Part shown: one piece after another, positions 1 to 36,386 of the stretch
Layout: the number at the start of each line of letters is the position of its first letter
Position numbering within the stretch: position 1 is the stretch's first letter
Assembly: GCA_027859205.1 (NCBI GenBank)
Contig: JAQIBH010000044.1
Location: 1 to 36,386 of the forward strand
From: Bacteroidales bacterium
Lineage (GTDB): Bacteria; Bacteroidota; Bacteroidia; Bacteroidales; UBA12077
Direction of reading: 5' to 3'
Length of the DNA: 36,386 nucleotides
Position numbers and translations under genes: made by a program
The notes under the pieces: model-generated
Database searches by the model: none
Told to the model about the DNA's origin: nothing
The model's input: the letters and a program-made list of their open reading frames with translations, nothing else

Positions 1-52
1 TTAAAGCAAGTCGAATTTTCCTTGCAACCTTATTTATAATTTGTTTTTTCAT
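1..52 (-). CDS. Possible 5' end of a gene leaving the window
   Basis: Reading leftwards on the minus strand from an ATG at 52, the frame stays open for 17 codons to the window edge. The encoded start is MKKQIINKVARKIRLAL, a basic N-terminus of ordinary look. It would be divergent from the gene at 188. The fragment is too short to assign a family, and an open stretch this short could occur by chance. Confidence 0.3.
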   Translation of the reverse strand, partial: MKKQIINKVARKIRLAL

Positions 53-106
53 GCCCTTCGCAATCCTTTGTTGTTTAGGGTTTGTTGATGTTTACTTAAC
101 ACATCC

Positions 107-137
107 TTTTATTTAAGTATATTTATTAATACATTTG
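107..137 (+). promoter_or_regulatory. Putative Bacteroidota-type promoter for the 188-592 gene
   Basis: TACATTTG at 130-137 fits the Bacteroidota -7 consensus TAnnTTTG exactly. A weak -33 element (TTTT at 107-110, consensus TTTG) lies 19 bases upstream, the expected spacing. This would give a 5' untranslated leader of about 45 bases before the ATG at 188. No transcript data are available here. Confidence 0.45.
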
Positions 138-187
138 ATAAGAACGTATTCGAAAAATTACTTTATTTCTTATCAACCTTAATACTT

Positions 188-592
188 ATGAAAAAAATTC
201 TAATAGAAGCAGATTTTGCTGTATTGACGTATGATCCAGATTTAAAATTGGCAAAAATTGTTTGGAATGGGAAAGCAACTACTGAAGAATATCAGCACAC
301 ATTTATGACTCTTTTGGAGTATAGTAAAGAGCATAAAACAGAAAATTTTATATCTGATTTGAGGAAGCAGGCTGTTGTTTCACCTGAAAACCGGAATTGG
401 TTCGAGACAGTTGTGATACCAAGAGCTATAGAACTAGGATTAATTCGAGCAGCTGTTATTTTTGACGGGAACGTATTTAAGAAGTATTATTTAAATATGA
501 TTCTTAAAGTTTTAAATAAATACAAATTGCCTTTGAAATTATTTAATTCTGATGAAGAAGCAAATGAATGGATTACAAGTTTTACGCAATAA
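188..592 (+). CDS. SpoIIAA-like/STAS-type small cytoplasmic protein
   Basis: This 134-residue protein has no signal peptide or membrane segment. It resembles the small SpoIIAA-like (STAS/SEC14-type) proteins common in Bacteroidota. An N-terminal strand region (about 9-28, with the motif VWNGKATTEEY) is followed by a helix, then a central strand (FISDLRKQAVV, about 54-64). A W-F-x-T-V-V-x-P-R-A-x-x-x-G stretch follows (about 72-85). The C-terminal helix carries the S-D-E-E-A-x-x-W-I pattern seen at the end of this family (about 121-129). Such proteins are thought to act in protein-protein interaction, but no partner is encoded nearby. It is a single-gene unit: its stop lies 12 bases from the end of the convergent U32 gene. 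Family assignment is by pattern only; the function is unknown. Confidence 0.8.
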   Translation: MKKILIEADFAVLTYDPDLKLAKIVWNGKATTEEYQHTFMTLLEYSKEHKTENFISDLRKQAVVSPENRNWFETVVIPRAIELGLIRAAVIFDGNVFKKYYLNMILKVLNKYKLPLKLFNSDEEANEWITSFTQ

Positions 593-604
593 TATATAAC
601 TTTT

Positions 605-1861
605 TTATTGTTGTTTAACTTTTTCAGAATCAACCATTTTATACATTTTATCGGATCTTCTAATTAAAGTATTAATTGGCACTGAACAGCGAATACCTTT
701 TTTCGCAATTTCAGTACTTTTTAAGTCTACTCGAATTTCATCAACCTTTAACTGTACAACACCTGTTGTTGGACCAGTAATTAGGATCTCATCACCAATT
801 TTTAAATCGTGCGATTCAATTAAAAATTCAGCAACCTTAATTTTTGTGAAGTAATTAGTTGCTTTCCCAATATATATTTTCCGTTTTGTTGCTCTCGATC
901 CGTATTTATGGCTCCACTCCCCAAGTTTTTGACCAAGATAATATCCATCCCAAAAGCCGCGATTAAATACTGCTGAAAGCCGAGTAATCCAATTATTAAT
1001 TTTCTCCTCGTTATAAGATTTATCTAAATAAGCAATGATTGCTTCGTTATAACATTCGGCAACTGTTTTTACATATTCTGCTGACCGAGCCCTGCCTTCA
1101 ATTTTTAAAACACTAACACCTGCATCGAGCACTTTGTTTAAAAATCCTATTGTACATAAGTCCTTGGGTGACATGATATATTCATTGTCTATCTCAAGTT
1201 GATTTCCGGATTCTTTTTCGGTTACAATATATGCTTTCCGACAAGTTTGCATACAAGCACCACGATTCGCCGAAGAATTCTTTTCATGAAGGCTTAAATA
1301 ACATTTTCCTGAAATAGCCATGCAAAGTGCACCATGAATAAACATTTCGATTTTTATTAAATTCCCCTTGGGTCCGGTAATATTTTGTTTTTTTATTGCT
1401 TTGCTAATTTCTGAAACCTGATCAAGAGAAAGTTCTCTGGCTAAAACAACAACATCAGCATATTGAGCATAGAATTTCAAGCTTTCAATATTACTAACAT
1501 TTAGTTGTGTAGAAATATGAACTTCAACATCCTTATTTCGAGCATAGTTAATTACAGATATATCAGAAGCTATAATTGCACTTATGTTATTTCGCTTTGC
1601 GGCATCAATAATTTCCTTCATTAAATTCATTTCTTCATTGTAAACCACTGTGTTTACAGTTAAATAGGATTTAATACCATGTTCATGACAAAGGCTAACA
1701 ATTTTTTCAAGATCGTCGAAAGTAAAATTGTTAGAAGAATGCGCTCTCATATTCATTTTCTCAATGCCAAAATATATGGAATTTGCACCTCCCTGAATAG
1801 CCGCCATTAGCGATTCGTAAGAACCTACAGGAGCCATTATTTCTATATCTTCCCTATTCAT
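605..1861 (-). CDS. trhP: U32 family protein, TrhP-like tRNA uridine 5-hydroxylation factor
   Basis: This 418-residue protein belongs to the U32 'peptidase' family. Its closest look is to E. coli TrhP (YegQ), which is needed to make 5-hydroxyuridine at the tRNA wobble position and is believed to carry an Fe-S cluster. The N-terminus is a TIM-barrel start (APVGSYESLMAAIQGGANSI). The family signature E-M-F-I-H-G-A-L-C-M-A-x-S-G-K-C begins at about residue 172. Candidate cluster cysteines are C180, C187, C203 and C207, with C236 in SPKDLC as another. The barrel closes with LKIEGRARSAEYV (about 253-265). The length is a little below the E. coli protein (about 450), and the larger C-terminal domains of RlhA-type members are absent. 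It is monocistronic and divergent from the 2019 gene. The older 'collagenase/peptidase' label is probably wrong for this branch. Confidence 0.88.
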   Translation of the reverse strand: MNREDIEIMAPVGSYESLMAAIQGGANSIYFGIEKMNMRAHSSNNFTFDDLEKIVSLCHEHGIKSYLTVNTVVYNEEMNLMKEIIDAAKRNNISAIIASDISVINYARNKDVEVHISTQLNVSNIESLKFYAQYADVVVLARELSLDQVSEISKAIKKQNITGPKGNLIKIEMFIHGALCMAISGKCYLSLHEKNSSANRGACMQTCRKAYIVTEKESGNQLEIDNEYIMSPKDLCTIGFLNKVLDAGVSVLKIEGRARSAEYVKTVAECYNEAIIAYLDKSYNEEKINNWITRLSAVFNRGFWDGYYLGQKLGEWSHKYGSRATKRKIYIGKATNYFTKIKVAEFLIESHDLKIGDEILITGPTTGVVQLKVDEIRVDLKSTEIAKKGIRCSVPINTLIRRSDKMYKMVDSEKVKQQ

Positions 1862-1894
1862 TTATTATGTTTTAAACCATTAATGTGATTTTCG

Positions 1895-1926
1895 CAAAGT
1901 TAAAAGTTTAGATTTATTATACTAAA
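1895..1926 (-). promoter_or_regulatory. Putative promoter of the U32 gene
   Basis: On the minus strand TAACTTTG (1902 to 1895) matches the TAnnTTTG -7 consensus. A weak -33 element (TTTA, 1926 to 1923) lies 20 bases upstream. The leader to the ATG at 1861 would be about 30 bases. Confidence 0.45.
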
Positions 1927-2018
1927 ATATGAACCATTTTATAAAACTTATTGTTTAGTAAATAAATAGAATCATTTATCAAAACTAAAAATTGTTTAAT
2001 CATTAAAAAAGATCAACT

Positions 2019-2735
2019 ATGAATCAGGACCAAAAAATAATCGAAACGGTTGGATACATTAAAAAAGAACAAAAACTAACAACAATTGAGAATAATATTA
2101 TTCCAAATACTTTGGTATTAGAAAGTATTCATCCTTTTTCGGGTTTTCATGGTACTAATTTACCCGAAGATTCTAAACCAAGATCATTATTCTTAGTTTT
2201 ATCTAAAGATTATGATTTTGAAGAAATAGCTAGAATTACAAAAAAAATTAAAAAGGATTTCAAATACGATTTCAATGCCTCTATTGGAAAAATTCATTTT
2301 AAAACAAGTTCTTATACCTGTATTCGAATTAAGTATTTAAAAAGTTTTATTTTTTTACCGGAACTTCAGAGCTTGTTTCAAGAAAATGGCGTTAAGCTTG
2401 CCAATAAAAAAACATTTGACAAAACGGGTTTAATTATTATTAATAAAAACTTTATTGTTAAAGAACTTGAAGAAGGGAGTTACGATGATTTAGAAGAAGA
2501 TTCAAAATTTTATATTGAGCTTCCAAGGGATTTACCATGGGATACTTTTAAAGAATTCACTTTAAATATAAAAAACAATATCGATAATAGTGACTTTGAT
2601 GCAGCTCAAGGAGTTTTCTATAGGAAAAGAGAAATTGTTGAGGTAGTTCGTTTGTACATTTGTGAAGGACAAATGGATAAAATTAAAACCATTCAGAAGC
2701 TCTATAAAGATATGATTCAAAAAAAATACAAATAG
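2019..2735 (+). CDS. Hypothetical protein, 238 residues
   Basis: I do not recognise this protein. It is rich in charged residues (K, E, D) and has no signal peptide, membrane segment or cysteine cluster, so it is probably cytoplasmic. There are hints of a duplicated layout. A segment at about 55-110 (SLFLVLSKDYDFEEI, then KKIKKDFKYDFNASIGKIHF) is echoed by one at about 165-215 (FYIELPRDLPWDTF, then NIKNNIDNSDFDAAQGVFY). Each reads as a hydrophobic strand, a D-x-x-W/F-E/K turn, a helix and another strand. The gene stands alone: an AT-rich leader lies upstream and a strong terminator follows 18 bases after the stop. The start ATG is the first available and is preceded by an A-rich stretch, as is usual in this phylum. 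Confidence 0.75.
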   Translation: MNQDQKIIETVGYIKKEQKLTTIENNIIPNTLVLESIHPFSGFHGTNLPEDSKPRSLFLVLSKDYDFEEIARITKKIKKDFKYDFNASIGKIHFKTSSYTCIRIKYLKSFIFLPELQSLFQENGVKLANKKTFDKTGLIIINKNFIVKELEEGSYDDLEEDSKFYIELPRDLPWDTFKEFTLNIKNNIDNSDFDAAQGVFYRKREIVEVVRLYICEGQMDKIKTIQKLYKDMIQKKYK

Positions 2736-2753
2736 ATTTATATCAGTATAGCC

Positions 2754-2786
2754 AAAGCCAATCTCAATGAGTTGGCTTTTTTTTTG
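2754..2786 (+). terminator. Intrinsic terminator after the 238-residue gene
   Basis: AAAGCCAA (2754-2761) plus CTC (2763-2765) pairs with GAG (2769-2771) plus TTGGCTTT (2772-2779), leaving one unpaired T and a 3-base loop. A run of T residues follows directly, as expected for a rho-independent terminator on the plus strand. Confidence 0.9.
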
Positions 2787-2828
2787 AAATCAAAACTCTA
2801 AAAGTATTGGTTGAATGTTTTTAAGTCG

Positions 2829-2869
2829 TGCCACCAATAGCTACTGCTTTTCTGCCACCAATTGCTATT
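2829..2869 (+). repeat. 17-bp direct repeat upstream of the AsmA-like gene
   Basis: TGCCACCAATAGCTACT (2829-2845) is repeated as TGCCACCAATTGCTATT (2853-2869): 15 of 17 bases are identical and the starts are 24 bases apart. The pair is clearly less AT-rich than its surroundings. It ends about 33 bases before the putative -33 element of the next gene, so it could be a double binding site. It could also be a remnant of a repeat family. Confidence 0.6.
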
Positions 2870-2901
2870 ATTTGTTAGCCTAATTACATTCTGGTAGAGT
2901 T

Positions 2902-2935
2902 TTTGAGGCTGTAAAATTTAACTTTAGTATTTTTG
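2902..2935 (+). promoter_or_regulatory. Putative promoter of the AsmA-like gene
   Basis: TATTTTTG (2928-2935) fits the TAnnTTTG -7 consensus and TTTG (2902-2905) fits the -33 element, separated by 22 bases. That is a little wider than the usual 19-21. The leader to the ATG at 2967 would be about 25 bases. Confidence 0.5.
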
Positions 2936-2966
2936 TGCTTAATTATTAAACGGATAAATCTGCGAA

Positions 2967-5603
2967 ATGCGAAATATCAAATCAATTGTAATAGGTTTAT
3001 TATTGGCAATATTAATTCTTGTATCAATTGCTGTTGCTGTCGCATATTTTTATGAAGACAAAGTAAGCCGTTATTTAATTGCAGAATTAAATGAATATAT
3101 ATTAACAGAAGTTGAGGTTGAACAAGTAAATTTCTCTTTAATTAAAAAATTACCTAATGCATCACTTGAGTTAAAAAATGTTTTAGCTTACACAAAAGAT
3201 GGGTTTTACAAGGACATACAAGGATATAATACTGACACTTTGTTCTTTGCTCAAAGTATTTACATTCAATTAAATATACTTGATTTATTATCAAAAAATT
3301 ATACCATAAGCAGTATTCATTTTGATCGGGGTAAAATTAATTTGTTTGTTGATCATTTAGGAGATCCAAATTATATATTCTGGAATAAAAAGGAAAACAC
3401 AGAAGAGAATGAATTTAACTTTGCTCTTAACGAGGTTAAAATAACTCAAACAGATATATTATTTTGTAATGATGCAATAAACTTTGTGCTAAAATCGAAA
3501 GTAAATAAAGTTGATTTTGAAGGAAACTTTTCAAATCAAAATTATTTAATGAAAATAAAATTAGATCAATTTATTGAGAATCTTAGTGTTGGGGATATTG
3601 ATTATGTTTATAATAAAAATACAAAAGCGAATCTGGACCTTGATATTGTTAATAACAGTATAAGTATTAAGAACGGCACATTAAATCTCGACAATTTAAA
3701 ACTTGATGTCAATGGAAGTATTGAGAACTCGGGAAATAAAAAAACAGATTTAGTAATTTCGGGTAAAAATTTAAATCTGAAAAAATTCATAGAACATTTA
3801 CCACCAAGGGTACTTAATGAGTTTCCTAATATTATTGGTCAAAAAGGGAACGCTACTTTAAGTTTAAATATTTCAGGAATAAATATTAAAGAAAACAGCC
3901 CACATATTGAGGCATTATTTTTATTAAACGAGGCGCAACTATTTGATATTGAAAGAGAAATAAGACTAAGCAATGTGAATGTTGAAGGTGAGTTTTCAAA
4001 TGGCACCGATAATAACTCCAGAACATCAAAGTTGCTACTCAAGAGTTTTAACACAAACCTGGAAAGCAATTATTTTGAAGGATCTTTCGAGCTAACCAAT
4101 TTTGAAAATCCGCATATTAAATTGGACCTTTCATCAGAACTATATTTTGATGAAATAAAAGAAATATTTAATCTCGACACAATCGAAATTTTTAACGGTA
4201 TTGCAAATGCGAAAATCAAATATAATGGTGAGTATGAAGAATTAAGAAGATTTAAACCTCGGCATTTACTTACAAAAGATTACACTGTGTATTTGAATAT
4301 TAAAAATGGCGAATTTAAACTCAAAAATCATCCTTTAGTATTAAATGAAATTTCGGGCGAAATTGATCTGAATAGAACATTGTATACCGACAGTCTGTAC
4401 TTTAAGGTAAACAATAATGACTTTTTAATAAAGGGCAGAATATCTAAACTCTTCGAATACTTTAATGAAAAAGAAATTTTTAATATTAATGCGCGAGTAT
4501 ATTCCAGAAAAATTGATTTGGATGAGCTTACATTGTTATTTCAGAGTAAAACAACTATAAACTCTGAAACTTATCAATTTCCCGATAAAATTGCTTTACA
4601 ATTAAGATTAGAAATTGAAAACTTTGAGGTTGGTAAGTTTTACGCAACTAGCGTTAAAGGAAATCTTAACTACAAACCTAAAATGTTCTCCTTGCATGAA
4701 ATTTCGTTTAATTCAATGAACGGGAAAGTAAAAGCAGGAGGAGTAATCATTCAGAAACTTAATAATGATTTTATAGTTAAAACACAGAGTCGATTAACAG
4801 ATATTAATATGAATAAGTTATTTTATTCGTTTAATAATTTTGGACAAACCTTTATTACGAGTCAAAATTTGGAAGGAGCATTAACAGGCGATGTTTATTT
4901 TTCATCTGAATGGTCAAATAAAATTGAAGTGCGAAAAGAAACCGTTAGTTCGGAATGTGACATTACAATTTCGGATGGCGAACTAAATAATTTTGAACCA
5001 ATGCTTGGCTTATCTCGCTTTATTGATATTGAAGAACTCAAAAGCATTAAATTTTCGACGTTAAAAAATAAAATTTCCATTAAAGATGAGCAAATAAGCA
5101 TTCCACAAATGGATATCGAATCGTCGGCGATAAACATAACAGCTTCGGGGAATCATAAATTTAATCATGAATATGAATATCAAATACAATTGCTGTTATC
5201 AGATTTATTATCGAGGAAAATGAGGAAATCAAATCGCAAAAAGCAAGTCGACGAAAATATAGAAGAAGATGACGAAGGAAGAGCTATTTTGTATTTACTT
5301 TTAGAAGGAGATAAAGATAAAAGCAAAGTTAAATATAACAGAAAAGCAGCTCGAACAGTAAGGAAGGAAAACTTGAAAGACGAGCGCAGTGAATTAAGGA
5401 AAATTTTAAACGAAGAATTTGGTTGGTTTAAAAATGATAGCTCTTTAAATGACGCGTCAATTAATACTGGTAAAGAGGAATTTGAAATTGAATTCGAAGA
5501 AAATCGTAAGACAAAAGAAAAGAAAAAAGAAGAAAATGCCGAATCAGAACAGAATTTCGTTATTGAGTGGGAAGAAGATTCCACGAAACAGTTACTAGAA
5601 TAA
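2967..5603 (+). CDS. AsmA-family protein (envelope lipid-transport type)
   Basis: An 878-residue protein of the AsmA/TamB-like superfamily. These are long repeating beta-groove proteins anchored in the inner membrane by one N-terminal helix and thought to carry or homeostatically control lipids across the periplasm. A hydrophobic segment at about residues 7-29 follows a short basic start. Next come the AsmA-type motifs V-E-V-E-Q-V-N-F-S (about 49-57) and L-P-N-A-S-L-E-L-K-N-V (about 63-73), then repeated L/D/N-rich beta strands with 'G-x-I/V-x-x-x-G' turns. The last ~110 residues are strongly charged (K/E/R clusters) and probably disordered or helical. The stop is 22 bases before the metallo-beta-lactamase-like gene, so the two may be co-transcribed. 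The substrate cannot be told from sequence. Confidence 0.85.
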   Translation: MRNIKSIVIGLLLAILILVSIAVAVAYFYEDKVSRYLIAELNEYILTEVEVEQVNFSLIKKLPNASLELKNVLAYTKDGFYKDIQGYNTDTLFFAQSIYIQLNILDLLSKNYTISSIHFDRGKINLFVDHLGDPNYIFWNKKENTEENEFNFALNEVKITQTDILFCNDAINFVLKSKVNKVDFEGNFSNQNYLMKIKLDQFIENLSVGDIDYVYNKNTKANLDLDIVNNSISIKNGTLNLDNLKLDVNGSIENSGNKKTDLVISGKNLNLKKFIEHLPPRVLNEFPNIIGQKGNATLSLNISGINIKENSPHIEALFLLNEAQLFDIEREIRLSNVNVEGEFSNGTDNNSRTSKLLLKSFNTNLESNYFEGSFELTNFENPHIKLDLSSELYFDEIKEIFNLDTIEIFNGIANAKIKYNGEYEELRRFKPRHLLTKDYTVYLNIKNGEFKLKNHPLVLNEISGEIDLNRTLYTDSLYFKVNNNDFLIKGRISKLFEYFNEKEIFNINARVYSRKIDLDELTLLFQSKTTINSETYQFPDKIALQLRLEIENFEVGKFYATSVKGNLNYKPKMFSLHEISFNSMNGKVKAGGVIIQKLNNDFIVKTQSRLTDINMNKLFYSFNNFGQTFITSQNLEGALTGDVYFSSEWSNKIEVRKETVSSECDITISDGELNNFEPMLGLSRFIDIEELKSIKFSTLKNKISIKDEQISIPQMDIESSAINITASGNHKFNHEYEYQIQLLLSDLLSRKMRKSNRKKQVDENIEEDDEGRAILYLLLEGDKDKSKVKYNRKAARTVRKENLKDERSELRKILNEEFGWFKNDSSLNDASINTGKEEFEIEFEENRKTKEKKKEENAESEQNFVIEWEEDSTKQLLE

Positions 5604-5624
5604 TTTAGGCATATTTTATCTGAA

Positions 5625-6674
5625 ATGAAAAAGCAAATATTAATACTTCTCTTTCTAATAATAACAGTCAATTTATCTGGACAATCAATAAAGGTGTCTG
5701 ATAAGTTAACATTAATACAACTAACAGATAATAGCTATATACATACTTGCCAGAATAGTAATGGATTGGTTTATATAAATGAGAATGACGCATTGATTGT
5801 TTCAACCCCAGACTCTGAATTAGAAACTCAGAACCTGATTGATTGGGTAGTAAAGGAACGAATGTTAAATATAGTTGGATATGTGATTGACAGGTGGCAT
5901 CCTGATGCAATGGAAGGTTTGGATATTGTTCACCAAAATGGAATAATGACTTATTCATACGAATTGACACAGCAGATTGCAAAAGAAAAAGGATTACCAA
6001 TACCTAAAAAGGGATTTAATCCGAAGACTGTAATTGAAGTTGGTAGTGAGAAAGTAATTTGTCATTTTTTAGGAGAGGCACACACAAAAGACGGGATTGT
6101 TGTATGGATTCCGAGCGAACAAATACTTTTTGGTGGAAATGAGATTAGAAATTATAATGGTTGGGTAGGAAATATAGCGGATGCAAATCTTGATTGTTGG
6201 TCAGAAACGGTGGCTAGAGTACAGAAAGAATATGGTTCAGCAAAAATTGTTATTCCAGGACATGGTAAACATGGTGGCGCAGAATTAATAGACTATACAA
6301 TTGGATTATATAAAGTAGATAACAAAAGCAGGATTTGGAATAATCAAGAGCTTTCTACTCGACAAATTATGGATAATAATGAAGACTTTCATGTAACAGC
6401 TGAATCTGATTCAATTCAAAACGGAGAACGGATATTAAAAAATGCTATATTATTCGCTCAAGATTTTACAAAATATGCTAAAGTAGAATCGCCTCTCATC
6501 ATCTATCAACCTGATAAGAAAAGAATTGATTCTGATTATGGAAGATTAAGGATTTATGATAAAATATCAAATGGCGAAAAACTGAGAACTGATGTTTTTT
6601 ATAAAAAACTGATTATTTTTAAGGAAAATGATTCGGTTGGATTAAGAATAATATTAAAGGAAATGGAAAAATAA
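5625..6674 (+). CDS. Secreted subclass B1-like metallo-beta-lactamase homologue with degenerate zinc site
   Basis: A 349-residue protein with a signal peptide (about 1-20, ending LSGQ). Residues ~25-230 align by eye with B1 metallo-beta-lactamases such as CcrA of Bacteroides, for example KEKGLP.P..GF and NILFGG-type segments. The zinc ligands can be located by that alignment. The first histidine of HxHxD is replaced by arginine (R90-W-H92-P-D94). H153 (GEAHTKDG) and H213 (IPGHGKHGG) are kept. The Zn2 cysteine position after FGG is asparagine (N172). One ligand of each metal site is therefore missing. A ~115-residue C-terminal extension absent from classical B1 enzymes follows. It may be a non-lactamase hydrolase, a one-metal enzyme or an inactive binding protein; resistance should not be assumed. 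It probably shares a transcript with the AsmA-like gene 22 bases upstream. Confidence 0.82.
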   Translation: MKKQILILLFLIITVNLSGQSIKVSDKLTLIQLTDNSYIHTCQNSNGLVYINENDALIVSTPDSELETQNLIDWVVKERMLNIVGYVIDRWHPDAMEGLDIVHQNGIMTYSYELTQQIAKEKGLPIPKKGFNPKTVIEVGSEKVICHFLGEAHTKDGIVVWIPSEQILFGGNEIRNYNGWVGNIADANLDCWSETVARVQKEYGSAKIVIPGHGKHGGAELIDYTIGLYKVDNKSRIWNNQELSTRQIMDNNEDFHVTAESDSIQNGERILKNAILFAQDFTKYAKVESPLIIYQPDKKRIDSDYGRLRIYDKISNGEKLRTDVFYKKLIIFKENDSVGLRIILKEMEK

Positions 6675-6786
6675 CAACCGCTAACATTGCTGCATTATCA
6701 ATTTGGCTTTTGAATTTTGGATTTTTCTTGCAGGGACTGTATAGTAATGCTATTTTTACAATGGGTACTCAATAAATGTAATTACT

Positions 6787-7938
6787 TTGAATATTTACAC
6801 TAAAAAACAAAAATGGAAATTCTTATTGCTCGTTGTTGCGGTAGTAATAGGTGTTTTAACATTTTTGGTTACTAACAATCTTGCAAATAAACTATCAATC
6901 GAAGAGCGAAAGAAAGTAGAGCTTTGGGCTTTAGGAATGCGCCAATTATCTGCACTTGATTATGGTGGAGGAGATGAAACATTTATCCTTGAAGTAATTA
7001 TAAACAACGAAACAGTTCCTGTAATACTTACTGACAAAGATGGCATAATAATATCTTCTCGAAATTTAGACCTTAATAAAGAAAACGACAAAGAATATTT
7101 GAGCAGGCAACTCGAAAAAATGAAAAAAGACAATGAGCCAATTGAGATAACATTACTCGATGGTAATAGAAACTTTATATATTACAAGGAATCAATACTG
7201 TTAACGAGACTTTATTATTTCCCCTTCATACAATTTTCTGTAATAAGCTTATTTTTGTTAGTTTCTTATTTCGCCTTTAGCGTATCGCGAAGGGCCGAGC
7301 AAAACCAAGTTTGGGTAGGCATGGCAAAAGAAACAGCGCATCAGCTGGGCACTCCAACATCTTCATTAATGGCTAGTTTGGAGTTATTAAAATTAAACAA
7401 TGTTGATAATAATGTTGTTGCTGAGCTTGAGAAAGATGTAAATAGATTGGAGAAAATTACAGAACGTTTTTCAAAAATAGGTTCAGCACCTAAGCTCGAG
7501 AAACAAAATATAATTGATGCCTTAATAAATACAATAAATTACATAAAAGCTCGAACATCCGAGAAAATTAAGTTTAACATTAATTTTTCAGAAAATGATG
7601 AAATTTTAGTTCCGTTTAATTATTCCTTATTTGAATGGGTTGTAGAAAATATATTTAAAAATGCAATAGACTCTATGAAAGGAAGTGGGAATATTACTAT
7701 AAACATAGATGATAGAATGCAGTTTTTATTTATTGATATTATAGACGAAGGGAAAGGCCTGGCTAAATCAAAATATAAAACAATTTTTCAACCGGGATAT
7801 ACTACAAAGCACAGAGGTTGGGGTTTGGGTTTGTCTTTATCTAAAAGGATTATAGAAATGTATCACGATGGCAGAATATTTGTAAATCATTCGGAAATAG
7901 ATAAAGGTACAAACATGCGAATAGTATTAAAAAAGTAA
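6787..7938 (+). CDS. Membrane sensor histidine kinase (TTG start)
   Basis: A 383-residue kinase. TM helix 1 is at about 11-29, followed by a short extracytoplasmic region of ~110 residues, then TM helix 2 at about 145-165. The HisKA phosphoacceptor is H185 in A-K-E-T-A-H-Q-L-G-T-P. The HATPase domain shows an N-box (E-N-I-F-K-N-A, N292), a G1 box (D-E-G-K-G, 320-324) and a G2 box (G-W-G-L-G-L-S, 344-350). No ATG precedes the first TM helix. TTG at 6787 gives the N-terminus MNIYTKKQKWKFLLL, which resembles Bacteroidota relatives, so TTG is chosen. No response regulator is adjacent, so the partner is encoded elsewhere. The extracytoplasmic segment shows no recognised sensor fold, so the signal is unknown. 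Confidence 0.88.
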   Translation: MNIYTKKQKWKFLLLVVAVVIGVLTFLVTNNLANKLSIEERKKVELWALGMRQLSALDYGGGDETFILEVIINNETVPVILTDKDGIIISSRNLDLNKENDKEYLSRQLEKMKKDNEPIEITLLDGNRNFIYYKESILLTRLYYFPFIQFSVISLFLLVSYFAFSVSRRAEQNQVWVGMAKETAHQLGTPTSSLMASLELLKLNNVDNNVVAELEKDVNRLEKITERFSKIGSAPKLEKQNIIDALINTINYIKARTSEKIKFNINFSENDEILVPFNYSLFEWVVENIFKNAIDSMKGSGNITINIDDRMQFLFIDIIDEGKGLAKSKYKTIFQPGYTTKHRGWGLGLSLSKRIIEMYHDGRIFVNHSEIDKGTNMRIVLKK

Positions 7939-8234
7939 ATTATTCTAATTGTAGCAAGTATCAATATTGTAGATTTGGCTCAATATTTTCTGTAAGTATA
8001 TCTCTAAAAACATAAAATCAGCAAAGCAATTTGTATAAATATTTTGCAGTATGAAAGTTGAGCATTTTCAGAAAATATATTAGTGACAAAGAGTCTCGAT
8101 ACTTGATAATAAAATATTAATACTTGATTTTATAACTAACGCATTACGCATAATGTACTTAATAGCTTATTAGGACTGTAAAATAGAATTAGAATTAAGC
8201 TAAATGTATCTGTGCGTTTTGAATCATTTTTTCT
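7939..8234. other. Non-coding interval before the yceD operon
   Basis: About 300 bases without a credible gene: every frame is broken by frequent stops. It is very AT-rich. The only structure noticed is a 9-base direct repeat, ATACTTGAT at 8099-8107 and 8120-8128, and a short ATAAAAT/ATTTTAT inverted pair overlapping it. No strong terminator for the kinase gene was seen. Confidence 0.5.
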
Positions 8235-8265
8235 TTTTTTATTCGAATATTAATTTATACTTTTG
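8235..8265 (+). promoter_or_regulatory. Promoter of the yceD-rpmF-plsX-fabH operon
   Basis: TACTTTTG (8258-8265) matches the TAnnTTTG -7 consensus. A T-rich -33 position (TTTT, 8235-8238) lies 19 bases upstream. The predicted transcript starts at about 8271-8273. This rules out the TTG at 8263, which lies inside the -7 element, as the yceD start. Confidence 0.6.
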
Positions 8266-8286
8266 CACGATGTAATTTGGGAAGGC

Positions 8287-8826
8287 GTGAATCATTTAAG
8301 CAAATATCGAATTGTTCATAAGGGATTAAGTGAGGGTTTACATGAATTCGAATTTGATCTTGATAGTTTGTTCTTTGAGAGTATAGAATATTCAGATATA
8401 AAAAACGGAAATCTAAAAGCAAAAGTTCTTTTAAATAAGAAATCAACTTTTTTAGAGTTAGATTTTCAAATTGATGGAATTATTGAATTAAACTGTGACA
8501 GGTGTTTAGACGAATACAATCAGCCAATAAACTATAATGGTAAATTGTTCGTTAAGTTTTCGGAAAAAGAAGATGATTTAGCCGAGAATGTAATTTGTTT
8601 ATTATCATCAGAGTTCGAATTTGACATTTCGCATTATATTTACGAAAGTATAAATTTGAGTATTCCGTTAAAACGAGTTCATCCCGACGATGAAAATGGT
8701 GATGTAGCTTGTAATCCTGAAATGTTAAAAGAAATAAATAAATACAAAACAGATAAGCCTGCCGATGAGAATATTGATCCAAGGTGGGAAAATTTAAGAA
8801 ATTTAAAGGCAAATAATAATAACTAG
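8287..8826 (+). CDS. yceD: YceD/DUF177 family protein (GTG start)
   Basis: A 179-residue member of the DUF177 (YceD) family. These proteins sit next to rpmF in most bacteria and are linked to ribosome assembly and 23S rRNA accumulation. Visible hallmarks are the conserved L-N-C-D-R-C-L-D motif near the middle and the C-terminal [11 protein letters not shown]. The reading frame is open further upstream to a TTG at 8263, but that codon is part of the -7 promoter element. GTG at 8287 gives the N-terminus (M)[13 protein letters not shown], where family members usually begin, so it is preferred. rpmF follows after 5 bases and is certainly co-transcribed. Confidence 0.9.
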
Positions 8827-8831
8827 ACGAA

Positions 8832-9017
8832 ATGGCACATCCAAAGAGAAAGACATCGAAACAGAGAAGAGACAAGAGAAGAACACATTACAAAGCAACT
8901 GAACCAACGGTTGCAGCGTGTTCAAATTGCGGTGCTACACACGAGTATCACAGAGTTTGTCCTGAGTGCGGATATTATAAAGGACAATTAGCTGTTGATA
9001 AAGAAGTAAAAGCGTAG
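8832..9017 (+). CDS. rpmF: 50S ribosomal protein L32
   Basis: A 61-residue ribosomal protein L32, beginning with the canonical [10 protein letters not shown] zinc ribbon is complete, with C30-x-x-C33 and C43-x-x-C46. This is the zinc-binding form rather than a C-minus paralogue. It lies between yceD (5 bases) and plsX (20 bases), the classic ribosome/fatty-acid synthesis arrangement, so it is expressed from the yceD promoter. Confidence 0.97.
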
Positions 9018-9037
9018 ATTAAGAAATTCAAATTCAA

Positions 9038-9979
9038 ATGAGAATTGGAATAGATATTATGGGTGGTGATTTTGCTCCTGAAGCTACGGTTTTAGGGGCA
9101 ATTTTAGCTCATAAAGAAATGTTATCCGAAGATCGTATTGTACTTATTGGAGATCAGGAACAAATTCTTGAGATTTTGAATCGCGAGAAAGTTGATCCTG
9201 AAATTTTTGATATAGTGCATGCATCGGAAATAATAGGTATGAATGATCACCCTGCAAAAGCTTTTAAAAAAAAGCAGGATTCTACCATAACTATTGGATT
9301 TAAACTTCTATTTAACGGAGAAATTGATGGTTTTGCAAGTGCAGGAAATACTGGTGCCATGATGGTTGGTGCAATGTATACTGTTAGAGTAGTGCCAGGC
9401 GTTATTCGCCCGGTAATTACAGCAGCAATACCAAAACCCGACGGTTCAGTTTCTATTTTACTTGATGTTGGATTAAATCCAGATACTAAACCCGATGTAC
9501 TTTATCAATATGCGATTTTGGGCTCAATTTATGCCGAAAATGTATATCACATTAAAAATCCGAAAGTAGGATTAATTAATATAGGGTCGGAAGAGGAAAA
9601 GGGAAACCTGATAACCAAATCGACACATGAATTAATGAAAGGCACGAATGATTTTAATTTTATTGGGAACATTGAAGGAAACGAACTGTTTGATGATAAT
9701 AAAGTTGATGTTATTGTGAGTGATGGTTTTGTTGGGAATATAATTCTTAAGCAAGCCGAAGCATTTTATACTCTCATAAAGAAAAGAAAAATACAGGATG
9801 AATTTTTCGAAAAATTTAATTTCGAAAATTATGGAGGAACTCCAATTTTAGGAGTAAATAAGAATATAGTTATTGGTCATGGAATATCAAATGCCAAGGC
9901 GATTAAAAATATGATTCTCCACACAAAGGAAGTAGTTCACGCGAATCTTTCCGAAAAAATCAAAGAGGTTTTTAAATGA
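9038..9979 (+). CDS. plsX: Phosphate acyltransferase PlsX
   Basis: A 313-residue PlsX, the peripheral membrane enzyme that converts acyl-ACP plus phosphate to acyl-phosphate at the entry to phospholipid synthesis. It opens with [14 protein letters not shown] (1-14). The conserved A-G-N-T-G-A-M motif is at about 102-108. The glycine-rich I-G-S-E-E-E-K-G-N and V-S-D-G-F-V-G-N-I segments (about 182-232) are all present. Length is usual. Its stop overlaps the fabH start by 4 bases (ATGA), which implies translational coupling. Confidence 0.97.
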
Positions 9980-10986
9980 CAAAATTAAGAGCAACCATAA
10001 CGGGAATTGGAGCCTATGTTCCAGATTACATCCTCACAAATGATGAATTAAGTAAAATGGTTGACACTACCAATGAGTGGATTATGACACGAATTGGAAT
10101 AAAAGAGAGACACATTATAAAAGAAAAAGGAGAGGGATCATCGTTTGTTGGAACAAAAGCAGTTCAAAACTTGCTCGATAAAACAAACACATCTCCCGAA
10201 GAGATTGACTTACTTATTTGTGCTACAGTAACCCCAGATCATTTATTTCCTGCAACAGCAAACATTATTAGTGATAAAGTAGGAATAAAAAACGCATTTA
10301 GTTTTGATTTAAATGCAGGATGTTCAGGATTTTTATATGCCTTAACAACTGCATCAAAATATATTGAGTCAGGTTTGTATAAAAAAGTTGTTGTGGTTGG
10401 TGCTGAGAAAATGTCATCAATCGTTGATTACCAGGATCGAGCTACATGTCCAATCTTTGGTGATGGTTCGGGAGCAGTTCTTTTGGAACCAACAACCGAA
10501 GATATAGGAATTGTTGATACAATTTTACAATCTGATGGAGCAGGAAGAGTTCATTTACATCAAAAAGCAGGTGGATCTGTTAAGCCTCCTTCACATGAAT
10601 CAATTGACGCAAGAGAGCATTATATTTATCAAGAAGGACAAGCTGTTTTTAAATGGGCTGTATCAAAAATGGCAGATGTGTCGGTTGAAATGATGAAGCG
10701 GCACGATATTACTCCGGATAAACTTTCCTGGTTAGTACCTCATCAGGCTAATATGCGAATAATTGAAGCTGTTGCTAATAGAATGGGTATTAGAAAAGAT
10801 CAGGTAATGATAAATATTGAAAGATATGGTAATACAACTTCGGCTACATTACCACTTTGTTTGTGGGAATGGGAAAATCAACTAAAGAAAGGTGATAATG
10901 TTATTCTTGCAACTTTTGGCGCCGGATTTACCTGGGGAGCAATGTATGTTAAGTGGGGTTATGACGGTAAAGATGTAAAAAAATAA
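9976..10986 (+). CDS. fabH: 3-oxoacyl-ACP synthase III (FabH)
   Basis: A 336-residue beta-ketoacyl-ACP synthase III, which starts fatty-acid synthesis by condensing an acyl-CoA with malonyl-ACP. The catalytic triad is complete: C116 in L-N-A-G-C-S-G-F, H256 in H-Q-A-N-M-R, and N286 in Y-G-N-T-T-S-A. The G-D-G-S-G-A-V loop is at about 162-168. It is the last gene of the yceD operon, overlapping plsX by 4 bases, with a strong terminator about 20 bases after the stop. The starter-unit preference (straight or branched) cannot be read from sequence. Confidence 0.97.
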
Positions 10987-11004
10987 ATCAATATATGTAT
11001 AATT

Positions 11005-11040
11005 AAAAATCCGAAGTTGAAAGACTTCGGATTTTTTGTT
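11005..11040. terminator. Strong bidirectional terminator after fabH
   Basis: AAAAATCCGAAGT (11005-11017) pairs perfectly with ACTTCGGATTTTT (11024-11036) around a 6-base loop. It lies between the convergent fabH and kinase genes. The T run on the plus strand and the A run on its left (T run on the minus strand) let it serve both. Confidence 0.92.
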
Positions 11041-11048
11041 TTAGCACT

Positions 11049-12407
11049 TTACAGATTGTCAAATATAAGTGTAAATTCTGTTGATTTATCTGTGATGGAT
11101 GAAACGGTGATTGTGCCATTGTGCATTTTCATTATTTGTTTTGAGATACTTAAGCCAATTCCTGAGCCCGTTTCTGTAGTTGTGTAAAATGGTATAAAAA
11201 TATCATTTATAATGTCTTCAGAGATTCCTATCCCGTTGTCTTGAACTGTAATATGTATTTTATTATCCTTTTTATAAGTTTTTAGCAATAACTTCCCACT
11301 TACTTTTCCTTCCAGTGCTCGAATGCTATTCTTCACTAAATTAATAAGGATTTGCGATAGTTGTTCTTTATCCGCGTTCAAAATCAAGTCCTCGGGCTTA
11401 ACTTCTACTAGAATATCAATATTGTTATTTTCGATTTCTTGTGTGAAAAGCTCTTTAGTTTGTTCTAATAATTTAAGAATTGGAAAACCCGATCTGATTG
11501 GTTTAGGTAATGATGACAGTTTTCTGTAATTATTAACAAAATTGATTAATCCAACACCTCTTTCTTCAATAATTTCAAGACCTTCGACGGTCCTGTTTAT
11601 AGATGTAGAAGTTATATCTTCAGGAGATTTGACAATCTCTCCATCATGAAAATATTTTTTCATTGTTTTCGATAATGATGTAATAGGTGTTATGGAGTTC
11701 ATTATCTCGTGATTCAGAATTCTTATGAGTTTGTTCCACGATTCTATTTCGTTTTTATACAGATGCTTGTCGATATCTTGAAATGATACAAGTTTAATTT
11801 TGGAGCCTTTTAAATGGAGCAAACCACAATTAACAGAAAGCTTTTGTTTAATAGCGGGTGTTGAGAATTCTATTATTTCAGATTCATTAGGTTTTAGTTG
11901 TCTTAAAAAATTTGAAAAAGTTTCATTTAGCAGATCTAAGTCCTGGATTTTGAATATATTATCCATTCCCAGAATTCTTTTTGCTTCTGGGTTTATAAAC
12001 TGAATTTTATCGTTTTCGTCGAAGGAAAAAAGACCAACATTTATGTAATTTACCAGATGATTAAGGTAATTTGTCTGAACTTCCTTTTCTATTCGAATGT
12101 CCTGAATAATTTGATTAGTATCGTTGAATTGTTTTCGTAATAGTGAAAAACTGTCTTTGTCTGTAATATTTGTCAGTCGAAATCCCGATTCTTTATTCTT
12201 AATTAAATCGAAATATTCAATAGTTTGAAGATTGATTCTTCGAATATAGCGGATTAAAAAAATTGTTTGTAAAACCAAAAGAAGAGCTAAATTAATGATT
12301 GTAATAAGGTAATCTCTCAATATATATTCTGTTACAAGGAAAAAGCAGTTTGCAACAATAAGAATTATCCTTGTTATAATATTTAGTGAAAATTTATTGT
12401 AAGCCAT
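11049..12407 (-). CDS. NtrY-like sensor histidine kinase
   Basis: A 452-residue kinase with two close N-terminal TM helices (about 9-28 and 33-54) joined by a very short loop, so it has no real periplasmic sensor. A linker helix and a PAS-like domain follow (about 110-215, with I-Q-F-I-N-P-E-A-K-R-I-L-G). The phosphoacceptor is H233 in L-N-H-E-I-M-N-S-I-T-P-I. The HATPase domain has an N-box (L-I-N-L-V-K-N-S, 355-362), G1 box (D-N-G-I-G-I, 390-395) and G2 box (G-S-G-I-G-L-S, 414-420). The overall plan is NtrY-like. The first 14 bases overlap the end of the NtrC-like regulator gene, so the two form a translationally coupled pair and probably a cognate system. Confidence 0.92.
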   Translation of the reverse strand: MAYNKFSLNIITRIILIVANCFFLVTEYILRDYLITIINLALLLVLQTIFLIRYIRRINLQTIEYFDLIKNKESGFRLTNITDKDSFSLLRKQFNDTNQIIQDIRIEKEVQTNYLNHLVNYINVGLFSFDENDKIQFINPEAKRILGMDNIFKIQDLDLLNETFSNFLRQLKPNESEIIEFSTPAIKQKLSVNCGLLHLKGSKIKLVSFQDIDKHLYKNEIESWNKLIRILNHEIMNSITPITSLSKTMKKYFHDGEIVKSPEDITSTSINRTVEGLEIIEERGVGLINFVNNYRKLSSLPKPIRSGFPILKLLEQTKELFTQEIENNNIDILVEVKPEDLILNADKEQLSQILINLVKNSIRALEGKVSGKLLLKTYKKDNKIHITVQDNGIGISEDIINDIFIPFYTTTETGSGIGLSISKQIMKMHNGTITVSSITDKSTEFTLIFDNL

Positions 12408-13764
12408 ATTTCTTCATTTTATTATACATGGTTTGTCGTGCTATTCCTAGTTCCTTTGCAGCAAAAGTCAAAACTCCATTGTTATTGTTAAGTGCCTTAA
12501 TTATGGCTTTCTTTTCTATATCGTCAAGTTTTTGAGGTTCGTTATTGATTAAATTCAAACTTTGGGGTTTAAGCATTAAGTCGCTTGGACCTATAATATC
12601 TGATTCGCACATGATAACAGCTTTTTCTATGGTGTGTTGCAGTTCACGAACATTCCCTGGCCAATTGTAATTTATTAATTGGGAGTAAGCATTTTTATCG
12701 AATTTCAAATTCTGTTTTTCATACTTTTTAGAGAAAAGAGCTAAAAAGTTTTCGGCAAATAAAATTATATCGTCATCTCGTTCCCGTAAAGGAGGGATTT
12801 CAATTACAATAGTGTTTATGCGGTAATACAAATCTTCGCGAAAAAGATTTTCCTGAATCATCGTTTCAATTGATTTATTTGTGGCACTAATTATTCGTAT
12901 ATCAATATTTGTTATAGTGTTTGATCCTATTGGAACAACTTCTTTGTTTTGGATAGTAGTTAGTAATTTAGCTTGCAGAGGAAGTGGAATATTTCCGATT
13001 TCATCAAGGAAAAGGGTTCCTCCAGATGCAATTTCAAACCGTCCAATTCTATCTTCTTTTGCATCGGTATAAGCGCCTTTTTTGTGTCCAAAAAGCTCAC
13101 TTTCAAAAAGATTGTCGCTTATTGACCCCAAATCAATATGAATAAATGCTTCGTTTAATCGTGATGATAAGCGATGAATTTCGCGTGCAATTACTTCTTT
13201 TCCCGTTCCGTTTTCTCCTAAAATTAGGATATTAGCATCCGTTTTGGCAACTTTCTTTATTGTTGAATAAACTTTTTCCATTACAGGAGAAGTTCCTTTA
13301 ATTAACAAATGAGTTTTTTCTAAATCCTTTGTTATGACTGCCTGAGTTTTCTTAAGTTTCTTAACTTGAACTTTTGATAGTCGCAATTTTATTGCCGTAT
13401 TTATAGTGGCCAATAATTTATTATTATCGAATGGTTTTAATATAAAATCTGTAGCACCTTCCTGAATGGCTCTTACTGCTATTTCTACGTCGCCATAGGC
13501 AGTAATTAAAATTACGATTGCATCAGGGTCGGATTTTAAAATCCGATTTAACCAATAGAATCCTTCATTCCCGGTATCCTGACCTTTAGTAAAATTCATA
13601 TCCAGAAGTATTACATCAAATTTTTCTGATCGTAATTCTGAAGGAATTAAGTTTGGGCTATTAATAGTTGTTACTTGTTCGTATTCTGTTTCAAGTAAGA
13701 ATTCAAGTGTTTTTAAAACCTGTTTATCGTCATCAACAACTAATATTTTATTTTTTTTAATCAT
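12394..13764 (-). CDS. NtrC-family sigma-54-dependent response regulator
   Basis: A 456-residue regulator with three domains. The receiver (about 5-120) has an acidic pocket D11-D12-D13, phosphoacceptor D55, T88 and K110. The AAA+ sigma-54 activator domain (about 150-390) has Walker A G-E-N-G-T-G-K-E (183-190) and Walker B L-F-L-D-E-I-G (251-257). The C-terminal Fis-type helix-turn-helix has F-A-A-K-E-L-G-I-A-R-Q-T-M-Y-N-K. The sigma-54 contact loop, usually GAFTGA, reads G-A-Y-T-D-A (230-235), a variant I recall from Bacteroidota relatives. The gene is first of the pair with the NtrY-like kinase and divergent from the permease gene, whose upstream region has a sigma-54-like site. It is therefore likely to control that gene. 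Confidence 0.94.
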   Translation of the reverse strand: MIKKNKILVVDDDKQVLKTLEFLLETEYEQVTTINSPNLIPSELRSEKFDVILLDMNFTKGQDTGNEGFYWLNRILKSDPDAIVILITAYGDVEIAVRAIQEGATDFILKPFDNNKLLATINTAIKLRLSKVQVKKLKKTQAVITKDLEKTHLLIKGTSPVMEKVYSTIKKVAKTDANILILGENGTGKEVIAREIHRLSSRLNEAFIHIDLGSISDNLFESELFGHKKGAYTDAKEDRIGRFEIASGGTLFLDEIGNIPLPLQAKLLTTIQNKEVVPIGSNTITNIDIRIISATNKSIETMIQENLFREDLYYRINTIVIEIPPLRERDDDIILFAENFLALFSKKYEKQNLKFDKNAYSQLINYNWPGNVRELQHTIEKAVIMCESDIIGPSDLMLKPQSLNLINNEPQKLDDIEKKAIIKALNNNNGVLTFAAKELGIARQTMYNKMKKYGLQ

Positions 13765-13883
13765 TATAATTTTATATGCGTGCCTAAAAAATATACGTCT
13801 AGCGTCTAATATTTGGGCGTTTCGTGATGTGCTTTAATAATATACCAGCATTTAATCTGCTCAAAAAGAGATTGTTAATGTTT

Positions 13884-13900
13884 TTGGCAAATATCTTGTT
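13884..13900 (+). promoter_or_regulatory. Candidate sigma-54 (-24/-12) promoter of the permease gene
   Basis: TTGGCAAATATCTTGTT (13884-13900) resembles the sigma-54 consensus TGGCAC-N5-TTGCW. GG is at 13886-13887. The G of the -12 element is exactly 12 bases after the first G, the required spacing. The two departures are A for C in the -24 block and T for C in the -12 GC. The start of the permease is 42 bases downstream. A tandem CGTCTA (13796-13801, 13803-13808) about 80 bases further up is a possible but unproven enhancer site. Confidence 0.45.
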
Positions 13901-13941
13901 TTATTTATAAATGTAAAACAAAAATTAATTACTTTAGAACT

Positions 13942-16374
13942 ATGATAAGATATTTTTTTAAACTGGCATTTCGAAACATCAGAAAATATAAAGTTAACAC
14001 TTTTATAAGTTTGTTAGGATTAACAGTTGGCTTAGCTTCCTTTATACTTATTGCATCATATATAAAACATGAATTAAGTTTCAATCAATACAATGAGAAC
14101 TATGAGCAAATATTTGTAGCAAATATTGATAATTATTGGACTGAAGGGATAGAGCATAGTCTTATTATGCCATATCCTTTACTTGATAAATTAGTTTCCG
14201 AATTTCCTGAAGTAAAGATTGGTGTTCGTATTGGTCGTGCTTATGTTACTGTTGCTAATGTTAACGATAACATTTCATTTTTTGCAGAAAATGGCTATTA
14301 TGCTGACAATTCAATCTTTGACATATTTACTGTCGATTTTTTAAGTGGAGATAATAAAAATGCATTAAGCGAAACTAATACCATTGTATTAACTAAATCA
14401 TATGCAAAAAAGTATTTTGGCGATGTAAATCCAATAGGTAAGGATTTATTGATTGACAAGAATTACATAGTAAAAGTAACGGCTGTAATTGATGATATGC
14501 CAGTAAATTCTGATTTTAGATATGATTTCTTTATGTCGATGCCTACACTATTAAGTAACAGTCCACATCGAGATTATACTCAAAGATGGAACGAACATAA
14601 ATTTGAAACATTTATAATATTAAATGAAAATTGTGACTACGAAATATTAAATGAAAAAATTAGAGATATTATTATACCGCTCCAAGGAAACACAAAACGG
14701 GTGTTATATTTAACACCATTATCAAGTTTCCATTTAAAATCGAATGCTTTAATTAAAATACTTGTGATTTTCGGGCTTGTTGCAGTCTTTATTTTAATTA
14801 TTGCGTGTTTAAATTTTATTAATTTATCAATTGCTAATGCAGCAAATCGAATAAAGGAAACAAGTATTCGTAGGATTGTGGGAGGGAGCAAATCATCTTT
14901 AATATTACAACAAGTAGGCGAATCTGTATTACTGTCGTTTATTTCGTTCGATTTAGCGTATTTGTTAGTCGAGAGATTATTGCCAGGATTTAATGCAATT
15001 TTGCAAACAGAAGTACCATCCAGTGTTATATTAAATTTCCCGTTTATTATTAGCATGTTTGCAATTGCTACACTCTTAGGTCTGGTATCGGCGATTTTTC
15101 CGTCAATAAAAATTAGCAGGATCAATCCTCAAAAAGCATTAGCGGGAAGAGGTAAAAGTATTGATAGGGCAGGATTGGGAAAAAAAGCTCTCATCGTTTT
15201 CCAGTACACTGTTTCAATTATTTTAATAATTGCTACCATAATACTTTCACAACAATTTAATTTTATAAAAAATAAAGATCTTGGTTTTGATGCCGATTAT
15301 ATAATTACTTGTTATGTTAAAAAACCTGATCGCACAAGTAATCCTAACTTGAAAATATTAAGAGATAAGATGCTTACTCAGGCAGGAGTGCAAAATATTA
15401 CACTAAGTGCAACACTCCCTTTTCGTGGGAAGAATTCACTGTTTATTCGAAAAGTTATTGAAGCCAAAGATAATAGTTCTTTTATCGATTTTAGTAATAC
15501 TGGAGCTTCCGAACCGGATAACAACGAAGGTTTTTATATGGATTATAATGTTGTAAATCCCTCTTTCTTTGAAACATTTAATATGAACTTGATTTCGAAA
15601 AAAGAGTTTTCTATAAATAGTATATCTGAGCAAAAAGGGTATTGTTATATTAATGAAGCGGCAATGGCAAAATTGGCATTTGAAAACCCATTAGGTGAGT
15701 CTGTTGCTATTGGAGAAACTAAATTTGAGATAGTGGGTGTGTGTAGCGATTATCATACACATTCTTTACAAGCTGAAATTATGCCTCTTCTTATTCTTCT
15801 TATACCTGATGATGATATAGAATCATATGATTATTATTCATGGATGAGTATTAAGTGTAATGCTCTAAATGTTAATGATATTAAACAGATAGCGGATGAA
15901 AATCGTATGGAATTACTTCCAGGAACAGGTAAATTTTGGGATTTTGATGATACAGATTTTAAGACTGAAACGCTTAATAAAGTGCAAGGTATAGAGAAAT
16001 TATTTGGATTCTTCACCACAATAGCCTTAGTAATTGCTTATATAGGAATATTTGGTTTAATTGCTCTAACAATAAAACATAGAACCAAAGAAATTGGAAT
16101 AAGAAAAGTTCTAGGTTCATCTGTCACTAATATTTATAGCTTAATAGCACGAGAATATCTTTTTATGGCAATTTTAGGTAATATTTTAGCATGGATGCCT
16201 GCATGGTATTTTAGCAATAAAATTCTTCAGGATTTTGCTTACCGCATAGAGATTAATTTTTGGGTATTTGGGTTGGCCCTTATCGCTACAATACTATTAA
16301 CAATCATAACAATTGCCTTTCACACAATTAGAGCTGCTAGAACAAATCCTGTTAAGGCTTTGAGATATGAATAA
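13942..16374 (+). CDS. FtsX/MacB-type ABC transporter permease
   Basis: An 810-residue permease with the Bacteroidota double-FtsX layout. TM1 is at about 18-40, then a large MacB-like periplasmic domain (~45-265) and a TM cluster at ~273-435. A second periplasmic domain (~440-680) precedes a final TM cluster (~685-800). Both FtsX cytoplasmic coupling motifs are visible: K-E-T-S-I-R-R-I-V-G-G (about 311-321) and K-E-I-G-I-R-K-V-L-G-S (about 716-726). Such proteins use an ATPase partner to do mechanical work on the envelope, for example efflux or lipoprotein handling. No ATPase or HlyD-type partner gene is present beside it, unlike the clusters usually found with NtrY/NtrC pairs. The start at 13942 is required by TM1. 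Confidence 0.9.
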   Translation: MIRYFFKLAFRNIRKYKVNTFISLLGLTVGLASFILIASYIKHELSFNQYNENYEQIFVANIDNYWTEGIEHSLIMPYPLLDKLVSEFPEVKIGVRIGRAYVTVANVNDNISFFAENGYYADNSIFDIFTVDFLSGDNKNALSETNTIVLTKSYAKKYFGDVNPIGKDLLIDKNYIVKVTAVIDDMPVNSDFRYDFFMSMPTLLSNSPHRDYTQRWNEHKFETFIILNENCDYEILNEKIRDIIIPLQGNTKRVLYLTPLSSFHLKSNALIKILVIFGLVAVFILIIACLNFINLSIANAANRIKETSIRRIVGGSKSSLILQQVGESVLLSFISFDLAYLLVERLLPGFNAILQTEVPSSVILNFPFIISMFAIATLLGLVSAIFPSIKISRINPQKALAGRGKSIDRAGLGKKALIVFQYTVSIILIIATIILSQQFNFIKNKDLGFDADYIITCYVKKPDRTSNPNLKILRDKMLTQAGVQNITLSATLPFRGKNSLFIRKVIEAKDNSSFIDFSNTGASEPDNNEGFYMDYNVVNPSFFETFNMNLISKKEFSINSISEQKGYCYINEAAMAKLAFENPLGESVAIGETKFEIVGVCSDYHTHSLQAEIMPLLILLIPDDDIESYDYYSWMSIKCNALNVNDIKQIADENRMELLPGTGKFWDFDDTDFKTETLNKVQGIEKLFGFFTTIALVIAYIGIFGLIALTIKHRTKEIGIRKVLGSSVTNIYSLIAREYLFMAILGNILAWMPAWYFSNKILQDFAYRIEINFWVFGLALIATILLTIITIAFHTIRAARTNPVKALRYE

Positions 16375-16441
16375 AAGGATGTAAGGAGTATAATAAATAT
16401 CCGAAGAATTTAAAACTTTGCTTGTTTGTTTTATCAGAGAC

Positions 16442-16469
16442 CCAACAGGTTTAAAAAACCTATTAAGTC
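16442..16469. repeat. Degenerate palindromic repeat/terminator between convergent genes
   Basis: CCAACAGGTTT (16442-16452) followed by AAACCTATTAAG forms a short imperfect hairpin. The left arm shares CCAACAGGT with the better preserved palindrome at 27993-28019, so both look like members of one dispersed family. Lying between the convergent permease and mnmH genes, it may also terminate transcription. Confidence 0.45.
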
Positions 16470-16475
16470 TGAAAT

Positions 16476-17507
16476 TTAGGATAGATTTTTCTTAGCGAAT
16501 TCAATTAATATTTTTGCATTTTTTTCAGGATTGTCGTCTTTTAACGAAACCGGATAAACCGTATTGTTTGTTCTTTGATCTAATCCAAAATTATAGCTTT
16601 TATCGTAGTAGGCAAGAGTTATGTCTGCAACTACATCTAATTGCCCGCTTTTAAGTGATTCTAAGGCTGATTTTACATGCTGACCCCCAAGTCTCTTTCC
16701 GATTCTTAAAATACATTCTTCGAGATATTTGGCGTCAAATCCGGCATATTCATTTACAAGTCGTTTAATGCGTTCGGATTTATTAAGCTCCATCTTAATC
16801 ACAGTTGTTTTTCGCATTATATTAAAAAGTTCTTCCGGTATCCAATTTGATCCAATTGAGTGACTTTCATCTTCAAGCCAAATAGGTTTAGCATTATCTA
16901 GATCTAACCATTCATAAATCAGGTTATTTTCAAATTGCTCATTTGTGGGTTGCGGCTCTTGTCCCAAGGCTCCAAATACCGATCCTTTGTGGTGTGCTAT
17001 GCCTTCAAGATCAATAACCTGTTCTCCTTTTTCTTTGATCATAAGCAGAGTTTCTGTTTTTCCGCTTCCGGTAAGTCCACCAACAACAATTAACTTTTTT
17101 GATTCAGCAAGCTGCGATTTTCCATAATTTCGAAACGCTTTATATCCTCCTTCAAGTATTAAAGTTTCTATACCAACAGTTTCGAACAACCATGCCATAC
17201 TTGCGCTTCTCATTCCTCCACGCCAACAGTGTACAAGCAATTTATTATTTTTTGATAGTTTTCGAGAAGTTTCTGCAAATGATCGAAGTTTGCTTCCAAC
17301 AATTTCCAAACCTGTTAGTACGGCACTTTCCTTTCCAGATTTTTTGTATTTGGTTCCAACAATTTCTCTTTCTTTATTACTAAAAATAGGAATGCTATGA
17401 GCTCCAGGAATATGTCCCGTTTCGAATTCTTTAGGTGATCTAACATCAACTATTGAAATATTTTTTGAGAGATTATAAAACTCTTCAACACTAATTTTTT
17501 GGGACAT
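16476..17507 (-). CDS. mnmH: tRNA 2-selenouridine synthase MnmH (SelU)
   Basis: A 343-residue enzyme that turns wobble 2-thiouridine of some tRNAs into 2-selenouridine via a geranylated intermediate, using selenophosphate. The N-terminal rhodanese domain (about 5-130) has the catalytic cysteine C94 in V-H-C-W-R-G-G-M-R-S-A-S, which is diagnostic for this family. A P-loop domain follows, with G-G-L-T-G-S-G-K-T (143-151). Length is typical. The selenophosphate synthase gene (selD) is not in this window, so the selenium supply must be encoded elsewhere. The gene is apparently monocistronic and convergent with the permease gene. Confidence 0.95.
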   Translation of the reverse strand: MSQKISVEEFYNLSKNISIVDVRSPKEFETGHIPGAHSIPIFSNKEREIVGTKYKKSGKESAVLTGLEIVGSKLRSFAETSRKLSKNNKLLVHCWRGGMRSASMAWLFETVGIETLILEGGYKAFRNYGKSQLAESKKLIVVGGLTGSGKTETLLMIKEKGEQVIDLEGIAHHKGSVFGALGQEPQPTNEQFENNLIYEWLDLDNAKPIWLEDESHSIGSNWIPEELFNIMRKTTVIKMELNKSERIKRLVNEYAGFDAKYLEECILRIGKRLGGQHVKSALESLKSGQLDVVADITLAYYDKSYNFGLDQRTNNTVYPVSLKDDNPEKNAKILIEFAKKNLS

Positions 17508-17676
17508 ATATAGGATATTATTCTGCGAAGTTAATCAAAAAACTTGGGGCACGTATTTGTATTCTTGGCAATAGCTTATGGGAATGATAAACTTTAAATA
17601 TTTAACTTTAAATAATCGCAAAAATTCAAAGAGGAAAATAACTCCGAACTCAAAATCCCGAACACAAAATTAAAAG

Positions 17677-18444
17677 TTAGCTTTCCAGAAAATTTCCGAG
17701 AATTGATCTACTTTCTTTTTTAACATTCCCCCCTGTTGGAGACAATCTTTGAATGAGTTTTCTAATAGGCATTGATTGTAGCCAGATTCTTCCTGTTCCT
17801 TGCATCGTAGCCAGAAATAATCCTTCGCCACCAAACACCATCGATTTTAAACTACCCGAAGCCTCAATATTAAAATTTATTTGTGGCTCGTAAGCTACAA
17901 TGCATCCAGAATCAATTCGTAAAGTTTCGTTATTTAAAGTTTTTTCTATTATTGTTCCTCCCGCATGTACAAAAGCTAGTCCATCACCAATAAGTTTTTG
18001 CAAAATAAATCCTTCGCCTCCAAGTAAACCTGCACCGAGTTTTCTATTTAAATGAATAGATAATTTTGTGCCTAATGCAGCGCACAGGAATCCATCTTTT
18101 TGAACTATAATTTGACCATTACTATTTTTTAAATCAATGGGAATAATTTTACCAGGATATGGTGCTGCAAATGAAACTTTCCTTTTGCTTAATCCTTGAT
18201 TTGTGAAATGAGTCATGAAAATCGATTCCCCAGTTAGTAATCTGCTACCGGCAGAAAATAACTTATTCATTAATCCCTGATTTGGAGTAGAGCCATCACC
18301 TAATTTTGTTTCAAAAGAAATACCTTCTTCCATATAAAGCATTGCTCCTGCTTCGGCAATTACTGTTTCGTTTGGGTCAAGTTCAACTTCTACAAGTTGA
18401 ATATCATCACCAATTATTTTATAATCAATTTCGTGAGAGTTCAT
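17677..18444 (-). CDS. AIM24/TIGR00266 family protein
   Basis: A 255-residue protein of the AIM24 (TIGR00266) family: soluble, all-beta proteins of unknown biochemical role, named after a yeast mitochondrial biogenesis factor. Recognisable features are [15 protein letters not shown] (about 24-38) and G-E-S-I-F-M-T-H-F (about 73-81). The repeated glycine-rich turns [11 protein letters not shown] and [10 protein letters not shown] and the closing G-R-I-W-L-Q-S-M-P segment (about 217-225) are also present. There is no signal peptide. It is followed by 170 bases of spacer before mnmH and is probably transcribed alone. Confidence 0.9.
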
Positions 18445-18537
18445 AAATTGTGATTTTAAATTTGACGTCTATATTGTGTACAGCAGTTTAACCAAACTCT
18501 TATCTGTAACACTATTTATCCTTGTGATTGATTAGTA

Positions 18538-21387
18538 TTAGGTAAACATTGATTGTTCAGAAAAATAACGAATAAGCACTTCTTTTATTTCCTCAATCCG
18601 AACAGGCTTCGACAAGTAATGGTTCATTCCACTATCAAAAGCTTTTGTTTTATCTTCTTCGCGTGCACTAGCAGTCATTGCAACAATTGGTAGTTGGTAT
18701 CCTGCGCTTCGAATTTCGGCAGTGGCTTCAAGTCCATCTTTTTCTGGCATCATAATATCCATAAAAATAATGTCGTATTTATTTTCTTTTACCTTGTTAA
18801 AACAGTCTTTACCATTTTGAGCAATAGTAATTTCATAACCCAAATTTTTAAAAATTGTTTGTGCAACTCTTTGATTAATAATATTATCTTCTGCCAACAA
18901 GATGCGGATTTTTTTCTTAATTTTATTTAACTCAGGCAGCACCTTATCGCGAACCTTTAGATTTGTAAAGTTATCCTTTAGAATTTCAAAAACCTCTGAT
19001 GCTTCGTATGGCTTAATTAAATAATAATCGATATTATTCATTTTGCATTTTACATAATTCCCAGGCTGATCATTTGAGCTAACTACTGCTATTATGAAAT
19101 TATTTGAGATTCCCCGTTCTTTTATTTTACATGCAAAATGAATACCGTCGAAGTTTGCGTTATCTTTAATTAAAATTACATGATATTTTTTATCTGGGTT
19201 TTTTAAGCTTTGTTCAATTTTAGCTAAGGCATCGTCGTTTGAATTAATTTGTTCGTTATTTGTACCAAAACTATTAAATGATTGCCAAAGTGTATTTTCC
19301 TCTTTTGGATTATTATTAATTATTAATACATTAATCTGATTATAATCAACAATTTTTGAGACATCAAGATCTTTCTTAAATTTTTCGTTTGAGTAAACTT
19401 GAATAGTGAAAGAGAATTTTGAACCACTATATTGAGGATCTTTTGTGATAGAAGAAGGACTTTCAACCCACATTTCACCACCCATTAATTCTACAAGTTG
19501 TTTCGAAATAGTAATACCTAAACCAGTACCACCAAATTTCCTTGTTGTTGAGCCATCAGCTTGAGAAAAGGATGCGAAAATATCACTCAGTTTTTCTTTA
19601 GGAATTCCAATACCAGTATCTTCAATCGAAAATTGAGTTGTAAGGTAGCCACTGTGGCTTTTTAACATTTCAACCGACAATACAATTTTGCCTTCGTATG
19701 TAAACTTTATAGCATTACCGATAAGATTAGAAATTACTTGTTTTAATCTAAAAGGATCTCCAATTATTTCATCAGGAACATTGCTTTGAACATCCAAAAT
19801 TAGCTCAATCCCTTTTTCTTGCGTTCGTGGATAAAACAATGACAATATAGAGTTTAGCTCTTCACGAAGTTTAAAAGGAGTTTCTTCAAGAATCATTTTC
19901 CCTGCTTCTATTTTAGAGAAATCTAAGATGTCATTTATAATTGAGAGCAATAAATCAGCAGATTTTATTATAATGTGAACTGCATCTGCTTGTTCGTCAT
20001 TTAACTTTAAAGTTTCAAGTGTATTAGCCATTCCTACAATACCATTTAAAGGAGTACGGATTTCGTGGCTCATTTTAGCCAGGAATTCAGATTTTGCTTT
20101 ATTTGCAGCAACCTCGCGTTTTCGAGCTTTCTCAATAGGTGTTATATCCATAAATGCTTCAAGCGAAACATCTTCATTATTAAGTCGAAATGGAATTTCC
20201 TTTTTGTAAAGAATAATTTCATTATCGTTATCATCGTAATAAACAAACTGGTTAAGATTATCCGTAAAAGAGAAGGAGTCACTTTCTTGAAAATTTCGGG
20301 AAATAAGAAACTGGTCTGTGATATTTTCCCCTACCAATTCATTCTCGTTTTTTAAACCAAAAATATTAATCGCTGTTTTATTTAAGCTTTTAACAAGGTT
20401 TTTCTCCCCAAGGACCATTATCCCTATTGGAAGAGATTCAAAGATCTCTTCGATTGTAGTTAACGATCCTTTGATTTTAGACTCTTCTATATTCTTCTTC
20501 CGAATTAAAAATATGAATAATACAATTATCAGAACTAAAATAAAAGTTGTAGATCCAACAACAATAATTGACGAGGTTACAATTGAGTTTATAATGGTTC
20601 TGGTTTCGAGAGAAAATACAATTCCCATATCTTTAGTTAAAATTCGTACAGGATAATAAGCTGATAAATATTTATTTTTAGAATTTTCATAAGCTACTTC
20701 GTGCAGTAAAGAACCATTAAATCCATTTTTAATATCAGTGGTAATTCTTGAAATGTTATTTACCGAGATTGTATCATGAACCAGATTATTTGAAATAATT
20801 TGTCCATTAGTATTTATGAGCCATTGCCATAAAGTAGTTCCAAGATGATAATTATCGAAAACGGAGTTGATATATTTATTTATATCAGTTTTAACTAATA
20901 TATTAATAACAGGTTCATTATCAATAAAAACAGGAAGCGCATAAGTATAACTTCCGTCATTATTTGAACTTACTTCTTCTTTTTTTACAAGCGTTTTTTG
21001 TCTTTGGGATAAATAATAATCACTGATAAAATGGTTTGTTTTATCTTTAAAAAGGCTAAATACATTTTTATTGTTATCAATGATTTTTATGTTCGAAATT
21101 AGATTTTGATATTTGAAATAAAATAACTCAAGCTTTTTCACTTTTAATTCAATATCATCAGGGTTTTTAAAAAAATTAGCAATATCGGTTGAAAAAACGA
21201 TATAATTTATTTCATTTTCAAATTCATATCCAGATTGCTCAATCTCCCATCCGCAAATCTGCGCTTGGTTTGCTAGCATATCTGTATGAAAACTCAGCTG
21301 TTGATCATAAATCCGATAACCTTGATAAACATTAACGCTTAGGATTATAATTATTACAATAGATATTATATAATAGATTTTTTTCAT
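18538..21387 (-). CDS. Hybrid sensor histidine kinase with dCache-like sensor and pseudo-receiver
   Basis: A 949-residue kinase. TM1 is at about 4-20, an extracytoplasmic dCache-like domain at ~25-265 and TM2 at ~272-295. A PAS domain lies at ~312-415. HisKA has H441 in F-L-A-K-M-S-H-E-I-R-T-P-L-N-G. The HATPase domain has N558 in S-N-L-I-G-N-A-I-K-F, D-T-G-I-G-I at 590-595 and G-G-T-G-L-G-I at 619-625. Two receiver-like domains follow. The second (~826-943) is intact, with E833-D834, D877 and K927. The first (~685-805) has lost the acidic pair (N-N-N) and has K741 where the phosphoacceptor Asp should be, so it is a pseudo-receiver. The gene lies shortly downstream of the dCache lipoprotein gene, with which it is probably co-transcribed. 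No DNA-binding domain is present. Confidence 0.92.
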   Translation of the reverse strand: MKKIYYIISIVIIIILSVNVYQGYRIYDQQLSFHTDMLANQAQICGWEIEQSGYEFENEINYIVFSTDIANFFKNPDDIELKVKKLELFYFKYQNLISNIKIIDNNKNVFSLFKDKTNHFISDYYLSQRQKTLVKKEEVSSNNDGSYTYALPVFIDNEPVINILVKTDINKYINSVFDNYHLGTTLWQWLINTNGQIISNNLVHDTISVNNISRITTDIKNGFNGSLLHEVAYENSKNKYLSAYYPVRILTKDMGIVFSLETRTIINSIVTSSIIVVGSTTFILVLIIVLFIFLIRKKNIEESKIKGSLTTIEEIFESLPIGIMVLGEKNLVKSLNKTAINIFGLKNENELVGENITDQFLISRNFQESDSFSFTDNLNQFVYYDDNDNEIILYKKEIPFRLNNEDVSLEAFMDITPIEKARKREVAANKAKSEFLAKMSHEIRTPLNGIVGMANTLETLKLNDEQADAVHIIIKSADLLLSIINDILDFSKIEAGKMILEETPFKLREELNSILSLFYPRTQEKGIELILDVQSNVPDEIIGDPFRLKQVISNLIGNAIKFTYEGKIVLSVEMLKSHSGYLTTQFSIEDTGIGIPKEKLSDIFASFSQADGSTTRKFGGTGLGITISKQLVELMGGEMWVESPSSITKDPQYSGSKFSFTIQVYSNEKFKKDLDVSKIVDYNQINVLIINNNPKEENTLWQSFNSFGTNNEQINSNDDALAKIEQSLKNPDKKYHVILIKDNANFDGIHFACKIKERGISNNFIIAVVSSNDQPGNYVKCKMNNIDYYLIKPYEASEVFEILKDNFTNLKVRDKVLPELNKIKKKIRILLAEDNIINQRVAQTIFKNLGYEITIAQNGKDCFNKVKENKYDIIFMDIMMPEKDGLEATAEIRSAGYQLPIVAMTASAREEDKTKAFDSGMNHYLSKPVRIEEIKEVLIRYFSEQSMFT

Positions 21388-21403
21388 AATTAAAAACTTA
21401 GTA

Positions 21404-22390
21404 TCAATTAATAATTTTTAGTAATAACCAATCGGTCTCTTTAATTATAGACTTGTAAATGGTATATTTATTATTGTCGACATAAAAATTTTCAATATTT
21501 TCGCCGGATAATAAAGATTTTATTGCTTTACTTAAACTTTTATTTTTATGATCTGTTAAATTAGGATTATCAAAATCATATATATCTTCAGTTATTGTTT
21601 TGTAATAACCAAATTCCCTTAATTGAGGTATGTTGGCTAATTTCCCTGCCTCCTTAGTACAACAAATAATTTTACCTTTTTGATCAATTAATAAAAGTAA
21701 TTCTGTTCCCGATGAAAAGTATTTCTTTTTAAGACCTTGCAGTGCAATATCTCCCGACAAGATACCTATAAATTGATCTCTATAGTATATTGGTTCTATG
21801 CATGAAATAATCCAACCTCTTCCATATGGATCAGCAAATGGTTTGTTAATCCAATATGCCTCATCGTTAATAAAAGGCTTGTTATTAGCTGTTTGATATG
21901 GAGCGAATCCTTTTAAATTAATATCAGGCTTTAAACAAGTTGTAACATCAATGTATGGATAAATTCTTAGAAAGGAATTTGTGTCTAAAAAATATAATTG
22001 TGAGATTAAAGGATTTTTTTTAATTGAACTAATAAATAAAGAGTCAAAAACTTCACTATTAATAATGATTTTTTTTAATTGACTTGAAATAGTAATGTCT
22101 GCAGGGCAATATACCGCAGACTTTGATTCATTATATTTACTTATAAGTGCCTTGTCAGAAGAGAACTGATAAAAATCTTTTGAAAAACCGCGAACTTTTT
22201 TATCAAAAGGGACTCTGTGCTGAAGAAAATTGGCAGTATAAAAGACATTACTTTTAATTGAATTTAAATCAGCGTTAATTGAGTTCGCAATATGATTTAC
22301 GTGTTTTAAGTTTAAATCTTCTGTTTTTTGATTTTGGCAAGAGTAAAAGATCCAAATAAAAATAATAAAAACGTAAAAAAATCTCTTCAT
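21404..22390 (-). CDS. dCache-domain lipoprotein
   Basis: A 328-residue predicted lipoprotein. An in-frame TTG at 22405 would add five residues, but ATG at 22390 gives a clean signal, MKRFFYVFIIFIWIFYSC, with lipobox cysteine C18. The mature part reads as a double Cache (PDC) sensor domain. It has a long N-terminal helix, then I-Y-P-Y-I-D-V, then the ligand-pocket-like W-I-N-K-P-F-A-D-P-Y-G-R-G-W-I-I-S and G-I-L-S-G-D-I-A-L. A membrane-distal half ends in W-L-L-L-K-I. There is no kinase, HAMP or methyl-accepting domain. The stop is 16 bases before the hybrid kinase start, so it may bind a ligand and pass the signal to that kinase. Whether it faces the periplasm or the surface is not known. 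Confidence 0.82.
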   Translation of the reverse strand: MKRFFYVFIIFIWIFYSCQNQKTEDLNLKHVNHIANSINADLNSIKSNVFYTANFLQHRVPFDKKVRGFSKDFYQFSSDKALISKYNESKSAVYCPADITISSQLKKIIINSEVFDSLFISSIKKNPLISQLYFLDTNSFLRIYPYIDVTTCLKPDINLKGFAPYQTANNKPFINDEAYWINKPFADPYGRGWIISCIEPIYYRDQFIGILSGDIALQGLKKKYFSSGTELLLLIDQKGKIICCTKEAGKLANIPQLREFGYYKTITEDIYDFDNPNLTDHKNKSLSKAIKSLLSGENIENFYVDNNKYTIYKSIIKETDWLLLKIIN

Positions 22391-22500
22391 AACCAATTTT
22401 ATCAAAATAAAAATAATTAGACAAGTTAAGAAAAATAATAAGATGATTATAGGATTTATGACAAAAGGAGATGAATTGTATATAAAAGAATAGAATTTAT

Positions 22501-23433
22501 TTATAAACGGTGCTTTGATTCGTCGCCAAAAAGGATGCTTAAATAATTTTCGTATCTCAACAAACTAACAATGCCATTTTCAACAGCATCCTTAATAGCA
22601 CATCCAGGTTCATGAACATGAGTGCAATTATGGTACTTGCAGTTTTTTGAGATCTTAAATATTTCAGGAAAGAAATGAAAGAGCTCCTCTTTATTGATAT
22701 CATGTAGTCCAAAGCCTCTAATACCAGGCGTATCGATAATATATCCACCAAACGATAATTCATACATCTCAGCAAAAGTAGTAGTATGTTTTCCTGATTT
22801 ATGAGAATCTGATATTTCAGATGTTTTTAAATCCAGTGAAGAATCAATAAGGTTTATTAGCGATGATTTTCCAACACCGGAGTTCCCTGCAATTAGTGAT
22901 GTTTTATTTTGTAATAGAGTTTTAACATTATCGATATTTGTTTTATTCTTAACCGAAGTTGTAAGGCATTCGTAGCCTGCGCTTTCGTATATAAAAACGA
23001 GCTCATTTAAATATTGTGCTTGTTTCTCATTGTATAAATCAGTTTTATTAAAAATGATTTTTGCAGGAATTTCATATGCTTCAGCGGTAATCAAAAATCG
23101 ATCAATAAAAATAGTATATGTTACAGGAAATGCAATAGTAACCATAATAATTGCCTGATCAATATTGGCAGCAATAATATGAGTTTGCTTTGAAAGATTT
23201 GTTGATTTTCGAATAATATAATTTCTTCGAGCTATAATATTTTTAATTACACCCGTTTCATATTCTTCAGAAACATCATATTCAACAATATCACCAACTG
23301 CAACGGGATTTGTGCTTTTAATTCCTTTTATTCGTAATTTACCACGAATATTGCACGAAACAAACTCTCCAGTTTCGGAATCTTTAACTGAATACCAGCT
23401 GCCAGTTGATTTTATTATTAGTCCTTTTTTCAA
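22501..23433 (-). CDS. rsgA: Ribosome small-subunit GTPase RsgA (TTG start)
   Basis: A 310-residue circularly permuted GTPase that helps mature the 30S subunit. An N-terminal OB domain (about 1-75, G-L-I-I-K-S-T-G-S-W-Y) comes first. The G motifs follow in permuted order: G4 N-K-T-D (129-132), G1 G-N-S-G-V-G-K-S (183-190) and G3 D-T-P-G (234-237). A C-terminal zinc site is formed by C265, C270, H272 and C278. The start codon is TTG; no ATG lies between it and the conserved OB strand. The insertion sequence begins 80 bases upstream, so its own promoter region has been shortened. Confidence 0.95.
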   Translation of the reverse strand: MKKGLIIKSTGSWYSVKDSETGEFVSCNIRGKLRIKGIKSTNPVAVGDIVEYDVSEEYETGVIKNIIARRNYIIRKSTNLSKQTHIIAANIDQAIIMVTIAFPVTYTIFIDRFLITAEAYEIPAKIIFNKTDLYNEKQAQYLNELVFIYESAGYECLTTSVKNKTNIDNVKTLLQNKTSLIAGNSGVGKSSLINLIDSSLDLKTSEISDSHKSGKHTTTFAEMYELSFGGYIIDTPGIRGFGLHDINKEELFHFFPEIFKISKNCKYHNCTHVHEPGCAIKDAVENGIVSLLRYENYLSILFGDESKHRL

Positions 23434-23463
23434 ATATTGTGTATTGTAAATAGTTATTACACA

Positions 23464-23513
23464 TCGACAAGCTCAGTGTGACAATTTGAACTACAGCAAT
23501 TTGTCATATTGAG
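23464..23513. repeat. Left part of a dispersed palindromic (REP-like) repeat, split by the IS
   Basis: CTCAGTGTGACAA (23472-23484) pairs with TTGTCATATTGAG (23501-23513) over 13 bases, two of them G.T pairs, around a 16-base loop. The preceding TCGACAAG (23464-23471) has no partner here. Its partner CTTGTCGA lies at 24921-24928, beyond the insertion sequence. Restoring the two sides gives one continuous 21-bp stem. The CGACAAGCTCAGTGTGACA core is a sequence I recognise as a widespread dispersed palindrome. Confidence 0.85.
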
Positions 23514-23516
23514 ACC

Positions 23517-23528
23517 CTATGTTTGTAA
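23517..23528 (+). repeat. Left subterminal inverted repeat of the IS
   Basis: CTATGTTTGTAA here matches the reverse complement of 24907-24917 (CTATGTTGTAA) with one extra T. The position, 3 bases inside the inferred left tip, supports the IS1111-type assignment. Confidence 0.7.
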
Positions 23529-23557
23529 AGCATAAGTCTTTAAGATTTTTAGTAAAT

Positions 23558-23565
23558 TAGTTTTG
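23558..23565 (+). promoter_or_regulatory. Possible -7 element for the transposase gene
   Basis: TAGTTTTG fits TAnnTTTG and lies 33 bases before the transposase ATG. No convincing -33 element sits at the right distance in the integrated form. In this family promoters are often completed only when the two ends join in the circular intermediate. Confidence 0.3.
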
Positions 23566-23597
23566 ACAAAACATTACTAACTTAAACTTAAAAACTT

Positions 23598-24677
23598 ATG
23601 CTGAATAAAGTTACAACTTTAAATTTTAAAGGAGAAAATATCTACGTGGGAATTGATACACATAAAAGGAATTGGGGAGTAGCCTTATATACTAAAGATA
23701 TGGCATTAAAAACATTTACACAGAATCCTGATCCTGATTTGTTAGTTAGTTTTCTTCATAAGAACTATCCTTCAGCAGAATATCATTGTGCCTACGAAGC
23801 TGGGTTTTGTGGTTTTTGGATTCAAAAACATCTAGAATCCAAAGGTGTACATTGTATTGTAGTTAATCCTGCAGATATTCCAACAACAAATAAAGAGAAA
23901 GAATTTAAAACAGATCCTAGAGATTGTCGTAAAATTGCAAAATCACTAAGAAGTGATTTGCTTACGCCAATTCATATACACTCCAATCATAATATTGCGT
24001 GTAGAAGTATAGTTAGAACATATAATGATGTAGTTAAAAATCAAACACGATTTAAGAATAAAATTAAAAGTTTAATTAATTTTTACGGTATAAAATATCC
24101 CTGTGAATTCAATTCAGACGTTCCAATTTGGTCTAAATTATTTATTTCTTGGTTAATCCAATTAAGACTGGATTGTGAAGAAAATACATGGACTTTTCAA
24201 TACTATGTAGATGAATATATAAAAGCAAAAGAACAAGTAAAGATTATAACTAAGAAAGTTAAAGAATTATCAAAAACAAAACAGTTTTCAAAATCAGTTA
24301 ATTTATTGTGTTCTATTCCAGGGATAGGAATAATAACAGCAATGAAAATATTAACAGAATTAGAAGATATCAAAAGATTTAAAAATTTGGATCAATTATG
24401 TGGTTATATTGGTTTAGTGCCAACGACTAAATCATCTGGCGATAAGGACAAGGTAGGAGAAATGACAAATAGGGGAAATAAATATTTAAAGACAGCAATT
24501 ATTGAAAGTGCATGGAGTTCTACTCGTAATGATCCTGCGATGTCACAAAAGTATATTGAATTAAGAAAACGTATGGAAAAAAACAAAGCAATTGTGCGAA
24601 TAGCAAAAAAACTTATTGCTAGGATAATGTTTGTACTTATAAATGAAAAAGAATATGAAACAAGATTAAATATTTAA
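23598..24677 (+). CDS. IS110-family DEDD recombinase (transposase)
   Basis: A 359-residue bridge-RNA-type recombinase. The N-terminal RuvC-like DEDD domain begins with V-G-I-D-T-H-K-R-N-W-G-V. The four acidic residues are D20, E67 (C-A-Y-E-A-G), D106 and D109 (K-T-D-P-R-D). A helical linker (~200-235) leads to the Tnp_20 domain. There S-I-P-G-I-G-I-I-T-A (239-248) is followed by Y-I-G-L-V-P-T-T-K-S-S-G, where S279 or S280 is the likely catalytic serine, and N-R-G-N-K-Y-L-K-T-A (291-300). No stop or frameshift interrupts it. In characterised relatives the protein works as a tetramer with its non-coding RNA to join circular element DNA to a target at a dinucleotide core. Confidence 0.95.
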   Translation: MLNKVTTLNFKGENIYVGIDTHKRNWGVALYTKDMALKTFTQNPDPDLLVSFLHKNYPSAEYHCAYEAGFCGFWIQKHLESKGVHCIVVNPADIPTTNKEKEFKTDPRDCRKIAKSLRSDLLTPIHIHSNHNIACRSIVRTYNDVVKNQTRFKNKIKSLINFYGIKYPCEFNSDVPIWSKLFISWLIQLRLDCEENTWTFQYYVDEYIKAKEQVKIITKKVKELSKTKQFSKSVNLLCSIPGIGIITAMKILTELEDIKRFKNLDQLCGYIGLVPTTKSSGDKDKVGEMTNRGNKYLKTAIIESAWSSTRNDPAMSQKYIELRKRMEKNKAIVRIAKKLIARIMFVLINEKEYETRLNI

Positions 24678-24705
24678 GGAAAAAACATAACACTATAAAA
24701 TCTTA

Positions 24706-24874
24706 GTAAAAATGTAGAAACCGCTACGACAAGCTGGCAGCTGTAAAAAACATTTTAACACGTCTGCAATTACTGAGAGTGCGGTTCTACTTTTACAATA
24801 ATCTAATTAGGGGTATACAGCATCATTAATAATAAAATGGTCGTCTGTTGATAGAAGCATGGTTTTATAGTAAA
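24706..24874 (+). ncRNA. Candidate bridge RNA (seekRNA) of the IS, in its right end
   Basis: Two stem-loops are drawn by hand. Loop 1: an outer stem GTAAAA-GTAGAA-CCGC (24706-24724, with bulges AT and A) pairs with GCGGTTCTACTTTTAC (24781-24796). Inside is an internal loop with CGACAAGCT (24727-24735) on the 5' side and ACTGAG (24772-24777) on the 3' side. It is capped by a hairpin GCAG/CTGC, TGT/ACA and AAAA/TTTT (24737-24767). CGACAAGCT is the complement of the right target flank (24919-24927). ACTGAG matches the left flank ATTGAG in 5 of 6 bases. Loop 2: ACAG/CTGT (24817-24820, 24845-24848) is flanked by TAGGG (24808-24812) and ATAGAAG (24851-24857), which resemble the element's own tips. 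Both loops copy the target- and donor-binding plan of known bridge RNAs. Exact ends and expression are unknown. Confidence 0.65.
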
Positions 24875-24906
24875 TAATTTATTAAAATCTATGAAGAAAA
24901 CTTGTA

Positions 24907-24917
24907 TTACAACATAG
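24907..24917 (-). repeat. Right subterminal inverted repeat of the IS
   Basis: TTACAACATAG is the inverted partner of 23517-23528 and ends 1 base inside the inferred right tip. Confidence 0.7.
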
Positions 24918-24918
24918 A

Positions 24919-24928
24919 AGCTTGTCGA
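24919..24928. repeat. Right part of the palindromic repeat split by the IS
   Basis: AGCTTGTCGA is the missing arm of the repeat at 23464-23513. CTTGTCGA (24921-24928) pairs with TCGACAAG (23464-23471). AG (24919-24920) is the second copy of the core dinucleotide. The remaining bases up to 25082 show nothing recognisable beyond AT-rich spacer before xth. Confidence 0.82.
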
Positions 24929-25082
24929 AATATGATTGCTGCGGATTCTTTTTTTGTTAGAAACTATTTGTGGTTTTTTTTAATTGAACACATAAATAGC
25001 AGAATGGTTTTTCTAATTACTACGAAAGTATTAAATATTTCAATATTATTTCCATATTTGTCATGATTTTAAAAGCTAAAGG

Positions 25083-25853
25083 ATGATTAAAAATATATAT
25101 TCTTACAACGTAAACGGCATTCGTGCTGCTCTAAACAAAGGATTTGTTGATTGGTTAAAAAAAGCTGATCCTGATATTGTATTAATTCAGGAAACAAAAG
25201 CACATAAAGAGCAAGTCGACACAGCTTTATTTGATGAACTAGGGTATTATCATTATTGGTTTTCGGCAGTAAAAAAAGGATATAGCAGCGTTGCTATCTT
25301 ATCAAAAGAAGAACCAGATAACATTGTAAAAGGAATTGGCATGGAAAAGTATGATGTGGAAGGAAGAGCTATTCGTGTTGATTTCGGAGACATCACAATT
25401 ATAAACTCCTACTTTCCTTCGGGAACGACAGGAACAATTCGACAGGATTTTAAAATGGAATATTTGGCAGATATGCAGAAATATATTGATGAATTAAAAA
25501 AAGATCGAACCAAAATTATATTAAGTGGCGATTATAATATTTGCCATAAGCCAGTAGACATTAATCATCCTGAACGACATAAAAAAAGCTCTGGTTTTTT
25601 ACCGGAAGAACGTGAGTGGCTTGATCAATTTATAGCTAGCGGTTTTATTGATACTTTCCGTGAATACAACCAAGAATCAGAACAATACAGCTGGTGGAGT
25701 TATCGTGCTGGTTCAAGAGTGAAAAATTTAGGCTGGAGAATCGACTATCATATGATAAGTGAAGCTCTAAAACCTCAATTAAAAAATGCAGCTATATTAC
25801 AAAATGTGCATCATTCAGATCATTGTCCTGTTTTAGTTGAAATAGACTTTTAA
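25083..25853 (+). CDS. xth: Exodeoxyribonuclease III (AP endonuclease)
   Basis: A 256-residue enzyme of the Xth/ExoA family, which cuts DNA at abasic sites and trims 3' ends in base excision repair. The catalytic residues of the endonuclease/exonuclease/phosphatase fold are visible: N11 (Y-N-V-N-G-I-R-A-A), E37 (I-Q-E-T-K-A), Y110, D150 and N152 (S-G-D-Y-N-I), and D246-H247 (H-H-S-D-H-C-P-V). The [13 protein letters not shown]-recognition loop is at about 203-212. Length is typical. It is monocistronic, with a dispersed palindrome about 40 bases after the stop that could act as terminator. Confidence 0.96.
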
Positions 25854-25888
25854 TTAAAATCTCGATAAAGCTCTAGAATAAAACACAT

Positions 25889-25947
25889 TGTCATTCCGGG
25901 CTTGACCCGGAATCTATTTTGTTGTATGCCTGTAATTGCAGGAATGA
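25889..25947. repeat. Dispersed palindromic repeat with nested hairpins
   Basis: ATTCCGGG (25893-25900) and CCCGGAAT (25906-25913) form a perfect 8-bp stem with loop CTTGA. CCTG/CAGG (25929-25932, 25939-25942) forms a second hairpin. The outer TCATTCC (25891-25897) can alternatively pair with GGAATGA (25941-25947). The TCATTCCGGGCTTGACCCGG core is one I recognise as a widely scattered intergenic repeat. It lies between convergent xth and typA. Confidence 0.7.
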
Positions 25948-26045
25948 TTTCTATTTGAAATTGACAAAAATTATTTTAATAAAAAAACCTTATAAGGGTT
26001 TTTAATTCCTGACAAGGCTGCTTTTATTATTGAAATATATATATT

Positions 26046-27842
26046 TTAATTCTGTGCTCTCTTACGCTCAAATTCTTTCAAATATATTTTTCGTAAGCGT
26101 ATATGTTTAGGAGTAACCTCCACATATTCATCAGCCTGAATGTACTCCAAAGCCTCTTCTAATGAAAATTTAATTGGAGGTGGCAATTTCACTTTATCAT
26201 CGGTTCCGGAAGCGCGTACGTTTGATTGCTTTTTGGTTTTCGTAATATTTACACCGATATCACCTGCTTTATTATTTTCTCCAACTACCTGTCCTTCATA
26301 AACTTCATCATTATGAGCGACAAAGAATTTTCCTCTATCTTGTAATTTGTCTAAGGAATAAGCAATTGCCACGCCTGTTTCAATAGCATTTAGCGAACCC
26401 ACTTGCCGTTTTATAAAATCGCCTTTGTAAGGATCAAAATCTTTAAATCGATGAGCCATTACAGCCTCTCCTGCAGTAGCAGTCATCATTATATTTTTTA
26501 AGCCGATAATTCCTCGCGACGGCATATGAAATTCAAGTAAAATACGTTCATTTTTACGTTCCATATTCATCATCTCGCCTTTGCGTTGCTGAATAATTTC
26601 AATTGCTTTACCGGAATATTCTTCAGGTAAATCAATTGTTAGATATTCAATAGGCTCACATTTCTCTCCATCAATTTCTTTTATAATTACTTTAGGTTGT
26701 CCAACTTGTAGTTCGTAACCCTCACGACGCATAGTTTCTATCAAAACCGATAAGTGTAAAACACCACGACCAAATACAGTATGTGCATCGGCAGAATCGG
26801 TTGGCTCAACTTTTAATGCTAGATTTTTCTCAAGTTCTCTTTCCAAGCGGTCTTTTAAATGGCGCGAAGTAACAAATTTACCATCTTTTCCAAAAAATGG
26901 AGAGTTGTTAATGGTAAATAGCATACTCATGGTTGGCTCATCAATGGCAATCGGATCCAAGGCTTCAGGATTTTCTATATCTGCAATCGTATCTCCAATT
27001 GAAAAGCCTTCAATGCCAACTAAAGCACAAATATCACCGGAAGCAACAGACTCAACTTTCCTTTTCCCGAGACCTTCGTATGTAAGTAATTCCTTTATTT
27101 TAGTTTTTTTAATTGAACCATCTCTATGAACAAGAGAAACTCTCATTCCTGTTTTTAATGTTCCTCTCAACAGTTTCCCGATTGCTATACGTCCAACATA
27201 AGACGAATAATCTAAGGATGTAATTAACATTTGAGGAGTTCCTTCAAAAGATTTAGAATCAGGAATATGCTCTATAATTGAATCCATTAAAGCTGTAATA
27301 TCTGTTGTTGGTTCTTTCCAATCATCCGACATCCATCCATTTTTTGCAGAACCATATATCGTAGGAAAATCTAATTGATTTTCATTTGCATCTAAATTAA
27401 ACATTAGATCAAATACCTGCTCTTGTACTTCTTCAGGACGACAATTTGCTTTGTCTACTTTATTAATAACTACAATAGGTTTTAATCCTAAGGTTAAAGC
27501 TTTATGAAGAACAAAACGAGTTTGTGGCATTGTACCTTCAAGGGCATCTACCAATAATAAAACACCATCGGCCATATTTAACACACGTTCAACTTCACCA
27601 CCAAAATCGGCGTGACCGGGAGTATCAATAATATTGATTTTATAATCCTTATAATCAACCGAAACGTTTTTAGAAAGAATTGTTATTCCACGTTCACGTT
27701 CAAGATCATTACTATCCAGGATTAAGTCGCCGGGGTTTTCATTTTCACGAAAAAGTTTCCCCAGCAATAGCATCTTGTCAACCAATGTCGTTTTACCGTG
27801 ATCAACGTGAGCTATTATAGCTATGTTTTTGATTTTTTGCAT
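26046..27842 (-). CDS. typA: Ribosome-associated translational GTPase TypA/BipA
   Basis: A 598-residue EF-G-like GTPase that binds the ribosome, helps 50S assembly and is important under stress and cold. G1 A-H-V-D-H-G-K-T is near residue 10. The G2 R-G-I-T-I-L, G3 [12 protein letters not shown] and G4 N-K-V-D-K motifs are all present. Domain II, domains III and V (P-Q-V-I/P-K-V-I-type, S-R-G-I-I-G-L) and the BipA-specific C-terminal domain (~480-598, with [12 protein letters not shown]) follow. Length is exactly that of the family. A good -7 element precedes it. Confidence 0.97.
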
Positions 27843-27867
27843 TTTTACCCTTAAAATTTTCAGCGTG

Positions 27868-27875
27868 CAAAGGTA
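27868..27875 (-). promoter_or_regulatory. -7 element of typA
   Basis: TACCTTTG on the minus strand (27875 to 27868), followed by C, is a full match to the Bacteroidota TAnnTTTG element. It leaves a leader of roughly 20 bases before the typA ATG. The -33 region is only AT-rich. Confidence 0.55.
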
Positions 27876-27992
27876 TGCGTTTTAATTTAACTTATGTTAT
27901 AAACAGCATAAATAGTGAGTATGTTTTGAATAATCACTATTTAAGATTCATTTAGTGTTTTAAATGCTAAAGAATAACTGATAATTCACAAA

Positions 27993-28019
27993 CCCAACAG
28001 GTCCTGAAGACCTGTTAGG
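27993..28019. repeat. Dispersed palindromic repeat downstream of the DUF2723 gene
   Basis: CCCAACAGGTC (27993-28003) pairs with GACCTGTTAGG (28009-28019) around loop CTGAA with one mismatch. Related to the degenerate copy at 16442. It may double as the terminator of the minus-strand DUF2723 gene that ends at 28058. Confidence 0.65.
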
Positions 28020-28057
28020 TTTTCTTGTTAGGGTTTTGTAATTAATTGAATATTATT

Positions 28058-31000
28058 TTATTGTCCTTGAAAAAGACTAAATGCATTTGCTAAAGCACTT
28101 TCAATTTTTGCTGATACTTCTGGGTCGCCGTTTCTTTTAGAAAACTCGCTTAGTCTTTGCAAATAATGAACAGATAACCGTAGTTCATAATCTAAACTTT
28201 CAATGTATTTAGTTGGCATTGAAAAGTAATAATTTAGATCCTTTATTGTAGTTTCGGCAAACTCATAAACAATAGTATTTGCTTTCTCAGTTGCTCCTGC
28301 CAAATAATATGTTTCAAGAATATCTAATGTAAACAGGTCATATTTAAAATTAATACTTGGCATTATTTCCATGCATTTATCTAAAACGAGAATAGCAGAG
28401 TCTTTTTTGCCAACTTTATTTAATTCTTGTGCTAATCTATTAAAGCTATTTCTAATTTTAATAACAGAAGTTGTTCTTTCAATAGTATGATCAATCCAAA
28501 TTTTAGGATTATTCATATTTCCCCAGGCAAAATCATTCATAAGTTTTCCATACATAATATCTATATCTATTCTACCTGTTTCAAGATAACCTTTAGACGG
28601 AGTTTTAATAGGTACAAGTCTGTATGCAAAACCTTCTAATTGTAGGTAATCATTTAATTTAATACTTTCATTTCCTGCCGGTGACACAAAATATACAGGA
28701 CGTTCCCAATTGTTGTTAGCCAATAAATCCAGAATCATTAGTTCATTTTTCATGATTCTTGTCTTTTTTATAGAAAAGCGAAGTTCAGGAACTATCTTAT
28801 CAGCGTCTTCAGTTTTAACGGTGCCATTTGCAATTACAAAAGCAGAATCCACAGGAACTATAAATTTACTGGTTGGTAAGTAATCAATCCATTCATCTTG
28901 TCCGGCTTGTAATTTTGTGCGAGGATCATCTGAAACTACAAAATCGATAGCTTGTTCAACGGTAGCATATTCGTTAATTCTGTCGTTGATATAAATTACA
29001 TCTCGAACGCCATTTAAATATTGTTCGTGAGTCAATCCAAATGGAACCGGTTCTGAATCATAAGCTTTGCGCTTCATTTGATCGATATACCAATCAGTAT
29101 TGAGCAATGAAAGATTTACAACTCGAACATCAGTTCTTATTCCTTCAACTTCTTGTGCATACCAAAGTGGGAATGTATCATTATCGCCATGTGTAAACAG
29201 TATTGCATTTGGAGCACATGAGTTTAAATAGTTTGAGGCAAAGTCTCGTGCTATATATCTGTTCGAACGATCATGATCATCCCAATTCTCATTTGCCATA
29301 ACAGTAGGAACAGCAATTAAACAAATCGATGTGGCTAATCCAGCACTTAATATAGCGTTTACTTTTTTGAGAAAGAAATTGTAAATTCCAAGTACACCAA
29401 GTCCTATCCATATTGAAAAAGCATAGAACGAACCTGCATAGGCATAATCACGTTCGCGTGGTTGCAATGGGTATTGGTTTAGATATACTACAATAGCCAA
29501 TCCTGTAAGTAAGAATAATAATAGAACAACAATAAAATCATTAAAATGACGACGTAAATGAAAGAAGAAGCCAATTAAACCTAGAATAAATGGTAGCATG
29601 TAGTACACATTTCTTGATTTTTCATTTTTCATAGAATCGGGAAGATTTTCCTGGGGGCCAATCAAACCATTATCAATAAAATCTAATCCTGTAATCCAAT
29701 TGCCGTTTAATAATTCTCCATGACTTTGTGTATCACTTTGTTTCCCCGAGAAATTCCACATAAAATACCGCATGTACATATGTCCAATTTGGTACGTAAA
29801 GAAGAACTTTAGATTTTCACTAAAAGTTGGAACATATTTTATTTCCGGTTCTCCATCATATCCGGTTACTGTAACTTTTCTACCTTTTATGTTAGCCCAA
29901 TTTTTATACTCTTTAATATGAGCAGGATTTGATTGACTATACATTCGTGGAAATATAGTTGTAAATCGCTCATCGAATTCGTAGTTAGCATTTAAAGAAA
30001 ATGATTTAACATACTTTTCATCTTTTTGTCTATATGTAAAAGGTTCAGTGCTACCGGTAATAGGAGCATTATAGTATTGTCCTTTAATTAAAGGACGGTC
30101 TCCATATTGTTCTCTATTTAAATAATGTAAAAGATTAAATATTGTTTCCGGATTATTTTCATCCATAGGAGGATCAGCCAAAGAACGAATTACAATCATT
30201 GTAAAACTAGAATAACCGATCATAATAACAGTAAAAGCGAGCACTATTGTATTTAGTAATACTTTCTTTTTTTTATGCGTGTATTGTATAGCCCAAACTA
30301 CAAATCCAATTATTAATAAAATGTAAAATAAAACACCCGATTTATATGGCAAACCAAATCCGTTAACAAACATTAACTCAAACCATGTTGCAGCTTTTAC
30401 AACGCCAGGAATAATGACATACATAATGGAACCCAAAATAACAACAGAAATTATTAAAGCTTTAATTACTCCATTACGTGTAACAGGATATTTTTTATAA
30501 TAATATACAAATACAATTGCTGGTATTGCAAGTAAGTTTAATAAATGAACTCCAATAGACAAACCCATTAAATAAGCAATAAGTATTAACCACCGATTTG
30601 AATATTTTTCATCAGCAATATTCTCCCATTTTAATATTGCCCAAAATACAACGGCTGTAAATAGTGATGATAAAGCGTAAACTTCTCCTTCAACAGCAGA
30701 GAACCAGAAAGTATCGGAGAAAGCATATGTTAATGCACCAACTACTCCACTGCCAATAACTGCAATTGTTTGACCTACCGAAAGTTCATTATTAGCAGAA
30801 AACATTTTTTTAGCAAGGTGTACAATCGACCAATAAAGAAACAAAATAGTAAACGCACTAGCCAATCCAGACATTGCATTTACCATCATTGCAACGTTTT
30901 TAACATCTCCGGCAAAGAGTGAAAACACTCTGGCTAATATCATGAAAAGCGGCGCACCTGGAGGATGACCAACTTCTAGTTTAAATGCTGAAGCTATAAA

Positions 31001-31114
31001 TTCACCACAATCCCAAAAGCTGGTTGTGGGCTCAATAGTTAATAAATAAACAGTTGCTGCAATTAAAAATACTACCCAACCGGTTATACGATTAACAAGT
31101 TTAAATTTTTCCAT
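28058..31114 (-). CDS. DUF2723 (TMEM260-type) polytopic membrane protein
   Basis: A 1018-residue protein of the DUF2723 family, related to the eukaryotic O-mannosyltransferase TMEM260 and built like GT-C glycosyltransferases. The first helix is at about 10-28. It is followed at once by the family signature T-I-E-P-T-T-S-F-W-D-C-G-E-F (about 26-39), whose D and E in the first loop are the usual GT-C catalytic acids, and G-H-P-P-G-A-P-L-F (about 49-57). About ten or more hydrophobic segments run to ~residue 610. A soluble domain follows, with F-T-H-G-D-N-D-T-F-P-L-W-Y, ending in helical TPR-like repeats. It may glycosylate exported proteins using a lipid-linked sugar, but no donor or substrate can be inferred here. 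Monocistronic. Confidence 0.9.
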   Translation of the reverse strand: MEKFKLVNRITGWVVFLIAATVYLLTIEPTTSFWDCGEFIASAFKLEVGHPPGAPLFMILARVFSLFAGDVKNVAMMVNAMSGLASAFTILFLYWSIVHLAKKMFSANNELSVGQTIAVIGSGVVGALTYAFSDTFWFSAVEGEVYALSSLFTAVVFWAILKWENIADEKYSNRWLILIAYLMGLSIGVHLLNLLAIPAIVFVYYYKKYPVTRNGVIKALIISVVILGSIMYVIIPGVVKAATWFELMFVNGFGLPYKSGVLFYILLIIGFVVWAIQYTHKKKKVLLNTIVLAFTVIMIGYSSFTMIVIRSLADPPMDENNPETIFNLLHYLNREQYGDRPLIKGQYYNAPITGSTEPFTYRQKDEKYVKSFSLNANYEFDERFTTIFPRMYSQSNPAHIKEYKNWANIKGRKVTVTGYDGEPEIKYVPTFSENLKFFFTYQIGHMYMRYFMWNFSGKQSDTQSHGELLNGNWITGLDFIDNGLIGPQENLPDSMKNEKSRNVYYMLPFILGLIGFFFHLRRHFNDFIVVLLLFLLTGLAIVVYLNQYPLQPRERDYAYAGSFYAFSIWIGLGVLGIYNFFLKKVNAILSAGLATSICLIAVPTVMANENWDDHDRSNRYIARDFASNYLNSCAPNAILFTHGDNDTFPLWYAQEVEGIRTDVRVVNLSLLNTDWYIDQMKRKAYDSEPVPFGLTHEQYLNGVRDVIYINDRINEYATVEQAIDFVVSDDPRTKLQAGQDEWIDYLPTSKFIVPVDSAFVIANGTVKTEDADKIVPELRFSIKKTRIMKNELMILDLLANNNWERPVYFVSPAGNESIKLNDYLQLEGFAYRLVPIKTPSKGYLETGRIDIDIMYGKLMNDFAWGNMNNPKIWIDHTIERTTSVIKIRNSFNRLAQELNKVGKKDSAILVLDKCMEIMPSINFKYDLFTLDILETYYLAGATEKANTIVYEFAETTIKDLNYYFSMPTKYIESLDYELRLSVHYLQRLSEFSKRNGDPEVSAKIESALANAFSLFQGQ

Positions 31115-31141
31115 CGTTTACTTATTATTTTATTTCCGTGC

Positions 31142-31149
31142 CAAATCTA
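31142..31149 (-). promoter_or_regulatory. -7 element of the DUF2723 gene
   Basis: TAGATTTG on the minus strand (31149 to 31142) matches TAnnTTTG and lies about 28 bases before the ATG at 31114. No clear -33 element was found. Confidence 0.4.
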
Positions 31150-31300
31150 ATTCAAATTCTGATAATTAATGTTTTCTGACCTTAGTTTATTGTGTAAAAG
31201 TCAAAAAAAATAATAACAATTAATATATTGCTCGAAATTACGTAATTTAGCCAAATTCTAAAAATAATTTATCCTTACTGTTCATTAAGATTTCTTAATT

Positions 31301-31645
31301 ATGTCCAAAAAAAACAGAAAAAACAGAGTTGACATAGTGTATTCAACAAACTCCGATTTTGAATATGACTATGATGAAGAGCAAGTGAAAGAAACAATTG
31401 ATGTTTCAAAACAAAAATTAAAAGTTTACCTCGATACAAAGGCCAAGAAAAAGGGTAAACAAGCTACATTGATTAGTGGATTTATAGGAAGCAAAGATGA
31501 TTTAAAAGATCTCAGTAAATTACTGAAAACAAAATGTGCAGTTGGGGGTTCTGTAAAAGATGGAGATATTTTAATTCAGGGAGATTTTAGAGATAAAATT
31601 GTTCTGATTCTTAATAGCGAAGGCTACAAAGCCAGGAAGCTTTAA
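31301..31645 (+). CDS. SUI1/YciH-family translation factor-like protein
   Basis: A 114-residue homologue of eukaryotic initiation factor 1 (SUI1). In bacteria such YciH proteins are non-essential and their role in start-site fidelity is debated. A variable acidic/basic N-terminus (~1-35) precedes the SUI1 fold. R-K-x-K/K-K-K-G-K-x-A-T-L-I-S-G-F (about 49-62), D-L-K-D-L-S-K-L-L-K-T-K-C-A-V-G-G-S-V-K (about 67-86) and I-L-I-Q-G-D-F-R-D-K-I (about 90-100) follow the family pattern closely. The next gene starts 23 bases after the stop, so the two may share a transcript. Confidence 0.9.
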   Translation: MSKKNRKNRVDIVYSTNSDFEYDYDEEQVKETIDVSKQKLKVYLDTKAKKKGKQATLISGFIGSKDDLKDLSKLLKTKCAVGGSVKDGDILIQGDFRDKIVLILNSEGYKARKL

Positions 31646-31668
31646 TTCAATAAATTTTGTTAACATAT

Positions 31669-34581
31669 ATGAAATTGTTACGACGTTTTTTTTGTTTAAT
31701 TTTATTATTCTTAGTAGTTAATAGTTTAAACCTAAAAGCTCAATACTATTCTGCGGGACAAGATCCTGCTTCAGCAAAATGGAGCCAAATAAAAACGGAT
31801 AATTTTCAGATAATTTTTCAACCGCAATTTAAAGATAAAGCACAAAAAGTTGCAAATATACTTGAAAGCAATTACCAGAATGCGAGTAAGACATTAGATC
31901 ATCAATCAAAAAAAATATCGGTTATTCTTCATAATCAAACCGTAATTTCAAACGGATATGTTGTTTGGGCTCCAAAGCGAATGGAGCTTTACACAACTCC
32001 ACCACAAGATATTTCTCCAGATGCGTGGCTTGAGCATTTGTGTATTCATGAATTAAGACACGTAGTGCAAATTGATAAGTTAAATCAAGGTATATCAAAA
32101 ATTCTTTCAATAATATTTGGCCAACACGCAATTGGGCTAATCGTTGGACAATTGCCAATATGGTATCTCGAGGGTGATGCAGTTTGCACCGAAACAGCCC
32201 TACTAAAATTTGGACGAGGACGACTTCCTTTTTTTGAACAAGGTATTAAAACGCATTTACTGAGCGACGAGAAAAGATATTCTTTCGACAAGATGCTATT
32301 CGGCTCGTACCGTGATTATGTTCCTAATCATTATGAATTAGGATATCAGTTAACAGCATTCACTAGATTTAAGTATGGTTCTACAATTTGGAGCGATATT
32401 GAAAATTATGTTGCCAAAAATTCATACACTTTACTTCCAACCAGTTATTCTTTTTATAAAGGTCTAAAAAAGAATATTGGTTTATCACAAAAGGAATTGT
32501 TTAACGAAGCGTATAATTTTTTGGATAGTTCTTGGGCAAGCGAAAATGATAAAAAAGAATTTATTAAACCCAAGTATTTTCAGACATATAATATTGGAGA
32601 TTACGAAAATTACATAAATCCTGTTATTGTTGATGACAAAAACGTACTGGCTTTAAAGAAAGGATTGTCACACATTCCATATTTTGTAATAGTTAATGAA
32701 ACTTCGGAACATTTGCTTTATGAGCCTGGATTATTAATAACGAATGATTTTTCTTATGCAAACGATGTTATTGTTTGGGCTGAGTATCGACCTGATCGCA
32801 GATGGAGCAATAGGGAGTATACTTCAATAAAAATGCTAAATATAAAAACAGGTAAAAGGAAACTTATTGTTGATAAATCAAGATATTTTAGTCCCAATCT
32901 TTCTCCTAAAGCTGATAAAATTGTAGCTGTAGAAGTTGATGTTCAAAACAAAAGCTCTTTAGTCATAATAGATGGATTTAATGGTTTGGTATTAGATGAA
33001 ATTCAATCGAGGGAAAACAGTTTTATTCAAAGACCACAATGGTCGTGGAACGAAAAGTATATATATGTAATTGAGCAAACAAAAGAATGGAAGCAGGTTT
33101 CAAGATACAATTTTAAATTAAATAAATGGGAGTTTGTATTCAAACTTGAGGGTGGCGATATTCAAAGAATTAAACCGTTAAATGGCTATGTGTATTTTCA
33201 TTCGACGTATAATGGCACCGATAATATTTATGTTTATGATGAAAAGACAGAGCAAATCTATCAAATATCGGAATCTGAATTTGGAATTTCTGAATTTGAC
33301 ATTAGTGCGAACAAATACAATTTAATTTCAAGCGAATATACTTCGCAAGGATTCCGCTTGGCTGTAATTCCTATAGAACGGGGCTTGTGGAAAAATATTA
33401 ATCAAACGCAGAATTATAAGTTTGAATTGGCCGAGGTCTTAACAGAACAAGAATCATTTAGTAAGCCTATTGTTAATGAATCACAAACAGAATTTCCTGT
33501 AAAACCTTTCAGAAAACCCTTAAATTTATTCAATTTTCATAGTTGGATTCCATTTTATGTCGATTATGAACAAATGCTTTCTGGAAATGCAATTTCTGAT
33601 CCTTCAATTATATCCGAAAATATACATCCAGGCTTAATGTTGCTTTCTCAAAATAAATTAAGTACAATGGAGTCAATGTTAAGTTATGCTTATAAAGGAG
33701 GGAATCACTTTTTATCATCTTCATTAGTTTTTAAAGGACAATATCCGGTTTTTAAACTAAGTGCAAATTATGGCAACAATCAACTTATTCGAACAACAAG
33801 CAATGCAACATGGCAACCGGAGTCAAATCTTGGATATAGTTATGATTTAGATATTTATGTTCCTTTTAATTTTACGTCGGGGAAATTTATTAAAGGATTC
33901 AGACCATTAGTTTCTGTTGAGTATCATGATGATATATATTATAATTATCAAAACGATTATTATATTAGAGGAGTAGAATTTGTCCAAACAGGTTTGTTAT
34001 TCTATTCATATCAAATTAAAGCCAACAGAGATATTATTCCTAAACTTGGTGTTATTTTCGATTTTAATTTGTTCAACTCCCCATTTGAATCTGAACTTTT
34101 TGGGTATTTATATAATTTTGATGCTCTGTTTTATTTACCAGGATGGGGCAATAGTGGCTTTAAAATTGATTTAGGTTATCAATTTCAAGAACCATGTTTA
34201 TACCGCTTAACTAGTAATTTTAGATTCCCAAGAGGCATTAATAAAAGGACAAGTGATAAAATGTTCAAAATATATAGTGACTATATATTCCCGATATCTT
34301 ATCCCGATTGGAATCTTGGATCGTTTATATATATAAAACGATTTAGAGGAAATTTATTTATAGATTACGCCTATAATACTTACAGAACAGTTAATGAATC
34401 TCAAACTGCATACATTTTTCCAATTGAACATAATTTTAGTTTCGGCCTTGAATTAACTGCCGATTACCATTTACTAAGAACTATTTTTCCTCTAAACACA
34501 GGAATTAGAGTTGGATATATTCCTACTGAAAACAAAATATTATTTGACTTTATTTTTGGCATTGATTTATTTAATCTTTAG
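31669..34581 (+). CDS. Outer-membrane/secreted protein: MA-type HExxH metallopeptidase-like domain, propeller, C-terminal barrel
   Basis: About 970 residues. An in-frame TTG at 31657 is possible, but ATG at 31669 gives a proper signal peptide (M-K-L-L-R-R-F-F-C-L-I-L-L-F, cut after L-K-A). Residues ~35-270 resemble the peptidase MA-like fold. It has a zinc site H127-E-L-R-H131 in C-I-H-E-L-R-H-V-V-Q and the downstream W-Y-L-E-G-D-A segment with E168 as likely third ligand. The middle (~300-600) reads as PD40/WD40-like propeller blades (S-P-N-L-S-P-K-A-D-K-I, R-P-Q-W-S-W-N-E-K-Y). The last ~330 residues are alternating aromatic strands typical of an outer-membrane beta-barrel, ending in F-G-I-D-L-F-N-L. 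Substrate unknown; activity unproven. Possibly co-transcribed with the SUI1-like gene. Confidence 0.82.
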   Translation: MKLLRRFFCLILLFLVVNSLNLKAQYYSAGQDPASAKWSQIKTDNFQIIFQPQFKDKAQKVANILESNYQNASKTLDHQSKKISVILHNQTVISNGYVVWAPKRMELYTTPPQDISPDAWLEHLCIHELRHVVQIDKLNQGISKILSIIFGQHAIGLIVGQLPIWYLEGDAVCTETALLKFGRGRLPFFEQGIKTHLLSDEKRYSFDKMLFGSYRDYVPNHYELGYQLTAFTRFKYGSTIWSDIENYVAKNSYTLLPTSYSFYKGLKKNIGLSQKELFNEAYNFLDSSWASENDKKEFIKPKYFQTYNIGDYENYINPVIVDDKNVLALKKGLSHIPYFVIVNETSEHLLYEPGLLITNDFSYANDVIVWAEYRPDRRWSNREYTSIKMLNIKTGKRKLIVDKSRYFSPNLSPKADKIVAVEVDVQNKSSLVIIDGFNGLVLDEIQSRENSFIQRPQWSWNEKYIYVIEQTKEWKQVSRYNFKLNKWEFVFKLEGGDIQRIKPLNGYVYFHSTYNGTDNIYVYDEKTEQIYQISESEFGISEFDISANKYNLISSEYTSQGFRLAVIPIERGLWKNINQTQNYKFELAEVLTEQESFSKPIVNESQTEFPVKPFRKPLNLFNFHSWIPFYVDYEQMLSGNAISDPSIISENIHPGLMLLSQNKLSTMESMLSYAYKGGNHFLSSSLVFKGQYPVFKLSANYGNNQLIRTTSNATWQPESNLGYSYDLDIYVPFNFTSGKFIKGFRPLVSVEYHDDIYYNYQNDYYIRGVEFVQTGLLFYSYQIKANRDIIPKLGVIFDFNLFNSPFESELFGYLYNFDALFYLPGWGNSGFKIDLGYQFQEPCLYRLTSNFRFPRGINKRTSDKMFKIYSDYIFPISYPDWNLGSFIYIKRFRGNLFIDYAYNTYRTVNESQTAYIFPIEHNFSFGLELTADYHLLRTIFPLNTGIRVGYIPTENKILFDFIFGIDLFNL

Positions 34582-34681
34582 GCAATTTTTATAAATTACT
34601 AACTATATACAATAAATTAAAGAATAGATTGTTTAACAGAATAATCAACATTAAATTTAAAGTCTTAGTGAAAAAAATATC

Positions 34682-34689
34682 TATATTTG
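34682..34689 (+). promoter_or_regulatory. -7 element of the bactofilin gene
   Basis: TATATTTG followed by C is a full match to TAnnTTTG, about 51 bases before the bactofilin ATG. A weak TTTA at 34656-34659 is 22 bases upstream. The rest of the 159-base gap is AT-rich without other signals. Confidence 0.5.
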
Positions 34690-34740
34690 CTGAGTAAAAG
34701 TTTTAACAGGATGTTAATAACATTAAATTAGAGTTTAAAG

Positions 34741-35148
34741 ATGGCAAAGTATAACGAGACAGAGACAACAACTGCAATAAACTTGATAGGAGCAGGAACA
34801 GAAATTACCGGAGATGTTAATTCAAATGGTGATATTCGAATTGATGGAATTTTAACCGGCAATCTAAAAACAGCTGGTAAAGTTGTAATAGGTGAAACGG
34901 GAAGAGTAAATGGCGAAATAGATTGTAAAAACTCGGAAGTTTTAGGCGAAATACATGGAAAAATAAAGGTTAGTGAATTGCTTTCTCTTAAAGCAACTTC
35001 TAAAATATTCGGTGATATTGTAACAAAAAAATTAGCTATAGAACCAGGCTCTAAATTTACAGGAACTTGTAAAATGGGCGATGAATCAATTAAAAATGTC
35101 AGAACTGGAGAAACAGAATTCGGATCAAAAGAACAAAAAAGCGCATAG
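34741..35148 (+). CDS. Bactofilin family cytoskeletal protein
   Basis: A 135-residue bactofilin. These proteins polymerise without nucleotide into filaments that organise cell-wall or polarity functions. A short disordered N-terminus (~1-12) precedes a right-handed beta-helix core (~13-115). The core has the typical stacked turns G-A-G-T-E-I-T-G-D-V, G-D-I-R-I-D-G-I-L-T-G-N-L, K-V-V-I-G-E-T-G-R-V-N-G-E-I and S-K-I-F-G-D-I. The tail is polar. Its end overlaps the AtpZ reading frame by 53 bases or more, so the two are translated from one message. Confidence 0.93.
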   Translation: MAKYNETETTTAINLIGAGTEITGDVNSNGDIRIDGILTGNLKTAGKVVIGETGRVNGEIDCKNSEVLGEIHGKIKVSELLSLKATSKIFGDIVTKKLAIEPGSKFTGTCKMGDESIKNVRTGETEFGSKEQKSA

Positions 35149-35341
35149 CGATTTAGCTAAATATTCCGCCATAGCTTTTCAAATGATAGCTATTATGGTT
35201 ATTGGAGTATTAGGTGGCATGAAATTGGATAAATGGATTTCTAGGATAGAATTTCCAGTTTTTACGGTGGTGCTTACCTTAGCAGGAGTTATTTTCGCAA
35301 CTTATTATGTAATTAAAGATTTTATTAAACCACCCAAGTAA
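35096..35341 (+). CDS. AtpZ/AtpI-like small membrane protein
   Basis: About 81 residues. Two ATG codons are possible, 35081 and 35096. I give the second because it shortens the overlap with the bactofilin frame; no later start exists, so an overlap of at least 53 bases is unavoidable. After a polar N-terminus, two TM helices appear, roughly at 26-42 and 53-71 of this form. G-V-L-G-G-M-K-L-D-K-W lies between them, the pattern of AtpZ (F0F1-ATPase assembly/ion-handling accessory) proteins. In Bacteroidota it normally opens the ATP synthase F0 cluster. The next gene starts on its stop codon (TAATG). Confidence 0.85.
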   Translation: MSELEKQNSDQKNKKAHSDLAKYSAIAFQMIAIMVIGVLGGMKLDKWISRIEFPVFTVVLTLAGVIFATYYVIKDFIKPPK

Positions 35342-35571
35342 TGCAAGCGTTTAAAAAGTTTGTTTTCCAAGAATTAATATTTAGTGTAATTCTTGGTTTA
35401 GTAGCATTTGTATTATTTCAAACTGTTTTAAAAGAACATTATTTACCAGTTTTTTGGATATTATTTGCAATACTAACGGTTTTTACTGCCATATTTCATT
35501 ATTCCATTGTACAAGCGGGCAATAAAGAATTATCAAACTTTTCTTCATTTGAAATTATTTTAAAAATTTAG
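35341..35571 (+). CDS. ATP synthase I-like membrane protein, apparently shortened
   Basis: 76 residues with two clear TM helices (about 10-28 and 36-54), starting on the stop codon of the AtpZ-like gene (1-base overlap). The position and the N-terminal pattern fit the AtpI-like protein that sits between AtpZ and atpB in Bacteroidota. Those relatives, as I remember them, run to roughly 125-135 residues with four helices. Here the protein stops after the second helix with a short tail (N-F-S-S-F-E-I-I-L-K-I), and no atpB follows. It may be truncated at a rearrangement or assembly join just downstream. A naturally short form cannot be excluded. Confidence 0.65.
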   Translation: MQAFKKFVFQELIFSVILGLVAFVLFQTVLKEHYLPVFWILFAILTVFTAIFHYSIVQAGNKELSNFSSFEIILKI

Positions 35572-35632
35572 ATTTTCACAAATTTAACAATAAACTTTTT
35601 ACTGCTGAGGGAAAAATTATCCAACAATATAT

Positions 35633-36386
35633 TTACGATAATTTACCTTCATTTACCAGTTTTAAAATTAATTCGCCAAAAAGTGTATTGGCCCATGCAA
35701 ACCATGAACGCGAAAAATTTTCAGGATCATCTTTATGGAATGTTTCATGCATAAAACCAGTATTGGCATCGGTATCGCGCAATGTTTTTACACACCACGA
35801 TATTTCTTTATCATCATTGCTGGTCATGGCCCGCATAATTATACTCATTGGCCAAATCATATCATACCCAACGTGTGGTCCGCCAATTCCTTCGGCAGCT
35901 TTTCCTTTAAAAAAATAAGGGTTGTCCCGGCTCCAAATCAGCTTTCGGGTGTTTTTATAAATTTTGTGGTTTTTATCTACGGAATCCAAATAAGGCAAAG
36001 CCAGCAAGCTCGGAATATTGGCATCATCCATAAAGGTGGAATTTCCAAATCCATCCACTTCGTATGCATAAACTTCCCCATATTTCGGATGCTCAACAAC
36101 TCCGTACTCTTGAATGGCTCCGTTCACTTCTTCTGCCAAATCCAGGCACTCTTTCGCAAATGAATAGTCATTTGTAACTTCAGTGCTAATCTCAGCCAGC
36201 TGTTTTAAAGAAACGACTGCAAAGAGATTGGACGGAATCAGGAAACCAAATGTTGTTGCATCGTCTGAAGGTCTGAAAGATGAATTGATCAGGCCAACCG
36301 GTTTTAATGGACGTCCCAAACCATTGTTGGAAAGTGTGTCTAACTGACGTGTTGTTTCGCGCATAAACCGGTAGGGACCCAGTCCG
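35633..36386 (-). CDS. GH125 exo-alpha-1,6-mannosidase, C-terminal part (runs off the window)
   Basis: At least 251 residues of a glycoside hydrolase family 125 (DUF1237) protein, which removes terminal alpha-1,6-mannose from glycans. The frame stays open through an internal ATG at 36364 to the window edge (G-P-Y-R-F upstream of it), so the true start lies outside. Family hallmarks are G-L-I-N-S-S-F-R-P-S-D-D-A-T-T (with the general-acid Asp), P-S-N-L-F-A-V-V-S-L, D-G-F-G-N-S-T-F-M-D-D-A-N-I-P-S-L, and G-F-M-H-E-T-F (likely catalytic base Glu). F-S-R-S-W-F-A-W-A-N closes the domain. GC is far higher than in the rest of the window (43-45% in two 60-base blocks I counted). It is opposite in direction to the ATP-synthase-related genes and functionally unrelated to them. 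Confidence 0.93.
   Translation of the reverse strand, partial: GLGPYRFMRETTRQLDTLSNNGLGRPLKPVGLINSSFRPSDDATTFGFLIPSNLFAVVSLKQLAEISTEVTNDYSFAKECLDLAEEVNGAIQEYGVVEHPKYGEVYAYEVDGFGNSTFMDDANIPSLLALPYLDSVDKNHKIYKNTRKLIWSRDNPYFFKGKAAEGIGGPHVGYDMIWPMSIIMRAMTSNDDKEISWCVKTLRDTDANTGFMHETFHKDDPENFSRSWFAWANTLFGELILKLVNEGKLS

Follow-up and report, generated by a model that had tools for sequence, protein, structure and literature searches.

IS1111-group insertion sequences with a seekRNA, such as ISEc11, ISPa11, and ISKpn4 (Siddiquee et al. 2024, PMC11187229), are the closest described systems. According to that report, the group is marked by asymmetric terminal extensions (7 bp left, 3 bp right), subterminal inverted repeats that are usually 11 to 13 bp long and near perfect, and a C-terminal domain with the motif GL-P----S(T)G. 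Its seekRNAs carry the top-strand match 5' of the bottom-strand match, the reverse of the IS110 order, and a circle-junction promoter is described. For ISEc11, a short target-only RNA is given as sufficient, and which domain binds the IS ends is stated to be not known. In the account of Durrant et al. (2024, PMC11208160), donor-binding nucleotides lie in a multiloop in many IS1111 orthologues, whose donor-reading loops were inferred by inspection. REP palindromes are reported targets of ISPa11 (PMC11187229) and of IS621 (PMC11208160).

The window analyzed here, a stretch of 36,386 nucleotides from a Bacteroidales bacterium, very probably contains an IS1111-group insertion sequence with a bridge RNA (long seekRNA) in its noncoding right end, which would move by the cycle proposed below. 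The anatomy of the insertion is evident from empty sites in the same genome, four guide correspondences hold across relatives, and the RNA structure covaries. The features are listed in Table 1.

Table 1. Features of the element, its RNA, and its target (positions in the window)
Feature	Positions	Strand	Basis or remark
Host palindrome, intact left arm CGACAAGCTCAGTGTGACA	23465..23483	+	
Interrupted arm, left part TGTCATATTGAG, AG core at its end	23502..23513	+	
Insertion sequence	23512..24918	+	One AG core copy counted at left; joined flanks equal intact palindromes
Left-end tetranucleotide ACCC, putatively read by donor loop	23514..23517	+	Covaries with donor-loop 5' side in 17 elements, including this one
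TATGTTTG, start of left subterminal inverted repeat and -7-like box (TAnnTTTG)	23518..23525	+	18/18 elements
Transposase/recombinase gene, 359 aa, IS110 family	23598..24677	+	PF01548, PF02371, NF033542
Bridge RNA/seekRNA gene region	24693..24878	+	Hit 24697-24878, 101.2 bits, to a covariance model built from 15 RNAs that include this one; extent approximate
Enclosing stem, 5' strand CTATAAAA, around both loops	24693..24700	+	Fold; cognate complementarity over 18 elements
Target-loop outer stem, 5' strand	24706..24724	+	Fold; covarying helix 1
5' target guide CGACAAGCU, complementary to top strand of right flank	24727..24735	+	
Target-loop inner hairpin	24736..24767	+	Fold; covariation
3' target guide UACUGAG, for left flank	24771..24777	+	
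Target-loop outer stem, 3' strand	24781..24796	+	Fold; covariation
Donor-loop 5' guide GGGGU, against left-end ACCC	24810..24814	+	3/4 in the common register, 4/4 one base on
Donor-loop inner hairpin	24816..24850	+	Helix 4; fold
Donor-loop 3' guide AUAGAAG, repeats right end and core (24914-24920)	24851..24857	+	Held-out covariation
Enclosing stem, 3' strand UUUUAUAG (TTTTATAG)	24863..24870	+	Fold; complementarity
CTTG, -33-like box, 20 bp before TATGTTTG in the circular form only	24901..24904	+	
Right subterminal repeat TTACAACAT and 3-bp extension AGA	24907..24918	+	
Interrupted arm, right part AGCTTGTCG, AG core plus CTTGTCG	24919..24927	+	

The transposase combines a DEDD (RuvC-like) N-terminal domain with a Transposase_20 C-terminal domain (PF01548, 56.4 bits, cutoff 29; PF02371, 84.7 bits, cutoff 21.3) and exceeds the cutoff of the NCBIfam model NF033542 (IS110 family RNA-guided transposase). 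Residues D20, E67, D106, and D109 are invariant in all 8 aligned sequences, including that of the window, and in our reading would be the DEDD residues. The stretch GLVPTTKSSG agrees with the IS1111 C-terminal motif. Weak sequence matches (E about 1e-5) are found to the PDB transposases of IS621 and ISCro4, and the TIGR-Tas model NF052498 scores 28.6 bits, under its cutoff of 100. As is typical of the IS1111 group, the longer noncoding segment lies downstream of the gene, with 241 bp past the stop codon (24678-24918) versus 84 bp before the start (23514-23597). Membership in the group was judged by the domains, the motif, this noncoding layout, the terminal extensions, and the guide order. The gene is the sole match in its own genome at E values up to 0.001, in an assembly that is 95.5% complete, and has as neighbors an RsgA-type GTPase gene and an exonuclease/endonuclease-family gene.

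The element occupies one arm of a palindromic intergenic repeat. The arm pattern CGACAAGCTCAGTNTGACA, with up to 2 mismatches, has 83 matches in the same genome, and the reversed-pattern control has 0. Six intact two-arm copies fetched from this genome read TTGTCATATTGAGCTTGTCGAAATAT, the same as the joined flanks in the window. AG is present once in these empty sites and twice in the filled one, where 1405 bp separate the two copies; the insertion is therefore exact and AG (CT on the opposite strand) is its core, the dinucleotide in which the first-pass annotation had seen the two guides overlap. The repeat itself has 19-bp arms, about 18 bp apart in the fetched copies, and is scattered over 83 places; in the six fetched palindromes, one arm reads ...CTCAATATGACA and the other ...CTCAGTGTGACA. 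Elsewhere in the genome, 21 perfect 13-mer sites fit better than the arm actually occupied.

The subterminal inverted repeats (TATGTTTGTAA versus TTACAACATA) are perfect over 6 bp, or match over about 10 bp with a one-base shift after TATGTT. The terminal extensions are AGACCCT before ATGTT on the left (7 bp) and AGA after AACAT on the right (3 bp), lengths that hold with the left AG assigned to the element and ATGTT taken as the first bases of the repeat.

The RNA extends from about 24693 to about 24878, and the coordinates of the first-pass annotation (24706-24796), which had proposed a bridge RNA target-binding loop here, span the target loop only. The outer stem named in that annotation (24706-24724 with 24781-24796) is present in the minimum-energy fold, with bulges, and the two guides lie on opposite sides of the internal loop between this stem and the inner hairpin. 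In the fold of the window's RNA, the whole target loop is nested within the donor-loop stem (CTATAAAA with TTTTATAG). The segment 24690-24875 has a more stable predicted fold than most of its shuffles (z = -2.40, equalled or bettered by 4 of 200), and the longer segment 24678-24925 is unremarkable in fold energy (z = -1.36, equalled or bettered by 20 of 200). The covariance model has a single hit in the genome, and an Rfam search of the window gave no family at the gathering score.

The matches to the target can be read directly, as had been claimed: CGACAAGCT (24727-24735) is the reverse complement of AGCTTGTCG (24919-24927) in 9/9 positions, and ACTGAG (24772-24777) agrees with the left flank ATTGAG (23508-23513) in 5/6 and with the complement of the sister-arm CTCAGT (23472-23477) in 6/6. 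The single mismatch of the left guide falls at position 5 from the core. The 5' guide complements the top (transposase-sense) strand, which is the normal order for IS1111. The first-pass annotation had asked whether guides that describe the target on the strand opposite to the transposase gene are normal for right-end-encoded RNAs or a real difference; the top-strand match comes first in the published IS1111 order (PMC11187229), and strand order was rejected as a novelty for that reason.

Near full-length transposase matches define 39 loci: 38 relatives plus the element of the window itself; Tannerellaceae, Niastella, and Muribaculaceae are the hosts of the named relatives. Partial or weak matches (L010 to L030, L032, L033, and matches without a locus) were kept out of the end analysis, and repeats of a locus (L049, L050, L059, and L061) were omitted. 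One genome-contig scan gave three relatives, one scan of viral contigs gave none, and phages gave one distant hit (26.9%). Among the plasmid matches listed (5000 records), all are below 60% identity, with the top-listed one at 33%, and none was used. A fixed rule, TATGTTT upstream and CAACATAGA downstream, finds both ends in 18 of the 39 loci, including the window; these two motifs are set by the rule, so that finding them constant in the 18 carries no weight. The other 21 are short of one end under this rule, and 13 of them were recovered with a looser right-end rule. Eight loci stand outside all guide tests: L003, L035, L040, L047, and L053, in which no end was found; L064, which has an end but no hit to the RNA model; and L007 and L066, whose sequence is without the right end.

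The core recurs among these elements. At the left junction, AG precedes the four bases before TATGTTT in 18/18, and AG directly follows the right end in 16/18 (GG in L008, AAG in L054); both AGs lie outside the selection rule. When each noncoding end is scanned for complementarity to that element's own 11-base right flank, 162 letters match in all over the 18 elements, against a mean of 131.2 and a maximum of 148 in shuffles, none of 20,000 of which reaches the observed value. Pairings are permuted among elements here, and the shuffle tests in general leave shared ancestry in the figures. The best right-flank matches fall at positions 36 to 67 of the noncoding end in all 18. Counted by position from the core, 16, 18, 18, 18, 16, 16, 15, 16, 14, 7, 7, 7, and 3 of the 18 elements match, numbers that, like all the per-position counts, lean upward because positions come from the best matches. 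The sharp drop after the ninth position indicates a 5' target guide of about nine bases. L052 is a clear weak case, with 6/11 on the right flank, below the noncognate mean of 6.94.

For the 3' guide, 106 of 126 positions agree with the left flank over a 7-nt window in the 18 elements, above the maximum of 100 among permuted pairings (0/20,000). Position 5 from the core matches in 11 of 16 elements, L004 and L054 being excluded from this per-position count. It is mismatched in the other 5 of the 16, the window (23508-23513) among them. The two overlapping target matches, with the top-strand match 5' of the bottom-strand match, are found in the window and in the 18-element set alike. L054 has its left end twice in tandem (GGAGTCCCTATGTTTGTAATTGAAAAAGTTCC...); it was scored on the inner copy although the outer one seems the better fit, the flank of the latter agreeing better, by eye, with the left guide.

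The 13 recovered loci, which lie outside the model, give a held-out test, in which the guide is placed by the RNA model with 0 to 2 bases of play. Right-flank agreement is 97/117, compared with a permuted maximum of 76 (0/20,000). Two candidate right ends are present in L009, L055, and L056, where the choice was made after seeing the matches, and L043 is a second copy in the genome of L042; the stricter 9-locus subset without these four gives 64/81, with a permuted maximum of 59 (0/20,000). Poor held-out fits are L062 (4/9), L060 (5/9), and L065 (6/9). The two copies L042 and L043 adjoin another palindrome-like sequence, with a GG core: the letters are GATCCCGGATCAAGTCCGGG to the left of L042 and GGGATGACA on the right, and the RNA guide follows them (TGTCATCCC). 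Palindrome targeting may recur with another sequence in L042/L043.

Downstream of the target loop, a second loop matches the ends of the element itself. On its 5' side, at a register two bases ahead of the inner hairpin, it complements the tetranucleotide that separates the left core from TATGTTT. Across 17 elements (L004, which has no hairpin motif, is excluded), 56 of 68 positions agree, against a permuted maximum of 48 (0/20,000), and the best of eight other registers has its own observed value reached in 717 of 20,000 shuffles. The two middle positions agree in 17/17 and the outer two in 10/17 and 12/17; the transposase tree implies five or more changes of the middle left-end bases, and likewise of the guide. 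With one row per distinct pair, agreement is 46/56 and the permuted maximum 43.

The 3' side of this loop corresponds to the right end, for which the 18-element set is uninformative, CAACATAGA being part of its selection rule. Right ends in the held-out loci vary (e.g., ATAAAAG, ATAGCGG, ATAGGAG, and ATAACAG), and there the 3' side agrees in 86 of 91 positions (permuted maximum 82; 0/20,000), or 59 of 63 in the 9-locus subset (permuted maximum 58). The bases concerned belong to terminal extensions of the IS1111 type. Covariation of both sides of the loop with the element ends supports donor reading in the IS1111 group, as judged from sequence comparison.

The structure is conserved as well. 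In the alignment of 15 RNAs, 18 of the 27 consensus pairs show changes on both sides that keep the pair, and 94.5% of cells pair, versus 82.3% in shuffles (0/500); sliding the partner by one to three columns lowers pairing to 38 to 56%. The covariance model built from these RNAs has hits downstream of the transposase gene at 17 of the 24 held-out loci with E values, which are rough, of <0.01. Seven of the 24 give no RNA hit at that threshold, among them L007, which is without sequence downstream of the gene. The first-pass annotation had named as refuting its reading homologues whose loops stay constant at unrelated targets, or stems free of covariation; the loops do differ and follow the flanks of each element, the stems do show compensatory changes, and its reading as a bridge RNA target loop is supported.

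The stem that encloses both loops was treated separately. Complementarity of its upstream strand is specific to the cognate pair (185, compared with a shuffle maximum of 180.5; 0/5,000), and on this ground an artefact was rejected. Support for the downstream strand is weaker (157.5, a value that 156 of 5,000 shuffles attain), and the best-matching upstream stretch seems spurious at some loci. In L036, L044, L046, L048, L054, and L058, CTATAAAA-like strands are found both before and after the target loop. These duplicates could compete for one UUUUUAUAG strand; the window seems to keep the upstream one only. Two 5' strands pairing in turn with one 3' strand would form a possible conformational switch.

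Joining the two ends in a circle sets TTG (in TTTG, CTTG, or GTTG) 20 bp upstream of TATGTTTG in 18/18 elements (19 bp in L036), a count to be read with TATGTTT in the selection rule and the elements related. Outside the 18, the more distant relatives L037, L039, L042, L043, and L065 read TATGTTTA, with the last base of the box unmatched. The sigma-ABfr consensus is given as TTTG near -33 and TAnnTTTG at -7 (PMC7366714), and the Bacteroidota -7 box also appears in PMC9723704. The circle junction resembles a Bacteroidota promoter and would presumably act as one.

A target match of 9 plus 6 bases is short, and an AT-rich end might supply it by chance. In the window, the 9-mer arises in 14 of 50,000 Markov-1 resamples of the 3' noncoding end, and the 9-mer followed within 60 nt by at least 5 of the 6 bases of ATTGAG in 5 of 50,000. 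Comparison across relatives is far stronger evidence than such resampling; its 0 in 20,000 shuffles and the held-out test contradict coincidence, which is an exceedingly improbable source of the match. REP-linked TnpA proteins recognize a palindrome as folded single-stranded DNA, and this transposase might treat its target (CGACAAGCTCAGT) in the same way, with the RNA matches as a by-product. The target is a palindrome, and L042 and L043 also lie beside palindromic letters, but the guides track differing flanks over the 18 elements and the protein is of the DEDD/IS110 type, so that such recognition is very unlikely.

Alternatively, an RNA with the target loop only (about 24700 to 24800) could be the working form, the protein reading the ends via the subterminal repeats and the donor-like segment serving as precursor or scaffold. 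With the ISEc11 transposase, an 82-nt target-containing RNA is reported to be predominant and sufficient for transposition (PMC11187229). In the present elements, however, both sides of the downstream loop covary with bases of the element ends and the stems of the donor segment covary too, neither of which a passive precursor would need; this arrangement appears unlikely. In this lineage of IS1111-type elements, one RNA probably carries four guides, two that follow the target and two that follow the asymmetric terminal extensions, the 7- and 3-bp extensions being the donor half-sites; donor and target recognition would then both be RNA programmed, possibly with a conformational switch. If true, the four-guide reading would speak against a short target-only seekRNA being sufficient.

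For transcription, binding, catalysis, and the order of steps, we infer the following cycle. Excision would join the right end, the AG core, and the left end into a circle, whose junction would make a promoter transcribing the transposase and the RNA. The RNA would bind the transposase, and its donor loop would read the element's own ends, one side pairing with the four bases after the left core and the other corresponding to the right-end letters AUAGA(AG). The circle would insert by recombination at the AG cores, here into one palindrome arm.

The target mechanism, the downstream location, the junction promoter, and the strand order are already published for the IS1111 group (PMC11187229). 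Literature titles and abstract openings, with bioRxiv and most subscription journals outside their scope, gave no Bacteroidota IS1111 RNA and no measured donor-loop covariation in IS1111. With the 39 loci of the present comparison, RNA-guided insertion elements gain a well-documented lineage in which targets differ from one element to the next. Siddiquee et al. and Durrant et al., the two founding papers, differ on end recognition, and the covariation of the donor loop is relevant to that point; elements of this lineage also give pairs for a direct swap test.

Among known systems, TIGR-Tas shares a distant protein similarity (NF052498, below cutoff), whereas the locus described here has mobile ends, a transposase gene, and a single RNA with two loops. 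The IS621/IS110 bridge RNA (Durrant et al. 2024) shares split target guides that overlap in a dinucleotide core and a second loop for the donor ends. In IS621-like elements, the bridge RNA lies in the left end and the bottom-strand match comes first; here the RNA is in the right end, downstream of the gene, the strand order is reversed, and the donor-loop stem encloses the target loop in a multiloop. The closest likeness is to IS1111 elements with a seekRNA as reported by Siddiquee et al., which have the same DEDD/IS110-type transposase with a long downstream noncoding end, the same top-strand match 5' of the bottom-strand match, exact insertion, and a circle-junction promoter, proposed here from the letters alone; ISPa11 likewise has a REP palindrome as its target (PMC11187229). 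The differences are that the junction letters here are of the Bacteroidota promoter type, that the protein has 359 aa versus the 330 to 350 aa given for IS1111, and that, where the seekRNA paper (PMC11187229) leaves the end-binding domain open, covariation with the donor ends is found.
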